A stretch of DNA of 64,000 nucleotides from Gemmatimonadota bacterium (GTDB lineage Bacteria > Gemmatimonadota > Gemmatimonadetes > Longimicrobiales > Gaopeijiaceae): positions 1 through 64,000 of the forward strand of contig JAQBXY010000008.1 in NCBI GenBank assembly GCA_027623325.1, written 5' to 3'. A program made the translations under genes and the position numbers. Below the pieces are notes generated by a model. That model did no database searches and was not told the DNA's origin. It saw only the letters and a program-made list of their open reading frames with translations. Positions 1 through 64,000 of this stretch are shown here, one piece after another (within the stretch, counting starts at the first letter, position 1; the number at the start of each line of letters is the position of its first letter).

Positions 1-37
1 CGTTCTTGGCATCGTGGACTCCTTGCTCTCTTAGAGA

Positions 38-223
38 TCAGGTGTCCACCGAATCGGGGCAACTCCAGTTCAGGAAATACTCGAATTCCGCTGAATAGGG
101 TTGTACCGCGTTCAGGGAGAGGGCGGGTGGCTCTTGAGCAAAGGCCGATATCGTGCCAACGATGGTCGACAGCATCAGCAGCAGTATTGTGCATCCCCTG
201 CTCGCAAATTCTTGTGAGTGCAT
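38..223 (-). CDS. Small secreted peptide, unknown function
   Basis: A 61-residue protein. Residues 1-29 form a clear signal peptide: short charged start, hydrophobic core, likely cleavage after AFA before QEPP. The mature part would be only about 32 residues and contains one Cys. The start is supported by a GGAGG ribosome binding site nine bases upstream. I do not recognise the family. It may be a real short exported peptide or the surviving N-terminus of a longer secreted protein, because the last residues read like the start of a beta-rich domain and the sequence beyond the stop shows nothing recognisable before the window edge. The 238 bases between it and the next remnant are comparatively AT-rich and probably hold its promoter, but no clear -35/-10 pair was found. 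Confidence 0.5.
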   Translation of the reverse strand: MHSQEFASRGCTILLLMLSTIVGTISAFAQEPPALSLNAVQPYSAEFEYFLNWSCPDSVDT

Positions 224-461
224 AATGTTTGACCTCCAGAAGAGCAGAGAAATGAGAAAGAGCGAAAGGGGTCACTCTTTGATTATTGACTCCTAACAAT
301 GCCGCTACTCGTAGAATAGCGCAGTCCAAAATATTCCCCCAACTCCTTACGCGAGTATAGACTGCGAACCAGAGTTCAAACTCCTCTCGCTGCGGCAGAC
401 CCGCGGCCGGCAACAACGGCAACGCTGGCTTCAAAAATCATAGACCTGACCCCAGACCTGC

Positions 462-776
462 GTGGCGGTGGGTACGGATAGTGAAGTTCCAGTGGGGGCG
501 GGTTCGGAAGGCCGGCTGGGTGAGGCGACATGGCCTTCGGCGGGTTTCGGGAATCACGGAGTCACTCAGTACCCCGCCCGGTGGACGATCCGGATCCCTT
601 CAGTGGGACTGGAACTCGACGTCCGCCCACTCCTCGCAGACCAGGAGCTACGAGTGGCGTTCCGCTACTAGGAGGGGGCGGTGAGTGTGAATGGCACCGG
701 TCCGAACGGCCCATTTTCCGGGCTGGGATATGTGGAACTGACCGGGTATGGCGCGTCCGGGCAGGGTTGGCGCTGA
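462..776 (+). pseudogene. C-terminal remnant of a CrtC/AttH-like (lipocalin-type) hydratase
   Basis: Read through an in-frame TAG at 669-671, the frame gives the typical end of the secreted hydrolase / carotenoid 1,2-hydratase-like family: a W-x-IxIPS stretch, then a DQEL motif, then Y-stop-EGAV where the family has YWEGAV, then GYVELTGYG just before the final stop. The change fits a single TGG (Trp) to TAG mutation. Nothing resembling the N-terminal domain is present upstream, so only about the last 100 residues survive. The family assignment is from recalled motifs. Recoding of the TAG is unlikely because the rest of the gene is missing. Confidence 0.6.
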
Positions 777-798
777 CGCCATACTTGCCGCCTCACCC

Positions 799-981
799 CC
801 GGATCACACGTTCAAGGAGGGGCCGGAGGACGAAGGCTACCGGAAGTCGATGACAGGCTCAGTGTCCCTGAGGCCCAACGAACACCTGGTGGTGCAAGGC
901 ACCTATCAGCGGAATCGACTGACCTTGGGCGGGCAACCGATCGACGCGAATCTCATCCAAGGCCGGCTCAGCTACGGATTC
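799..981 (+). pseudogene. Outer membrane beta-barrel fragment
   Basis: About 61 residues resemble the late part of an outer membrane barrel protein. They contain a GPEDEGYRKS turn, a strand with SLRPNEHLVV, a second strand with GTYQRN, and a GRLSYGF strand, after which the similarity stops. The pattern is like the C-terminal barrel of DUF5916-type proteins, where the next segment would be an RLF...QYN strand. No start codon region or upstream domain is present, and the reading frame continues into sequence without character. It sits directly after the CrtC-like remnant and next to the convergent end of the RND pump gene, so the whole 462-1068 stretch appears to be decayed sequence. Confidence 0.5.
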
Positions 982-1068
982 CGATCGCCGCTTGACCGGA
1001 CTCCCCGGAGGCGAACGCAGCGTGCTAGATCAGGGAATCACGACAAAAGTGACGCGTCTCTTGCAGTT

Positions 1069-4000
1069 CTAGTCCGCTCCCACGGCCACCGGTCCCTCGC
1101 TCGGCAGGCCCCCAGCCGGCTCAGCATTCCCCGCCCAAGCCTTCAGATCCTCCAGGATCATGTACAGACTGGGCACGACCAGCAGCGCAATGACGGTCAC
1201 GAACAACGCGCCAAAGCCCAAGCTGATCGCCATGGGCACCAAGAAGCGCGCAGCCGACGACTGCTCCAGGATCATGGGCGCCAAACCAAAGAACGTGGTG
1301 AGCGACGTCAGTAGGATCGGGCGCAGACGCCTCGCACTCCCCGCGACCACAGCCGCGAAGAGCTCCATTCCCTCCTCCCGGAAGCGGTTTACAGAGTCCA
1401 CGAGCACCAGCGAGTCGTTCACCACGATCCCCGACAGTGCAATGATGCCGAAGCCGCTCACCATGCTCAGCTCGTACCCCATAATGAGGTGTCCGAGCAC
1501 CGCGCCCACGATTCCGAACGGCACGGTGGCCATAACAACAAAGGGCTGTAGATAGCTGCCGAACGGGATGGCGATCATGGAGAACATGAGCAGCAAGGCC
1601 ACGAGATACATGGGGCCCAACGAGCTGAGACTCTCGTTCAACTCCTGTTGCTGTCCGGAGAATCGCATCTCTAGGCCGGGGAACTGCTCCCGGAGTTCTG
1701 GGAAGACGCGCTGCGATAGGGACGCGATCACGGGCCGGGACGACGACGCCCCGGGCGCGAGCTCACCGGCCACGGTTACGGTGCGCCGGCCCTCTTCCCG
1801 CGTGATCTCCGTGGGCGACCGACCGCGCGTCACATCAGCTACATAGGCCAGCGGCACGGTGCCACCCTGCGGTAGCCCGACCAGAAGTTGCTCCAGATCG
1901 TTTTCACTCGAGCGCTGCTCCTCAGGAAGGCGGACCATGACCTTGATCTCGTTACGGCCGCGCTGCTCCCGGAGCGCCTCTGCCCCGAAGAACGATGACC
2001 GGATGGCACGCGCCACGTCCGAGCTGGTCAGGCCCCAAGCACGCGCCTCGTCACGCAGCCGGAAGTCGAGCTGCGGTTTCCCATCGGTGTAGCTGTTGTC
2101 GACGTTCACCAATGACGGGAACTCGCGGAGGCTACTCGCGAGCACCTGTGAGGCCTCGGCGAGTTGCTCATTGTCCGAGTGACTCAGTTGTACGCTGACC
2201 GCGGAGCCGGCGCTCGGCCCCTGCGTGGACGTACCGCTGATCTTCACCACCTCGACCCCCGGGAGCGGTGGCAGCGCCCCCCTCCACCATGATTCGAAAT
2301 CCACAGCGTCGAAGTCGCGCTCCCCTGAAGGAATGAGCGCGACCTCCACCGAGACCAGGTGGCTACCCTGACTCTGGGCACTCTGCCCGCCGGAAGCCGA
2401 GCCGAGTCGTGTCATGACACCCCGGATGACTTCCGAGCCTCCCGCCTGTTCGACGGCGGCTTCCAGCCCGCGCTCCAGCTCGGCTTGGACCGCGCGCGTG
2501 TTCGCGATGTTCGTGCCGTAAGGCAGCCGGGCACTGGCCGACACGACGTCGCCAGGGATGGGTGGGAAGAAGTTGAATGGCACGTAACCTGCACCCACGG
2601 TGCCGACCGTCAGGATCAGGAAGGCCGTAGCCACGGCTAGGGTGACGTACCGTGCATTCACCGCTCGCTTCAGCGCGGGGATGTAGCGGTGCTCGGTGAA
2701 GTCTGCGAGCCAACCGCTGACCCGCGCCTGGACCCGATCAATCGGTCCGAACAGGCGATCGAAGCGACCGCTCTTCCCTTCCTTACGGTGCGCGAGGTGG
2801 GCCGGGAGTATGAAGAACGACTCGATCAACGAGAAGAAGAGCACTGCGATGACGACGAGCGGGATGAGCCGGAAGATCTTCCCGGTCACGCCCGGCACAA
2901 AAAGCAGCGGCGCGAAAGCGATCATCGTCGTGAGTACGGAGAAGGTCACGGGCACGACCATCTCTCGAGCCCCTCGAATGGACGCTGTCATGGGGTCCAT
3001 ACCCTTGGATCGATACGCGTGCACGTTCTCGCCCACGACGATGGCGTCGTCCACGACGAGCCCGAGCGTCACGATGAGCGCGAACAGCGTGATGACGTTG
3101 ATCGACAAATCCGCGGGGACCATGCCCAGGAACGCACCGAGGAACGAGATCGGGATGCCGAGCGCGACCCAAGCGGCGAGTCCATGGTTCAGGAAGAGCC
3201 CCAGCAGCACCAGGACGAGGACCAAGCCGAGGGCGGCGTTCCGAAAGAGGAGATCGATTCGTGCTCGGAGCGTCTCCGAGTCGTCGTTCCAAGTCGATAC
3301 CGAAATCTGCTCCGGGACCCTGACCGCGAGCTCCTCTGCGTAGGCGTTCACTGTATTGGCGATCGCGGTCGGCGTCTGATTGCCGACGCGCGACACGATC
3401 AGCTGGACCGCAGGTTGGCCGTTGTAGAATAATGACTGATCCGTGTCCTGGAAGCCGTCGTGGACAACGGCGATGTCACCGACGCGAAGGTCGGCGCCGT
3501 TGGGTTCGGCGCGAACCACGATGTCCTCGAAGCCTTCGGACCGCTTGCGACGATCCGCCACGCGCACGAGGACTTCGCCACCAGCGGTTTCGATCTCACC
3601 CCCCGGCAGATCGACGGATGCCTGCCGGATCTGCTGCGCGATCTCCTCGAGCGTGAGGTCGTACGCCTCGAGTTGCTCACGCCGTACCTCGATGCTGAAT
3701 TCGAGCGGGCGCACACCCGACACGTCGACCTGCGTGATTCCACCCAGGCCGAGTAGCTCGGTGCGAGCGGACTCGGCGAGCGGCTGCAGTGTCTCGAGGT
3801 CTTGATCACCCGAAAGGATGAGGGAGATCACGGGCTGCCGGCGTCCGGCCGCCGCAATCGTGGGTCGCTCCGCTTCGCCAGGGAACGAGGTGATCCGGTC
3901 CACGGCGTTGGTGACGTCCGCTAGGACGCGATCTGTGTCAGCGCCGAGCAGGAGTTCCACCGAAACAGAGCCCGAACCTTCACGCGCAACGGACGTCACA

Positions 4001-4263
4001 CGCTTCACGCCCTCGACGCCGATTACCGCTTCTTCGACCGCGAGGATGATGCCCTGCTCAACCTCCACCGGGCTCGCGCCCGGGTAAGGTACGGACACGC
4101 TGATCAAGTCGAGGTCGAACGCGGGGAACACTTCCTGCTTCAACCCGAGCGTGGAGAGCAACCCACCGAGCAGAATCACGAACATCAGCAAGTTTGCAGC
4201 TACTGGGTTCCGCGCCATCCATCGAATGGGCCCCGGGCGGTCCTCCGACTGCGGGGTCGTCAT
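1069..4263 (-). CDS. RND efflux pump inner membrane subunit (AcrB/HAE1-like)
   Basis: 1064 residues, full length for a proton-driven RND transporter, which pumps drugs, solvents or metabolites out through a TolC channel. The N-terminus shows the cytoplasmic WMARNPVAANLL segment and first membrane helix. Two large periplasmic loops separate two six-helix bundles. The middle of the first bundle carries GLVVDDAIVVGEN, with the paired aspartates of the TM4 proton relay, and the second bundle ends with a GFGALF...VVPSLY stretch. It belongs to the broad COG0841 group; the substrate cannot be told from sequence. Its ATG overlaps the stop of the upstream adaptor gene by four bases (ATGA at 4260-4263), so translation is probably coupled. 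The gene ends next to decayed sequence. Confidence 0.95.
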   Translation of the reverse strand: MTTPQSEDRPGPIRWMARNPVAANLLMFVILLGGLLSTLGLKQEVFPAFDLDLISVSVPYPGASPVEVEQGIILAVEEAVIGVEGVKRVTSVAREGSGSVSVELLLGADTDRVLADVTNAVDRITSFPGEAERPTIAAAGRRQPVISLILSGDQDLETLQPLAESARTELLGLGGITQVDVSGVRPLEFSIEVRREQLEAYDLTLEEIAQQIRQASVDLPGGEIETAGGEVLVRVADRRKRSEGFEDIVVRAEPNGADLRVGDIAVVHDGFQDTDQSLFYNGQPAVQLIVSRVGNQTPTAIANTVNAYAEELAVRVPEQISVSTWNDDSETLRARIDLLFRNAALGLVLVLVLLGLFLNHGLAAWVALGIPISFLGAFLGMVPADLSINVITLFALIVTLGLVVDDAIVVGENVHAYRSKGMDPMTASIRGAREMVVPVTFSVLTTMIAFAPLLFVPGVTGKIFRLIPLVVIAVLFFSLIESFFILPAHLAHRKEGKSGRFDRLFGPIDRVQARVSGWLADFTEHRYIPALKRAVNARYVTLAVATAFLILTVGTVGAGYVPFNFFPPIPGDVVSASARLPYGTNIANTRAVQAELERGLEAAVEQAGGSEVIRGVMTRLGSASGGQSAQSQGSHLVSVEVALIPSGERDFDAVDFESWWRGALPPLPGVEVVKISGTSTQGPSAGSAVSVQLSHSDNEQLAEASQVLASSLREFPSLVNVDNSYTDGKPQLDFRLRDEARAWGLTSSDVARAIRSSFFGAEALREQRGRNEIKVMVRLPEEQRSSENDLEQLLVGLPQGGTVPLAYVADVTRGRSPTEITREEGRRTVTVAGELAPGASSSRPVIASLSQRVFPELREQFPGLEMRFSGQQQELNESLSSLGPMYLVALLLMFSMIAIPFGSYLQPFVVMATVPFGIVGAVLGHLIMGYELSMVSGFGIIALSGIVVNDSLVLVDSVNRFREEGMELFAAVVAGSARRLRPILLTSLTTFFGLAPMILEQSSAARFLVPMAISLGFGALFVTVIALLVVPSLYMILEDLKAWAGNAEPAGGLPSEGPVAVGAD

Positions 4264-5411
4264 TGGCTGTCTCCGGCTACCCGAACTCGTGAGCCCTCCA
4301 CGGGAGAACTCAATGGACTGGTGACCAGTTCGTCACCGTCCACTAACCCCGCGCGCACGAAGAGTGCGTCATCGTCCGCCCACACGGCTTCGAGCGTGCG
4401 CTTCTCCAGCACTTGTCCGGAGGCGACCACCCAGACCGTGTTTCCGTCGTATACCGCGGCGCGAGGGACACGCACTACCGACTCGAGCACTCGGCCCTGG
4501 ATCTCTCCCTCCACAGCCGAGCCCGGGAGCAGAGGCAACCCTTTGCTCTTGGCCAGTGGATCATCCACCGTCACGACGATCTCGGCGCGGCGGGTTTGAG
4601 GGTCCAGCCGATCGACCAGGCCAACGACGTGGCCGGTCCGCTGGACCTGCTCTCCTGTCCTGAGACGCTGGCGGATGGCCACGAGGCTTCCGCGTTGCTC
4701 GCCGTCCGGTAGCTCGATGAGCGCCAGGTCCTCCACCCGAACCGAGAGTGTCACCCGCAGTTGATCGGTGCCGACGAGGCGCGCGATCGTCGTCTGCGGG
4801 CCCACCACCTGACCCACGTCGACGGACTCTTCCACGACGGACGCGTTGAAGGGCGCCCGAATCACGGTCCGCTCGAGGTCCAGTTCGGCGCGCGCCAGAG
4901 TGCTGCGACTCGACGTCAGGTTCATCTCGGCGGCAGCGCGTTGACCCTCACGCATCACGAGAGGCGAAGGTTCCCCGCCCGTCCCGAGAATGCTCCACTC
5001 TTCGCGGGCGTTTTGCTGCCGGGCAGCCTCCAGCTCGACCTCGAGTTCGGCGCTCCGGACCTGTCCCCGCTGCTGTTCTACTGCGAGTTCGTAGTTACGC
5101 GGGTCGATCTGAACGAGGACGTCACCAGCCTTGATGACACCACCCGGAACGAGCGCGGGCGACATTGATACGATGCGCCCGGACACCTCCGGAATGAGCG
5201 TGATCTCACGCGCAGGCGAGGCGATGCCGCTCACTACGACGGCTGCGCGCACGGACTCGCTCACTGTGATGACCGTCACGACGTTGGGAAGTGCCCGCTC
5301 CGGCACGACGGCTTCCGTCTCGGGCGCCATGATGACGAGGACGACCGCGGACGCGAGTGCCCCGAACACGATGAGGAGCGGGAGGCCGATAGCACGGCGT
5401 TTCGAACTCAT
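4260..5411 (-). CDS. RND efflux membrane fusion protein (periplasmic adaptor)
   Basis: 383 residues. The start chosen is the ATG at 5411, which overlaps the TolC stop (ATGA at 5408-5411) and begins MSSKRRAIG followed by one membrane anchor helix. A longer in-frame start at 5483 would add 24 residues without a signal-like character. After the anchor come a barrel-sandwich (lipoyl-like) half with EVSGRIVS, a helical hairpin with Gln- and Glu-rich heptads, the second lipoyl half with RAPFNASV, a beta-barrel domain and a membrane-proximal domain. This order is that of HlyD/AcrA-type adaptors, which link the inner membrane pump to the TolC channel. It is the middle gene of a three-gene coupled operon. 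Confidence 0.93.
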   Translation of the reverse strand: MSSKRRAIGLPLLIVFGALASAVVLVIMAPETEAVVPERALPNVVTVITVSESVRAAVVVSGIASPAREITLIPEVSGRIVSMSPALVPGGVIKAGDVLVQIDPRNYELAVEQQRGQVRSAELEVELEAARQQNAREEWSILGTGGEPSPLVMREGQRAAAEMNLTSSRSTLARAELDLERTVIRAPFNASVVEESVDVGQVVGPQTTIARLVGTDQLRVTLSVRVEDLALIELPDGEQRGSLVAIRQRLRTGEQVQRTGHVVGLVDRLDPQTRRAEIVVTVDDPLAKSKGLPLLPGSAVEGEIQGRVLESVVRVPRAAVYDGNTVWVVASGQVLEKRTLEAVWADDDALFVRAGLVDGDELVTSPLSSPVEGSRVRVAGDSQ

Positions 5412-6820
5412 GACGACTCCAGGAGGCGGCGGCGTAATCCCTGAGTCCAAGGACCGCCGATGGCTTGTTTGAGCTGGATCCAAGAAGCCAGCACGGTACG
5501 TTGTGTGCGAATCACGCCTAGCTCGGCCTGCTGCATCCCGTTCATCGCATTCAACACATCGAGAACGGTGGCGAGGCCGGCCAGGTAGCGACGGCGAGAT
5601 TCTTCGAAGGCGCGTTCGGACGCATCCAGCTGATCACGAAGTGCGGCCAGCTGAGCTTGCTGCCCCTCCTGCTGGACACGAGCCGAAACGACTTCAGCGA
5701 GTGCGTTGAGGCGGAGTTGCTCCATTGAGGAGCGATTGGCCCGGGCGTCCATAGACGCTTCCCGGACACGGGCGGATCGGTCGAACCCGTCCCACACCGG
5801 AAGTGACACGGTCATGGACGCACCCCACGTCGACTGCGTGGTCGTTCCCAGGCTCCGGAAGAACTGTGAGCCGGTGCTCGCGGACAGACTCACCGTGGGC
5901 AGCACGCTCCACTTGGCCGCGGAAACGCGAGCCTCTGCAGCCTGGAACCGGTCCGCGGCTCCCCGCAGCTCAGGCCGCGCGAGCGGATCGATGGTGCCGG
6001 GTTGCCCCGTGGCTTCACCAACCCCGGGCAGTTCGACATCCACCGCCACGGTCTCGCCCGAGGGATCTCTCCCCAGGAGCGACTCGAGCCGCGACTGAGC
6101 CAGGCGAAGATCGATCTGGGCCGCGGGCAGCGTCGCACGTGTCGTCGCAAGTTGCTGACGCTGCTGAAGCACCTCGAGTGCAGTAGCCTCCCCGCGCTCG
6201 TAGCGAAGCTGCGCGACCTCCGCGAGCTGACCGCCCACTTCGAGCTGGCGCGTGATGACCGCGATCTGCGCCGTGGCAGAGACGACGTCGTAGTAGGTCT
6301 GGGCCACCTGCCCGACCAGGCCGAGCGCCACACCATCCTCATCGCCTCGCCGGGCCATGGCTTCCAAGCGCGTCGCCTTCAGCGTCCGGTACTCCGAACC
6401 CCACGAACTCAGTCGATAACTCGCGCGTGCCGTAGCGGAACCCGTATAGAAAAGTGAAGGCGCCGGTGTGTTGCCGCCCCCTCCCCGTGGGATCCCACCG
6501 AATTGGAACCCAAGTCCATCGAGCGGTCCCGTGCTGCCTTGGGCATCGAGCGAAAGTGAGGGCATGAGCGCGGCACGCGAACGATCCGCCGAGGCCTCGG
6601 CTTGGAGCATCCTGGCCACTGCGGCTTCAAGGTCACCATTGGCTTCCATAGCACCACGTAGAAGGCCGGTCAGCGTCTCGTCTCCCAACTCGTCCCACCA
6701 GGGTGTCATGGCGACGCCGGTGGCTACCTGCGCCGAGGCCCATGAGGGTGTGACGACGAGGACGAGCAGAAGCGCGCCGAGTCCGAGAACCCGTCGTGTT
6801 GTGTCCTTTGAATGCGGCAT
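5408..6820 (-). CDS. TolC-family outer membrane channel
   Basis: 470 residues from the ATG at 6820. That start gives MPHSKDTTRRVLG and a hydrophobic signal sequence ending near ASAQ; the frame stays open further upstream but the extra residues do not look like protein. The body shows two repeated outer membrane efflux (OEP) halves rich in long amphipathic helices, with the repeat starts near ARMLQAEASADRSRAAL and RAADRFQAAEARV, which is typical of TolC trimers. It is the first gene of the operon TolC - adaptor - pump, with ATGA overlaps at both junctions, so one promoter upstream of 6820 probably drives all three. No regulator gene lies beside it. Confidence 0.93.
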   Translation of the reverse strand: MPHSKDTTRRVLGLGALLLVLVVTPSWASAQVATGVAMTPWWDELGDETLTGLLRGAMEANGDLEAAVARMLQAEASADRSRAALMPSLSLDAQGSTGPLDGLGFQFGGIPRGGGGNTPAPSLFYTGSATARASYRLSSWGSEYRTLKATRLEAMARRGDEDGVALGLVGQVAQTYYDVVSATAQIAVITRQLEVGGQLAEVAQLRYERGEATALEVLQQRQQLATTRATLPAAQIDLRLAQSRLESLLGRDPSGETVAVDVELPGVGEATGQPGTIDPLARPELRGAADRFQAAEARVSAAKWSVLPTVSLSASTGSQFFRSLGTTTQSTWGASMTVSLPVWDGFDRSARVREASMDARANRSSMEQLRLNALAEVVSARVQQEGQQAQLAALRDQLDASERAFEESRRRYLAGLATVLDVLNAMNGMQQAELGVIRTQRTVLASWIQLKQAIGGPWTQGLRRRLLESS

Positions 6821-6984
6821 GGCGGTGAGTGATCGGGGGCAGAACTCTGCCCGTGACTCTGTATAGGTATTTCCTGGACAAGAATTGTACAACACGATCG
6901 ACACCGGAGCCACCCCGGGACGGCGGCGGCTTGCACGATCCTGAAGCCAAGACATCTTTGCCCATGAAGTTAGCGATATAACGG

Positions 6985-7236
6985 CTAGACCCACTGCCGA
7001 TTCGCACTAGCATCCGGAAACCCGCGACGACCGCGCCCTGACGGGGCGAGGTAGCCCCGTAGCTCGGCGAAATCAGGGAAGGGCTCCTCATAACTCCACG
7101 CGGCCATGCGGGGTGGGCGAGGGAAATCCCAAACGGACTCCTGCCCCGGACCTGGAGTCTCGGCGAAAGGCGGCCGCTCCGAGCCGTTCCAGCGCCAGGC
7201 GCCACGCCCCCGCCTGGCCCACTCAGGTAAGTGCAC
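6985..7236 (-). pseudogene. DUF427 protein remnant with internal deletion
   Basis: The minus-strand frame starts like a DUF427 protein: a GAWRWNGSERPPF stretch and then PGPGQESVWDFPRPPR. It then jumps straight to the family's C-terminal motif AAWSYEEPFPDF followed by LRGYLA. The central part of the domain between the PRPPR and AAWSYEEP motifs is absent. After YLA the expected FYPGRV reading appears to continue in another frame. This is best explained by an internal deletion and a later frameshift. The family assignment rests on recalled motifs. It lies between the divergent TolC and PEP-CTERM genes, where no other gene was seen. Confidence 0.55.
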
Positions 7237-7343
7237 GCTGCGGCTTCCTCCTTAGGGCGCGTCCTGGTGTTCGTCGTCGGTGTAGAGCTGGTTCTCGTGA
7301 TGCAGGGCTGAGCCCACGAAACGCACGAAGTGGAGACGTACAC

Positions 7344-7886
7344 ATGAAGGTCCTTCTGAAGGGGGCCGCGGCCGCGATGGCAGTCACACTTCTTGTGGCG
7401 ACCTCGGGCCAGGCACAGTTGACGTCGGGCCAGCCTCCGGTTTGCACCGCTTGGTTGAGTGCGCTCTACACCGATTGTTCCGGAGCATGGGCGGGGAACG
7501 ACGCGAATCAGTTCAACGCGGTGAGGGACGAGATTCTCGCTCAGAACTGGCTTGGGGACCCGATCGCCCTTCTTGGCGGAGCCGAGCTCGACAATGAAGC
7601 AACGACGGGCACGATACAGTTCGGGTCATTGTACACGAACTTCGTCCTCGCTCTGAAGGCCGGTGATTCCTTCAGCCTCTACTACTTTGAGGGCTCGCTC
7701 AGCTCCCTCGACTACAGCACGATCGGCTCGGGCGTGAACGGTACCTCCGTGAATGGGCTTTCGCACTGGAACATCTATGGAGGCAGGACGGTCACCGTCC
7801 CAGAGCCGGGCACGCTCCTCCTCGTGGCCAGTGGCCTGCTCGGCATGGCGCTACTCCGCCGTCGAGAGGAATCGGTCCAGGGCTAA
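7344..7886 (+). CDS. PEP-CTERM sorted extracellular protein
   Basis: 180 residues. A signal peptide occupies residues 1-24 and ends at SGQAQ. The mature domain is not recognised; it is rich in Asn, Gly and Ser and has two Cys close together near its start. The C-terminus is a classic PEP-CTERM sorting tail: VPEPGTLLL, a hydrophobic helix, then a basic cluster LLRRREE. In known systems an exosortase (EpsH/XrtA family) cleaves this tail during export to the surface or matrix. No exosortase gene lies in this window. The ATG at 7344 is chosen because it gives the signal peptide directly. A strong terminator follows 41 bases after the stop, so the gene is monocistronic. Confidence 0.8.
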   Translation: MKVLLKGAAAAMAVTLLVATSGQAQLTSGQPPVCTAWLSALYTDCSGAWAGNDANQFNAVRDEILAQNWLGDPIALLGGAELDNEATTGTIQFGSLYTNFVLALKAGDSFSLYYFEGSLSSLDYSTIGSGVNGTSVNGLSHWNIYGGRTVTVPEPGTLLLVASGLLGMALLRRREESVQG

Positions 7887-7927
7887 CGGGGAGGGACGCT
7901 CCGCAAACGAACCGGCCTTGGCCGGGA

Positions 7928-7957
7928 GGGGCCCTGGCTTCGGCCGGGGCCCTTTTT
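7928..7957 (+). terminator. Rho-independent terminator with UUCG tetraloop
   Basis: A GC-rich stem with arms GGGCCCTGGC and GCCGGGGCCC (one G-U pair) is closed by C(UUCG)G, an exceptionally stable tetraloop, and followed by five T. It lies just downstream of the PEP-CTERM gene on the plus strand. Confidence 0.9.
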
Positions 7958-8334
7958 CTATGGTGGCGTTGTCACCCGCGCTGGTCCGAGGCAGCCGACC
8001 CTCGCATGTTGCTGCCTTCGGCGGCTCGATACGAAGTCGTCCCTTTGCCCAGTGTCTGGTTGGCTTTGAGCCCCTATGTGATTTGGGAATACACCTTTGT
8101 TTGGGTATCTCAACGTTTGGCCTTCTCACTCTACGAGCCTTGGATTTTCCCCCCCATGAGTCTCAGGATGCCGGGGCGGGTCTCCGACGGGGCGTCATGC
8201 ACGAGATCCGGGTGCGATCGATAGCAAACGCGACAACGGTCTCGCACTACATGCCCCGCATCGGCGTCCTCACGAGGGACGGGCTCACCACCCGCTGAAG
8301 CAACGGATCGAGGAGTTGGGTGCCGCGGCTTCCA
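7958..8334. other. Intergenic stretch without a supported gene
   Basis: About 377 bases between the terminator and the end of the phosphate operon. Plus-strand frames show a hydrophobic, aromatic-rich stretch around 8050-8150 and a charged stretch near 8270-8330, but neither has a credible start, a ribosome binding site or a recognisable family. They could be remnants of a lost gene. No clear terminator for the convergent phosphate operon was found here. Confidence 0.4.
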
Positions 8335-9120
8335 TCAGCCGTAGCGGCCTTCGATGTAGTCCGCCGTCTCCTGCGCCTTGGGCGCCAGGAAGAGGTCGGC
8401 AGTGGCGCGATGCTCCACCATCCTTCCCAACAGCATGAAAGCCGTTTCCTCGGAAGCGCGCCGAGCCTGTGCCATGTTGTGCGTGACGATGAGGATCGTG
8501 TACTCGCCCTTGAGCTCCCAGATGAGGCGCTCCAGCGCTTCCGTGGCCTTCGGGTCGAGCGCGCTTGTCGGCTCGTCCATAAGGATCACCTTGGGCTTCA
8601 CAGGCAGGAGTCTGGCGATGCAGAGCTTCTGCTGTTCCTCGAGCGACAGCTTGGTCGCGCGCTGGCCGAGGTGATCCTTCACTTCATCCCATAGAAGCAC
8701 CTCGCGAAGCGCGCCCTCCACGATCTCGTCTTCCTGGGCGCGCGTGAACTTCTCGTTCGCACGGTGAATTCTGTGCGCGAAGAGCACGTTGTCGCGTACG
8801 GACAGCGGGAGCGGGTTCGGTCGCTGAAAGACCATGCCCACTTCTTGCCGGAGCCGCGCGAGCTCCACATGCTCATCGAGCACATTGTGACCGAGCACGT
8901 GCACGCTCCCTGACGTGCGCACGTAGCTGCCCAGACGCTCATTGATGCGGTTCACACTGCGCAGCAGGGTCGACTTCCCACACCCAGACGGTCCGATGAG
9001 CGCCGTGATTGAACCGCGCTTCACGTTGAGATCGACTTCGTAGAGCGCTTGAAAATCGCCGTACCACAGACCGAGCTTTCTGATCTGGATGGCGAGATCG
9101 GCGCCGGAGGGATCAGCCAA
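8335..9120 (-). CDS. pstB: PstB-like phosphate ABC ATPase A (degenerate signature motif)
   Basis: About 261 residues, last gene of the phosphate operon. It aligns along its length with PstB. The A-loop Tyr (WYGDF), Walker A GPSGCGKST, Q-loop MVFQRPNP, Walker B VILMDEPTSALDP and H-loop VTHNM are all intact. The ABC signature LSGGQQQRLCIAR is replaced by LSLEEQQKLCIAR, so the Gly-Gly that contacts the partner's ATP is lost. The chosen start is a TTG at 9120 with GGAGG six bases upstream, which overlaps the previous gene by eight bases; a GTG at 9141 is an alternative. It is a cytoplasmic energiser of phosphate import. The defect only makes sense if it pairs with the neighbouring ATPase B, which keeps LSGGQ. 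Confidence 0.88.
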   Translation of the reverse strand: MADPSGADLAIQIRKLGLWYGDFQALYEVDLNVKRGSITALIGPSGCGKSTLLRSVNRINERLGSYVRTSGSVHVLGHNVLDEHVELARLRQEVGMVFQRPNPLPLSVRDNVLFAHRIHRANEKFTRAQEDEIVEGALREVLLWDEVKDHLGQRATKLSLEEQQKLCIARLLPVKPKVILMDEPTSALDPKATEALERLIWELKGEYTILIVTHNMAQARRASEETAFMLLGRMVEHRATADLFLAPKAQETADYIEGRYG

Positions 9121-9877
9121 AACGACCCTCCACGTAGGCACGGGTCCGGTGGTCCTTCACTGGGCCGGTAAAGAGATCTTCCGTCACGCCGATCTCGACG
9201 AGAGATCCGTTGAGGAAGAAGGCTGTCCGGTCCGCCAGGCGCCGAGCCTGCTGGACGAGATTCGTGACCATGATGATGGTGACTTCGTGTTTCAGCTCTC
9301 GAAGGACGTCCTCGATGCGCATGGTGGTGACCGGATCCACGGCGATCGAGAACTCGTCGAGCAGCAACAGCTCCGGGTCCTGGGACAGCGCGCGCGCGAT
9401 CGTGAGTCGCTGCTGCTGCCCACCCGAAAGAAGACTCCCAAGTGCCCTGAGCCGATCCTTCACCTCGTCCCATAGGGCGGCACGCTTCAGACAGCGCTCG
9501 ACAATCTCGTCCAGCTCGGCCTTCTTCTTGATGCCGCGGAGGCGCGGCGAGAGGGCAACGTTGTCATAGACCGTCAGAGGCAGACCTACGGGTAGTGGAA
9601 ACACCACGCCGATCTTCTGGCGCAGCGCGTACACATTCCGGACCTCCGCCACGTTCCAGCCGTCGAAGACAACCGAGCCGCTGATGTGCATCTCGTCATT
9701 GAACTCCTCCATGCGGTTAAGCGCACGGAGAAAGCTCGTTTTCCCGCTCCCAGCGGGGCCGATGATCCCAAAGATCTCGTTGGCATGCACGTCGAGCGAA
9801 ATGCCGGACACGGCCACCTCGTCGCCGTACCGGATGTGCAGATCGCGCACGCCGAGCTTCACCGTTGGCGCTACCAC
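9113..9877 (-). CDS. pstB: PstB-like phosphate ABC ATPase B (degenerate Q- and H-loops)
   Basis: About 254 residues starting at a GTG whose GTGGTAG overlaps the pstA stop. It is PstB-like with Walker A GPAGSGKTS, an intact signature LSGGQQQRLTIARA and Walker B LLLLDEF with the catalytic Glu kept. The Q-loop reads VVFPLPVG (Gln to Pro), the D-loop is IAVDP in place of SALDP, and the H-loop reads MVTNL (His to Asn). Residues that act on its own bound ATP are therefore impaired, while the signature that acts on the partner's ATP is intact. This is the mirror image of ATPase A. The C-terminus keeps the PstB-type AYVEGRFG ending. Gene order and overlap with pstA point to one operon. Confidence 0.88.
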   Translation of the reverse strand: MVAPTVKLGVRDLHIRYGDEVAVSGISLDVHANEIFGIIGPAGSGKTSFLRALNRMEEFNDEMHISGSVVFDGWNVAEVRNVYALRQKIGVVFPLPVGLPLTVYDNVALSPRLRGIKKKAELDEIVERCLKRAALWDEVKDRLRALGSLLSGGQQQRLTIARALSQDPELLLLDEFSIAVDPVTTMRIEDVLRELKHEVTIIMVTNLVQQARRLADRTAFFLNGSLVEIGVTEDLFTGPVKDHRTRAYVEGRFG

Positions 9878-10740
9878 TTCTTCCTGCCCCTCAGGTACGT
9901 GCGGAACGAAATGGAGATCGCGTTCATGAGCAAAACCAGAGAGATCAGGACCAGCGCGGTGCCGTACTTGAATTCCTCGGAGATCCCGGGGATCTGATTC
10001 GAGATCACAAAGAGGTGCATGGACAGCGCCATGGTCTCGTCCAGCACGCCCTGTGGCAGGAACGGCAGGAACATCGCGGCGCCCGTGAACATGATCGGCG
10101 CGGTCTCGCCGGCAGTGCGGGAGACCTCCAGGATTACGCCCGTCAGGATCCCGCTCACCGAATTGGGCAGCACCACGATACGGATGGTCTGCCAGCGCGT
10201 GGCGCCCATGTTCCAGCACGCCTCGCGGAAGGCCATGGGAACCGCCTGCAGCGATTCGCGCGTCGCGACGATGACCACTGGCAGCGTCATTACCGCCAGC
10301 GTCAGGCTCGCCGCCAGGATGCTCGCGCCGAAGCCAGCGAAGATCACGAAAGCGCCCACGCCGAATAGCGCGTGCACGATCGAGGGCACGCCCGCCAGAT
10401 TGATGATGGCCAGGTTGATGCCGCGCGTCAGCCAGTTGTCGGGGGCGTACTCGGACAGGTAGATCGCTGCCGCGACACCAATGGGCACCGACGCGATCAG
10501 CGCCACCACGACCAGCCAGATCGTGCCGATGAGCGCGGGCAGGATGCCGCCCTGCGTCATGCCGCTGCGCGGCATGGTGAACAGGAAGTCCCACGAGATC
10601 GCCGGCCCGCCCTTCGCGACCAGAACGCCCAGGATCAACACCACCGGGACGATCAGGATGACCGTCATGAGCCCAAATAGGGCAGCGAACAGCCACTGGA
10701 CCCGGCGGTTTCGTGCGTTGAGTGCGGTCGCCTCGAACAT
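9871..10740 (-). CDS. pstA: Phosphate ABC transporter permease PstA
   Basis: 289 residues with about six membrane helices. The binding-protein-dependent transport motif is seen as the EAA-type loop around AFREACWNMGATRWQTI, which contacts the ATPases, and ASVPIGVAAAIYLSEYAP is typical of PstA. With PstC it forms the inner membrane channel for phosphate. The start ATG shares one base with the pstC stop (TGATG at 10738-10742), and its stop overlaps the GTG start of ATPase B, so the genes are translationally coupled. The C-terminus ends in a basic RTYLRGRKKW tail. Confidence 0.95.
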   Translation of the reverse strand: MFEATALNARNRRVQWLFAALFGLMTVILIVPVVLILGVLVAKGGPAISWDFLFTMPRSGMTQGGILPALIGTIWLVVVALIASVPIGVAAAIYLSEYAPDNWLTRGINLAIINLAGVPSIVHALFGVGAFVIFAGFGASILAASLTLAVMTLPVVIVATRESLQAVPMAFREACWNMGATRWQTIRIVVLPNSVSGILTGVILEVSRTAGETAPIMFTGAAMFLPFLPQGVLDETMALSMHLFVISNQIPGISEEFKYGTALVLISLVLLMNAISISFRTYLRGRKKW

Positions 10741-11675
10741 CAGCGCTTATCCCCGCTGCGGACGAAAATGTCCGCGGCCAGGTTGATGATGAACGTGATG
10801 CCGAAGAGGAAGATGCCGATGGTGAAAAGGGCCCTGTAGTGCTCTGAGCCCACCGGCGCTTCACCCAGCTCAGCCGCGATCGTCGCTGTGAGCGCCCGCA
10901 CTGAATCGAAGACGCTGGTTGGCAGATTGATCGAGTGGCCACTGGCCATCAGCACCGCCATTGTCTCACCGAAGCCTCGACCGACGCCGAGGAGTACCGC
11001 GGCCATGAGCCCGTTCTTGGCGGCCGGCAGTACCACCTTGAAGATCACTTGCCACTTGGTGGCGCCCATCGCCTCCGCAGCCTCTCGGTAGGCATCTGGG
11101 ACAGCCTTGAGTGCATCCTCCGCGATGGTCGTCATGATGGGCGCGGCCATGAGCCCCAGAATGATGCCGGAGTTCAGCACGCCGAGTCCGATGGGCACAT
11201 CGAACGTCTCGATGATCAGTGGATTCATGATGGTCAGGCCGATGAAGCCCCAGACCACAGAGGGAATCGCCGCCAGCATCTCGACCAGCACCTTGAGAGA
11301 CTCCCGCATCCGGCCCGTCGCGAACTCACCAATGAAGATGGCCGCACCCAGCGAGAACGGCACCGCGATCAGCATGGCCAGGCCTGTGACACTCGCGGTC
11401 CCGGCCATGAGCGCCAGGATCCCGTACGTCGGTTCACTCAGGGAGGTCGGGCGCCAGAACGGTGAGGTGAAGAACTCCCACACCTCCATGGGGCCGAACA
11501 CGAAGCCGACGCCTTCGCGCGTGATGAATACGAAGATCCCGAGGATGAGGACGATCGCGGATATGCCGCCCACAAAGACGAGAACGGACACCGCCTTGTC
11601 GACGTACCAGTCGCGCCCGCGGTAGTCGAGATCCGAAGAGGACGTTACCGCCCCTTGGCCCCGGCTATCTGGCAT
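10740..11675 (-). CDS. pstC: Phosphate ABC transporter permease PstC
   Basis: 311 residues. A cytoplasmic N-terminus of about 30 residues is followed by about six membrane helices and a large periplasmic loop near FFTSPFWRPTSLSEPTYG. The EAA loop reads AYREAAEAMGATKWQVIFK, and GVGRGFGETMAV is a typical PstC motif. With PstA it forms the phosphate translocation pathway in the inner membrane. The gene overlaps the end of the upstream phoU fusion gene by 11 bases and shares one base with pstA downstream. Confidence 0.95.
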   Translation of the reverse strand: MPDSRGQGAVTSSSDLDYRGRDWYVDKAVSVLVFVGGISAIVLILGIFVFITREGVGFVFGPMEVWEFFTSPFWRPTSLSEPTYGILALMAGTASVTGLAMLIAVPFSLGAAIFIGEFATGRMRESLKVLVEMLAAIPSVVWGFIGLTIMNPLIIETFDVPIGLGVLNSGIILGLMAAPIMTTIAEDALKAVPDAYREAAEAMGATKWQVIFKVVLPAAKNGLMAAVLLGVGRGFGETMAVLMASGHSINLPTSVFDSVRALTATIAAELGEAPVGSEHYRALFTIGIFLFGITFIINLAADIFVRSGDKR

Positions 11676-12750
11676 CAGGCCCCGCCAGAGTCGTCATGAG
11701 GCCCTGGACGCGAACCGCAACTTCCCTGTAAACCTCCTCCATCGCGTCAGCGCCCACCCCATCTGGAAGATCGAGCTTCCAGTCCAGAACCACGGTCCGG
11801 AATGGCACATCCCCGATGTGCTGCCGAACGCCAGGTTCGAGGCAGACAATGACGTGGAAGTGCAGGGATTGATCGTCCACGGACTTCAACTCGGTCGCGG
11901 CCGAATTACGTACGTCCAAGCCCTTCGCATCCATGAACGCAATCAGCGCGGGGTCGAGGTGGTCCGCTGGGTGGACGCCCGCGCTCGAATAACTGCCGCT
12001 CTCCGGATACGCCTTTCGGGCGTACGCCTCCGCAATCTGACTGGCGCGATCGTTCTTGTGGCCCACGAAGAGCACACGGAAGATTCGTGAGTCACGCGTC
12101 TGCCCCGTAAGCCAAAAACCGGTCTGCTCTGCGATGTTCGCCGCCTGACCGGCCACGCGCCGAATGAGGACTGCAACGCGAAGCAGCGCGAAGATGTCGC
12201 GCAGCGGATGGTCGCGTCGCTCGCCAACGTCTAACAGCTCACCGAGGACGGCGCGCAAGGTGTGATCGAGTTGACCCTCGAAGCCATAGGTCTTTGTCGC
12301 GGCGTCCGGGTCCTCGCTGTGGAATCCGTTGAGCGCCTGAGTGAGCGCCTGCCGGGCCTGCTGACCGAGCAACTCGAAGTCCCGTCGCACGGAGGCGGGT
12401 GGCTGACCGGAAAACTGAGCCACCTCCCGTCCAATGGTCCCCGCGTAGTCGCCAATCCGCTCGAGGGATACGTCCAACCTGAGAACCGCGGACGCAAAGC
12501 GCAGGTGACCCGCACTTGGCGCATGGCGCACGATGAACGCGTGCACAAGTCGGTCGATGTCGCGGATCCGGCGGTTCACCTGCCGATCGCCAAGCACGAC
12601 CTTGTTGGCGAGTTCAACGTCACCGGTGAGAAGCGCCTGCACCGCATCGTGCATCTGCGCTTCGACCAGGGCGGAGACCTTACGGATCTTGGCACGGATC
12701 TCAGCGAGATCGGCCTCCATCCGCTCTTCGTAGTGGCTTTGGCTGCTCAT
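11665..12750 (-). CDS. PhoU fused to a catalytically dead LMW-phosphatase/ArsC-like domain
   Basis: 361 residues. Residues 1 to about 215 form the two PhoU three-helix bundles. The first keeps the metal-binding signature as LERIGDYAGTI (E97, D101), whereas the second reads IRRVAGQAANIAEQ and has lost the acidic pair. Residues 223-361 look like a low-molecular-weight phosphotyrosine phosphatase / arsenate reductase fold, with VLFVGHKNDRASQIAEAY where the family has VLFVC-x2-N-x2-RS-x2-AEA. The nucleophile Cys is Gly230 and the P-loop Arg is Ala236; Asn233 and Ser237 remain. PhoU proteins signal phosphate status between Pst and a sensor kinase. The added domain cannot catalyse but might still bind an oxyanion. 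It sits between pstS and pstC. No phoR/phoB lies in the window. Confidence 0.88.
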   Translation of the reverse strand: MSSQSHYEERMEADLAEIRAKIRKVSALVEAQMHDAVQALLTGDVELANKVVLGDRQVNRRIRDIDRLVHAFIVRHAPSAGHLRFASAVLRLDVSLERIGDYAGTIGREVAQFSGQPPASVRRDFELLGQQARQALTQALNGFHSEDPDAATKTYGFEGQLDHTLRAVLGELLDVGERRDHPLRDIFALLRVAVLIRRVAGQAANIAEQTGFWLTGQTRDSRIFRVLFVGHKNDRASQIAEAYARKAYPESGSYSSAGVHPADHLDPALIAFMDAKGLDVRNSAATELKSVDDQSLHFHVIVCLEPGVRQHIGDVPFRTVVLDWKLDLPDGVGADAMEEVYREVAVRVQGLMTTLAGPDAR

Positions 12751-12778
12751 GCTATGGAAGGTCCTGCGAAGGGTGCCG

Positions 12779-13648
12779 TCAGGCGCACGTCACCTGGGAG
12801 AGAGGGGCGTAACCGAGCCGGAGGATGATGCACTGGCCTTCCGTGCTCTTGATCCAGTTCATGTACTCGGCGATCGCCCCGGTCGGCTCCCCGGCTGTGT
12901 ACATCAGCAGGGAGCGGGCGATGGGATACGAATGGTCGAGTGCGGACTCCTTAGATGGTGTCACACACGGGCTGCCTTCGTCGCCGGAAACGCACGGCAT
13001 CTTCACGTGGTCGCTGGCGTACGCCAAGCCAGAGTAGCCGATCGCACAAGGTGTGTTGGCCACCAACTCCACGACTTCCGAGGAACCGTTCATGTCACGC
13101 GAACCAAGCTTGAATTCATCCCCGAGCAGCACGGCCTCTTGGAAGTAGGCGTATGTCCCGGAGTTGTTCTGGCGGCTAATCCGGATGATCTCGCCGCTCG
13201 AGCACCCCGGCACCGTCACGCCGAGGTCGGTCCAACTCACGAACGAGCCGCCCTCGGCATAGATCTGGGCGAGTTCCGCACGGGAGATGGCGTCGATCGG
13301 GTTGGACGGGTGGAGGAACACGGCCAAGGCGTCGAAGCCGACGATGTGCTCGACAGGGCTCACCCCGCGAGCGAGCGCATCCTCGAGCTCACTTTCCCGC
13401 ATCTCACGGCTGGCATTGGCGATGTCTACGGTGCCGTTGATCATTGCCGCGATTCCCGTCCCCGAACCGCCTCCAGTCACAGCTACCGCAACTGCCGGGT
13501 TGACCTCGGCGTACCGTTCGGCCCACGCTTGCGCCACGTTCACCAACGTATCCGAGCCACGGTTCTGGATGACGACCCGGTCCCCGCTACCACCACCACA
13601 CGCGAGCAGGAAAAGTACGGCCGGCGCAGACTTGAAGAAGCGATTCAC
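12779..13648 (-). CDS. pstS: Phosphate-binding lipoprotein PstS
   Basis: 289 residues and first gene of the phosphate operon. A signal peptide ends in the lipobox LLAC at Cys17, so the protein is membrane-anchored in the periplasm. The phosphate-binding motif TGGGSGTG appears early in the mature protein, and SRQNNSGTYAYF and IGYSGLAYA are typical of the PstS-like PBP fold. Several extra Cys residues (CSSGE, CAIG, CVSGDEGSPC) may form disulfides. The phoU fusion gene begins 28 bases downstream. A Pho box was not identified in the upstream sequence. Confidence 0.92.
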   Translation of the reverse strand: MNRFFKSAPAVLFLLACGGGSGDRVVIQNRGSDTLVNVAQAWAERYAEVNPAVAVAVTGGGSGTGIAAMINGTVDIANASREMRESELEDALARGVSPVEHIVGFDALAVFLHPSNPIDAISRAELAQIYAEGGSFVSWTDLGVTVPGCSSGEIIRISRQNNSGTYAYFQEAVLLGDEFKLGSRDMNGSSEVVELVANTPCAIGYSGLAYASDHVKMPCVSGDEGSPCVTPSKESALDHSYPIARSLLMYTAGEPTGAIAEYMNWIKSTEGQCIILRLGYAPLSQVTCA

Positions 13649-13830
13649 ACGACTCTCCTTACGATTCGGTTGGGAAGGAGGTCGCCGTGACCCCCGAACT
13701 GGGTGCGGAGAATCTACCGCCTTACCGACACCTCGTCACACCCGCTTCCGTGATTCTTCAGCCGACCACGTAGGCGGTGGACCCCTCTTCAGCTGAGCGT
13801 TAACGGGCCCGCTGCGCTGTCCCGAACGTC

Positions 13831-14013
13831 TCACCTCCCAGCGCAATTCTGCGCCCGTAGCCTGTCCACCGGACATCCAGAGCCAGACTCACGTGGCTGC
13901 CTCCACACAGAGTATTTGCCCGGCGCTACCACATTCCCGTTCAGCCGGATGGGTCGATCCACCTCCAGCGTCGTGGGGCCGGGATGGACCGGGGGGCGGT
14001 AGCCCCGTTGCCT
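13831..14013 (-). pseudogene. DUF2911-like C-terminal remnant
   Basis: A minus-strand frame of about 60 residues contains PPVHPGPTTLEVDRP, then LNGNVVAPGKYSVW and QPRESG. This resembles the part of DUF2911-type proteins in which a thermal-stability-like beta domain reads GK-x-VPAGKYSLW. After ESG the expected W-x-hydrophobic strand is lost, and nothing of the N-terminal part is seen upstream. It has no start codon with a ribosome binding site. It lies between the divergent pstS and padR genes. The family assignment is tentative. The rest of 13649-14061 shows no other gene. Confidence 0.4.
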
Positions 14014-14061
14014 CGAAACCGCTCTTGTCACTCGGGATTTGTGGGTGTAGACTTTACCAAG

Positions 14062-14074
14062 TCTAGATTCTAGA
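14062..14074. promoter_or_regulatory. Candidate PadR operator (perfect palindrome)
   Basis: TCTAGATTCTAGA is a perfect 13-base palindrome around a central T, ending 15 bases before the padR ATG. Its position over the likely promoter or transcription start, and the habit of PadR-family repressors of autoregulating through short palindromes, suggest that it is the operator for the padR-permease transcript. This is an inference from position and symmetry only. Confidence 0.5.
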
Positions 14075-14089
14075 GTTCGGGGGTGGCGC

Positions 14090-14428
14090 ATGGTGGAGCG
14101 CGCGTATCTAGGGGAGTTGGAGCAGGCCGTCTTGTGGGCGGTGCTACGGCTCGATGGCGCCGGATACGGCGCGTCGGTCCTCAAAGAGTTGAACGCCCGC
14201 GTGGATCGCCGGGTCAGCCCGGGAGCTCTGTATGCGACGGTCGACCGGTTGGAAGAGAAGGCGATGCTCGAGTCCAGGCTCGCGGACGCGGACGCTGGCC
14301 GCGGTGGCCGCCGCAAACGTTATCTGACGGTGACCGCCGCGGGGCGCGAGGCGCTTCAGAGCACGCGGCAGGAATGGCAGCGCCTTTGGGGTGGCCTGGA
14401 AGAGGCGATGGGGACCCATGAGCCCTGA
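14090..14428 (+). CDS. PadR-family transcriptional regulator
   Basis: 112 residues. The N-terminal winged helix has the PadR layout: LGELEQAVLWAVLRL, then GYGASVLKEL, a recognition region with VSPGALYATVDRLE and the wing GRRKRYLTVTAAG. The short C-terminal helix (EALQSTRQEWQRLW) would form the dimer. PadR plus a large permease is the usual ADOP gene pair of Acidobacteria and Gemmatimonadota. The gene overlaps the permease start by 11 bases. It is intact although the permease is frameshifted. Confidence 0.93.
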   Translation: MVERAYLGELEQAVLWAVLRLDGAGYGASVLKELNARVDRRVSPGALYATVDRLEEKAMLESRLADADAGRGGRRKRYLTVTAAGREALQSTRQEWQRLWGGLEEAMGTHEP

Positions 14429-17076
14429 CCCCCAGCCGACCCCGCCCGCTCCTGCGGAAGCCCTGCTCTCGAGTGCGCTACCTGAGGGAGAAATCCGAGA
14501 AGGCGTGCTCGGTGACCTGCACGAGTTGTTTCTCCAGCGTGTGCAGAACCCCAAGCTCGGCTTGAAGGCCGCGCGGCGTTGGTATTGGCTGCAGGCCATT
14601 CGACTTGCCGTGAGATTCACCTCGCGCCGACTTCGCGTTCGCTCACAACCGAGCGCCCCAAGTGACGGAGTGGGCGCCTTGCTGAGACAATTGAGGTTTT
14701 CGTTTCGATCGCTTCTCCGGAGCCCCGGCTTCAGCGCGCCAGCCCTGTTGATTCTCGCCGTTGGGCTGACGGCGGTCACGACCATGTTCACGGTTGTCGA
14801 CTCCGTGATCTTCCAACCACTGGACTATCCCGAGTCGGAACGCTTCGTCTTGGTCTGCGAAGACCATGTCAGAATGGGAGGTGCGTGTGTGGCCTCCCCG
14901 GGCAACGCGGCGGATCTTCGTGCTCAGTCCCGATCATTCAGTGCGTTGGGCATTGGACGGGGATGGTCCTTTTCGATCACAGACTCAGATGGAAGGCGGG
15001 GGCTTCGGGGCGGCCTTGCAACAGGCAGCTTCTTCGAGGCGCTTGGTGTTGTTCCCCAGGTCGGGCGTTTGTTCACGGAGGATGAAGTCGGTGCTGATCG
15101 TGATAACGTCCTGATTCTCAGTCACGGTTTTTGGCAGGATCGTTATGGTGCCGATCCTGCGATCCTGGGCTCCACACTGACGGTCGAGGGTGAGCCTGCG
15201 GTGGTCATCGGCGTCTTACCACGAGGCTTTGAGGCGCCGCTCGATTTGAACGGCATCGAGGCGTGGCGCCCACCACACATCGATCTCCTCGACCCAGAGT
15301 TCCGGGGGTGGCGAGGGTGGCGCACCGTGGGCCGATTGGCGTCGGGCGTTAGCCCTGAGTCGGGGGCCCAAGAGCTAGAGGGGCTTTATTCTCGTTTGGC
15401 TGACGTTCATGCCGAAATCGATAACGAGTGGCGAATACAGGTGCGGCCGTTGATCGATGTGGTGGTAGGGGACACACGGCCTGTGTTCTTCGCGTTTCTG
15501 GCGGCCGCTGGTCTCCTGATGGTGATCGTGTGCGCGAATGTTACGAACCTCCTCTTGGCCCGCGGCACTGAGCGGCGGCGAGCTCGCAGTGAGGGCGGCC
15601 CTGGGTGCCGGGCGCACCCGCCTCGTATTTGAGATTCTGGGAGAGAGCCTGGTATTGACGTTGATCGCCGCCGTCGTGGCTCTGGGGCTGGCCGAATTGT
15701 CGACGCGCCTCTTGGTCTCCATGGCTCCACCCGAGGTGCCGCGATTGGATGAGGTGGGACTAGACATCCGGGTCTTGGCGTTCGCCGGCCTGGTTACGGT
15801 GGCCACGACCGCGCTCTTTTCACTCCTTCCGGCGCTGCGTGTGACCGCGCTTGATGTAGCCAAGACCGTGAAGTCTGGGGGCGGACAGGACGGGGGCCGT
15901 GGCGCCCACCGTCTTCGAGACGGGCTTGTGGTGGCCGAGTTGACGTTGTGCGTTGTTCTCCTTGCCTTTGCAACGTTGCTGACCCGGAACTTCGTCGGCT
16001 ACCTGGAATGGGATCCTGGCTTTGACCGGTCACGCCTTGTGACTGTCAGCGCATTCGTGCCTCCTGAAAAGTATGCGACCCGTGCCGAGCTCGTGCCGCT
16101 TATGCGCGCGGCGGAGGCGAAATTGCTCACGATTCCCGGTGTCGTCGCCGTGTCGTCTGCCTCCGCCGGCCCGATGTTTGGGGGTGGCGACGGCGCGACT
16201 CAGTTCGCCCCAGAAGGGTGGCCAGGCACGGACGAGCTCCCGTCAGCCGAGTGGTTCGACATTGGCCCGGGATATTTCCAGGCACTGGGCGTGGAGATCC
16301 GGCAGGGTCGGGAGTTCGTCGAGTCGGACGAAATGGGATCGGCGGCCGTCGTTGTGGTGAACGAGGCGCTGGCGGGGCTCGCGGGGCCTGAGGGTGACGC
16401 GGTGGGGCGGTCCCTCCGAATTCCCGCCCGCGAACTCAGTCTCGAGATTGTCGGTGTAGTGGCGGACGTGCCTTCCATCGTTCCGGGCCAGCCGCCCGCG
16501 CTCGAGATGTATTGGCCCAACCGACAAATGGGTCGGTGGGGGACGCACTTCGTTCTTCGCACTCAGTCGGACCCCGGCTCAGTCGCCGCAAGCGTGGCTC
16601 CCGCGCTTCTCACCGTCGATCCTGACCTGGCGGCAGGGACGCCACGCACGCTTGCCTCGCTTGAGGAGCGCGCTCTGGTGGGGCCGCGATTCCAGGCCAC
16701 GGTCCTTCTCACCTTCGCGCTTGCTGCCCTGCTACTCGCCGCGGGCGGTGTGTATGCGGTCGTTTCGTACGCCGTGACGCGGCGGGCACGGGAGATGGGG
16801 ATCCGCGTGGCCTTGGGGGCGGCATCGCTTGATGTAATCGCGCTGATTGTCCGTTCAAGCCTGGGGCCCGTGCTCGTCGGTGTGGGATTGGGCTTAGTCC
16901 TGGCGCTCAGCACCGGGGCGCTGCTGGAGGAAGTGTTGCATGGAGTCAGCTCTGCGGATCCCCTGAGTCTGGGTGGGGCCGCGCTCCTGCTTCTGCTCGT
17001 CGCCGCGGTCGCGGCCCTTCTGCCCGCTTTTCGGGCAACCCGCGTGGACCCGTTGGTGGCGATCAAGGCGGACTAG
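14418..17076 (+). pseudogene. ADOP-type MacB-like permease, frameshifted
   Basis: Start ATG at 14418 (MSPDPQPTPP). The N-terminal part of about 75 residues resembles the permease-prefix domain found in ADOP proteins (EGEIREGVLGDLHELF). Then come the first membrane helix, a MacB-type periplasmic domain, and three helices with FLAAAGLLMVIVCANVTNLLLARG. At about 15571-15581 the frame breaks inside a GCGGCGGCG run: one frame ends at 15632, and the homologous continuation ELAVRAALGAGRTRL lies in the next frame and runs to 17076 with a second periplasmic domain, three more helices and the FRATRVDPLVAIKAD ending. A two-base loss or one-base gain explains it. Without the shift the protein would be about 885 residues, normal for the family. 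A sequencing error at the repeat cannot be excluded. Confidence 0.85.
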
Positions 17077-17090
17077 CGCGTTGGGCGCAC

Positions 17091-17150
17091 TAGTCAGGGC
17101 TAGTCAGGGCTATGCAGGACCCAGGCAGGGCGAGGCAGGACCTAGGTAGG
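17091..17150. repeat. Degenerate ten-base tandem repeat
   Basis: Two exact copies of TAGTCAGGGC are followed in the same ten-base phase by TATGCAGGAC, CCAGGCAGGG, CGAGGCAGGA and CCTAGGTAGG, all variants of a CAGG-containing unit. It lies between the convergent permease remnant and selO. Its function is unknown; it may simply be slippage-derived. Confidence 0.7.
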
Positions 17151-17281
17151 AGTGCGGATCGGCGTGCTGAGGGAGAGAAAGGAGAGGCGGGAACAGCTCC
17201 TCATCCACTCGAGGTTACTCGACTTGCTGACGAGCGACCTGCATGAGTATGAACCGCTCGGTGCCGCCTGATCGGCCTCGT

Positions 17282-18760
17282 CTACGTCCCGCAGAACGTG
17301 CGGTACGGCCCGAACCCATCCGGTGCCCGACCCTCATACTCGTCGAGTCCTTCGCGTCGATCGAAGGGCCGCTCGAGCACCGTCAGGAGCCGCTGGAACG
17401 GTTCGAGGTTCCCCGCCGTCGCAGCGTCGAGCGCCTCCTGCACCTTGTGATTGCGCGGGATGTAGACGGGGTTCACGCGGTCCATCGCGGCGGCGCGCGA
17501 GCTGGCGCCTCCGTCTTCACGCTCGAGCCTCGCGAGCCAAGAGGGGAGCCATGCGTCGAAGGCGGTCGGATCGGCGAATAACGCGCGGGCTACAGTCGAG
17601 TCGCCGCGGGCGGCGTCGGCCAGTCGGCAAAACAGTACCGTGAAGTCGACGTCCTGGCCGTCCATGGCTCGGAACACTTCGGTCACCAGAGCGAGGTCGT
17701 CTGCCTCCGTGCGAGCGAGGCCCAGCTTCGCGCTCATCCTTTCGAGCCAGCACTTCTGATAGATGGCCTCGAACGCCTCGATCTCGGTATTGGCCACGGC
17801 GATCGCGTGTTCACCGTCGTCGGGGTCGAGCAGCGGCAGCAACGTCTCGACGAGCCGGGCCAGATTCCACTGCGCGATGGCCGGCTGATTGCCGTACGCG
17901 TAGCGCCCCCGATGATCGATCGAGCTGTACACGGCCGCGCGGTCGTAGCCGTCGATGAATGCGCACGGACCGTAGTCGAGCGTCTCGCCGGCGATGGCCA
18001 TGTTGTCGGTGTTCATGACCCCGTGCACGAATCCGATGGCCATCCACTGTGCTACGAGGTCGGCCTGACGGTCGCGCACCTCCCGAAACATCGCGAGGTA
18101 CCGGTCGTCTTGGTCGGCCAGCTCCGGGAAGTGACGCCGGATCGCGTAGTCCGCGAGTTGGCGCACCTTCTCGGTTTCCTCGCGAGCCGAGAAGAACTCG
18201 AACGTTCCTACGCGGAGGTGACTCGCGGCCACACGCGCGAGGACGGCCCCCGGTTCGAGACCCTCGCGCAGGACCCGGTCACCGGTGGTGACCGCGGCGA
18301 GCGCCCGCGTGGTCGGCACGCCCAGCGCGTGCATCGCCTCACCGATCAGGTACTCGCGCAGGACCGGTCCCAGCACCGCCTTCCCATCTCCACCCCTCGA
18401 GAAGGGAGTGCGGCCCGAACCCTTGAGCTGTAGGTCGCGACGAACGCCGTGCCTGTCGATCAACTCGCCGATCAACAGCGCACGGCCGTCTCCGAGCTGG
18501 GGCGAGAAGCCGCCGAATTGGTGGCCCGCATACGCTTGAGCCAACGGAGCGGCCCCTGCAGGTACGTCGCTGCCCGCGAAGATCGCAGCACCGCCCTCGC
18601 CCGCGAGTGCATCGGGGTCCAACAGCAGTTCGGCCGCGAGGTCGCGATTGAGCTGGACGATCCTGGGCTCGGGTGCCTTCGCGCCCTGCCAGGGCACGTA
18701 GAAGCCCTCCAGCTCGGCGGCGTAGCTGTTGTCGAATAGGAAGGTGTCGGGACGGATCAT
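17282..18760 (-). CDS. selO: SelO-type protein adenylyltransferase (pseudokinase fold)
   Basis: 492 residues, full length for the YdiU/SelO family, which transfers AMP to proteins and in known bacteria modifies redox proteins. Visible motifs are YAGHQFGGFSPQLGDGRA, then LKGSGRTPFSRGGDGKA with the nucleotide-binding Lys, REYLIGEAM with the Glu partner, GVMNTDNMAI with the catalytic Asn region, and DYGPCAFID with the metal Asp. The C-terminus is TFCGT, so Cys sits third from the end, where eukaryotic SelO has selenocysteine. The gene lies eight bases after msrA on the same strand, which fits a shared role in oxidative stress. Confidence 0.95.
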   Translation of the reverse strand: MIRPDTFLFDNSYAAELEGFYVPWQGAKAPEPRIVQLNRDLAAELLLDPDALAGEGGAAIFAGSDVPAGAAPLAQAYAGHQFGGFSPQLGDGRALLIGELIDRHGVRRDLQLKGSGRTPFSRGGDGKAVLGPVLREYLIGEAMHALGVPTTRALAAVTTGDRVLREGLEPGAVLARVAASHLRVGTFEFFSAREETEKVRQLADYAIRRHFPELADQDDRYLAMFREVRDRQADLVAQWMAIGFVHGVMNTDNMAIAGETLDYGPCAFIDGYDRAAVYSSIDHRGRYAYGNQPAIAQWNLARLVETLLPLLDPDDGEHAIAVANTEIEAFEAIYQKCWLERMSAKLGLARTEADDLALVTEVFRAMDGQDVDFTVLFCRLADAARGDSTVARALFADPTAFDAWLPSWLARLEREDGGASSRAAAMDRVNPVYIPRNHKVQEALDAATAGNLEPFQRLLTVLERPFDRREGLDEYEGRAPDGFGPYRTFCGT

Positions 18761-18768
18761 GGGAGCAT

Positions 18769-19290
18769 CTACTTCGCGCTCGGGACCTCGGCGTGACGGC
18801 GGGGCAGCACCCAGTTCGGCCTCGGAAAGTGGCAGGTGTAGCCGTTCGGCAACTTCTCCAGGTAGTCCTGGTGCTCGGGCTCCGCCTCCCAGAAGTCACC
18901 CACAGGCTCGACCTCGGTCACGACCTTGGCGGGCCAGAGTCCCGAGGCGTTCACGTCGGCGATCGTGTCCTCCGCGACGCTCTTCTGGTCGGCGCTCACG
19001 TAGTAGATGGCCGACCGGTACGAGAGGCCCAGGTCGTTGCCCTGGCGATTCACGGTGGTCGGGTCATGGATCTGGAAGAAGTACTCCAGAATCCGGCGGT
19101 ACGAGATCTGGCCTGGATCGAACAGAATCTCGAGGCCCTCGGCGTGTGTGCCGTGATTGCGGTACGTGGCATTCGGCACGTCTCCGCCCGTGTACCCGAC
19201 ACGGGTCGCCGCCACACCGGGGAGTTTGCGAATCAGATCCTGCATCCCCCAGAAACAACCGCCTGCGAGGACCGCGCGTTCTTGTGCCAC
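18769..19290 (-). CDS. msrA: Peptide methionine sulfoxide reductase MsrA
   Basis: 173 residues from a GTG at 19290, chosen because AGGAG lies eight bases upstream and the residue after it begins the family N-terminus ([14 protein letters not shown]). The nucleophile Cys is in [19 protein letters not shown]-type acid/His positions and [11 protein letters not shown] are the usual MsrA signature. A second Cys in GYTCHFP near the C-terminus may serve as the resolving Cys. It repairs Met-S-sulfoxide in oxidised proteins. It is between the cyclase-domain gene (44-base gap) and selO (eight-base gap). Confidence 0.95.
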
Positions 19291-19334
19291 AGCATCAACT
19301 CCTAGGTTCAGTCGCCATCGATTCGATCGAGGTA

Positions 19335-20357
19335 CTACACCGCCTTCGGGGGATCGGCCGACGGCCCGCGCCACACGGAGACGGCGTAACCATCCACTTC
19401 GGTATCCGCAGAGACGAAGCTCCCCTTGATCTTGTATTTGGAAATGAGATCGGTCGCCATGAAGATCGTGTCGGGGGCGGCGTATTTCTGCATGTGCCCC
19501 GCAACGTCGATGGCGTTGTCGCTCATGGCCTCCATCGGCGTTGCGGCATCGTACTGCACCCGCCCGGCGTTGATTCCGCACCGCACCCGGAAGGGCGTGC
19601 CCATCATGCGCGAGTCGAGGTTGAACGCGGGCAGTCTTCGGAGCATCCCTTGGGCAGCCCGCACGGCCCGTTCGGGTGAATCGAAGCAGACCATGGCTCC
19701 GTCCGGAGTCCAGGCCGACTTGAGCATTCCGAACGCGATCTCGGCTTCCACCATCTTCTTGAACTCTTTGAAATCGTGCTCGATGAACGCGGGGTCTTCC
19801 CCGAGCTTCATGTTCGTCGACTCCACGACATCGAGGGCGAGAAACGCGACATCCCGGGTCATCGCGTCGAGCTGCCGCTTGGCCTCGACCATGAGCCGCA
19901 CCAGTTCTTCGCGGCTCTTCTTGTCCCCCGGCGTCCGCTCCCCTTTTCGCCGATCGACCTTGGGCTGTGCAGGGTGGGCCGGTTGGGTAGCCGCTTTTCG
20001 GCGCTTCTTGAGCCAATGCCAGAGCCTCTTCCCCCGGCCGGCCCTCCGCCGTGCGCCCGGCTTGGCGGTCAGGGCGGCAAGCTGGTTGGCCCCGAGGTCG
20101 ATCCCCATCCCCGTGAACATCACCGCCATCGCGAGGAAGGCCCGGGCAAAGTCGAGTTGGCCGAGCACCGTAGGCACAACCGAGCGGATCCCTGCCATGA
20201 GCGCCGTATCGAACGCGATGACGCGGGCGACCCAGGGATACGAACCGGATCCCTCGAAGAAGGGCAGCAGCGCAATGAGTAGCACGAGCCCCACGGCCCA
20301 GAACATGGCCGTGGCGAGAACGCGCAGGACGGGAACGACGGCTTTCAACAGGAACAA
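19335..20357 (-). CDS. Membrane-anchored class III adenylate/guanylate cyclase-like protein
   Basis: 340 residues. The start is a TTG at 20357 with GAGG seven bases upstream. Two or three hydrophobic segments occupy residues 1-95, followed by a very basic linker ([19 protein letters not shown]) and a Pro/Lys-rich stretch to about residue 150. The C-terminal half is a class III cyclase-type domain: [10 protein letters not shown] carries the first metal Asp, TPDGAMVCF the second, CGINAGRV follows, and [14 protein letters not shown] is in the place of the usual GDAVNLAARL. Substitutions near the base-binding positions make activity uncertain; it could be a receptor-like or inactive cyclase domain. 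It is the first gene of the run with msrA and selO. Confidence 0.75.
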
Positions 20358-20494
20358 AGGCCAACCTCACGCGGGACCAATCGGGCGCAGTCAGCCTCCA
20401 AGGTACTGGAGACCGGATGATCGGAGCCAGCGCACGGGCGTGACTTCAGTCGCCATCCAACTGGTCGAGGTGGTCGCCATGCCCCTGCGTTTCC

Positions 20495-21009
20495 ATGCCG
20501 GTGGCGGCCCCCGTGTTGGGAGCGCACCTCCGCGCGAATCATTCCGAGCGTGCGATCCCGTACTTCGCGCACCTGGCCGTGGTCGATGGGCTTGAGGCTG
20601 GGACCGGCGACGCCGAGCTTCTGTACGATGAGGTGCCGGTTGCGCACGGTTTCTGGAGCCCGGACGGTGCGTGGCTCGTGCTACGCCGGGCCGGGGGAAT
20701 CGATATCGGTGAGGGCTATCGAAATATCTTGGCGGTGCCTGCTGACGTGATGGTCACGCCATTCCGTTGGTCGCCGACACGGTCCATGTGGAGGAGGGTC
20801 CCGCCCTCTCCCCGGACGGACGCTGGCTCGCGTATAGCTCCGACGAGACCGGCAGTGCGGAAGTCTACGTGGTTCCCTTCCCAGATGTCGCCTCGGGCAA
20901 ATGGCAGGTGTCGAGCGATGGTGGATTCACACCGGTCTGGGCGAAAAACGGCAGAGAGCTCTTCCGTGAGGAACTTCTTCGAGATCATTCGCGAGCGGAG
21001 AGGGAGTAA
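20495..21009 (+). pseudogene. TolB/PD40-type beta-propeller remnant
   Basis: The first frame gives HGFWSPDGAWLVLR and an ILAVPADVMVTPF strand. The pattern then continues in another frame from about 20767 with GPALSPDGRWLAYSSDETG, a VYVVPFPD strand, WQVSSDGG and PVWAKNGRELF, the repeating signature of PD40/WD40-like propellers often fused to Ser/Thr kinases in these phyla. A frameshift lies near 20757-20767 and the reading ends early after ELF. No kinase or transmembrane part is present upstream, so only the last one or two blades survive. Confidence 0.7.
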
Positions 21010-21017
21010 CTGAGGCG

Positions 21018-21377
21018 CTAGGTCCTTCGGCGCCGCCAAAGCGGGCCCGTGTTATCCCCCTCGGCGTCCCACATGAGCAGCACCGACGCGGGGGCCGTGC
21101 GATCCTGCTCGCCTCTACGGGACACCTCGGCGTCGACGCGGGCGTGCACACCAGCGTCTGATTCCTGCGACTCGAGCACCGACGGCTTGTACGCGCGGCG
21201 GCAGAAGCCGCACTGAACGAACTCCTCTTCACCCGCCAGCGGTACTACGGGCACGAAGAGGAAGACGAGGAAACGGCGGATGCGCCGATGAGCGTAGGCT
21301 CGTGAAGCATCACATCGCGGGCAGCGAAACAGGCCGCGCGTATGCGTCTTCACGACGCCGCGTGATCCAATGAACAC
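21018..21377 (-). CDS. Zinc-ribbon family protein
   Basis: About 119 residues from the GTG at 21377 (a TTG one codon upstream is also possible). The N-terminus FIGSRGVVKTHTRGLF is typical of zinc-ribbon proteins of this kind. A four-Cys site is formed by CPRC and, after a hydrophobic segment FLVFLFVPVVPL, by CGFC. The YKPSVL motif follows, and the tail is charged and low in complexity. The function of the family is unknown. An upstream extension to 21698 is open but reads as unstructured, Arg/Pro-rich sequence and was not accepted. Confidence 0.7.
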   Translation of the reverse strand: MFIGSRGVVKTHTRGLFRCPRCDASRAYAHRRIRRFLVFLFVPVVPLAGEEEFVQCGFCRRAYKPSVLESQESDAGVHARVDAEVSRRGEQDRTAPASVLLMWDAEGDNTGPLWRRRRT

Positions 21378-21609
21378 CAAGGGTCCGACACCGATCTGGG
21401 GGGGCATATCGGGCCGCGCACGGCCCTGTTCAACGCAACAACCGGGCCCCCCGCTCGTGCAAGGAAAATCTTTTCGCCGAGTGCGACTCCGATGCGGCGG
21501 CCCCCTGGGCAGCCGCTTGCGAAACCGTGGATCCGGTCCAAATTGGCCCGTCACGGGTTCGGCGACCCCACCTGCCGGATCGAGGAATCGAGCCTCAACC
21601 CCATCAAAC

Positions 21610-23274
21610 GTGAACACAGACCTGAAGATCGCCCAGAGTGCAGAGCTGCGCCCGATCAGTGAAATCGCGGCAAAGCTCGGACTCGCGCCTACCGACATCG
21701 TGCCTTACGGGCATCACAAGGCGAAGATCCCGCTGGAGGTGGTGAAGGCCAAGGGTGGGGAGACCGGCCACTTGGTTCTCGTCACCGGAATCAGCCCGAC
21801 GCCGGCCGGTGAGGGTAAGTCGACCGTCGCCGTCGGCTTGGCCGATGCTCTGACGCTCAGGCGTCGCAATCCGGTCCTCTGCCTACGCGAGCCGAGCTTG
21901 GGCCCTGTGTTCGGCATGAAGGGGGGAGCGACCGGGGGCGGGTACAGCCAGGTGGTACCGATGGAGGAGATCAACCTCCACTTCACCGGAGATTTCCACG
22001 CGATCACCTCGGCGCACGCGCTGCTTTCCGCCGTGCTGGACAACCATCTCTTCCGCCCGAATACGCTCAACATCGACCCGACTGCCATTACTTGGCCGCG
22101 CGCCATCGACATGAACGACCGGGCGCTGCGGCACATCGAGGTCGGCTTGGGCGGCCCCAAGTCCGGCGTCCCGAGAAAGGACGGCTTCGTGATCACCGCG
22201 GCCTCCGAGGTGATGGCAATCTTCTGCCTGGCCGACGGACTCGACGACCTGAAGGCCCGCCTGGACCGGATCATCATCGGATACACGAGCGATGGCGAGC
22301 CCATCCGTGCCGAAGGATTGGGCGTGTCTGGAGCGATGACCGCGCTCCTGAAGGACGCAATGGACCCCAACCTCGTGCAGACCCTCGGAGGGACGCCGGC
22401 GCTGGTGCACGGCGGGCCGTTCGCGAATATCGCGCACGGTTGCAACTCGCTCGCCGCCACCCGGGCCGGCCTCGCGCTGGGGGACGTGGTGGTCACTGAA
22501 GCAGGCTTCGGGGCCGATCTTGGCGCGGAGAAGTTCTTCGACATCAAGTGTCGCTTCGGGAACCTCCGTCCGGGCGCCGCGGTCGTCGTTGCCACCGTGC
22601 GTGCCCTCAAGATGAATGGCGGCGTAGCCAAGGAGGATCTGGCCACTGAATCGGTGGAAGCGGTGCAGCGCGGCTTCGCCAACCTCGCGGGCCACGTCCG
22701 GAACGTCCGAAAATTCGGTGTCCCTCCGGTCGTCGCGATCAACCGTTTCGCTACCGACACCGAAGCCGAGGTGGCGGCGGTCGTCGAAGGATGCGAGGCG
22801 CTCGGCGTCTCGGCGGTGGTGGCCGACCCTTGGGGCGGCGGCGGATCAGGCTGCCTCGATTTGGCGGATGCGGTGTGGGCGATCCTCGAGTCGGGCGAGG
22901 CGGATTATCGGCCCTTGTACCCGAACGACCTCAGCCTCACCGCGAAGATCGAGACGATCGCGCGCGAGATCTACGGCGCCGACGGAGTGGACGTGGAGGA
23001 GAAGGCTGCGGCAGAGATCGCCCGACTCGAGGCTGCGGGACTCGGCTCCTTTCCGGTCTGCGTGGCCAAAACCCAGTACTCCTTCTCGGACGACGCGTCC
23101 CTCCTCGGACGCCCCACGGGTTTCCGCATCTCCGTGCGTGAGGTCACCGCGTCGGCGGGTGCCGGCTTCGTGGTGGCGAAGACCGGCTCCATCATGACCA
23201 TGCCGGGTCTCGGGCCCGAGCCCTCGGCCATGGACGTGGATGTGCGCGACGGAGTGATTACGGGACTCTTTTGA
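21610..23274 (+). CDS. fhs: Formate--tetrahydrofolate ligase
   Basis: 554 residues from the GTG at 21610, giving MNTDLKIAQSAELRPI, the normal start of the family. The ATP-binding loop TPAGEGKST is present at about residue 65, followed by REPSLGPVFGMKGGATGGGY and NLHFTGDFHAI, both strongly conserved. PVVVAINRF-type and KTQYSFSDD motifs mark the C-terminal half. The cytoplasmic enzyme makes 10-formyl-tetrahydrofolate from formate, THF and ATP for one-carbon metabolism. No other folate genes lie nearby. The open frame upstream of 21610 has no family similarity. Confidence 0.97.
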   Translation: MNTDLKIAQSAELRPISEIAAKLGLAPTDIVPYGHHKAKIPLEVVKAKGGETGHLVLVTGISPTPAGEGKSTVAVGLADALTLRRRNPVLCLREPSLGPVFGMKGGATGGGYSQVVPMEEINLHFTGDFHAITSAHALLSAVLDNHLFRPNTLNIDPTAITWPRAIDMNDRALRHIEVGLGGPKSGVPRKDGFVITAASEVMAIFCLADGLDDLKARLDRIIIGYTSDGEPIRAEGLGVSGAMTALLKDAMDPNLVQTLGGTPALVHGGPFANIAHGCNSLAATRAGLALGDVVVTEAGFGADLGAEKFFDIKCRFGNLRPGAAVVVATVRALKMNGGVAKEDLATESVEAVQRGFANLAGHVRNVRKFGVPPVVAINRFATDTEAEVAAVVEGCEALGVSAVVADPWGGGGSGCLDLADAVWAILESGEADYRPLYPNDLSLTAKIETIAREIYGADGVDVEEKAAAEIARLEAAGLGSFPVCVAKTQYSFSDDASLLGRPTGFRISVREVTASAGAGFVVAKTGSIMTMPGLGPEPSAMDVDVRDGVITGLF

Positions 23275-23499
23275 TGGGGCGGTTGTCCTGGTGAGCTGCT
23301 GCGGCGGCCCAGCGCTCCTGCTAACGCCCCCCGAAGTGGCTCACAGAATTCAGCTCGGTCCGGCACACCCTCGGCGACCGGCTCGCCGGAACAGGCGGAG
23401 ACGAGAGCCGTGATGGCGGAAAACACGAGCACTCGAGCGTTCATGGATCGGATCGTGCCCTACGATTCATGATGATGGGGGCGCGCGCTAGGTTCCAGG

Positions 23500-23829
23500 A
23501 TGGTTCCTGCCCTCAAAATCGTCCCTGTTCTGGCGCCTTTCGTAGGTGCCGCAGCGGTCCTGGCGTGGCGAGTTCGTGAGACGCGAACGGCAGTGACAGT
23601 GAGCAAGATCCTTCTGCCGCCGCTCGGGATGTCCACCGGCCTCTTGATGTTCGTGCGCCCCGAGATGCGGATCCCATGGAGCCTCGCTTTGGGTGCCTTC
23701 TTGCTTGGCACACTCGTGCTAGCGACCCCGTTGTCGCGCACTTCGTCGCTCGAGTGGAAGGGCGACCGGGTCATGCTACGCCGCTCGAACGGATTCTTGG
23801 GCATCCTGCTCGGCCTCCTCGCTCCATGA
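23500..23829 (+). CDS. CcdC-like membrane protein, C-terminally truncated
   Basis: 109 residues with about four hydrophobic segments. It resembles Bacillus CcdC (DUF1453 group): VSKILLPPLGMSTGLLMFV, then a SLALGAFLLGTLVLATPLSRTSS segment in two parts, then LEWKGDRVMLRRSNGF. The family normally continues for about 50-60 more residues with further helices, but here a TGA follows GILLGLLAP. The next gene's ATG overlaps this stop (ATGA at 23826-23829), so the truncated form may be expressed as a coupled leader gene, or the gene may be decaying. Confidence 0.65.
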   Translation: MVPALKIVPVLAPFVGAAAVLAWRVRETRTAVTVSKILLPPLGMSTGLLMFVRPEMRIPWSLALGAFLLGTLVLATPLSRTSSLEWKGDRVMLRRSNGFLGILLGLLAP

Positions 23830-25604
23830 GCCCAAGGGGTCTGACACACTTCGCCCGGGCGGCGACTCCTTTGCGGACCCTCGTGATCGCCGTCCTCCTG
23901 ATCCTCGTAGGAGATCTCCTCGCGTGGGGCATCCAGACGGGTGGCGGACGGATCGACGTCCGGGACGTGAGATGGCATGGGACCGGCGGAACCACGATGA
24001 GTGCCCTGCTCTACGTTCCTCCCGGCGCCTCCCCGGATGCGAAGGCACCGGCCATCCTGGCCGTCCACGGATACATCAACTCGCGCGAGACACAGGACGG
24101 CTTCGCCATCGAACTGTCGCGCCGCGGCTTCGTCGTCCTGGCCATGGACCAGACCGGGCACGGCTACTCGGATCCGCCCGCGTTCGCCAACAGCTTCGGG
24201 GGCTCGGACGGGCTCGCCTACCTTCGGTCGCTCGACTTCGTCGACCGGGACAACATCGGCCTCGAGGGGCACTCGATGGGTGGCTGGGCGGTCCTGATCG
24301 CCGCCGCTTCGTCCCCCGACGACTACCGAGCCGTGGTGATCGAGGGTTCCTCCACCGGCACCTCGGGTGCACCCGACGCGACGGCAGAGTATCCGCGGAA
24401 CCTGGCCGTGGTCTTCTCGAAGTACGACGAATTCTCCGCGCTCATGTGGGGCACATCAGTGCCCGGCGACGTACCCGCAGGAGAGAAGCTGATGGCTGCG
24501 TTCGGCACCACGGACCCGGTAGAGCCCGGTCGGCTTTACGGATCCCTGGCCGATGGCACGGCCAGGGTCTTTCATCAGCCGCCCGTGACCCATCCAGCCG
24601 ACCACTTTTCGCGCGTTGCGATCGGCCACGCCGTGGACTGGTTCCAGACTACGCTTGAGGGTGAGTCTACTCGCGAGCCGGGCGACCAGATCTGGTACTG
24701 GAAGGAGCTCGGAACCCTTGTGGCGCTCGTCGGCATGATCGTCCTGCTCTTTGGAGTCGGGGCGACGCTGCTCGCTCAGCCGGTCTTCCAGCCGATCGTC
24801 GGCCCTCCGGCTCCGGCGCGGGGCGCTCGTGGGGGCGCATGGTGGGTCGCAGCTCTCCTTTTTGCGATGCTCCCCGCCGTCACGCTCTTTCCCTTCAAAG
24901 ACATGGGTGCCGCGCTCTCCCCGAGTGCGTTCTTCGCGCAGAGCATCACCAATCAGATCATGGTCTGGGCGCTCCTGAACGGGGCAATCAGCGCGGCCCT
25001 CCTCGCCGTGTGGCACCTGACGTCAGGCCGCGCGGCGGGCGCAACGGCGGACGACTACGGCCTGACGTGGGACGGCCGGATCCTCTGGGGTCGGGTAGGC
25101 GGCTCGTTCGTTCTCGCTCTTCTCATCACCGCTGCCGCCTACGGCAGCCTATCACTGTCTGCGGCCATCTTCACGACCGACTACCGCTTCTGGGTCTTTG
25201 CGGTGAAGCCGATGAGCCTGCTCCACCTGCGTATGGCGCTCGTGTACCTAATCCCGTTCGTCGTCTTCTTCGGCGTCTACGGCGCCGTGCTCTCCGGACA
25301 GCTCAGGCGAGACGGGAGCCCAACGGGCACGATGTTGCGAGCCGTGACGGTGTCGACACTCGGCTTCGTGGCCCTGATCACTTGGCAATATGTGCCGCTC
25401 TTTCTGGGCGGCACGCTCGCCATCCCCTCCGAGCCGCTGTGGAGCATCATCGCCTTTCAGTTCCTGCCGATCATGACGATTGTGGCCGTGGTCACCGCGT
25501 ACTTCCACGAGCGCACGGGTCATATCTGGGTGGGGGCGTTTCTCAGCGGGATGCTGGTGGCGTGGATCGTGGTGGCCAGCCAGGCAACGCACTGGACGTT
25601 TTGA
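23826..25604 (+). CDS. Alpha/beta hydrolase fused to a polytopic membrane domain
   Basis: 592 residues. Residues 1-35 hold a first membrane helix. Residues about 50-280 form an alpha/beta-hydrolase domain on the outer face: LAVHGYINSR provides the oxyanion region, GLEGHSMGGWA the nucleophile Ser, and THPADHFS the likely catalytic His. Residues about 300-592 contain some eight hydrophobic helices with VFAVKPMSLLHLRMAL and IAFQFLPIMTIVAVV. I do not recognise a defined family for the membrane half. The enzyme might act on a lipid or peptide at the membrane, but this is inference. The start overlaps the truncated ccdC-like gene by four bases, and a radical SAM gene follows after 24 bases. Confidence 0.8.
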   Translation: MSPRGLTHFARAATPLRTLVIAVLLILVGDLLAWGIQTGGGRIDVRDVRWHGTGGTTMSALLYVPPGASPDAKAPAILAVHGYINSRETQDGFAIELSRRGFVVLAMDQTGHGYSDPPAFANSFGGSDGLAYLRSLDFVDRDNIGLEGHSMGGWAVLIAAASSPDDYRAVVIEGSSTGTSGAPDATAEYPRNLAVVFSKYDEFSALMWGTSVPGDVPAGEKLMAAFGTTDPVEPGRLYGSLADGTARVFHQPPVTHPADHFSRVAIGHAVDWFQTTLEGESTREPGDQIWYWKELGTLVALVGMIVLLFGVGATLLAQPVFQPIVGPPAPARGARGGAWWVAALLFAMLPAVTLFPFKDMGAALSPSAFFAQSITNQIMVWALLNGAISAALLAVWHLTSGRAAGATADDYGLTWDGRILWGRVGGSFVLALLITAAAYGSLSLSAAIFTTDYRFWVFAVKPMSLLHLRMALVYLIPFVVFFGVYGAVLSGQLRRDGSPTGTMLRAVTVSTLGFVALITWQYVPLFLGGTLAIPSEPLWSIIAFQFLPIMTIVAVVTAYFHERTGHIWVGAFLSGMLVAWIVVASQATHWTF

Positions 25605-25628
25605 GGCCGACGCGGTCTACATTCCCAC

Positions 25629-26498
25629 ATGCGATACGAAGGGAAAGTCTACCGGCCGCCCTCTGAGGCGCGTTCCTACGTCGTGCAGGCGACCATCGGC
25701 TGCTCGCACAACCTGTGCACCTACTGCGACATGTATCGCGGCGTGGACTTCCGCGAGCGGGCGATGGAGGAAGTGCTCGAGGACGTTGCCGTGGCCGGAC
25801 GCCTGTACGCCGACGTGGAGAAAGTCTTCGTCGCAGATGGGGACGCGCTCGTCATGGGCGTCCAACGCTGGGTGACGCTTCTGGGGGCATTGAAGGACGC
25901 GTTTCCGCTTCTACGTCAGGTGGGGTGCTACGCGACCGCGGGCAACGTAATAGCGAAGACCGACGTCGAGTTGACGCTGCTGAGAGAGGCCGGCCTAACC
26001 ATCCTCTACATTGGCCCAGAGTCCGGAGACGGCGAGACGCTTCGCCGGCTCGTGAAGGGCGGCACGTTCCAGGATCACGTCGATGCCGCGAAGAAAGCGC
26101 ACGCCGCCGGACTGCAGCTGAGCGTCATCACCTTGCTCGGCGCAGGTGGTGTGGAGCGCAGCCGGGAGCACGCGCGGGAAACCGCTCGTTTGGTGACCGA
26201 GATGGATCCCGAGTACCTCGCGTCGCTGACGCTGACCATCATTCCGGGCACGCCACTTCAACGCATGGTCGACAAGGGGCGCTTCGAGCTGCCCGATGTG
26301 CCCGGCCTGCTGACCGAGCTGCGGACGATCATCGACGAGGCGCGCCCATCGGCCGCACTCTTCAGGACGAATCACGCCTCGAACTATGTGCCGCTTGGGG
26401 GGAGTCTTCCCCAAGACCGGGAGCGCCTGGTGGCGGCGATTGATGCGGCGTTGTCGGGGGAAATTCCGCTGCGGCCGGAGTCGATGCGAGGGTTGTAG
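25629..26498 (+). CDS. Radical SAM protein (COG1032-like)
   Basis: 289 residues. The cluster motif is GCSHNLCTYCDMY, the C-x4-C-x2-C spacing that is characteristic of this particular radical SAM group rather than the classic C-x3-C-x2-C. ADGDAL, YIGPESGDGETL and LGAGGVERS follow as the expected barrel strands with SAM contacts. It therefore should bind a 4Fe-4S cluster and cleave SAM, but the substrate is unknown. The protein ends with a short LRPESMRGL segment. It follows the hydrolase fusion after 24 bases and may be in the same transcript. Confidence 0.88.
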   Translation: MRYEGKVYRPPSEARSYVVQATIGCSHNLCTYCDMYRGVDFRERAMEEVLEDVAVAGRLYADVEKVFVADGDALVMGVQRWVTLLGALKDAFPLLRQVGCYATAGNVIAKTDVELTLLREAGLTILYIGPESGDGETLRRLVKGGTFQDHVDAAKKAHAAGLQLSVITLLGAGGVERSREHARETARLVTEMDPEYLASLTLTIIPGTPLQRMVDKGRFELPDVPGLLTELRTIIDEARPSAALFRTNHASNYVPLGGSLPQDRERLVAAIDAALSGEIPLRPESMRGL

Positions 26499-26622
26499 GA
26501 CAGGCTGAGTCGCGCGCCGACCACTTGCGCAGGTGGATAGTAGTGTTGGCGTGAGGGGGGGCATGGGCTTAGCGTGTAAGAGGCGGATGCCTCACGCGGT
26601 ACGAGAAGACGGACCCTCTACG

Positions 26623-27042
26623 ATGACTCATCCCGGCGGCTCCACCTCAGGCCTGCTGACGGACGGGGTGCTGCGGGTAGCGGGCAACTTCACGTCGTGG
26701 TCGAGCGGGGGTGAGAACTTCGCGGCGACGGGCAACCACCGGACGATACTCGACGGGACCGCGGCCCAGACGATCGACACGTACTTCAACGGAGCGGGTC
26801 AGAGCCGGTTCTGGGACCTCGAGATCCAGAACGTGGCGGGAGTGGCGATGGTGCGTAACCTGCGAGTATCCAACGACTTCGATATCGCAGCTTCGTTTAC
26901 CGTGAATGCAGGCCTGACTGCGACGGTCTCCGGCACCTTCACGCTCCAGGTAGCCGGGACTTTGAACAACAGCGGGACCGTGACGGCGGCCGCGTGTTCG
27001 TTGCTTGGCACGGTCAACGGCACCGCGCCGATATGTCCCTAG
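26623..27042 (+). pseudogene. Fragment of a repetitive surface protein
   Basis: About 139 residues rich in Gly, Ser, Thr, Asn and Ala, with the pattern LRVAGNFTSW, FAATGNHRTILDG, then RFWDLEIQNVAG and beta-helix-like runs such as ATVSGTFTLQVAGTLNNSG. This matches the C-terminal repeats of very large secreted or surface proteins seen in related bacteria. There is no signal peptide and the start is abrupt, so I treat it as the remaining end of a larger gene, although expression as a short protein cannot be excluded. The last bases run close to the start of the next gene. Confidence 0.45.
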
Positions 27043-27052
27043 TATCGACACC

Positions 27053-27931
<879 letters not shown>

Positions 27932-28201
27932 CGAGAAACCGCCTGAGGCGTCGACGCCATCACGCCTTTGAGGAACGCGTCGTACGCTTGTTTGATCGCG
28001 TCGGTTGGCCCCATGAACACGGCGCCACGAAGTCCTCGCCGCGAATGACCGCGCCGATCAGGCATTTCTACGGGATCTCGATGTCCCGCACTTCCTCGAC
28101 CCCAGCATCCCGCCGATCTCTTCGAATTAGATTCAAGGACGCTAGAGCAACGCCCTGCAGCGCGCCCCACGTCCCTGATGCCGAGAGCCACCCTTTGAAG
28201 C

Positions 28202-28413
28202 TTGCGATTCTTTCCAGAGCACCCCGTTGGTACAGCACGCGCCGCCTACGTGATCCCCAATCCCAAGGGTACGAGGGTCCTCGAGGTCAACGATCGCCTG
28301 CTGTGCTTCGGCAAGCTGGATTCGATGCGTGACCTGGTGCCTGCCCGCCGAAACCGGAAGCAACCCAGCTGGTCGAACTGCACACGGATATCGAGTCGAA
28401 GGGTGCCGACTAG
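28202..28413 (+). pseudogene. RCK-C (TrkA-C) domain remnant
   Basis: The frame reads PNPKGTRVLEVNDRLLCFGKLDSMRDLVP, where the elements VLEVNDRLLCFGKL match a regulatory RCK-C domain (IP-x-G-x-L-x-GDxLLxxG). A shift near 28355 then moves a coherent ending, LVELHTDIESKGAD, into another frame that stops at 28413. No transporter or N-terminal domain accompanies it. It is one of several fragments in the decayed stretch 27932-28734; the bases before it (27932-28200) show no supported gene. Confidence 0.4.
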
Positions 28414-28428
28414 CATCGAGGTCCGGCA

Positions 28429-28602
28429 ATGAGGGTCCAATTGAACGAGTGCTCGGCCACGGGCGTGCTTGAACCCATCAACCTGCCCGAAGCGTTTCGG
28501 GTCGACGGGCTGGTAGTGAACTACGACGCCGACCCCCGGCCCGACCTCGCGAGCATCTGTCAGATCGGACAGCTCATTGAGCTGACGCGGATCTTTCAGT
28601 GA
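28429..28602 (+). pseudogene. 57-residue C-terminal fragment, unknown secreted-protein family
   Basis: An ATG at 28429 opens a 57-residue frame with the elements VLEPINLPEAFRVDGL, then VVNYDADPRPDLASICQIGQ and IELTRIF. It looks like the C-terminal beta domain of a small lipoprotein family in which the Cys in ASICQIG pairs with an earlier Cys; the early Cys may be the one in NECSATG. There is no signal peptide or good ribosome binding site, so it is most likely a remnant. Function unknown. Confidence 0.35.
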
Positions 28603-28626
28603 TATTCTGAGCGATCCGCCTACCTG

Positions 28627-28658
28627 ACCGTACTCGTACTATACCGTACTCGTACTAT
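28627..28658. repeat. Two perfect 16-base tandem repeats
   Basis: ACCGTACTCGTACTAT occurs twice head to tail without a gap. Each unit contains the nested repeat GTACTCGTACT. It lies just upstream of the internally deleted terC and may be an old operator or promoter element or a slippage product. Confidence 0.85.
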
Positions 28659-28734
28659 TGTTGGGTTGCCTCGCACTCGTCCTCTGGGCCGGAAGGCCCA
28701 AGGTAAGAGCGGGGCAGCGCTTGACCGCCCCTCC

Positions 28735-29524
28735 GGAGTAGCCACCATCGCCATCACGATCTGGATTGCGTTCATCGCTCTGATCCTCGGACTGCTCGCA
28801 CTCGACCTCGGGGTGTTCCACAAAGAACCGAGGGCTCATCGATCCGGAGCGGAACCTGTTCGTGCGACTCGTGCGACGGGTCGTGCCCGTTACGAGCGGT
28901 CTTCGCGAAGGGCGCTTCATCGTGTCGGAGGGCGGGAAGCGCGCGGTTACCCCGCTCTTCGTCGCACTGATCATGGTCGAGTCCGCGGATGTTCTCTTCG
29001 CGGTGGATTCAGTCCCTGCGATCTTCGCTGTGACCAGCGACCCCTTCCTGGTCTACTCCTCGAACACCTTCGCAATCCTCGGGCTGCGCAGTCTCTACTT
29101 CGCGCTGGCGCCCATCCTGGGCTACTTCCGGTTCTTACGTCCGAGCCTCGTGCTGATCCTCGCGTTCATCGGCTTCAAGATGCTGATGCTCAATCACGTA
29201 CACATCCCCATCGGCCTGTCGCTGCTCGTCGTAATCGGAGCCATCACCGCCGGTGTATTCGCCTCGATCGTCGTTCCTATTCCGCATTCCCTGCCGTCGC
29301 CTGTCGAGTCCGAGCGGGAGTCGCTCATGAGAATGACTGTCGGGATCGCAGTCCGGAGCGTCGTCCTCGTGGTTGGTTCCACGGTGATCCTGTTCGGCAC
29401 CGCGCTGCTCGTTCTCCCCACCGTCGGTATGACCGTGGTCACGCTCGGATTGTCCGTCCTGGGAACGCAGTTCGTGTGGGCTAAGAGGCTGCTCACCCGG
29501 GTGTCGAATCGCACCAAGAAGTGA
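28735..29524 (+). pseudogene. TerC-family membrane protein with internal deletion
   Basis: The first frame encodes the N-terminal helix IWIAFIALILGLLALDLGVFH, here quoted in parts as IWIAFIALI and LALDLGVFHKE, which is how TerC/Alx proteins begin. Directly after it a different frame continues with LIDPERNLFVRLVRRVVPVT, which in the family lies about 150 residues later. The remainder is intact: ESADVLFAVDSVPAIFA with the conserved Asp residues, then SSNTFAILGLRSLYFAL, and more helices to the end at 29524. About 400-450 bases with the first helices are therefore missing, and the join near 28825-28833 is out of frame. An in-frame GTG at 28862 could express a C-terminal half, but function is doubtful. 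Confidence 0.8.
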
Positions 29525-29543
29525 GGGGGCCGGACGGTCGTTG

Positions 29544-29930
29544 ATGCCCAACCCCCCAGTCAGCCACTTCGATCAGATCGGCGGTGAGCCCGCCGTCCGC
29601 CGCCTGGTGGATCGCTTCTATGATGTCATGGATGCAGCGCCAGAGGCGGCGGGCATCCGGGCCATGCATCCCGCAGACCTCGACTCGTCGCGGGAGAAGC
29701 TCCGGCTGTTTCTGGTAGGTTGGATGGGCGGCCCGGCCCTGTACATGGAACGCTTCGGCCCCCCGATGCTTCGCGCACGGCATCTTCCGTTCCCTATCGG
29801 CGAGGTGGAGCGCGATGCGTGGCTCGCTTGCATGGACCTCGCGCTGGACGAGCAGGAGATGTCCACGGTGCTCCGCGAGTTTCTACGCGAGCGCTTCCGG
29901 GCGATGGCGGACCACATGCGGAACCGCTAG
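29544..29930 (+). CDS. Truncated haemoglobin, group II-like
   Basis: 128 residues from the ATG at 29544. FDQIGGEPAVRRLVDRFYDVM is the usual first helix region, shown here as its two parts IGGEPAVRRLV and FYDVMD. LRLFLVGWMGGP follows, and RARHLPFPIG carries the proximal haem His with the PFPI-x-ERDAWLACM motif of group II (TrHbO) proteins. It would bind O2 or NO in the cytoplasm. It follows the terC remnant by 19 bases and overlaps the convergent thioredoxin-like gene by four bases. Confidence 0.92.
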   Translation: MPNPPVSHFDQIGGEPAVRRLVDRFYDVMDAAPEAAGIRAMHPADLDSSREKLRLFLVGWMGGPALYMERFGPPMLRARHLPFPIGEVERDAWLACMDLALDEQEMSTVLREFLRERFRAMADHMRNR

Positions 29931-31165
29931 CGTCCCGCCTCCTTCAGCAGCTGGTCCGCGAAATCGATGAGCTCCCTTTCGAGCTCCTCGTGCACTTCGC
30001 CCAACGCGGGTCCGTAGAAGCCCGCCTGCACGCGTCGCACTCGGCCCGACGTGTCGATGAAGATCATCGTGGGGAAGGCGATGGGGCCCTGGAGCTGGGG
30101 CTGCGTGTCCCGTGCGGAGTCGTCGTCGTTGACCCCCGCGAGCAACAGCGGATACTCGATGCCGAACTTGTCTGCGAACCGCCGCACGAGGGGGCCATCG
30201 ACCTCCGGGTCACCCGTCACTTCGTAGGCCAGGCCGACGATCTCCAGGCCGCGGTCACGGAATCGATCGTAGATCTCCCCTAGGGTGGGAGCGGAGTCGT
30301 GGCACGTCGGACACCACGTCCCGAAGATCTCCACGATGACCACCTTGTCGCGGAAGCGTTCGTCCTCATTGGTGACGAAGTTGCCGTCCAGATCCGGGAA
30401 GTCCCAGGTAAAGGTAGACGTGGTGTCGGCCGAGACGATCTCCGTGGGAGCCTTGAGGTGAGGCGCTCCGGTGGAGCGCACCGCGACGAACGGCCGCTGG
30501 GAGGTTAGGCCGGCGTGGAAGGTTCCCCGAAGCGTGTCGCCGTCGAGCGCGCCCGTCAGCATGTACACGAACGACCCGTCGAAGTGGGACATGTCGAAGC
30601 GCCCATCCCGCACCCCACCCCAGAACAGGCCCGAGTCACCCGAGTTGGCGATGATCGTGCCCTCCAGGCCCCGCTCGGTCGCACGCAGTTCCAGCACGCG
30701 CGGACTCGGGGTCCCGTCCGGCGTGAGGATCGCGTCCCAGCGTCCGGTGAGCTCTGCCGGTGGTGGCTCGGCCGGCCAACTTCCGCGTGACGCCCGGAAC
30801 GGAATCGTGCGGGGTCCGCGGTTGCCGACGTTCCGGTAAAAGCCCACGAGCGAGTCCGGGGTGACGCTCGCGCGAATCGCCGCGGCGTAGTCGCCGATTT
30901 CGAGCAACACGGAGTCCCCCGGCAGCAGCTGGACGGCCGAGAAGGGCTCGCACGTGCCACCGTTGCAAAGAACACCGGATGGCGGACCCTCCGACAACTC
31001 GACCTGGAAACGCAGTGGGCCGCCGGCCACATCCACCTGCGCGCGCCAGGATCCGGCCAGCCCGTCCAGAGGTGTGGTCTGCGCATCACCACCGCAACCG
31101 GCGACTGCACCGAGGCAAAGGGTTGCGAGAACTCGAAACGAAGCACGTGTCATGGGATCAGTCAT
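29927..31165 (-). CDS. TlpA-like thioredoxin-fold lipoprotein
   Basis: 412 residues. A lipoprotein signal ends at VAGCGG. The first 240 mature residues form a beta-rich domain with repeats of the type GSWRAQVDV and GRWDAIL, likely two lipocalin-like halves. From about residue 255 a TlpA/AhpC-type thioredoxin domain follows: DKVVIVEIFGTWCPTCHDSAP has the redox pair CPTC (quoted as TWCPTCHDS), and IAFPTMIFID carries the cis-Pro loop. It would be a periplasmic or membrane-anchored thiol oxidoreductase. The start overlaps the upstream DUF1684 gene by eight bases, so the two are co-transcribed. Confidence 0.88.
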   Translation of the reverse strand: MTDPMTRASFRVLATLCLGAVAGCGGDAQTTPLDGLAGSWRAQVDVAGGPLRFQVELSEGPPSGVLCNGGTCEPFSAVQLLPGDSVLLEIGDYAAAIRASVTPDSLVGFYRNVGNRGPRTIPFRASRGSWPAEPPPAELTGRWDAILTPDGTPSPRVLELRATERGLEGTIIANSGDSGLFWGGVRDGRFDMSHFDGSFVYMLTGALDGDTLRGTFHAGLTSQRPFVAVRSTGAPHLKAPTEIVSADTTSTFTWDFPDLDGNFVTNEDERFRDKVVIVEIFGTWCPTCHDSAPTLGEIYDRFRDRGLEIVGLAYEVTGDPEVDGPLVRRFADKFGIEYPLLLAGVNDDDSARDTQPQLQGPIAFPTMIFIDTSGRVRRVQAGFYGPALGEVHEELERELIDFADQLLKEAGR

Positions 31166-31970
31166 TGGCCGTCTTGTACAGTTCGCCGGCCTCCACCCGG
31201 ACCTGCAGCGTGTTGCCAGGCCAGGGAAGAGGACAGGGGAAACGGGGATTGTACGCGCAGAAGGGATTACGGGAACGGTTCAGGTCCAGCCGATAGCGTC
31301 CGCCGCCCAGCGGTAGCAGGACCGCGAATCGCCCCGGAGGATACGTCTCGGCTCCACTGGTGCCGTCCCGGTAGAAGACGGTGACCTCCTCTTCCTCGGA
31401 GCCCGGCACCGGAATGCGATAGGCGGTGAGCGACACGTCCTCTGAGAGCACACGGGCAGTGAAGGTCCCGGCAAGAGAGGCCCGGATCTCGACTCCATCG
31501 AGGCCCAGTATGGCTCGCTCGTCCGCACGGCTCGGGCGCTTCAATTCGCCGACTACGACGAGGTCCGCCCGGTAGGGAAACCACCCGGGATGATCCACCT
31601 CTTCCGTCATGGGAGCGTAGACGGTCACCATGTCGCCACTGGGTACCGGGCTCACCCGCAGCCGCCAGTCGCCCAGCGTGACTTCACGGTTCCGCGGCAC
31701 CGGCCGGGGACCGCTTTCGGTAACCAGTCCGAGGCCGCGGGCGCCTTGGGAAAGCGTCGCCGCCGGCGCCCGACGTAGCGCCGCCTGAGCGCCCGGCCCG
31801 AACACGAGTTCACCGCTCAGCGCCCCGAAGAACACCGCCGCATAAGGGGATGATGGCGACGTCTGCAGCCATTGGGCGTAGTCCGCCCGCTCGGCCTGAA
31901 CGCCAGGCGGGATCTGGGCGATGAGCGCGCCGGGGACGGCGAGGAGGACGAAGAGTATGCGACGGACCAT
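31158..31970 (-). CDS. DUF1684 secreted protein
   Basis: About 270 residues from the ATG at 31970; a GTG two codons upstream is possible. A signal peptide ends near LIAQ. The DUF1684 signature is in the second half: VFYRDGTSGAETYPPGRF, then YRLDLNRSRNPFCAYNP and PCPLPWPGN, including the two Cys residues. The family's function is not known to me. It is the first gene of a two-gene unit with the TlpA-like lipoprotein. Confidence 0.85.
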   Translation of the reverse strand: MVRRILFVLLAVPGALIAQIPPGVQAERADYAQWLQTSPSSPYAAVFFGALSGELVFGPGAQAALRRAPAATLSQGARGLGLVTESGPRPVPRNREVTLGDWRLRVSPVPSGDMVTVYAPMTEEVDHPGWFPYRADLVVVGELKRPSRADERAILGLDGVEIRASLAGTFTARVLSEDVSLTAYRIPVPGSEEEEVTVFYRDGTSGAETYPPGRFAVLLPLGGGRYRLDLNRSRNPFCAYNPRFPCPLPWPGNTLQVRVEAGELYKTAND

Positions 31971-32103
31971 GAACACACGGGTAGTGGGGAATGGGAGGAT
32001 GCGCGAGTACCGACGGGTATGCGCACGTCCTCTCCCATGGCCAATACGCTAGCGGCGCGATGGGTTCTGCGGGGGAGGGGGCCGCGAGCGCGGTGGAGCG
32101 AAG

Positions 32104-35100
32104 TCAGCCGCCCCCCGGGCCCCTCCCTCCGGTGCCCGCACCGTCTTGGGCCCGATAGTTGAAGCCACGATTCGGGTAGGCCGGCGGCTGCGGCACGGCC
32201 CGCGGGTCCTCCGCGATCTTCTGCTGTAGATACCGAATGGCAGCCTCGAGCTGTGCGTCCTCGCCGTTGAACGTCGCGTGCGGAAGGTTGTCGATCTCGA
32301 TGTCCGGGATCAGGCCGATCTGCTCGATGAGCCACGCGCCCTCCGGCCCGAACACTCCGGTCTGCGGCGTGCGGGCCAGCCCGTTGTCGCTCGCCCGGGT
32401 GTTGTTGGAGAGCCAGATCTCACCACCCCAACTCCGCATGCCGATCACCTCACCCAGGCCGAGCCTGCGGAATCCGTCCGCGAAGACCTCCCCGTCCGAC
32501 GCGGTGTTCTGGTCGATGAGCACGACCATGTGGCCCCGGAAGGCGTACTGCATATTCCACGAAGTCACCCCCGACCGGCTCTGGAAGTACATCCAAGCCT
32601 GACGCATGAGCTTCTCGAGAATGATGCTGTCGATGTTGCCGCCGTTGTTGCGGCGCACATCGAGAATCAGACCCTGCCGATCGAACACGGGATAGAACTG
32701 CCGATACCACTCGGTGAGATTCGCGCCTCCCATCGCCTGCAGGTGGACGTACCCGATATCGCCTGCGCCCTCCTGTTCGACTTCCATCCGGCGCGTGTAC
32801 TCCCAGTCGGCGTAGCGGAGAGCCCTCCCGCGCGTGGTCGGCTGGACCATGACCTCACGAGTCGCTCCTCCCTGCCCACGCACCTCGAGTCGCACTGCAC
32901 GCGTCTGATTGCGGAGCAGCGCGCCGATGTCGACTTCCTCCAGCACGCTGCGGCCGTTCACGGCAGTGATCACATCTCCCTCGGAGATGCCGAGGTCGGG
33001 GTCGGCGAGTGGAGACATCTCGTCCGGATAGTCGGGATCCGTCTGGTAGATGTAGTCGATGCGGTCGCCCAAGGCGGTCCGCACTAGGCGCGCACCCAAT
33101 GACGGCACGCTGACGCTGTCGTCTCCCGATCTCAGATTGCCGCCGGAGACGCTCGTGTGCAGAGCCGAGAGTTCTCCGACGACCCGCCCGATCACGTCGT
33201 TGAGCTCGTCCCGCGTGGTGACGCGCTGCACGAGCGCCATGTACTTGTCGTACACGCCCTCCCAATCCACACCGTGCATGTTCCGGTCGTAGAACCAGTC
33301 GCGCTCTTGTCGCCAGAGGTCGCGGTAGATCTCCCGCCAGTCTTCACGCACGTCGAAGGCGAAGGCCCAGTTCGATAGGTCGACCTGATGCTCGGCGAGA
33401 GAGCCCGCGGCTGCGGCCCGGGCGTCGATCACGGCGATGTTGCCGGCCTGCTGGACGAGTAGCTTCTCGCCGTTGCCGGAGAGCTCCCACCGTGCGACGC
33501 GCTCGGCGACGGTCACGACCTTGGGGTCGTCGTTCGTGATCGCGACGGCTTCGAGGCGGGTGCCGCCCTCGCCGTCCGCGTCACGTCCGGAGAAGAAGAG
33601 CACCTTGCCGTTGGTCTCGAGGCCGGAGTAGTTGCCGGCGGGGATAGGGACACGCTTCACCCGGCGGGCGAGTCCGGAGGTCTCGATGGTGATCGGGGCT
33701 CCTTCGCTCGCGGCCTCGTCGGTCGTCGCCGCGTCGCCCGTCTCCTCCGAAGAGTTCAGCTCGTCGTCCGGTGAGAATGGCGAGCGCAGCCCTGGCCGCA
33801 GAGCGACGTGGTACACCTCCATCTGCTTGTCGAAGACGGGCTCCGGCTGGCGCGGGCCCCACGGGTCCTGGACGAGCGAGACCAGGTTCCGGTCGGACAG
33901 GAAGTAGAGGAAATCACCCTCGGGGTCCCAATCGGGAAATACGCTATTCACTCGGTCGCTCGTGACGACCGCCCGTTCCCGGGTCGCGACGTTGTAGAGC
34001 TTGAGCTGATAGAACGTGTTGTCGGCTGCTTCAGCGAACGCGAGCCAGCGCGAGTCGGGAGCCCACGAGAAGGTGGTGACCCCGTTCTTCCCCTCGGACA
34101 CGAGCGTCTTGGCGCCGGTCGCGATATCGACGACCCACAGATCCGCCTCGGTATCGTCGTAGGCGATCCACTTCCCGTCCGGTGACACCGTGCCCGCAGA
34201 GTGCTCCGCTTCGGCGCCGGTCGTGACCTGACGTCGCTCTCCGACACCGTCTGCCGGGATCGTCTTCCACTCCATCTCCCCGGAATCGTCCGAGAGCCCG
34301 ATGAGCGTCTCTCCGTCCGGCATGAACATGACGTGACGGTAGCGTACCCCCTGCGCCGCCGACGCCTGGACGATGCGCCCACCGTGGACCGGCGCCACGA
34401 AGGTGCGGCCACGGGCCGTCAGCACCACGCTCTCGCCCTGAGGGTGAAGCCGGGCCGACGACAGGTTCTGCATGGGGTTGTCGTCCCACTTCTCGCGCAG
34501 CTGATCGAAGTCCGAGGCGAGGGAGATGGGCACTCGGGCGCTTGATGCGGACGCGATGTTGTAGATCCAGATGTCCGCAGCCGCCTCGTAGACGATCCTG
34601 CCGCCTTGGAGGCGGGGGTTGCGCACGTCCCAACCTGAGTGCCGCGTATGCTGCCGCAGGTCACCACCGTTCTCGTCGATCGACCAGAGGTTCATGGTGC
34701 CGTCGCGATCGGTCACGTGGTATACGCGGCCCTGCCACGCCATGGGGGAGTGGCTCTCACCGTCGAAGTCGCCCGTGAGTTCGATGGCCTCGTTCATGTC
34801 CGTGCCGAACTTCCACACGTCCCGGGCGGTGCCGCCGACGTACCGCTTGGTGACGTTGTTGTGGAACGCGGGCCGCACGAAGAACAGGTCGTCGCCCGTC
34901 TCGTCGTAGCTCGCGCTGGTCGCCGTCGCGAGCGGGATGCGCTCCCGAGTGTTCGAGGTCAGGTCCAGGGCCATGAGCTGGTAGTGCGGGAGCGTCGAGT
35001 ACTCCTGCGTCTCGTAGACAAGGCGGCCGTCCGGCGCCCAGGCGGAGGGGAGCGACGGGCTCGCCTCGTACGTCCGTCGCGTCGGCCTGCCACCCGCGAC

Positions 35101-35406
35101 CGGCATGGTGTAGACCTCGGTCGGGCCTTCGTACTGAGCCGAGAAGGCCAGCGTCGCGCCGTCGGGCGAAATCAGGGGATACCGCTCTTCCGCCGCGTGC
35201 GTGGTCAGCCGATGTGCGACGCCACCGCTCGCGGAGACTCGCCAGAGGTCGCCCTCGGCGGCGAAGACCAGCACGTCGTTGTGCAGGGTGGGGAAGCGAT
35301 AAAAGCCCAACGTGCCGCCGTCTGCGGCGGGCGTCTGAGCGCTGACAGCCAATGGAGCGAGGGCTCCCAGAAGGACGAGAATGCATGTGACGGGGCGGTG
35401 CTTCAC
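32104..35406 (-). CDS. Tricorn-like protease (S41 family)
   Basis: 1100 residues with a signal peptide ending near VSAQ, so it is probably periplasmic, unlike archaeal tricorn. The N-terminal two thirds are beta-propeller blades (LISPDGATLAFSA, TVSPDGKWIAY, WAPDSRWLAF). A helical region with RNMHGVDWEGVYDKY provides the catalytic His at about residue 709. A PDZ domain follows (LGISEGDVITAVNGRSV). The S41 core contains DQNTASDGEVFADGF with the nucleophile Ser at about residue 969. These match the His, Ser and neighbouring acidic residues of tricorn. It would degrade peptides. The C-terminus is a disordered Gly-rich tail. The gene stands alone on its strand. Confidence 0.95.
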   Translation of the reverse strand: MKHRPVTCILVLLGALAPLAVSAQTPAADGGTLGFYRFPTLHNDVLVFAAEGDLWRVSASGGVAHRLTTHAAEERYPLISPDGATLAFSAQYEGPTEVYTMPVAGGRPTRRTYEASPSLPSAWAPDGRLVYETQEYSTLPHYQLMALDLTSNTRERIPLATATSASYDETGDDLFFVRPAFHNNVTKRYVGGTARDVWKFGTDMNEAIELTGDFDGESHSPMAWQGRVYHVTDRDGTMNLWSIDENGGDLRQHTRHSGWDVRNPRLQGGRIVYEAAADIWIYNIASASSARVPISLASDFDQLREKWDDNPMQNLSSARLHPQGESVVLTARGRTFVAPVHGGRIVQASAAQGVRYRHVMFMPDGETLIGLSDDSGEMEWKTIPADGVGERRQVTTGAEAEHSAGTVSPDGKWIAYDDTEADLWVVDIATGAKTLVSEGKNGVTTFSWAPDSRWLAFAEAADNTFYQLKLYNVATRERAVVTSDRVNSVFPDWDPEGDFLYFLSDRNLVSLVQDPWGPRQPEPVFDKQMEVYHVALRPGLRSPFSPDDELNSSEETGDAATTDEAASEGAPITIETSGLARRVKRVPIPAGNYSGLETNGKVLFFSGRDADGEGGTRLEAVAITNDDPKVVTVAERVARWELSGNGEKLLVQQAGNIAVIDARAAAAGSLAEHQVDLSNWAFAFDVREDWREIYRDLWRQERDWFYDRNMHGVDWEGVYDKYMALVQRVTTRDELNDVIGRVVGELSALHTSVSGGNLRSGDDSVSVPSLGARLVRTALGDRIDYIYQTDPDYPDEMSPLADPDLGISEGDVITAVNGRSVLEEVDIGALLRNQTRAVRLEVRGQGGATREVMVQPTTRGRALRYADWEYTRRMEVEQEGAGDIGYVHLQAMGGANLTEWYRQFYPVFDRQGLILDVRRNNGGNIDSIILEKLMRQAWMYFQSRSGVTSWNMQYAFRGHMVVLIDQNTASDGEVFADGFRRLGLGEVIGMRSWGGEIWLSNNTRASDNGLARTPQTGVFGPEGAWLIEQIGLIPDIEIDNLPHATFNGEDAQLEAAIRYLQQKIAEDPRAVPQPPAYPNRGFNYRAQDGAGTGGRGPGGG

Positions 35407-35534
35407 GAGGCGGCTCCTTCAGGTAGGGGACCAAGGCGCTTACAATGCGCGGCGGCAGGGATCTTTGCCAGCGTCTCTCTGTCGGAGCCGCCGACCCGGC
35501 CCCGCGCCTCATTCCCCGTTCCCATCCGTCAACC

Positions 35535-37118
35535 ATGATACCGTCCGAGATCGAGATCGAGTTGGGGCTCGATGAGCCTGACGATGACGACGCCGTGCGC
35601 CGAAACGCGGCACGCCGGATCGGCGTCCAGCCGGAGGATCTCCCGGAACTCGCCCTCCGCAAGCGGTCGATCGACGCGCGGCACGGCCGCGTGGTGCTCC
35701 GGCTCCTCCTCGAGGTGGCGCCGGAGCCCAGGGAGCGGGGCACTCCCCATCCCGTGGACGTGGATCGATCCAGCCGGGTCATTGTGGTGGGGGACGGGCC
35801 TGCGGGCTTGTTCTGCGCCTACGAGCTGGCGCGCCGAGGGATCGGCTGTACCGTTCTGGACCGCGGCAAGACGGTTCAGCCTCGCCGCCGCGACCTGCGG
35901 GGGCTGAACCAGTCGGGCGCCGTGGATGGGGACAGCAACTACTGCTTCGGTGAAGGCGGGGCAGGCACGTACAGCGACGGCAAACTCTACACGCGCTCCC
36001 ACAAGCGCGGTGACTGCCGCGACGTGCTCGAGGTGCTGGCCCTGCACGGGGCGCCGGAGTCGATCCTCACCGACGCACGGCCCCATATCGGCAGCAACAA
36101 GCTGCCCAAAGTCATCACCGCGATTCGGGAACGCTTGGAAGGGCACGGCGTGACCTTCCGCTTCGGGACCCGAGTGGTGGCGCTGCTGACGAAGGAGCAG
36201 GGAGCCCGGCGCCGTGTGGTCGGAGTACGACTCGCGTCCGGCGAGGAGTTGGGTGCCGACGTCGTAGTGTTGGCGACCGGACATTCGGCGCGTGATGTCT
36301 TTCGCATGCTCTTGGAGGCCGGCGTCGCGCTCCAGCCGAAGGCGTTCGCCCTCGGAGTTCGCATCGAACACCCCCAGCCCTTCGTCAATCGCACGCAGTA
36401 CGGTCGGCACGCGGAGCACCCGAAATTGCCCAATGCGGCCTACAAGCTGGCGTTCACCGAGTCGGGACGGGGGGTCTTCAGCTTCTGCATGTGTCCCGGG
36501 GGCTTCATCGTGCCCGCCGCGACGAGTCCGGGCGAACTGGTGCTCAACGGGATGAGCCTGTCCCGGCGCGACTCGCCGTATGCGAATTCGGGGTTGGTGG
36601 TCGGTGTCGAGGTCGAGGACACCCTCAAGGCCGGGTTCACCGGACCGCTCGCCGGCGTCGAGCTGCAACGCCGGCTCGAGACGGCGGCCTGGGAGGCGGG
36701 GGGCGGGGGCCTGCGGGCTCCGGCGACGCGAGCTACCGATTTCGTGGCCGGTCGGGCGTCGACCACCGTGCCCGAGACGAGTTATCAGCCCGGGTTGGCA
36801 GCCGCCGACGTCGGGGAGGTGCTGGATGTGGTCGGACTGGGCTTTGCAGACCGCATCCGACGGGCTCTCGGGGTCTTCGACAAACGTATGCGCGGTTACG
36901 TGAGCGAAGAGGCGGTACTCGTCGGCGTCGAGTCACGGACCAGTTCACCCGTCCGGGTGCCTCGCGATCCCGAGAGCCTCACGAGCCCGGACCTCGACGG
37001 ACTCTACCCCTGTGGCGAAGGCGCCGGTTACGCCGGGGGTATCATGAGTGCCGCCATGGATGGGATCGCCGTGGCACGTGCTGTTGCGGAGGCGGTCGGC
37101 GCGCCGGGGCCACGTTGA
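35535..37118 (+). CDS. FAD-dependent dehydrogenase-like protein (COG2509 type)
   Basis: 527 residues from the ATG at 35535, selected because MIPSEIEIELGLDE is the family start and the frame upstream is not protein-like. Residues 1-75 form the RNA-binding-like N-terminal domain typical of this group (RRIGVQPEDLPELALRKRSID). The dinucleotide-binding motif VIVVGDGPAGLFCAYELA comes next, then SNYCFGEGGAGTYSDGKLYTR, given here as CFGEGGAGTYSDGKL, and near the end PCGEGAGYAGGI with the FAD contact. The physiological substrate is unknown. It is monocistronic and followed by a candidate terminator. Confidence 0.9.
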   Translation: MIPSEIEIELGLDEPDDDDAVRRNAARRIGVQPEDLPELALRKRSIDARHGRVVLRLLLEVAPEPRERGTPHPVDVDRSSRVIVVGDGPAGLFCAYELARRGIGCTVLDRGKTVQPRRRDLRGLNQSGAVDGDSNYCFGEGGAGTYSDGKLYTRSHKRGDCRDVLEVLALHGAPESILTDARPHIGSNKLPKVITAIRERLEGHGVTFRFGTRVVALLTKEQGARRRVVGVRLASGEELGADVVVLATGHSARDVFRMLLEAGVALQPKAFALGVRIEHPQPFVNRTQYGRHAEHPKLPNAAYKLAFTESGRGVFSFCMCPGGFIVPAATSPGELVLNGMSLSRRDSPYANSGLVVGVEVEDTLKAGFTGPLAGVELQRRLETAAWEAGGGGLRAPATRATDFVAGRASTTVPETSYQPGLAAADVGEVLDVVGLGFADRIRRALGVFDKRMRGYVSEEAVLVGVESRTSSPVRVPRDPESLTSPDLDGLYPCGEGAGYAGGIMSAAMDGIAVARAVAEAVGAPGPR

Positions 37119-37121
37119 GGA

Positions 37122-37153
37122 AGCCACGCTAGCGCGCTCTGTGGCTCGCTTTT
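37122..37153 (+). terminator. Candidate terminator after the FAD protein
   Basis: A stem AGCCAC / GTGGCT encloses the self-complementary AGCGCGCT and is followed by CGCTTTTC. It starts four bases after the stop codon. The T-tract is short, so strength is uncertain. Confidence 0.55.
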
Positions 37154-37461
37154 CGAGAGAGTGGGCTGAATCACCCCCCAGCGAACAGGGGAACTTTCCT
37201 TACACCTAAAAGGCTTTCGCATTAGGGAGTATGTACCAATATTCCTGTGCGCCCGTTTGTATAGCGGGCGACTGGCACCAGACGCATGGAACCAGCCAGG
37301 GTGCCTTGCATCAGGGGGTGTGGAATGCGTGACCGGGGTGGATGGTTTGTGGGAGTTCCTGCCTGGCCAATTGGCCGACTCGACACGAAGCCCCGTTGTG
37401 CGCGTAGCCCATGGGGGGCTGCGCCGAATCCTCTTCTCACAGACGTGAGGGGGTCAGACGT
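37154..37461 (+). promoter_or_regulatory. Long structured leader/promoter region of the susCD-like pair
   Basis: No gene is seen in these 308 bases. The first part is locally AT-rich (TTCCTTACACCTAAAAGG) and may hold the promoter. Two hairpins follow: CGCCCG / CGGGCG at 37250-37270 and GGCACC / GGTGCC at 37274-37305. A purine-rich GAGGGGG ribosome binding site lies just before the ATG at 37462. A leader of up to about 200 bases could be a control element, but no known riboswitch was recognised. Confidence 0.4.
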
Positions 37462-40400
37462 ATGAACATGAGTTTTGTTCGAACCGTCGCCGCCCGCTTC
37501 GCCGTGTTCTCCGCGCTGAGCTTCGCTCTCGCGGTGACCCCGGCGGAGTCGCAGGCACAGGCGAGAGGTACCATACGCGGCCAAGTAGTGGACGCGGTAA
37601 CGATGCGCCCGCTATCCGGTGCGCAAGTGTCCGTTCTCGGCACGGGAGCGGGAGCGCTGGCCAACCAGAGCGGCCAGTTCCTCATTTTGAATGTCACGAC
37701 CGGGAGTCAGACGGTGCGGGTCGACCTCCTCGGCTACGGAACGTCCGAGCAGCAGGTGACGGTCTCCGCGCAGCAGGTCGCTCAGGTCGAGTTCCGCTTG
37801 AGTCAGTCGGCGCTCGAACTCGACGCGATTGTCGTGACGGGCACGCCTGGACAGACTCAGCTCCGGGCCATCGGCAACTCGGTCTCCAAGTTCGAGGCTG
37901 GTGGGGTCACCGAGGCGGTTCCGGTAGGGTCCGTACAGGAGCTCCTGCAGGGCCGTGCGCCGGGCCTCACGCTTCTCGCGGACGGTGGTGCAGCGGGTGA
38001 CGGATCGCAGATCCGCCTCCGTGGTGCTGGTTCGCTCGAGGGTCGTTCCGAGCCCGTCATTTACGTAGATGGTGTCCGGGTCAGCGGCGGCACCGCGAGT
38101 TTTGCCAGCCAGTGCGGGTCGGTGACGCACTGCACGGACGCGCTGGACTTCCTCAACCCGAACGACATCGAGTCGGTCGAGATCATCAAAGGCCCTGCGG
38201 CGTCGACGCTCTACGGCGCTGAAGCGGCATCCGGCGTGATTCAGATCATCACGAAGAAGGGTCGTTCCGGTCAGCAGGGCATTTCTTGGACCGCGGGCTT
38301 TGACGGTGGCCAGTCCGATTGGGCCGTCCAGCGTCCCATCACGTACTGGAACTGCACGGCGGCCAACGTCACGAGCACCGCGTTTCCGGGTTGCACGACC
38401 GAGGGGCTGCTATCCTTCGATCCACTGACTGCCCACCCCAATGCGCTGCGGGGCAATGGTGCGAACACGGCGCTTTACCCCGATGTCGTTCCCAGCGACC
38501 CGAACGGTGCCCGGACTTTTGGCCGGAACCTGTCCGCGCGTGGCGGCGGTGAACTGTTCAACTTCTTCATCTCGGCCGAGCAGAACGACGAAGAGGGCGT
38601 CTACGAGAACAACTTCTCGAACCGCACCGGCGGCCGCGCGAACTTCGGCTTCACTCCCAGCCAGGAGCTGAGCTTCAACGTCAACATGGGCTACGCACGT
38701 AACCATGTGCGCATGCCGCTGTCCAACAATTCGTCCAACTCCATCCTTCGCAATGGAATGCGTGGTCGGGCGGGTGCCGTGTACCAGTTCGAGCCGGGCT
38801 ACCGTAACTACGGTCCGACGCTCGCCAACGAGTGGGACGTCCAGACCCGGACGGAGCGCTACACGCTCGGTACGACGATCAACTACAACCCGACGTCGTG
38901 GTTCCAGAATCGACTGGTGCTCGGGCTGGATCAGACCAACCGTCGTGAGACGGATTACACCGAGCCGGGCTCACTGAGCGCGTCGGTCTCGTCCGCACCC
39001 CGTAGCATCGGCTACATCGCTTCGTGGACGCCAACCATCCACAACTGGACGGTGGACTATTCCGGCACGGTCACCACCGACATCAACGAGAGTTACAATT
39101 CGGCATTCAGCGCGGGTATGCAGCTCAACGCGTCGAAGTCGGAGGCGTTCCGCGCGATCGGTGAGGGCCTCATCAGTGGCAACCTGAACCTGGTCGGTTC
39201 GGCCGCCACGACCCGCGCCGACCAGCTGTTCTCGGAGCAGAACTCCCTGGGCTTCTACGTCCAGGAAGTGGTCGGCTACAACAATCGCCTGTTCGCCACG
39301 GCGGCCGTCCGCGTCGATGACAACTCGGCGTTCGGTAGGGACTTCTCGTTGGTCGTCTACCCGAAGGCCCAGCTGTCCTACGTCATCAGTGACGAGGACT
39401 TCTTCAACTTCAATTCGATTGAGCAGCTGAAGTTGCGGGCCGCGTGGGGCCAGGCGGGTAATCCGCCGAACCCGTTCTCAGCCGATCGGACGTATGCGCC
39501 GAACGTGGCGTACGACGATGGCCAGATCGTGAACATCCTGCGGCCCGAGTCGTACGGAAATCCGGACCTCAAGGCCGAGACCGGTTCCGAGATCGAACTC
39601 GGACTCGATGCGTCTCTCTTCGCCGGCCGAATGGGAGTCGACTTCACGTGGTACAACCAGAGCACGAAGGACGCCCTGATCGGCGTTCCCGATCCTCCGT
39701 CGAGCGGCTTCAGCGGAGAGCACCTTGCGAATGTGGGGGAGATCAGCAATACGGGGTTCGAGATTCTGCTCTCGGGTACGCCCATCTACACCCGCAAGCT
39801 TCAGTGGGACGCGACCCTTGCTTTCACCACGAGCAAGAATGAACTCGTTACCTGGGGCGAGGCTCCGCTGACGGAGATCACCTTCGGCGAGTTTGCGAAG
39901 ACTCAAAAGCACGTTCCGGGCTACCCGATGGGTGGCTTCTGGGGCCGAGATGTGGAGCGGGATGCCGGGGGCGCCCCGATCCTTACCGCGGGTGGTGCTG
40001 CTACGGTTGAGGATTACGAGTACGTCGGCCCGTCCGCACCGACGCGAGAGATCGGTTTCACCAACTCGATTACGCTGTTCGACAACTTCCGGATCTTCTC
40101 GAATCTCGACTACAAGGGTGGCCACTATCAGTGGTGCGCCATCTGCTCGATTCGGAGCCGGATCGATCTGAACACGTTCACGATCAACCGTCCGGATGCC
40201 GATCCGACGGATGTCGCCGTGGTTCGGAGCCTCCAGACGAGGCGCTGGATCAAGGAGGCGGACTTCTTGAAGCTCCGCGAGATTTCCTTGAGCTACCAGG
40301 TGCCTGCCTCGGCGATCGAGCGGCTCGGCGTGAGCAGCGCGAGCGTCACGATCTCCGGCCGCAATCTGTGGATGTGGACGAAGTACAAGTTCGACGAGGA

Positions 40401-40533
40401 CGGAGTCGGCCTCGCTTCGGCCGATCCCGAGGTGAACTTCAGCTCCACGGCCGGCGGCGGCTTCAATCGCTCCGACTATGCGTCCATTCCGATGCTGCGG
40501 ACGTTCTCCGCAGCCGTCCGGTTCTCGTTCTAA
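37462..40533 (+). CDS. SusC/RagA-type TonB-dependent outer membrane receptor
   Basis: 1023 residues. A signal peptide ends near SQAQA (about residue 34). A carboxypeptidase-regulatory-like domain follows at about 35-120 (GTIRGQVVDAVTMRPLSGAQ, quoted in part as IRGQVVDAVTMRPL), then a TonB-box-like DAIVVTGT, the plug with PVIYVDGVRV and STLYGAEAASGVIQIITKKG, and a large barrel ending in the canonical terminal aromatic (AAVRFSF). It would import an oligomer across the outer membrane together with the SusD-like lipoprotein that begins 18 bases downstream. No glycan-degrading genes are adjacent; neighbouring secreted peptidases may point to peptide uptake, which is only an inference. The ATG at 37462 is supported by an upstream GAGGGGG. 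Confidence 0.97.
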   Translation: MNMSFVRTVAARFAVFSALSFALAVTPAESQAQARGTIRGQVVDAVTMRPLSGAQVSVLGTGAGALANQSGQFLILNVTTGSQTVRVDLLGYGTSEQQVTVSAQQVAQVEFRLSQSALELDAIVVTGTPGQTQLRAIGNSVSKFEAGGVTEAVPVGSVQELLQGRAPGLTLLADGGAAGDGSQIRLRGAGSLEGRSEPVIYVDGVRVSGGTASFASQCGSVTHCTDALDFLNPNDIESVEIIKGPAASTLYGAEAASGVIQIITKKGRSGQQGISWTAGFDGGQSDWAVQRPITYWNCTAANVTSTAFPGCTTEGLLSFDPLTAHPNALRGNGANTALYPDVVPSDPNGARTFGRNLSARGGGELFNFFISAEQNDEEGVYENNFSNRTGGRANFGFTPSQELSFNVNMGYARNHVRMPLSNNSSNSILRNGMRGRAGAVYQFEPGYRNYGPTLANEWDVQTRTERYTLGTTINYNPTSWFQNRLVLGLDQTNRRETDYTEPGSLSASVSSAPRSIGYIASWTPTIHNWTVDYSGTVTTDINESYNSAFSAGMQLNASKSEAFRAIGEGLISGNLNLVGSAATTRADQLFSEQNSLGFYVQEVVGYNNRLFATAAVRVDDNSAFGRDFSLVVYPKAQLSYVISDEDFFNFNSIEQLKLRAAWGQAGNPPNPFSADRTYAPNVAYDDGQIVNILRPESYGNPDLKAETGSEIELGLDASLFAGRMGVDFTWYNQSTKDALIGVPDPPSSGFSGEHLANVGEISNTGFEILLSGTPIYTRKLQWDATLAFTTSKNELVTWGEAPLTEITFGEFAKTQKHVPGYPMGGFWGRDVERDAGGAPILTAGGAATVEDYEYVGPSAPTREIGFTNSITLFDNFRIFSNLDYKGGHYQWCAICSIRSRIDLNTFTINRPDADPTDVAVVRSLQTRRWIKEADFLKLREISLSYQVPASAIERLGVSSASVTISGRNLWMWTKYKFDEDGVGLASADPEVNFSSTAGGGFNRSDYASIPMLRTFSAAVRFSF

Positions 40534-40538
40534 CCTCC

Positions 40539-40543
40539 AGGAG
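40539..40543 (+). promoter_or_regulatory. Ribosome binding site deciding the susD-like start
   Basis: AGGAG lies only two bases before an ATG at 40546 but eight bases before the in-frame ATG at 40552, so the second ATG is the more likely start. Confidence 0.7.
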
Positions 40544-40551
40544 ATATGACA

Positions 40552-41889
40552 ATGATCAGGACAATGTCTTCGCGGTCGGTACGAGCGACCGTGATAGGAC
40601 TGGCTTTGGCGGGCCTCGGGGCCTGCTCTTTCAGTGACATTTTGGAAGTGCAAAACCCCGATGAGCTGAACGAAGATCTTCTCCAGGACGACGGGCTCAT
40701 CGATGTGCTGCTTTCGTCCGTGAAGGGTGACTTCGACGAGGCGTTCGATGACCCCTTCATCTGGCGTGGCAGCATGTTCACCGATGAGTCGCTCACCGGG
40801 ATCAACTGGGAGCAGACCGCGCGTCTGAACCAGCGGATCGTGCAGTTCGATGAGGGTGACGCCGACTTGATGTTCACGGAGATCAGCGCGGCACTCCAAC
40901 AGGCGGACTCGATCTCAGGTCGGCTTCGCACGCTGCTGGATACGCCGGGAACGGACGCGCGTTTTGCCCGAACGTTGGCGTACGCGGGTTACTCTTACAT
41001 TCTCATGGCCGACGCGATGTGTGAGGCTACGGTCGCAGTAGGGGATGTCATCCACCAGCCGCTGGCGCTCTATCAGTTCGCGGTGGACCGGTTCAATGAG
41101 GCACTCACAGTGGCGACGGCGGCGAACGATGCCGACCTCGTCAATCTGGCCCGTGTTGGCCTCACGAGAGCACACTTGAACCTGGGCAACATGGCCCAGG
41201 TCATCAGTATCGCTGATCAGGTGACGGCCAACTTCAAGTACGAGGCGGAGTACTCGGACCAGAATCCGTCCGTGTACAACGTGCTGCAGGCTCGTGTGAC
41301 CAGTGCGAACCACTCGCTCGGCGTGCACCCGAAGTTCGTCGCGGGTGGTGTCTTCGGGACACAGGACCTATCACCGGTCATGACGGATCCACGGGTTCAG
41401 CATTTTGCGCGCTGGCGTCTCGGGCATAACCAGCTCACGCCGCTGTACACGCTGAACGCGAGCTTGATGATGAGCAACTACAACGGTCAGACTCGGGCCG
41501 CCGGTGGCACGCCCGCCCTCATCGAGCGCGGTTCGAGTATCGCGTTCGCGTCGCAACTCGAGGCGCTTCACAATCGGTACGAAGCCCTCGGCGATGACCC
41601 GGCGACGTTGGCGTTCGTCAACGCACGGCGGGCGGTCGGGAATCAGGCGCCCGTCGCACTGACGGGCCAGCCCTTGATCGACGAGTTGCGGAACCAGCGC
41701 GGCAAGGACTTGTTCCTGGCCGGCTACCGTCTCGGCGACCTGCGCCGTTGGCTGCGTGGTGGGCAGGACCTGTTCCCGTCGGGTCAACACGTCAACGCGC
41801 AGTGGGGGGACTACGGCACCGCGACGTGCTTCCCGCTGCCGTTGGAGGAGTACGAGGGCAACCCCAACATCTCGCTGCCGGGCAGCTGA
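40552..41889 (+). CDS. SusD/RagB-type outer membrane lipoprotein
   Basis: About 445 residues. The signal peptide ends in the lipobox LAGLGAC, so the protein is lipid-anchored at the outer surface. The SusD hallmark helices are visible: ARTLAYAGYSYILMADAM, LYQFAVDRFNEALTVA and ARVGLTRAHLNLGNMAQVI are TPR-like pairs, and LRNQRGKDLFLAGYRLGDLRRW near the end (quoted as ELRNQRGKDLFLAGYR) is the conserved late motif. It forms the lid of the SusC-like transporter. The substrate is unknown. A strong terminator follows. Confidence 0.95.
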   Translation: MIRTMSSRSVRATVIGLALAGLGACSFSDILEVQNPDELNEDLLQDDGLIDVLLSSVKGDFDEAFDDPFIWRGSMFTDESLTGINWEQTARLNQRIVQFDEGDADLMFTEISAALQQADSISGRLRTLLDTPGTDARFARTLAYAGYSYILMADAMCEATVAVGDVIHQPLALYQFAVDRFNEALTVATAANDADLVNLARVGLTRAHLNLGNMAQVISIADQVTANFKYEAEYSDQNPSVYNVLQARVTSANHSLGVHPKFVAGGVFGTQDLSPVMTDPRVQHFARWRLGHNQLTPLYTLNASLMMSNYNGQTRAAGGTPALIERGSSIAFASQLEALHNRYEALGDDPATLAFVNARRAVGNQAPVALTGQPLIDELRNQRGKDLFLAGYRLGDLRRWLRGGQDLFPSGQHVNAQWGDYGTATCFPLPLEEYEGNPNISLPGS

Positions 41890-41952
41890 TGTAGGGACTT
41901 GGTGGGGGTTCGCGGATTCAGGCAGGGTCCGTGAGCCCCTCAAGAGTTGGTC

Positions 41953-41992
41953 GGCGGGGGCGGTGCGCAAGCGCCGCACCCGCCTTCTCTTT
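41953..41992 (+). terminator. Terminator with GNRA loop after the susCD-like pair
   Basis: A two-part stem, GGCGGG / CCCGCC then GCGGTGC / GCGCCGC with a G/A mismatch between, is capped by a GCAA tetraloop and followed by TTCTCTTT. It also lies before the end of the convergent di-haem gene. Confidence 0.75.
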
Positions 41993-42004
41993 CTGGGGGT
42001 TGCT

Positions 42005-43213
42005 CTACAAGGTGTTGAGAAAACGGAGGATGGTCTCCTGCTGGAGGCGATCCAACGCCGCGAACCGATCCCGTGCGCCCTGGGCCTCACCGCCGTGCAG
42101 GAGGATGGCATCCATCACTCGGCTGGCTCGACCGTCATGGAGGTAGAACTGCCGAAAACGGATTCCCATCAGCGGCTCGGTTCGGTACTCGGTCAGCTCG
42201 GCGCCCGGTGCGCATGTACCGGTGAAGGCTTCTCCCATGTCGTGGAGAAGGAGGTCGGAGTACAACGCGATCGATTGTTCGGACAGGGCGCGACTCTCGT
42301 GGCGGCCGGCTCTCAACGCCGGGACATGGCACGAGGCGCATCCGAGCGAGGTGAAGCGCTCGCGACCCTGCGTGATCTCTGCCTCTTCACGGTCGGCAGG
42401 GGCGGGTGGCGCAAGGAAACGCATGAAATCGACAACGAGACTCAGGGCCTCGGCGTCGATCTCGGGGTCGGCCGTGAGGTCACTCCCCGTTGGGACGAGG
42501 GGGAGCCCACCCGCCTGTCCGTCGTTGGGATGGGGCGGCGTGGTAAGGCCCATCTCCAAGCGGAAGGCCCCGGCGGTGAAGTCCGCGAGCGTCGCCACGT
42601 CCGCTTTGCGCCCAAAGCGGGCGGGCCGTCCTGTCGCGTCGCTCCCGAGGCGGCCCGAGATTCCGTCGTCATCGAGGTCATCCGGGTCGGCGAGCGCTGC
42701 GAGGGACTCCTGCGGAATGGCGTCGACGAGGCCGAGCCCGAACACGAAGGGGATCGTGAAGCGAGCAGTGTGCGTCGCGCCCTCGACCGAACGTGCGGGA
42801 AGGCCTCCTAGAGTACGCGTGTGTGGGGTGACCTGGATGCGGACATTTTCGCCCCCCTGGGGTACGAGAAGATCACAGCGCCCGTCGTCCGAAAAGCGCG
42901 TCGCTTTGGTCACGGAGGTCTCCCCGGTTCCTCCGTCGGCAGGGAACGTGTGACAGGCGTTGCATGCATTTTCGTTGAAGCGAGGCCCGAGCCCCTCATC
43001 CGGAGAGAAGGCGTGCCTGAACAATATTTTGCCTTCTTCGAAGCGACGAAGCTCTTGGGCTGTGAGAGAGGGCAGGGGTTCGCCGACATCGGCGAATACC
43101 GGTGACGTACGTTGTTCCGGGGTAGTGCAGCCGGCCCAGGACAGGACCACGATGGGTGCGAGGGTGAGGGCCCGCACCCCGAACCGAATGAACCAGCGAG
43201 GATTAGAGATCAT
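42005..43213 (-). CDS. Di-haem oxidoreductase (putative peroxidase-like lipoprotein)
   Basis: 402 residues. The N-terminus has a lipoprotein signal ending at WAGC (Cys29). Two c-type haem sites are seen: CNACH at residues 84-88 and CASCH near residue 300. The family (COG3488, thiol/di-haem oxidoreductase) is related to cytochrome c peroxidases and is periplasmic. LGPRFNENACNACH and HTARFTIPFVFGLGLVDAIP (quoted as FGLGLVDAIP) are typical. The start ATG overlaps the start codon of the divergent lipoprotein gene through a shared CATG; no strong ribosome binding site lies upstream, so a downstream start is possible. Confidence 0.9.
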   Translation of the reverse strand: MISNPRWFIRFGVRALTLAPIVVLSWAGCTTPEQRTSPVFADVGEPLPSLTAQELRRFEEGKILFRHAFSPDEGLGPRFNENACNACHTFPADGGTGETSVTKATRFSDDGRCDLLVPQGGENVRIQVTPHTRTLGGLPARSVEGATHTARFTIPFVFGLGLVDAIPQESLAALADPDDLDDDGISGRLGSDATGRPARFGRKADVATLADFTAGAFRLEMGLTTPPHPNDGQAGGLPLVPTGSDLTADPEIDAEALSLVVDFMRFLAPPAPADREEAEITQGRERFTSLGCASCHVPALRAGRHESRALSEQSIALYSDLLLHDMGEAFTGTCAPGAELTEYRTEPLMGIRFRQFYLHDGRASRVMDAILLHGGEAQGARDRFAALDRLQQETILRFLNTL

Positions 43214-43652
43214 GACGAGAGATCGAGTCAGGGGTGGGACTTTCGGACTTCTTCTGATAGGACTCCTCAGCGCTGCCGCGTGTTCGTCCGGAACGCAGCC
43301 TGACGTTAAGCCGACGTCCGCGAGAGTGCGCGTGGAGGGGACGGCGCCCGTGGCGCTTCAGTTGGTGGTATCCACCGATTTCTACGAGATCCTGAACGAT
43401 GTCACCTTGGAGCCCCAACAGGTGGTGGAACAGGCTGACACGTTCTTTATCGATCTTCCCTACGATGCCACCATCCCGCTCACGAGCCTCGGTAGCGTCA
43501 TCGTAGCGCTGACCAATCATGACGCGGTGGCCGCCCAGGTCCGCCTGCGCGTGGAGCTCGACAGCGGGCAACAACCGTACGACCAGGGTGCCACCATGTC
43601 ACTCGGTGGAACGTTGCGCTACGTCTTCTCGTTCGTCCAGATCGTATTCTGA
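43212..43652 (+). CDS. Small lipoprotein, unknown function
   Basis: 146 residues. The signal peptide ends in the lipobox LSAAAC. The mature part is predicted all-beta, with strands such as LQLVVSTDFYEIL, TFFIDLPYD and VRLRVELDSG, suggesting a small immunoglobulin-like or C2-like sandwich. I recognise no family. GAGG about ten bases upstream supports the ATG at 43212, which shares CATG with the start of the di-haem gene on the other strand. The divergent pair may be co-regulated, and the lipoprotein might be a partner of the cytochrome, but this is inference. Confidence 0.75.
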   Translation: MTRDRVRGGTFGLLLIGLLSAAACSSGTQPDVKPTSARVRVEGTAPVALQLVVSTDFYEILNDVTLEPQQVVEQADTFFIDLPYDATIPLTSLGSVIVALTNHDAVAAQVRLRVELDSGQQPYDQGATMSLGGTLRYVFSFVQIVF

Positions 43653-43685
43653 TCCGTGCGGGTCACCCTACTCGTGCAGAGGTCC

Positions 43686-44933
43686 CTAGCGGAGCTTCCT
43701 GAAGAGTCGATCGGCGACGGTCACGGCGAGGGGCACTCCCAGAACAAGGAAGGCGTGGCCGATGTTGTTCACGAGTTGGACATCCCCGCCCGCCGTGGAC
43801 ATCGAAAACGCGTAACCCGGCAAAAGCATCATCCCGGCTCCGACGACGGCCGGGATGATGCGTCCGATCGAACTGTCGGTGCCCCCACCCAATCGAACGC
43901 CCCAAGCGCTCCCCAAGGCCGGCATGGCAAAGGCAGCTGCCCCGGCTGCAAAATTGAGTCCGCCCGCACACTCGGTCTGGATCTGTTCGGCCTGGATGGA
44001 GATGCACTCACGGGCTAGCGTGAGACCTAGTGCGAGGCCGAGTGCGTTTCCGACCACTGCGCCCACCACGGCCCGGCCCGTGCTGTGACCCGCTGGATCT
44101 TGCTCCCAGTCGAAGGTGAGTCGTTCGCGACCCGGGAATGACGAGATCGAACCGTCCCGGTCTGATCCGACCAGCCCCGGTCGCGCGGTTTCAATCAGAA
44201 TCACCCCGTAGAGCGATCCGGTCCCGTAGCGGGCGCCGGCCGATCCGGGCGGAATGACCTCGATGCGATGAAGGTTCGACAAGCCGATCGAGCCGTAGAG
44301 GAAGTTCGGATCGGCGACCTGCACACCATCGACCAGGACCATCGGGTGCGCACAGGCTCGGGCGTTCACGATGGAGATCGTGGCCGCCGCCCTGAATTCC
44401 AAGCACACGTCCTGGCCCGCGAATTGGTTCGACTGGCGCATGCGGATGCCGGGCACGGTCTGACGAATCAGATCGCCCACGTGGCGGCTCGTGCCCAAGG
44501 CCCGCTCGATTTCCTCGCGGGTTACCTCCCAGATCCCGGCGCCTGTCGTGCGCTGCCGTCGTTCGAGCGTCGATTCTCCTTCGACGACGAGCGCATCCAG
44601 CTCGATCGCTTGCGGCGCTAAGCGCACTTCGAGCGTCAGCTGTACGTCCTCGGCGACGGTGATCGAGTGCTCGAACGTCCCGTAGGCAAGGTGGTCTACG
44701 TAGAGCGTCCAGACGCCGGGGGGCACTCCGCGGATGATGAAGTTGCCTTCGTCGTCGGTTGCCGCGGAGACGTCTGTGCCGAGGACGTGCAAAATCACAT
44801 CGGGAATTCCGGCACGGGTCTCGACGTCGATCACGACGCCGTTCAGGTCCAAGGAGGACTGCGCGGCCGCGTCGTCGACCGCCATCGCCGTGCCGGACAG
44901 GGCCAGGATCGCCAACGCGGTTCGAACGACCAT
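43686..44933 (-). CDS. Barrel-less TonB plug protein with C-terminal membrane domain (paralogue 2)
   Basis: 415 residues from the ATG at 44933, which gives a signal peptide ending near AAAQS; the frame upstream is not protein-like. Order: carboxypeptidase-regulatory-like domain at about 28-110 (LNGVVIDVETRAGIPDVILH, quoted as VVIDVETRAGIP), a TonB plug-like domain to about 270 (VGDLIRQTVPGIRMRQ, PMVLVDGVQVAD, LHRIEVIPPGSAGARYG, YGVILIETAR) with a conserved Cys pair (VCLEF, RACAHP), then FDWEQDPAGHS and three or four hydrophobic helices with a second Cys pair (RECIS, QTECAG) and the ending ADRLFRKLR. There is no beta barrel. It is a clear paralogue of the next gene upstream. Function unknown. 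Confidence 0.8.
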   Translation of the reverse strand: MVVRTALAILALSGTAMAVDDAAAQSSLDLNGVVIDVETRAGIPDVILHVLGTDVSAATDDEGNFIIRGVPPGVWTLYVDHLAYGTFEHSITVAEDVQLTLEVRLAPQAIELDALVVEGESTLERRQRTTGAGIWEVTREEIERALGTSRHVGDLIRQTVPGIRMRQSNQFAGQDVCLEFRAAATISIVNARACAHPMVLVDGVQVADPNFLYGSIGLSNLHRIEVIPPGSAGARYGTGSLYGVILIETARPGLVGSDRDGSISSFPGRERLTFDWEQDPAGHSTGRAVVGAVVGNALGLALGLTLARECISIQAEQIQTECAGGLNFAAGAAAFAMPALGSAWGVRLGGGTDSSIGRIIPAVVGAGMMLLPGYAFSMSTAGGDVQLVNNIGHAFLVLGVPLAVTVADRLFRKLR

Positions 44934-45060
44934 CCCCAACGACCGATTAGGACCCAATTCACAGCCTCCCTGGCGACTCTGGGCATCTCGTCTATACAAT
45001 ACGCTGAAGCCGCTGTGGTGTGTCCGAGCCCCCGTCCCGGAGACTCGGGTGTGGTGCTTC

Positions 45061-46344
45061 CTATCGCATTCCCCGGAACATCCTGTCGGCCAGGGAGGTG
45101 AGCAGAGGAGTCCCGACCACAAGGAATACCTTCCCGATCGTGTTCATCGTCTGCACACCCTCGCCCACCGTCGAAAGCGAGAAGATATAGCCCGGCAGAA
45201 CGCCCATGGCCGCCCCCACCATGGCTGGCACGAGCTTCCCCGTGGAGAGCTGAGTCCTCCCGCCAAAATGTGCTCCCATCGCGCTTCCGAGGGCGGGCAG
45301 GGCGATCGCCGCGGCACTGACTCCGGCGACACCGGCGTTCCCGCACGAAAACGCGATGTCGAGCGTCCGATCCTCGATGAATACGCATTGCCTCCCGACC
45401 GACACCCCCGCGGTCAAGCCGATGGCGTTTCCGATGACGGCCCCCACGAAGGTCCGCGCGAAGGGATGCCCTGCGGGGTCCTGATCCCAGTCGAATGAGC
45501 TACGGGCCCGAGAGACGAAGGGCTGACCCGCTCCTGGGACGGGGTTTCCGACTCCCACATCCACCGGCGCCGGTCGAGCCGCCATGAAGCGGGTCTCGAT
45601 CAGAACCACGCCATTCGGCGCCGAACCAAACCGAGCGCCAGCCTCTGCGGAGGGAATCACCTGAATCCGTCTAATGTCGGCGAGTGCGCTCAGGTCGTAG
45701 ATCGAGGTGGGGTCCTGCGCCTGGATCCCATCGAGGAAGATGCGGGGATGCAGGCAGCTGAAATCCTCTTCGTCGCCGCCGACGACGAGCGAAGTGCCCG
45801 ACCGCGCTGAGGAGCCCCGAAATTCGAGGCAAAGCCCGAATCCAACGAAGCCGGCAGCTTCTCGCGACCGGAGGCCCGGCGCGGCGCGCTGAATCAGCTC
45901 TCCCAGACTACGCACTGAGCCGATCAGTCGTGCGATCTCCTCCGCTTCGACGACCTGGCCCAGGGTGCGAGCAGGATCCGAACTCGGTGGGGGCATGGGT
46001 GCGGCTTCGGGCTCCGCGGTCAAATTGATCTCGACCTCTGCGAAACCGCCCGGCTCGATCTCCATGGCGTACGTCCGCGCCCCGTATCCTTCGAATTCGA
46101 CTTCGAGCGTCCACGTCCCTGCGGGCACGTCCCTCAGCACGAAGCGGCCGCTCGCGTCGGTCGATACTTGAGTGTCCGATCCCTGGACGCTGACCGTCAC
46201 TCCAGCAAGGGTGGCGCCGCTTTCAAAATCTCGAACGACACCGGAGACTCGTTCGGCCTGGAATTGCCGCGCGGAAGCGCTCCCCGGTACGGCGAGAAGG
46301 AGGATGACTGTGGCGATTCGCCTGAAGGCCAGCGCGCGATTCAA
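45061..46344 (-). CDS. Barrel-less TonB plug protein with C-terminal membrane domain (paralogue 1)
   Basis: 427 residues. Signal peptide to about residue 26 (SASARQ). The architecture is the same as paralogue 2: regulatory-like domain (SGVVRDFESGATLAGVTV), plug-like domain (LGELIQRAAPGLRSRE, PRIFLDGIQAQDP, IRRIQVIPSAEAGARFG, GVVLIETRF), a Cys pair (LCLEF, FSCLHP), the linker FDWDQDPAGHP, then helices with GAVIGNAIGLTAGV, a second Cys pair (RQCVF, FSCGN), PALGSAMGAHFGG and an ADRMFRGMR end. An acidic, Gly-rich insertion (VVGGDEEDF) separates the first Cys pair. The gap to paralogue 2 is 127 bases. Known TonB receptors place the plug inside a barrel, so this must work differently. Confidence 0.8.
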   Translation of the reverse strand: MNRALAFRRIATVILLLAVPGSASARQFQAERVSGVVRDFESGATLAGVTVSVQGSDTQVSTDASGRFVLRDVPAGTWTLEVEFEGYGARTYAMEIEPGGFAEVEINLTAEPEAAPMPPPSSDPARTLGQVVEAEEIARLIGSVRSLGELIQRAAPGLRSREAAGFVGFGLCLEFRGSSARSGTSLVVGGDEEDFSCLHPRIFLDGIQAQDPTSIYDLSALADIRRIQVIPSAEAGARFGSAPNGVVLIETRFMAARPAPVDVGVGNPVPGAGQPFVSRARSSFDWDQDPAGHPFARTFVGAVIGNAIGLTAGVSVGRQCVFIEDRTLDIAFSCGNAGVAGVSAAAIALPALGSAMGAHFGGRTQLSTGKLVPAMVGAAMGVLPGYIFSLSTVGEGVQTMNTIGKVFLVVGTPLLTSLADRMFRGMR

Positions 46345-46490
46345 GACTTCATCCGCGTCCGCCCAGCGGGGCGGGAAGTGACCGGGGCGTGGATCAATAC
46401 CTGCGGCGGGCCGCGGGCAGGGGAACTATAGACTATACGACCCCGTGCGAAGCATTTGCGTTGGCGCGTCCGGGGACGTAGGCCCGCGCC

Positions 46491-47183
46491 TTACCGAATA
46501 ACCCGCGTGGGGACCGAACGGCTCACTCGTGTACCGTCGCCCACCTGGCCACTCTGGTTCAGGCCCCAGCAATAGAGGCCGCCGTCGATCGCCGTCGCGC
46601 ATGTCAGAGCGCCGCCAGCATGGATGTTCGAGAAGGTCATTTCGCTCGTAACGGCCACCGCCTGCGCGCGATTCTGCGTCGTCCCATCGCCGAGCTGACC
46701 CTGCAGGTTTTGCCCCCAGCAATAGGCCCGCCCGCCGGCGACCAAGGCGCAGGTGTGCACCGCCCCTGCGGCCAGGTGCGTCGGAGGACCGGGCAACCCT
46801 TCGACTTCCACGGGTTGAGACCGATCGTCGGCCGATCCGTCGCCTAACTGACCGAACGAATTGCCGCCCCAGCACAGGACCTGTTCCTGGCTAATGCCAC
46901 ACGTATGCGCGCTGCCGGCCACGAGCGTCTCGACAGCGCCGCGGACCAGTGTCGGGACGAGCCGATCCAAGCGACTCCCGTCTCCGAGCTGGCCTTGGCT
47001 GTTCAGTCCCCAGCAGAAGGCGTTCCCGCTAGCAGTGAGCCCGCACGTGTGGTTCCAGCCGGCGGTCAGCCGACGAAACGCGAGGCCTCCGCCGACGGTG
47101 CGTGGGACGCACGACTGGGTCAGCAACACGCAGAGGAGCGCGATTCCTGCGAGTCTCCGGGTCCCGACCCGCTGTGCACTCAT
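46491..47183 (-). CDS. RCC1-repeat lipoprotein
   Basis: 230 residues. The lipobox is LTQSC. Four to five RCC1-type repeats of about 50 residues follow, each with a variant of HTCGL...YCWG-x-N-x2-GQLGDG (for example AFCWGLNSQGQLGDG and AYCWGQNLQGQLGDG). In these secreted forms each repeat has two Cys residues that probably form a disulfide. A full seven-bladed propeller normally needs more repeats, so this one is short and may dimerise or be incomplete. The stop of the upstream TPR gene is two bases before its start. Confidence 0.88.
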   Translation of the reverse strand: MSAQRVGTRRLAGIALLCVLLTQSCVPRTVGGGLAFRRLTAGWNHTCGLTASGNAFCWGLNSQGQLGDGSRLDRLVPTLVRGAVETLVAGSAHTCGISQEQVLCWGGNSFGQLGDGSADDRSQPVEVEGLPGPPTHLAAGAVHTCALVAGGRAYCWGQNLQGQLGDGTTQNRAQAVAVTSEMTFSNIHAGGALTCATAIDGGLYCWGLNQSGQVGDGTRVSRSVPTRVIR

Positions 47184-47185
47184 GC

Positions 47186-48349
47186 TCAGCGGAACATCAA
47201 CCGGATCAAGTTGACATCGACCTGGCCGCCCCGGGCAGACATCGTCGGCCCCCCGATCCGCGGCCCTGCGTTTCCTTCCTGGTCGGAGATCGTGGCGGTC
47301 TCAGCGCGCCGCCTGCGCGCGCTCAGGAGAGCGTCGATGGCTCCCACTACGGTTACTGCCGCCCCGACGGCTACGCCTTGCCAGAAGTAGGGTCTCTCCG
47401 TCAGCTCGGCTACGATGAGGTCCGATGGGCAGCTCGCGCCGATCGCCACGTCCTGTAGGCATAGAGTGGTGATCTTCTTGAAGAACAGCCCCGCGGCGAG
47501 AGCTCCGCTCGCCGCAGCCAACGTCAGGGTCCCTCTCGCCGGCCGTCCGATGTAGAAGTGCCCCATGCCCGGTACGATCCCGAGGACCGCCGCGCCGCTG
47601 GGACTCGGCGTTGCCACCGAGGCCGCTCCTTCGAGCAATCCGATCCGCTCGGAGACCATGGCCACGATCGGGTCGATCGAACTCGGGGCAAGTGTCAAGT
47701 ATGCCCGATAGTCGTCGAGACTCGCCCGAATGCGGCCCAGATACTCGTACACGAGTGCGCGGTTGTAGAGTGGGGCACCCCAGTCCGGAGCGGTTTCGAT
47801 CGCGATCGTGAACGCGGCCGCTGCTTCTTCGAAGGCGCTCGAATCCGCCAGGGTAAGCCCCGACACGAATGCATCGCGCGCCTCGGTGGGGATTCGGGTC
47901 CGGACCAGTTCGAACAACGCGTCGAGGCGGCTTTGGACGTCGAAAATCCCGATGGACTCGACTTCCAGATCGAGTGCTCGGCAGAACTCGTCCATGGCGG
48001 GCTCGACCTCGCCCAGGTCTTCGAGCACGCGGGCGCTGCGATAGGCCAGGTCGGCGGAGGTCGGGTCCGACTCCACGGCTCGCCCGAGGAGCACCTGTAC
48101 CCGCTCGAGATCGCCGAGGATCATGGCCTGGTTGGCTTCGGACGCAAGCTGGCCCGCCTGGGCCCTCGCGTCGGGGCCGGGCTCGACGGGCCCGATGGGT
48201 GCCGGACACTCGTAGGGCCGCGACCCAGGGTACTCTCGTTGGAGCGGAAGCTCCTGCCCCGCGAGAGGCGATACGGTCCACGCGAGGGCTGAGAGCAACA
48301 CCCTGCGAAGAAGGCCGGAGCGTCTGTGTTGCACGATCCGAGGGGGCAT
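47186..48349 (-). CDS. TPR protein with C-terminal membrane segments
   Basis: 387 residues from the ATG at 48349 (MPPRIVQHRRSG), followed by a signal sequence ending near LAGQE. TPR units lie at about 50-230, for example AMILGDLERVQVLLGRAVESDP, given in parts as GDLERVQVLLGRAV, and YNRALVYEYLGRIRASLDDY. After a linker comes VPGMGHFYIGRPARGTLTLA, a motif seen in small membrane domains such as DUF5683-type proteins, and then two or three helices with FFKKITTLCLQD and YFWQGVAVGAAV. The C-terminal tail is Arg-rich. It is the first gene of a four-gene run with the RCC1 and plug proteins. Confidence 0.82.
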   Translation of the reverse strand: MPPRIVQHRRSGLLRRVLLSALAWTVSPLAGQELPLQREYPGSRPYECPAPIGPVEPGPDARAQAGQLASEANQAMILGDLERVQVLLGRAVESDPTSADLAYRSARVLEDLGEVEPAMDEFCRALDLEVESIGIFDVQSRLDALFELVRTRIPTEARDAFVSGLTLADSSAFEEAAAAFTIAIETAPDWGAPLYNRALVYEYLGRIRASLDDYRAYLTLAPSSIDPIVAMVSERIGLLEGAASVATPSPSGAAVLGIVPGMGHFYIGRPARGTLTLAAASGALAAGLFFKKITTLCLQDVAIGASCPSDLIVAELTERPYFWQGVAVGAAVTVVGAIDALLSARRRRAETATISDQEGNAGPRIGGPTMSARGGQVDVNLIRLMFR

Positions 48350-48669
48350 TGTTTCTACAGTTAACAAACCGGTCCGCGCATCGTGAAGATGCGAGACCGG
48401 GCAAGGCAAAAGCTGTCTTATGAAAGCTTCAGGGCCACGAGTTGGGCTGTCAAGCAAAGTCTTGGGTCGCTGAAGTGCCAAAAAGCCCAACAAGATAGCG
48501 CCTAACGGCCTGCCACGCTGCCGCGCGGCGGGCTCCGGCCGGTTTCTGGGGAACGATGGTCGGCCGGAAGCGTAGACTGGCTCAGCGGGGCCCGACGCCA
48601 GAGGATGGACGGGACGGGTTCCACGACGATATTGGTCGGCACCCGTGGACCTCCCAGGGATCGAGAGAC
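48350..48669. promoter_or_regulatory. Divergent control region between the TPR gene and lspA
   Basis: No gene was supported in these 320 bases. An inverted repeat TTGGGCT / AGCCCAA lies at 48442-48448 and 48484-48490. On the minus strand a perfect TTGACA occurs inside it, but no matching -10 at 16-18 bases was found. A plus-strand frame from 48556 joins lspA but its residues are not like the family, so it was not used. Confidence 0.35.
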
Positions 48670-49215
48670 GTGCGCCTCAAACACCTGATTTTCGGCCTGA
48701 CCTTGCCGGCCGTTCTGGCGCTCGACGTCATCACCAAGCGGTGGGCGCTCGAGGCGCTGGCCGTGCGGAGCAGCGAGATGCTGGGCGGCCTGGTGCCGCT
48801 CACGCTCGCCTTCAACAAGGGCGCAGCGTTCGGAATGCGGATCGGCGACGACTCTCGGTGGTTCTTCGTTCCGGTGACGATCGTCGCTCTGATCCTGCTA
48901 AGCGTTCTCTACAAGCAGGCCGAGGGCCGCGACTTCCTTCGCATCGGGTCCATCTCCCTGGTCGTCTCAGGCGCCCTCGGCAACCTGTACGACCGGGTCC
49001 GCTGGGACCGCGGCGTCGTCGACTTTCTCGGGCCGATCGACCTCGGGTTGTGGGATTTTCCCATCTTCAACGTGGCCGATATGGCGATCACGTGCGGGGC
49101 GATTCTGCTCGCGATCTCATTTTGGCTCGAGGAAAGGCAGGAACAGGCGCTAGAAGCCGCCGCCGAGGCGTCGCCAGACCCGTCGGTTGAGTCTGCGGTC
49201 AGCCCTTCGCCCTGA
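48670..49215 (+). CDS. lspA: Lipoprotein signal peptidase
   Basis: 181 residues from a GTG at 48670, which begins RLKHLIFGLTLPAVLALDVITK (quoted as LDVITKRWAL), the standard start of LspA. Four membrane helices are present. The catalytic aspartates are in GNLYDRVRW-x-RGVVDFL and FPIFNVADMAI, and FNKGAAFGM is the conserved substrate-site motif. It removes the signal peptide from prolipoproteins, several of which are encoded in this window. The C-terminus has an acidic extension of about 25 residues. Confidence 0.96.
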   Translation: MRLKHLIFGLTLPAVLALDVITKRWALEALAVRSSEMLGGLVPLTLAFNKGAAFGMRIGDDSRWFFVPVTIVALILLSVLYKQAEGRDFLRIGSISLVVSGALGNLYDRVRWDRGVVDFLGPIDLGLWDFPIFNVADMAITCGAILLAISFWLEERQEQALEAAAEASPDPSVESAVSPSP

Positions 49216-49236
49216 CCGTTTGCCCGGGGGCCCCGA

Positions 49237-50463
49237 CTACTTGAGTCCGATAAACAGCAGGTAGTCGATTCGTCGACCGGTCATTTGAGTCACGCGCAGG
49301 TGGCCGGGCCCTACGGCGACCTCGTCCCCTACGACGGGAATCCGGTTCAGTCGCCCGAACACGAATCCGCCCAGAGTGTCGAAGCCTTCCTCTTCATCCT
49401 CGGTCGGGATGAAGCCGAGCTTCTGCGAGGCCTCGCGCAGTGACGTCCCGCCCCAGACCCGGACCCCGGCGGGGAGCGTCTCGAACGAGACGGGTTCGTC
49501 ACCCTCATGTTCGTCCTGGATCTCGCCGATGATCTCCTCGATGAGATCCTCGAGGGTGACCAAGCCAGCGGTTCCGCCGAATTCGTCGATGACGATCGCC
49601 ATCTTGGTGAGCTGAGAGCGCATCTCCGGAATCAGATCTTCGATCCGCTTGGAAGAGGGCGCGAAAGGCACGGGTCGGAGCACTGCGGCCAAATCGTCAA
49701 TGCCGTCACGGTGCGCTCGCCAGATATCGCGTCCGAGCACCACCCCGGTGATGGTATCCAGATTGTCGCGATAGACCGGGAGTCGAAGATGGCCGGTATC
49801 GAGCATGATGGTTTGGGCCTCGGCGATCGACGCGGTCGACGGAATGCCCACCATGTCCGTGCGGGGAGTCATGACCTCGCCCACCGTGATCTCGTCCAGC
49901 CGAATGACCGCGCTCATCACGGAGAACTCTGAGTCGTCGAGCGTTCCCTCGCGGCGCCCGATTTCGGCCAAGACCTCGAGTTCTGCACGACTCACCGTCG
50001 GCGGAGCCTCGGACGGCGTGATCAGCCCCGAAACCCAACTCAACGGAATAAGCAGGGGCTTCATTGCGGTAATCATCGCGCTCAAGACGTAGGCGGCCGG
50101 CTTGGCAAGATGCTTCCAGTAGGTCGCCCCGATCGTCTTGGGGACGATTTCCGAGAAGAGAAGCACCGTCAAGGTCATGGCCGCCGAGAACGCGGCTACC
50201 CAGGGATCCCCGAAGACCTTCGCAGCGGCCGCTCCACCGAGGGTCGCCCCCATCGTATTCGCGATCGTGTTCAATGTCAGGATCGCCGCGATCGGATCCT
50301 CGACGTTCTTCTGGGCGTGTTCGAGCCACGCCCCCGCCCACTCCCCTCGATTCTTGAGGAGGGCGATGTGGGAGTGGGTGACGGAGAGGAAGACCGCTTC
50401 GAGAATCGAGCACAGAAACGACGTCGCGAGTGTGATCGCGAGAATGAACAGCAGAGTGGTCAT
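49237..50463 (-). CDS. CorC/HlyC-type membrane protein with CBS domains
   Basis: 408 residues. A DUF21 (CNNM) membrane domain of three to four helices occupies about 1-170 (FLCSILEAVFLSVTHSHIALL in parts: SILEAVFLSV; LLFSEIVPKTIGA). A CBS pair follows at about 190-320 (VMTPRTDMVGIP, LPVYRDNLDTITGVVLGRD, VIDEFGGTAGLVTLEDLIEEI in part), then a CorC_HlyC transporter-associated domain at the C-terminus. The family is involved in magnesium or cobalt export or regulation. It is convergent with lspA. Confidence 0.93.
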   Translation of the reverse strand: MTTLLFILAITLATSFLCSILEAVFLSVTHSHIALLKNRGEWAGAWLEHAQKNVEDPIAAILTLNTIANTMGATLGGAAAAKVFGDPWVAAFSAAMTLTVLLFSEIVPKTIGATYWKHLAKPAAYVLSAMITAMKPLLIPLSWVSGLITPSEAPPTVSRAELEVLAEIGRREGTLDDSEFSVMSAVIRLDEITVGEVMTPRTDMVGIPSTASIAEAQTIMLDTGHLRLPVYRDNLDTITGVVLGRDIWRAHRDGIDDLAAVLRPVPFAPSSKRIEDLIPEMRSQLTKMAIVIDEFGGTAGLVTLEDLIEEIIGEIQDEHEGDEPVSFETLPAGVRVWGGTSLREASQKLGFIPTEDEEEGFDTLGGFVFGRLNRIPVVGDEVAVGPGHLRVTQMTGRRIDYLLFIGLK

Positions 50464-50533
50464 GGTCCGCTAACGGACAAGTCCTCCTACCGGGGGATCA
50501 ACGGGTACAGAGCCGGAATCCGATCCTTCGACG

Positions 50534-52558
50534 TCAGGAAATCGGACGGCCCTTGGGCATCACCTTGACGGACCAGAGACCCGAGTTGAAGTCGCTGAAG
50601 AAAAGGTTGCCCTTGTACGGCTGCGGGCCCCACGCCATGGGCGCGTTGGCCGCATACCCGTTGGGATCGAAAGCCTTGTATACCGCCACTTCACGTCCCT
50701 GCGTCGCGAGGTTGCCCATGAGCTCCCCCGACACGTCGACGGTTCGAACGCCGCCCTCGTAATACGCGACATAGAGCATGTCGTCCTCGACCCAGAGGTT
50801 GTGCGTCCCGAATTCCGCGGCCTGATAGCGGGCCACATCAACGGGGTGCTCGGGGTCGGTGAAGTCGATGATGTGAATGTAGCCGCGAGTGACGGACGGA
50901 GTACCGCCTTGTTCCGGAATACTGCCGAGTCCGGCGCCGCCCCACGCCTCACCCTCGCGGTTCATGATCTCGTCGCCGAGGAAGAGGTAGAACTTGCCCG
51001 TATCTTCCTGATAGTACGGGAACGCGGCGTGCGTAGCGCCGACGGGGTAGGGGACGTTCGTCACATAGACCGGATTGTCGATCGAGCCACCCCAGCGACC
51101 ATTTCCGACGTCGACTACGACCACGCCGTTGGCCCACTCGGAGGAATATGCGACGCCATCATGCACCCAAACGTCGTGGATTCGGCTGTCCGGGTGGTTG
51201 TACTCGCTCACGTAACGGGGATTGGCCAAGTCCGTCACGTCGATGATCACGTATTTGTCGCCACCCGCGAGCGCGAAGAGGTAGTCGTCGGTGGCGAACA
51301 TGTTGTGCACGCCGCCCGTAACTCCGTTCGTATCGAACGTCGAGGCGATCACCGGATGTGCCGGGTCTGCGAGATCGAGGATCACCGCGCCGTTACGCCG
51401 ATTGGACGCCCCCTCTCTCGAAATGGCGGCGTACCGTGCGTTCGGCGCGACCTTTACGTCATTGACCGTACGCGCATCGACGTGAATCGAATCGGTCTTC
51501 ACGATCGCCGCCGGGTTCGTGACGTCCCAGAAGTACGCCCACCCGTTGGCGCCCCACGTACCGGTGACCGCGTAGTCGCGGCCGTCGTTGCCTTCGTAGA
51601 TCCAGAGATCGGACGTGTGCACGTCGCTCACCGAACCCTGACCCTGCACCTGAACTTCCTGGACCGCTTCCCGTGGGGCGACGTCCACCGTCGTGCGCGC
51701 CAGTAAATCTCCCGCCGTCGCGATCACCGTGTACAGCCCAGGTACTTCGCCGACGAACTTGCCACCGTCGATGAGCCCGGCCGCGCCAGGGGCGTTGATC
51801 GAGTCGTCTGGTTGGAAGGCCACGGTCCAGGCGATCGGAGCGTCGGCCACGACACCACGCGACCCCGTCAGAACGGCCTGGAAGGTGAGGACGTCACCCT
51901 GACGGGCCTGGTCGGCCCCGCCGGTGATCTCGAGTGAAGACGCGGGAAGGGCGGGTACGTCGATCGTCGCCGAGCCGCGGACACCATCGAAAGAAGCTGA
52001 GATCGTGACCGATCCAGGAGAGCGAGCCGTGACGTTACCCCGTGCGTTGACGGTAGCCACCGAGGCGTTCGAAGAGGACCAGGAGAAGCTGGGCGAGGCA
52101 TGCTGGTTGCCGTTCCCGAAGTACGCTTCGGCCCCGTAGCGCACGGACGTTCCGGCGTACAGTCTGTGGCTACTCAGCGCATCGAGCTCGATCCTCGCGA
52201 CGGCCGGCCAAGTGACCGTGATCGGTACGGTCAACGTGGCGGGTTGCTGAGTGGCGTCGGCCGGGAGGACCACCGACGCGATCAGGGTGGCGGTTCCGCC
52301 GACGTCCGAGCTGACCCGACCGCCGTCGTAGTTCACACCACGACCGAATACGCGCACTTCGGCATCCACTGTGGCACCTGATGCGTCGACGGCCCGGATC
52401 ACGAGCGCAGCGCTCGACCCGGCCTCGAAGGAAACCTCAGTGGGCTCGGCTACGAGGCGCGCGACCCTCAGTCCCGCTTGGAGCGAGGCGTCCTGGGCAG
52501 CAGCAGGCGGGGCGATGGCCACTACGGCGGCGAGTGCCCACAAGAAGTCGCGTCTCAT
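50534..52558 (-). CDS. Secreted Ig-like/LVIVD-repeat protein (paralogue 1)
   Basis: 674 residues from the ATG at 52558, which gives MRRDFLWAL and a signal peptide ending at AAAQD. The N-terminal 300 residues are bacterial Ig-like modules, including a BIG2-type unit (SWSSSNASVATVNARGNVTA and GSVTISASFDG). The C-terminal half has LVIVD-type propeller repeats: GAVILDLADPAHPVIAS, KYVIIDVTDLANPRYVS, GVVVVDVGNGRWGG, YIHIIDFTDPEHPVDVARY and GVRTVDVSGEL. HDVWVHDG and HNLWVEDD occur at regular places. It is exported; function unknown. A close paralogue lies at 53953-55986 on the same strand, separated by an inverted propeller lipoprotein gene. Confidence 0.85.
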   Translation of the reverse strand: MRRDFLWALAAVVAIAPPAAAQDASLQAGLRVARLVAEPTEVSFEAGSSAALVIRAVDASGATVDAEVRVFGRGVNYDGGRVSSDVGGTATLIASVVLPADATQQPATLTVPITVTWPAVARIELDALSSHRLYAGTSVRYGAEAYFGNGNQHASPSFSWSSSNASVATVNARGNVTARSPGSVTISASFDGVRGSATIDVPALPASSLEITGGADQARQGDVLTFQAVLTGSRGVVADAPIAWTVAFQPDDSINAPGAAGLIDGGKFVGEVPGLYTVIATAGDLLARTTVDVAPREAVQEVQVQGQGSVSDVHTSDLWIYEGNDGRDYAVTGTWGANGWAYFWDVTNPAAIVKTDSIHVDARTVNDVKVAPNARYAAISREGASNRRNGAVILDLADPAHPVIASTFDTNGVTGGVHNMFATDDYLFALAGGDKYVIIDVTDLANPRYVSEYNHPDSRIHDVWVHDGVAYSSEWANGVVVVDVGNGRWGGSIDNPVYVTNVPYPVGATHAAFPYYQEDTGKFYLFLGDEIMNREGEAWGGAGLGSIPEQGGTPSVTRGYIHIIDFTDPEHPVDVARYQAAEFGTHNLWVEDDMLYVAYYEGGVRTVDVSGELMGNLATQGREVAVYKAFDPNGYAANAPMAWGPQPYKGNLFFSDFNSGLWSVKVMPKGRPIS

Positions 52559-52718
52559 CGTCCTGGTTCTCCCTTGATAAGGTCCCATCGGTTCGGCCTA
52601 TTATTACTTCACGAGCGTGAGAACCTCTCGCGCCCGTGAACCGAAGACCCCAACATTCGTGCCGAAGTGCCGCAGCAGCAACCGACCCGCCGGAACTCCT
52701 CAGATCAGGCAACGACAC

Positions 52719-53942
52719 ATGCACGTCCGCCTCGCGCTATCCATCGTCTCGACTTCCATACTCGCCGCCTGTGGTGGCCCGGCTCCAGGATCGGCCCCGT
52801 CTCCGACCTCGGCCAGCCCTTCCGCGGCCCGCGCGACCTACTACGTATACGTGGGGGCCGAGTCGGCCGACCTGATCCACCGAGTGAAGCTGGATGCCTC
52901 GGGGGTCTCGATCGATCAGACCACGCCCGTAGGTGAGATGGCCGTCGAGAATGAGGGCCCGCACGGGCTCAACGTCTCGCCGGATGGAAAGCACCTCTAC
53001 ATGACGACCGCGCATGGTGTGCCGGACGGCAAGCTCTGGAAGTTTGCTGCGGGCCCGGACACGCTGACGGCCGCCCCGATCCTCCTGGGGAACTTCCCGG
53101 CGACGCTCGACCTGACTCCCGACGGACTGTACGCGTTCATCGCGAACTTCAATCTCCATGGGGAACACGTCCCGTCCACTGTGTCCGTGGTCTACACTCC
53201 GGACATGGTCGAAGTCGATCAGATTCCGACCTGCACGATGCCGCACGGTCTTCGCCTCTCGCCGGACGGTCTCTACGCGTACTCGATGTGTATGATGGAC
53301 GATCAACTCGTCGAGATCGATACGCGCACGTTCGAGGTTTCGAGGCGGTTCCGGGTGTCGACGGGGATGGAGGCCGCACTCACGGGCTATCAAGTCGGCG
53401 AAATCGTGACCGGGCCGAGCGGAATGTCGCGACCGGCCGAATCGTCGGGGATGGCGGGAATGCCTGGAATGGCTGGTATGTCCCATTCCATGGAACCCAC
53501 CTGTTCACCCACGTGGGTCCAACCGGCGCCGGACAACCAGACGCTTTATGTGGCCTGCAACAAGTCCGACGAGATCCTGGTCATCGATCGAGCGAGCTGG
53601 TCACTCGTTCGCAAGTTTCCGGCCGGCCGCGCGCCCTACAACCTCGGCATCACGCCGGACGGCGCGCTTCTGGTCTCGTCGTTGAAGGGCGGCGGACAGG
53701 TGCAGTTCTTCGATGCCGCTACGGGAGAGAGCCGCGCCGTGGTCGCCTCTACGACGACGGTTACCCACGGCGTCGCGATCACACCCGATTCCCGGTACGC
53801 CTTCGTGAGCGTGGAAGGGAAGGGAGCCGAGCCTGGCAAGGTCGATGTATACGACCTACGGAGCTTCGCGCTCGTAGGATCGGTCGGGGTGGGCCAGCAG
53901 GCGGGGGGCATCATCTTCTGGAAGATGGAGCCGTCGAGCTGA
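52719..53942 (+). CDS. YVTN-type beta-propeller lipoprotein with Met-rich loop
   Basis: 407 residues. The lipobox is ILAAC, followed by a Pro/Ser-rich linker. The mature protein is a YncE/YVTN-type seven-bladed propeller: HGLNVSPDGKHLYMTTAHG, given as LNVSPDGKHLYM; TLDLTPDGLYAFIANF; HGLRLSPDGLYAYSM; YNLGITPDGALLVSS; HGVAITPDSRYAFVS. Between two blades, at about residues 245-262, is the insert GMAGMPGMAGMSHSME, followed closely by PTCSPTW. Such Met/His/Cys clusters are common in copper-handling periplasmic proteins, so metal binding is possible. It lies inverted between the two LVIVD paralogues. Confidence 0.85.
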   Translation: MHVRLALSIVSTSILAACGGPAPGSAPSPTSASPSAARATYYVYVGAESADLIHRVKLDASGVSIDQTTPVGEMAVENEGPHGLNVSPDGKHLYMTTAHGVPDGKLWKFAAGPDTLTAAPILLGNFPATLDLTPDGLYAFIANFNLHGEHVPSTVSVVYTPDMVEVDQIPTCTMPHGLRLSPDGLYAYSMCMMDDQLVEIDTRTFEVSRRFRVSTGMEAALTGYQVGEIVTGPSGMSRPAESSGMAGMPGMAGMSHSMEPTCSPTWVQPAPDNQTLYVACNKSDEILVIDRASWSLVRKFPAGRAPYNLGITPDGALLVSSLKGGGQVQFFDAATGESRAVVASTTTVTHGVAITPDSRYAFVSVEGKGAEPGKVDVYDLRSFALVGSVGVGQQAGGIIFWKMEPSS

Positions 53943-53952
53943 GGACACTCGA

Positions 53953-55986
53953 CTAGGACACGGGTCTCCCCTTCGGCTGCAGCTTCGCGGCCCACAGCCC
54001 CGAATTGAAGTCACTGAAGAAGACGTGGCCCTTGTAGGGCTGGGGGCCCCAGACGTTCGGTTGATTCGCCATGTATCCGAGGGGATCGAAGGGCTTGAAC
54101 ACCGCGATTTCCCGGCCCTGGCGAGCGAGATTTCCCTTCAGTTCTCCCGATACGTCGACGATGCGCAGCCCACCTTCGTAATAGGCCTGGTAGAGAACGT
54201 CGTCTTCGACCCAGAGGTTATGGGTACCGGCTTCGGGCACTTCGTAACGAGCGACGTCCTGCGGATTGTCGGGATCGGTGAAGTCGATGATGTGCACGTA
54301 GCCACTCGAGGGTGACTGCACGCCTCCCTGTCCGGTTGCGGGATCGTACGCGTCGTCGCTTCCGAAGCCCTCGAATGCGAGGCCCGCCCGCGTAAGGATT
54401 TCGTCGCCGAGGAAGAGGTAGAACTTTCCGGTCGATTCCTGGAAGTACGGAAACGCCGCATGGGTCCGACCTACGGGATAGGGGACGTTGGTTACGAGCA
54501 CGGGGTTTTCGATGGAGCCGCCCCAGCGCCCGTTTCCTACGTCGACGATCACAACTCCCTTCTGCCACTCCGACGAATACGCGATGCCGTCGTGAACCCA
54601 CACATCGTGGATTCTGCTGTCCGGGTGGTTGTACTCGCTCACGAACGTCGGTGCGTAGGGATCCCGAACATCGATGATGACGTACTTGTCACCGCCCGCG
54701 AGCGCGAACAGGTAGTCGTCGGTCGCGAACAGGTTGTGCACGCCGCCGGTGACCCCATGGGAGTCGAAGGTGCTCGCGATGGTGGGGTGGGCTGGGTCGG
54801 CCATATCGAGAATGACCACCCCGTTATTCCGATTGGATGCTCCTTCCCGCGACAAGGCCGCGTACCGCGCACCGGGAGCGACCTTTACGTCGTTGACCGT
54901 GCGTGCGTCGATCTGGAGCGAATCGGTCTTGAAAATGGTGGTCGGATCTGTGACATCCCAGAAATACGCCCAGCCCGCGCCACCCCAAGTTCCTGTGATC
55001 GCGTAGTCTCGACCATCCACGCCTTCGAAGACCCAGAGGTCCGAGGTGTGCACGTTGCTCACCGAGCCCTGACCTTGAAGTTCGATCTTCTGAACCGACT
55101 CTCTCGGGGAAATGCGGACCGTGCGTCTCTCGATGAGGTGACCGGACATCGCCAGGATCGTGTAGCGGCCCGGGACTTCCGCCACGAAGGCGCCCTCGTC
55201 CATGATCGCCGGTGCGCCGGGTGCCGCAATCGAGTCGTCCGGGATGAAGATATAAGCCCAGCTGACCGGCAGGTCGTCGAGCGCAGCGCCCCTCGATCCG
55301 ATTCCAACGGCGGCGAAACGGAGGACGTCGCCTGTGCGCGCGGTTGCCGCACCGCCGTCAATGCGGAGGCCCTCAGCCGGGAACGCCTCGACCGTGTACT
55401 CACGGGTCGAGGTCGTGCCCTCCACCGAGGCCGTAACCCTGACCGTCCCCTGGGTATGGGCGGTGACTGTACCGTAGTCGTCGACGCTCGCAACCGACGG
55501 GGCCGAACTCGTCCACAGGACCTCGATCTCGGCGCGTCGGGTGCCATCGGCGTGGAAGGCATTCGCCCCGTGCGTCAGCGTCGTTCCCACATAGAGTGCG
55601 TCGGTCGGTGCCGTCACGGCGACCCGCTCGATCGCGGGCCAGCGAACGGTTACAGGAATGCGGACGGAGGCAACCGAGCCCTCCTCACCTGCGGGCAGCA
55701 CGGCGGTCGCGACGATTTCGAACACACCCGCCTGGAGGCCTTGTACGCGCCCGTCACGGACCGTCACCGCGCTGCGAGGAGCGGCCAGCCGAACGGCCAT
55801 GTCCACGACCGAACCGGACGCGTCTACCACGGTGATCGCCAAGGGCGTCGAGGCCCCGACTGTGACCTCGACGACAGGTGGGTCAGCGACGATGTGCCGG
55901 GCGCCCTGCTGGGCTTCGGCGTCGGAAGCGATCGAGACCGCGAAGAGCGGGCTCAACACCAATAACGCCCCTACGTGTCTATACAT
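53953..55986 (-). CDS. Secreted Ig-like/LVIVD-repeat protein (paralogue 2)
   Basis: 677 residues with a signal peptide ending near AEAQQ. It has the same order as paralogue 1: Ig-like modules (LWTSSAPSVASVDDYGTVTA), then LVIVD-type repeats (GVVILDMADPAHPTIAS, KYVIIDVRDPYAPTFVS, GVVIVDVGNGRWGG, YVHIIDFTDPDNPQDVARY). Its last 60 residues are nearly those of paralogue 1 (PYKGHVFFSDFNSGLW), whereas the N-terminal Ig part has diverged strongly. An insertion EGFGSDDAYDPATGQGG is specific to this copy. An alternative start inside the signal region cannot be excluded. Confidence 0.85.
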   Translation of the reverse strand: MYRHVGALLVLSPLFAVSIASDAEAQQGARHIVADPPVVEVTVGASTPLAITVVDASGSVVDMAVRLAAPRSAVTVRDGRVQGLQAGVFEIVATAVLPAGEEGSVASVRIPVTVRWPAIERVAVTAPTDALYVGTTLTHGANAFHADGTRRAEIEVLWTSSAPSVASVDDYGTVTAHTQGTVRVTASVEGTTSTREYTVEAFPAEGLRIDGGAATARTGDVLRFAAVGIGSRGAALDDLPVSWAYIFIPDDSIAAPGAPAIMDEGAFVAEVPGRYTILAMSGHLIERRTVRISPRESVQKIELQGQGSVSNVHTSDLWVFEGVDGRDYAITGTWGGAGWAYFWDVTDPTTIFKTDSLQIDARTVNDVKVAPGARYAALSREGASNRNNGVVILDMADPAHPTIASTFDSHGVTGGVHNLFATDDYLFALAGGDKYVIIDVRDPYAPTFVSEYNHPDSRIHDVWVHDGIAYSSEWQKGVVIVDVGNGRWGGSIENPVLVTNVPYPVGRTHAAFPYFQESTGKFYLFLGDEILTRAGLAFEGFGSDDAYDPATGQGGVQSPSSGYVHIIDFTDPDNPQDVARYEVPEAGTHNLWVEDDVLYQAYYEGGLRIVDVSGELKGNLARQGREIAVFKPFDPLGYMANQPNVWGPQPYKGHVFFSDFNSGLWAAKLQPKGRPVS

Positions 55987-55990
55987 TACT

Positions 55991-56031
55991 ACCCCAAGGT
56001 CGCGAGAGGCTCAGTACCGACCCCAAGGTCG
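55991..56031. repeat. Two 12-base direct repeats in a divergent promoter region
   Basis: ACCCCAAGGTCG occurs at 55991-56002 and 56020-56031, a spacing of 29 bases (close to three helical turns), between the divergent LVIVD and M14 peptidase genes. This could be a regulator site controlling one or both genes. Confidence 0.6.
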
Positions 56032-56115
56032 CCGCGGTTGGGCTACCGCAGCAAGTCGGCGATCCGGTGCCGTCCTCCCGTCCATCAGCTTCCTGTTGTG
56101 GAGGTGTCGAAGGTC

Positions 56116-58848
56116 ATGCGGAAACGTCTTGTCTCCATCACCCTGACGGTGCTCACCGCGCTTCTCGCAGTGTCACCCCTCAGGGCTCAGAATCGGGTCA
56201 CGTCGCCGGTCGAACATTTCGGCCACGAAGTCGGAGCCGACTACGTCCTGTTCAATTATGAAGCACTCCATGAGTACTTCATCACTTTGGCGAATGAGTC
56301 CGATCGGATGGTGTTGGACACCATCGGCTTCACCGAGGAGGGTCGGCCCCACATCCAGGCGGTGATCACATCGCCGGCGAACCACGCGAACCTCGAGCGA
56401 TACAAGGAGATCTCGCGTCGCCTGGCCAAAGCCGAGGGACTTAGTCGCGAGGATGCGCAGCGCCTGGCAGACGAGGGGAAGGCCATCATCTGGATCGATG
56501 GTGGGCTGCACGCGACCGAAGTCCTCGGTGCGGCACAGCTGACCGAAATGGTCTATCGCCTCAACGAGTATACCGACTCCGAGACGCTCAGGATTCTGGA
56601 CGACGTCATCATCCTCGCGACCCACGCGAACCCGGACGGGATGACGCTCGTGTCCGACTGGTACATGCGCGTCGACGATCCGATGGCGCGCTCCACCTCG
56701 GGAGTTCCGTCGCTCTACAACAAGTACGCCGGACACGACAACAACCGCGACTTCTACATGGCGGCGCTCGCGGAAACGCAGAACATGAATCGCTCCATGT
56801 ACCTGGAGTGGTTTCCGCAGATCGTGTACAACCACCATCAGACCGGGCCGCAGGGAACCGTCATGTTCGCCCCGCCGTTCCGGGATCCTCCGAATCACTA
56901 CCTGGATCCGCTGATCATTACTTCGTTGGACCGGGTGGGATCAGGGATGCATCAGCGATTCGTGCTGGAAGGGAAGGGTGGGACGACCATGCGTTCCGGC
57001 GCGTCCTACTCCACGTGGTGGAACGGTGGCCTTCGGACGACGCCCTACTTCCACAACATGATCGGTCTCCTCACCGAGACGATCGGGAACCCGACTCCGG
57101 TCGAAATTCCGTTCCTTCCGCGCCAACAGATGCCAAGAGCCGACCTACCGCTCCCAATCGAGCCCGGACCGTGGCATTTCCGTCAGTCGGTCGAGTACTC
57201 GCAGACGGCGAATTGGGCGGTCCTCGATTATGCGTCGAGAAATGCGGATCACCTGCTGTTCAATATCTGGCAGATGGGCACGAACTCGATCGCGCGTGGT
57301 GACACTGATTCCTGGACGACGCTGCCGTTCGAGATCGACGCGGCTGCGGAGGCGATGGAGCGGGGTTCTCGAGCCGATTGGGAGCGGATTCTCCGAGATC
57401 CGGCCGACCGGAATCCTCGTGGGTTCATCCTCCCCTCGGATCAGCGCGATTTTCTGACAGCGACCAAGTTCGTGAATACGCTGCTGTACAACGGAGTCGA
57501 TGTGCACCGAGCCACCTCGGACTTCACGGTGGCGGGCACCGAATATCCTGCTGGTTCGTACGTCGTGAAAGGCGCGCAGGCCTTCCGCCCGCACGTACTC
57601 GACATGTTCGAGAAGCAACAGCACCCGAATGACTTCGCCTACCCGGGTGCGCCTCCCACGGCCCCGTACGACAACACGGGCTGGACGCTAGCCTTCCAGA
57701 TGGGTGTGGATTTCGACCGGATCATGGAAGGCTTCGATGGGCCCTTCGAGTTGATTCCTGACGTCATGGCCGCTCCCCCTGCAGGGAGAATCGCAGGTGT
57801 GGCAAACGCGCGTGGTTATCTCGTGGATCATATCAACGACGCGTTCGTTGCGGTGAATCGCGTACTCGCTGGCGGGGACGACGCGTTGTGGTACACGAGC
57901 GAAGTGTCGGCCGGCGGCCAGACGTTCGCCGCGGGGGCGTTCTATCTGGAAACGGAGCGAGCGGTGGTCGAGCGGCTCGCCCGTGAGAAGGGGTTGAACT
58001 TCATGGGGGTCGCCGAACGTCCCGCCGGCAACACCATGGAGCTTCGACCGGTCAAGATCGGTCTCTGGGACGAGTACGGCGGCTCCATGCCGTCGGGGTG
58101 GACTCGGATGATTCTCGAAGACTTCGAGTTCGACTTCGAGGTCGTCTATCCGCCAGACCTCGACACCGGCAACCTCGATCGGTTCGACGTTCTCGTCTTC
58201 GAGGACGGCGCGATTCCGGAGCCTGCCACCGCGGGCGGCGAACGGGGCGGTCGTGGTGGTCGGGGAGGCGGGCCGGATGTGTCGACGATCCCACCGGAAT
58301 TGCGACGACGCATGGGTGACGTTTCGGGTGACCGCACCGTGCCGAGGATCTTGGATTTCGTGCGTGCGGGCGGCACGGCAGTTGCGATCGGGTCCTCCGC
58401 TGCTCTCGCGTATCACGCGGGGCTGCCGGTTCAAAACCATCTGGTCGAGAACGGAACGCCGCTGACCCGAGAGCAGTACTTCACGCCGGGGTCGGTCCTG
58501 GACATGAAGGTCGATTTGGGGAGTCCGCTGACACACGGCTTCGACGAGCGGACCGATGTGTTGTTCAGTCACAGCCCGACCTTCACGCTAGCGCCGGGGG
58601 CCGAGGCGCAAGGCGTGCGCCGTATCGGATGGTATGACAGTCCGAGTCCCCTTCGCAGCGGCTGGTCTTGGGGGGAGCGCTACCTGAAAAACGGAGTCGG
58701 AGCCATCGAGGCCGACTACGGTCAGGGCAAGATGTTCCTGTTCGGGCCCAAGATTACGTTCCGGGCCCAGCCCCATGGGACGTTTGGCTTCCTCTTCAAC
58801 GGGATCTACTACGGGGCCGCCGAGCGCCGTCCGATTTCCCAGGATTAG
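56116..58848 (+). CDS. Secreted M14-family zinc carboxypeptidase
   Basis: 910 residues from the ATG at 56116 (MRKRLVSITL), with a signal peptide ending near LRAQN. The M14 catalytic domain covers about 30-400: GGLHATEVLGA supplies the HxxE zinc ligands, ANPDGM and HDNNRDFYM the substrate-binding residues, VYNHHQTG the third ligand His, and TETIGNP the catalytic Glu region. The long C-terminal part includes a Gly/Arg-rich linker (GERGGRGGRGGG) and a glutamine-amidotransferase-like fold (FVRAGGTAVAIGSSAALA). It would cleave peptides in the periplasm or outside. It is divergent from the LVIVD paralogue and ends at a strong terminator. Confidence 0.93.
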   Translation: MRKRLVSITLTVLTALLAVSPLRAQNRVTSPVEHFGHEVGADYVLFNYEALHEYFITLANESDRMVLDTIGFTEEGRPHIQAVITSPANHANLERYKEISRRLAKAEGLSREDAQRLADEGKAIIWIDGGLHATEVLGAAQLTEMVYRLNEYTDSETLRILDDVIILATHANPDGMTLVSDWYMRVDDPMARSTSGVPSLYNKYAGHDNNRDFYMAALAETQNMNRSMYLEWFPQIVYNHHQTGPQGTVMFAPPFRDPPNHYLDPLIITSLDRVGSGMHQRFVLEGKGGTTMRSGASYSTWWNGGLRTTPYFHNMIGLLTETIGNPTPVEIPFLPRQQMPRADLPLPIEPGPWHFRQSVEYSQTANWAVLDYASRNADHLLFNIWQMGTNSIARGDTDSWTTLPFEIDAAAEAMERGSRADWERILRDPADRNPRGFILPSDQRDFLTATKFVNTLLYNGVDVHRATSDFTVAGTEYPAGSYVVKGAQAFRPHVLDMFEKQQHPNDFAYPGAPPTAPYDNTGWTLAFQMGVDFDRIMEGFDGPFELIPDVMAAPPAGRIAGVANARGYLVDHINDAFVAVNRVLAGGDDALWYTSEVSAGGQTFAAGAFYLETERAVVERLAREKGLNFMGVAERPAGNTMELRPVKIGLWDEYGGSMPSGWTRMILEDFEFDFEVVYPPDLDTGNLDRFDVLVFEDGAIPEPATAGGERGGRGGRGGGPDVSTIPPELRRRMGDVSGDRTVPRILDFVRAGGTAVAIGSSAALAYHAGLPVQNHLVENGTPLTREQYFTPGSVLDMKVDLGSPLTHGFDERTDVLFSHSPTFTLAPGAEAQGVRRIGWYDSPSPLRSGWSWGERYLKNGVGAIEADYGQGKMFLFGPKITFRAQPHGTFGFLFNGIYYGAAERRPISQD

Positions 58849-58868
58849 GGAGGCCCGCGAAGCAGAAA

Positions 58869-58898
58869 GGGGCACCCGGCGTCCGCCGGGTGCCCCTT
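58869..58898. terminator. Bidirectional terminator
   Basis: Perfect 13-base arms GGGGCACCCGGCG and CGCCGGGTGCCCC with a tiny loop, flanked by AAA on the left and TT-rich sequence on the right. It lies between the convergent M14 peptidase and SDR genes and can serve both. Confidence 0.85.
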
Positions 58899-58917
58899 CA
58901 CTTCTTGGGTCTGGGAA

Positions 58918-59670
58918 TCAGGTCGGCTGGTCGGTCGGCCGGACGAGGATTTCGCTTACGGAGACGTGATCGGGAGAAGTCACGGCGAACTCGATGGCAC
59001 GGGCGACATCCTCGGGTTGCAGGGTTCGACGGCCCTTCCACGCTTCGCTCCACGCGGCTGCCGTCTCGGGGTCGCCGTCGAGCAATTCGGTCGACACGAA
59101 CCCCGGCTGAATGTCGGTCACTCGAATGCCATGGGCGCTACCAAGCTCCAGGTGCAGTCCCCACGATAGCGCGCGAACCGCGAACTTGGTCGCGGCATAT
59201 ACGCTGCCTCCGGGAAATGGCCGCCGACCCGCGACGGACCCGACGTTCACGATGTGTCCGGAGTGCTGTTCGATCATGTGGGGGAGAACCGCCGACACGA
59301 AATGGAGGACACCCTTGATGTTCACGTCAATCATAGAGGTCCACTCCTCGATGCGGACGTCAGCCAGAGGCGCGACGGGCATGATTCCCGCGTTGTTCAC
59401 CAGAACATCGATTCGCCCGAATTCATCGAGGGTGCGCCGAACGACCTCGCGGGTGTCCGAGAGCGAGACGACGTCGGCGCGGAGCGGCAGCGCTCGACCA
59501 CCCGCCTCTTCGATCTCGACCGTGAGGGCTTCGAGGCGATCGAGGCGACGGGCCGTGAGCACGACGGACGCACCGGCGAGCGCGAGGGTGCGGGCCGTCG
59601 CCGCTCCGATGCCGGCGGAGGCGCCCGTAACGATGGCAACGCGCCCCGAGAGAAGGCGATTTTCGGTCAT
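58918..59670 (-). CDS. Short-chain dehydrogenase/reductase
   Basis: 250 residues from the ATG at 59670 ([16 protein letters not shown]); the frame stays open upstream but that part is Arg-rich and unlike the family. The cofactor motif is [10 protein letters not shown], followed by an ARRLDRL segment that suggests NADP preference. The NNAG motif, the Ser in NVGSVAG and the YAATK catalytic pair are intact. PGFVSTELL and the late [13 protein letters not shown] follow. It resembles YdfG/clavulanate-dehydrogenase-type oxidoreductases of broad specificity; the substrate is unknown. Confidence 0.93.
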
Positions 59671-59875
59671 ACGTATCGGGGGCAAGAGAAGGTCGTCGAG
59701 CCGCCGCAGGGTAGCGCGTAGAGTCGGGGCGAACAACACGCGAATTCCTGCGCAGATAGGTGGCGCCGAAGCCAGGTTCAGCCCTACATCCGCACTTGGA
59801 ACCGATTGCCGACCCCTGTATCGTGTACGGACCCTTGGCCTTCGGGTCCGACCGTAGCTTCTCCATCGAGACGAA

Positions 59876-61063
59876 GTGACCCGCGACCGAGCAGCGCTCC
59901 AGGAGTGGTACCGCACGGCGATGCTCCGACGCATCGACGAGTTGCGCGACCTGCGCGCGCCTCTCGCAGCCGGCGCCCCGGAGGCCTATGACGCGGCCCG
60001 CAAAGTGGGACAGGCGTTGAGGGGATCCGGAGCGACCTTTGGCTACGCCGACTTGTCAGCAGTTGCCGCCATTGTCGAAACGTCTTCCGACGCCGATGTG
60101 CTCCGGCGGGTGGAGGGCTTGATCACCGAACTTCATGCGCTGACCACCACCGGTCAGGGGTCACCCTTCCACGCGGAGTGGTTGCCGCCCGCCGCGGGTC
60201 TGGATGCGCTGGCGGTGGCGACCAACGCCGTGGACAATCTTCCCGACATGTGGGACGCGACGGCTCGAGCGGCCGGTTTGAGCGCGGAGGCGCTCGCGGC
60301 CAGGGTCGCGGACCGACTCGGACTGGCGGTGGCGGATCTCGCGGGTCGCGGCCGCTCCGCGCTCAGGCTCGTCCCCGAGGCGCTCATGCTCTTCGGCCGA
60401 ATCGTTCCGCTTTCGGAAGACTCGGAGACGATAACGGTCGCGACCGCCGATCCGACCTCGCTCCCCATGGAAATCGAGTTGACTCGGTTGACGGGTCGTC
60501 GCGCCGTGTTTTCGGTCGCCGCACCCGAGGCGATCGAGGTCCTTCTGTCCGCGATCCTCGACGCCCCCTCGGAGCAGGCGCCTACCGACGAGGTGGATGC
60601 GACCGATGTGGACTCGGCGCCGACCCTGAGCGAGGCAGAGGAGAGTGCTCCGCCGCTTCGACTCCCCGGGTCCGATCATACGCGTGACAAGGCCGTCCTC
60701 GTTGTCGACGACGACACGTCGGCGCGACTGCTCGTGAGGACGCTGCTCGAGAAGCGTGGATACCGTGTCCTCGAAGCGGAGGATGGGCTCAAGGCGCTTG
60801 AGGTCATGTCGAGCGATGAGCCCATCGGCCTCGTGGTCGCGGATTTGAACATGCCAAGAATGGACGGTCTCGAACTCATCTGGGAGCTTCGGGACGCGCG
60901 TGGATGGGAACAGGTGCCCGTCATTGTGGTGACCGGGGAGATCGACGAGATCCTGGAGACACAGTTGATGGAGGAGGGGGCGGACGACTACATCCGCAAA
61001 CCGGTCGACCCGCGACTCTTCCTTGCCCGTGTCGAAGCCACCATTCGACGGGCGCAGGCTTGA
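59876..61063 (+). CDS. Response regulator: His-less Hpt-like, T2SSE_N/MshEN-like and receiver domains
   Basis: 395 residues from a GTG at 59876. Residues about 10-100 look like an Hpt phosphotransfer domain: [17 protein letters not shown] aligns with the Hpt signature A-x3-xH-x-L-x-GSxGTFGF, but the phospho-accepting His is Gln. Residues about 135-245 resemble the N-terminal domain of GspE/PilB-type ATPases ([35 protein letters not shown]). Residues 275-395 are an intact receiver: [10 protein letters not shown] (acidic pair), [12 protein letters not shown] (phospho-Asp), VVTGE (Thr) and IRKPVDP (Lys). There is no output domain. It precedes mlaE by 142 bases and may control a type IV pilus- or secretion-like process, but no such genes are nearby. 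Confidence 0.85.
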
Positions 61064-61205
61064 TCCTGCCCTGGCTCGTGTCCTTTCGGAGCCGGTTGAT
61101 TTTCATGCCGGTTTCGTCGAAGGTTCTAGGCTGTCCCACCACCGATGACACCCGGGTTTCGGGCGTCGTAGGCGCCTGACGCTCCGCAACCGGTAAGTCA
61201 CTATC

Positions 61206-62003
61206 GTGGCCGTCCCGATCTTCTCACCCGTCGTAGGCTGGTTCGCCCGTCTCGGGCGTGCGTACCGCCTTACGCTGGAACACTCCGGTGCGCTCGGACT
61301 GCTCGTATGGCACACCATCGTCGCCACCGTGCGGCTTCGAGTGCGCTTTCGCGACGTGGTGACCCAGATGCACATCATGGGCATCCAGAGTCTGCCGATC
61401 GTCTTCGTGACGGCTTCGCTCGCGGGGATCGTGACGAGTCAGCAGGGCGGCTACCAGTTGATCTCGGCCTCGCCGCGGTACGTCCTGGGCACGTTGGTGG
61501 TGCAGAGTATCGTGCTCGAGCTTGGTCCACTCCTTACGGCCATTGTGCTCGTCGGCCGAATCGGGGCGAGGATCACGGCCGAGTTGGGGACGATGGTCGT
61601 CTCCGAGCAGATCGACGCCTTCGAATCACTGGGGCGCGATCCCGTGGCCATTCTGGCGGCCCCACGAATCATTGCGGGCATTATCACGATGCCGCTCCTC
61701 GTCGCCTTCGCGGACGTTGTGGGAATCTGGGCCGGCATGTTGATGGCCAACTTCGATGCGGAAATCGGGCCGGAAACCTTCCTGTACGGGGCTCGTCTCT
61801 TCTGGCACAGTTGGGACCTCTTCTACGGCCTGTCCAAGGCGGTCGTGTTCGGATTCGTGATTCCGGTCATCTCCGTTCACATGGGGTTCCGAACCCGCGG
61901 TGGCGCCGAGGGAGTGGGGCTCCAGACGACGCAGGCCGTGATGTTCATGATCCTGACGATCCTGATCCTCGACGCGATGTTCCCACCCCTCATGCTCCAA
62001 TGA
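61206..62003 (+). CDS. mlaE: Lipid-transport ABC permease MlaE
   Basis: 265 residues from a GTG at 61206. The MlaE fold is clear: an N-terminal interfacial helix, then IMGIQSLPIVFVTASLAGIV, quoted as IQSLPIVFVTASL, GPLLTAIVLVGRIGARITAELGTM in part (VLVGRIGARITAELG), the Glu-rich EQIDAFESLGRDP coupling helix, and GFRTRGGAEGVGLQTTQAV in part near the end. It is the membrane core of the ABC system that moves phospholipids between inner and outer membrane. The ATPase gene follows after 13 bases and the MCE protein after that. Confidence 0.95.
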   Translation: MAVPIFSPVVGWFARLGRAYRLTLEHSGALGLLVWHTIVATVRLRVRFRDVVTQMHIMGIQSLPIVFVTASLAGIVTSQQGGYQLISASPRYVLGTLVVQSIVLELGPLLTAIVLVGRIGARITAELGTMVVSEQIDAFESLGRDPVAILAAPRIIAGIITMPLLVAFADVVGIWAGMLMANFDAEIGPETFLYGARLFWHSWDLFYGLSKAVVFGFVIPVISVHMGFRTRGGAEGVGLQTTQAVMFMILTILILDAMFPPLMLQ

Positions 62004-62016
62004 CCGGGGAGGCTTC

Positions 62017-62781
62017 GTGATCCGCTACCGCAACATCCACAAGAGCTTCGATATCCCGGTACTCGAGGGCGTCGATCTTGAAGTGGAGACGGGCGAGATG
62101 TTCGCCCTTTTCGGACCGTCCGGGACCGGGAAGAGCGTGCTGTTGAAGACGACACTCGCGCTCGTCATTCCGGATCGCGGGGACGTCGAGATCGATGGCC
62201 TGTCGGTGTACTACGGCGGGCCGAAAACATTGGAACAGGTCCGACGAAAGATCGGCTTCGTCTTTCAACACGCGGCCCTCTTCGATTCGCTCAACGTGTT
62301 CGACAACGTGGCGATGGGCCTGCCAGAGGCCGAGTTGGCACGGATGCCGAGGCGCGACGTCGCCCGCCGGGTGTGGGACGCACTGGAAACCGTCAACCTC
62401 GAGCCGCGTGAGATTCTCGCGAAGATCCCTTCCGAGCTGTCCGGAGGGATGAAGAAGCGAGTGGGAATCGCGAGGGCGGTCGTGGGTCGACCCGAGATCT
62501 TGCTGTGGGATGAACCGACGACGGGTCTCGACCCGATCAACTCGGCGGCGGTCGAGCGGCTCATCAAGCGGCTGTCGACCGAGCTGGAGGTAACGTCACT
62601 CCTGGTGACGCACGACGTGGAGGGCGGCCTGTCGATGTGTGATCGGGTCGCGATGTTGTACGCCGGATCGCTGAGGTTTTGCGGCACGCCGGATGAGTTC
62701 AGAAACAGCCCGGACCACGTGGTTCAGGCATTCGTCGATCGCGCGGCCGCTGAAGCCGCCTTGGACATGGCTTTGGTGTGA
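62017..62781 (+). CDS. mlaF: Lipid-transport ABC ATPase MlaF
   Basis: 254 residues from a GTG at 62017 with GGGGAGG just upstream. Walker A is GPSGTGKSV, the Q-loop FVFQHAALF, the signature LSGGMKKRVGIARA, Walker B LLWDEPTTGLDP and the H-loop VTHDVEG; all are complete. LSGGMKKR and the Q-loop sequence are specific to the MlaF branch. It energises the MlaE permease. Next gene starts one base after its stop. Confidence 0.96.
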   Translation: MIRYRNIHKSFDIPVLEGVDLEVETGEMFALFGPSGTGKSVLLKTTLALVIPDRGDVEIDGLSVYYGGPKTLEQVRRKIGFVFQHAALFDSLNVFDNVAMGLPEAELARMPRRDVARRVWDALETVNLEPREILAKIPSELSGGMKKRVGIARAVVGRPEILLWDEPTTGLDPINSAAVERLIKRLSTELEVTSLLVTHDVEGGLSMCDRVAMLYAGSLRFCGTPDEFRNSPDHVVQAFVDRAAAEAALDMALV

Positions 62782-62782
62782 T

Positions 62783-63736
62783 ATGAGCGACGCGCAAGGC
62801 GGTCATCGCCGTCCCACGGACGAAGAGATTGCGGCGGCCACCCCCCGGGGTACCGGCTCGAAGGAGGCTCAGGTGGGGGCCTTTGTCCTCATCGGTCTCA
62901 TCTCCTTTGTTCTCGTGCTCTTCTGGATGACCGATCCAGCCACGTTACGAGGTCGGTACATGCTCGTCACGGAGGTCGGACACGCCGGCGGGGTCCGTTC
63001 TGGCGATCCCATCCAGATGCAGGGCGTCAACGTGGGCCGGGTACACGATTTCGAGATGGTCGACGACAACCGCGTCGTCATCACCATGGAGATCGAGGGG
63101 AATTGGCAGATCCCGATGGGCTCCAGCACGATCATGGGGGAAGCTGGACTCTTTGGCGGTCGCGCACTCGAGATCGTCAGAGGGCCGGGCCCCGGGGTCT
63201 ACGCAGAGGGCGATACGTTGGCGGGTGTGGGCGCCGGGGGAGGGGGTCTACTCTCATCGGTGGATCAACTGAGCGCCCGCGCCGAGTCGGTGCTCGGCTC
63301 CATCGATGCGATGCTGAGCGACGAGACCGTCGGATCGGTTCAAGGCACGGCCCGGGAGCTCGAGTCACTCCTCACGGAGTTGTCGGCGATCGCAAAGGAG
63401 CAACGCGGTGCGTTGACCGGCCTTACCGAGACGCTGTCCCGGGCCGCCGAAGGCCTGGAAGCCGCTTCGGCCGCGGGGCCTGACATCGCGAGCGCCATGG
63501 CGCGAGCCGACTCCGCGATGGTCGTTCTGACCGCCACGGGAGAGAGTCTCGACGTCGCAATGGCGTCGCTCAGCACCGTCCTTGGGCGGATGGAACGCGG
63601 CGAAGGGACGCTCGGACGCCTCTCAACGGACGAGACCCTCTACCTGAGTCTCAACTCCGCAGCCGAGAACCTCAGCACCCTGCTCGCGGACTTGCAGGCG
63701 AATCCGAAGAAGTACATCAACATCTCGATCTTCTAG
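62783..63736 (+). CDS. mlaD: MCE-domain protein MlaD
   Basis: 317 residues from the ATG at 62783; the open frame upstream belongs to the end of mlaF. A cytoplasmic N-terminus of about 30 residues, one membrane helix (VGAFVLIGLISFVLVLF) and a periplasmic MCE domain at about 55-140 (GGVRSGDPIQMQGVNVGRV, then GEAGLFGGRALEI) are followed by a Gly-rich stretch and a long helical region rich in Ala, Ser, Leu and Glu that could form a tunnel or coiled coil. The C-terminus NPKKYINISIF is typical of MCE proteins in this group. It carries lipid between membranes together with MlaE and MlaF. Confidence 0.95.
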   Translation: MSDAQGGHRRPTDEEIAAATPRGTGSKEAQVGAFVLIGLISFVLVLFWMTDPATLRGRYMLVTEVGHAGGVRSGDPIQMQGVNVGRVHDFEMVDDNRVVITMEIEGNWQIPMGSSTIMGEAGLFGGRALEIVRGPGPGVYAEGDTLAGVGAGGGGLLSSVDQLSARAESVLGSIDAMLSDETVGSVQGTARELESLLTELSAIAKEQRGALTGLTETLSRAAEGLEAASAAGPDIASAMARADSAMVVLTATGESLDVAMASLSTVLGRMERGEGTLGRLSTDETLYLSLNSAAENLSTLLADLQANPKKYINISIF

Positions 63737-63747
63737 GGAAGCTCTGC

Positions 63748-64000
63748 CTACCAGCCCGGCGCCATCTGGAAGCCCCAATGCCATCCGCGGTCGGTCCTCT
63801 GCCACGGGTAGGCGTAGTACGCCTCGAGAATCAGGAAGCCCAGGATGTTGGTCCGGGCCGCGAATCCGGTTGAAACCACCGGGACTCTGGCCGACGGCGA
63901 TCGACTCCACTCGACCGACGGATCGTCCGTCGGGAAGAGCGGGTTGTCCCACGCCAAGCCTGCGTCTGCGAAGGCCACCAGTTCGGTCGGAAGGAAGGGG
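63748..64000 (-). CDS. Omp85/BamA-type surface-antigen barrel, C-terminal part
   Basis: Partial gene: about 84 codons read from the right edge to the stop at 63748, with no stop before the edge. The sequence PTELVAFADAGLAW, then FAARTNILGFLILEAYYAYP and the ending GWHWGFQMAPGW, is the typical last strands of a bacterial surface antigen (D15/BamA) barrel, often found at the C-terminus of TolB-like propeller proteins in these phyla. The terminal aromatic residue is the barrel-assembly signal. It converges on mlaD with an 11-base gap. Confidence 0.75.
   Translation of the reverse strand, partial: PFLPTELVAFADAGLAWDNPLFPTDDPSVEWSRSPSARVPVVSTGFAARTNILGFLILEAYYAYPWQRTDRGWHWGFQMAPGW

Follow-up and report, generated by a model that had tools for sequence, protein, structure and literature searches.

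Tandem barrel-less plug proteins of SusC type with a predicted four-helix membrane domain in a Gemmatimonadota bacterium

Two exported plug proteins are encoded beside a SusC-SusD locus

The window, the 64,000-nucleotide stretch of DNA analysed here, carries a SusC gene with a full barrel (37411..40533, +; TIGR04056, NCBIfam 4.5e-131), which is directly followed by a gene whose sequence and position mark it as SusD-like (40546..41889, +). Beyond these lie a DHOR di-haem oxidoreductase gene (42005..43213, −; Pfam PF06537, 1.4e-44), a gene for a small predicted lipoprotein with no Pfam match (43200..43652, +) and two tandem minus-strand genes, encoding P0001 (copy 1, 415 aa, 43686..44933) and P0002 (copy 2, 427 aa, 45061..46344). 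P0002 starts with a TTG codon. The listed ORF of P0001 (43686-45122, −) is most likely over-extended, and we prefer the ATG at 44933 because a proper signal peptide (MVVRTALAIL...) begins there.

Both proteins are predicted to be exported, with a signal peptide followed by an NTE, a plug and a C-terminal domain (C-domain). A sequence-only reading had proposed the order signal peptide, CarboxypepD_reg-like domain and plug-like domain for both, and the ORFs, Pfam and a profile match to the PDB agree on it; the motifs FDW[DE]QDPAGH and ADR[ML]FR that it reported are likewise found in P0001 and P0002 alike. In P0002, the signal peptide covers residues 1-26 (46267..46344, −), and Q26, the first residue of the mature chain, falls in a nearly invariant column. 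The NTE-type domain spans residues 31-110 (46015..46254, −), as indicated by Pfam (CarboxypepD_reg, 7.1e-17), by the strands of an AF2 model and by Foldseek, which matched it to the TTR-like domain of carboxypeptidase D and to the SusC NTE 9hfj; with the full P0002 model, Foldseek returned mainly NTE-like domains. The plug spans residues 131-255 (45580..45954, −) and contains Cys172 and Cys197. It was located with a profile of the barrel-less family, which matched SusC/RagA structures in the PDB over NTE and plug (E = 1e-20). P0001 matches both CarbopepD_reg_2 (1.8e-13) and Plug (7.4e-13) in Pfam, and the Pfam Plug match is absent in P0002.

A predicted four-helix domain takes the place of the barrel

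The C-domain covers residues 284-427 of P0002 (45064..45495, −; A2 profile and AF2) and 43689..44120 (−) of the P0001 gene (A2 profile, E = 8.2e-57). In the full AF2 model of P0002, built with 32 homologues, an NTE sandwich and a plug are followed by four helices with a small β hairpin, with a mean pLDDT of 78 and values above 90 for most helix blocks; the isolated C-domain reaches a pLDDT of 88.9 and a pTM of 0.81. The predicted helices comprise residues 295-318 (45391..45462, −), 336-361 (45262..45339, −), 371-390 (45175..45234, −) and 397-422 (45079..45156, −), the last ending close to ADRMFR. The hairpin lies between helices 1 and 2 and is flanked by Cys320 and Cys334. The α-helical character that had been read into the C-terminal part is thus borne out by the model, which contains no barrel strands there.

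The 22-strand β-barrel of known receptors is also missing by sequence, as the SusC NCBIfam scores of both proteins lie far under the cut-off. A tblastn search with 18 SusC barrels, which recovers the genuine SusC barrel, found nothing in 41890-48500. Neither a predicted barrel nor a lost or frame-shifted one close by was encountered, the two outcomes named beforehand as speaking against a barrel-less protein.

As modelled, the C-domain is a membrane domain of four helices that is new and lacks relatives in Pfam and the PDB: the last 144 residues match no Pfam family above cut-off, a search against PDB sequences gives nothing below E 0.5, and a Foldseek search of the PDB with its fold gives nothing below E 0.6. 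SlyB (PF05433) and Gly-zipper_Omp (PF13488) proteins share with it glycine-rich helices of weak hydrophobicity, and PF13488 gives weak, sub-threshold matches in 8 of 33 members (best E 0.008). Unlike SlyB-type lipoproteins, however, the barrel-less family has four helices, a Cys hairpin and a plug, and no lipobox. A further resemblance comes from another family of the same order, in which the G355 protein (L087:7163-7732, +) is a stand-alone, exported, C-domain-like protein sharing the signal peptide, a Cys pair and GAHLGG-T-x2-S-x-G (hhalign probability 95%, E 2e-8); it has neither NTE nor plug, and it is a single example whose hhalign score may be raised by composition bias. A multi-spanning permease-like protein of G121, a seeming C-domain carrier (E 4e-6), was rejected as a composition-driven false match.

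The pair belongs to a conserved family

The family has more than 33 homologues of about 400-440 aa in about 20 genera, and is therefore not a product of chance. Among 121 searched genomes of one Gemmatimonadota family, the C-domain occurs in 50, representing 20 of 40 genera. G135, from a different family of the same phylum, has a full-length member that simple gene calls missed, and a scan of genome contigs yielded one relative only. In a tree of the NTE-plug region, 33 barrel-less and 20 SusC proteins fall on opposite sides of one branch (100/100), which is long, with the root placed by midpoint. P0001 is orthologous to the single-copy member that is widespread in the family; P0002, together with its G036 and G061 orthologues, clusters with the P0001 orthologues (99/99), which indicates that the tandem pair is an old duplication retained in three genera.

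The dN/dS values between G000 and G036 are 0.11 and 0.13, approximate figures from a simple Nei-Gojobori calculation with dS above 1, and point to purifying selection; the best-kept parts are the C-domain (82-86% identity) and the plug (82-92%). Being shorter than SusC and missing the barrel, the proteins could be taken for a decaying receptor, that is, a SusC left without its barrel that acquired a chance hydrophobic tail. This reading is already contradicted by the conservation, as the C-domain is conserved, with residues invariant across more than 33 members, selection is purifying and the tandem copies have been retained, and we give it almost no credence.

The plug gains a cysteine pair and the TonB box is altered

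The family shares with the SusC/RagA transporters (TIGR04056; Bt1763, RagA) the signal peptide, the NTE (PF13715), the TonB-box position and the plug fold, and differs from them in the four-helix C-domain in place of the barrel, in an additional invariant Cys pair in the plug and in the TonB box. The conservation of two Cys pairs, first noticed between the two copies, extends through the family: in a 32-row full-length alignment, Cys172/Cys197 and Cys320/Cys334 (P0002 numbering) are invariant, as are, among other residues, G309, G362, G369, P413, D420 and R424. The plug pair is present in 33 of 33 barrel-less members and in none of 20 SusC plugs, and it is a reasonable inference that it forms a disulfide stabilising a plug that has no surrounding barrel. 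The stretch from the DG motif to the next strand is also shorter in the barrel-less proteins than in SusC.

The TonB box of Bt1763 is DEVVVTG (PMC7782687). In an alignment with 20 SusC proteins, that of the SusC at this locus is LDAIVVTG, and the equivalent in P0001 is LDALVVEG, within a TonB-box-like strand IELDALVVEG (44577..44606, −). Most members keep a similar hydrophobic strand at this position, the TG of VVTG being exchanged, in most cases for E followed by A or G (VVEA/VVEG), whereas the P0002 group has lost the strand.

Charge, cysteines and hydrophobicity suggest a possible outer-membrane location

Because of the signal peptide, the NTE and plug should be periplasmic. Four crossings would then place the Cys hairpin and loop 3-4 opposite the plug, with loop 2-3 and the C-terminus sharing the side of the plug. 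With this topology, all 33 members carry a K+R excess of 2 to 10 on the plug side, opposite to what the positive-inside rule predicts for a protein of the inner membrane. The predicted dGapp is above zero for 131 of the 132 helices of the family, whereas about 58% of the segments in polytopic control proteins from the window and neighbouring loci (family members left out) are below zero and each control has at least one clearly negative segment; the dGapp constants are approximate, and family and controls were scored on the same scale. A soluble bundle is disfavoured since helices 2 and 3 are almost uncharged.

These features bear on the earlier suggestion that the proteins use the inner membrane. 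As an inner-membrane adaptor or sensor, the protein would hold its NTE-plug in the periplasm with its helices near TonB-ExbBD and its Cys hairpin in the cytoplasm. Four hydrophobic, almost uncharged helices of 20-26 residues correspond to the form that inner-membrane proteins usually take, neither a lipid anchor nor a barrel was seen, and marginal helices can still enter the inner membrane with help. The charge bias, the positive dGapp values and the cytoplasmic placement of an invariant Cys pair, which could nevertheless have another role there, disfavour this location, and we regard it as rather unlikely.

The reversed charge bias, the placement of the cysteines and the weak helix hydrophobicity together suggest instead, by indirect argument, that the C-domain bundle traverses Sec and then resides in the outer membrane. 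Helical proteins are rare in the outer membrane. Wza and GspD are known to have helical segments in this membrane, where SlyB also forms transmembrane rings around OMPs (PMC13067283). Wza and GspD resemble the proposed C-domain in having transmembrane helices in the outer membrane, yet they are oligomeric export pores, and no sequence relation to them was found.

P0001 orthologues are linked to one SusC-SusD-DHOR set

Across several genera, P0001 orthologues are grouped with one specific set of SusC, SusD, DHOR and small lipoprotein genes. The sequence-only reading had considered that the proteins might interact with the barrel of another receptor. The synteny suggests a likely partner receptor, for which the SusC of the locus is the candidate. 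The SusD in question is present in 20 genomes of nine genera. The C-domain occurs in 18 of these 20, linked to the SusD or on broken contigs, versus 32 of the 101 genomes that do not carry this SusD (Fisher test, p = 1e-6, for related genomes with phylogeny uncorrected). Other subgroups of the family lie near different SusC genes (L079, L081, L086, L094, L114 and L115).

The linkage could mean that the plug inserts into a barrel, either that of the neighbouring SusC or that of a different receptor, and replaces or backs up the plug already there, which would fit the homology of the plug fold and the physical proximity to one SusC. We consider this distinctly improbable: the neighbouring full-length SusC proteins examined have their own plug, tblastn found no plugless barrel in 41890-48500, and, judging by the extra Cys pair, the plug may be adapted to existence outside a barrel. 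It is unlikely, if less so, that the proteins are structural envelope proteins whose NTE-plug is a mere periplasmic β-domain, for example one that binds DHOR, with no role in TonB or receptor function. Such a role would agree with the changed or lost TonB-box-like strand and with the constancy of DHOR and the small lipoprotein as neighbours along with SusCD, and more barrel-less CPRL/plug-like proteins adjoin DHOR. Linkage to SusC and SusD, however, equals that to DHOR in strength, and most members retain a TonB-box-like hydrophobic strand at the expected place.

A possible helical accessory of SusCD

We tentatively favour, at somewhat less than an even chance, a reading in which the proteins are outer-membrane helical accessories of the adjacent SusC-SusD-DHOR system that present a second NTE-plug module. 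The proteins would be built on the N-terminal half of SusC-type receptors, comprising the NTE, a TonB-box-like strand (of the pair, in P0001 only) and the plug, with an added disulfide holding the plug together. The tight, glycine-rich four-helix bundle would pass through Sec without being retained in the inner membrane and insert in the outer membrane, keeping the NTE-plug module periplasmic beside the SusCD barrel and exposing the hairpin and its disulfide to the outside. The second TonB-docking or plug-like module might then help to energise, gate or regulate SusCD. Against this accessory role stand the loss of the TonB-box-like strand in P0002 and the replacement of the TG of VVTG in other members. 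Against it also stand G070 (L106) and G076 (L107), which carry SusC-SusD-DHOR in a single orientation with no C-domain protein detected, and the members distant from any detected SusC in L080, L085, L090 and L095.

Slightly more doubtful is the proposal that these proteins form a new outer-membrane protein class, defined by a four-helix transmembrane bundle with a barrel-less TonB-type NTE-plug and serving as a SusCD accessory. A plug is usually regarded as one part of a barrel receptor. A conserved plug family that is freed from the barrel, mounted on helices and equipped with new invariant cysteines would show that the TonB-facing module is able to work separately. If the helices are in the outer membrane, the family would lengthen the very short list of outer-membrane proteins that are helical, and it would suggest a regulatory or energising partner of SusCD. 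For the NTE of SusCD, no function is known (PMC7782687). Our searches found no literature on barrel-less plug proteins in Gemmatimonadetes and nothing usable on an unfolded isolated plug.

Other proteins at the loci of the family

The loci L106 and L107 offer natural comparisons for the role of an accessory protein. In the window, the higher-coordinate side of the pair carries genes for an RCC1-repeat protein (46491-47183, −; PF00415), probably a lipoprotein, with four repeats and regular cysteines and on the same strand as DHOR, and for a TPR protein (47186-48493, −). Conservation of the pair beside these two genes, which had been raised for checking, did not hold, as relatives lack both at their syntenic loci. 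In the hydrophobic C-terminal part of the TPR protein, hydrophobic segments flank a Cys pair (TLCLQDVAIGASC), a layout that resembles the C-domain in design.

In Leptospira, a DHOR-type/RCC1 gene pair is induced by peroxide (PMC7567364), and in Bacteroides, DHOR-type "thiol oxidoreductases" occur in iron-starvation loci (PMC10434189). Given these contexts of DHOR-type genes, an iron or redox substrate for the locus may be considered as a lead, not a result.

Three tandem exported proteins adjoin DHOR in L083 (4107-6807, +). They have a CarboxypepD_reg-like domain, no helices, and an end that is plug-like but degenerate and contains a Cys pair; similar copies appear as partial matches in L078 and L109. 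PD40 propeller proteins, two of the three with a sortilin/BNR part, adjoin other members of the family (L080:9113-12763, −; L095:10428-14144, −; L079:4008-6614, −) and represent a second recurrent neighbourhood. Additionally, two exported proteins lie side by side next to a third paralogue in L085 (5359-6774, −); they contain histidine-rich motifs and terminate in an EF-hand-like DxDGDGR, and a relative is found at L090:6132-6806.
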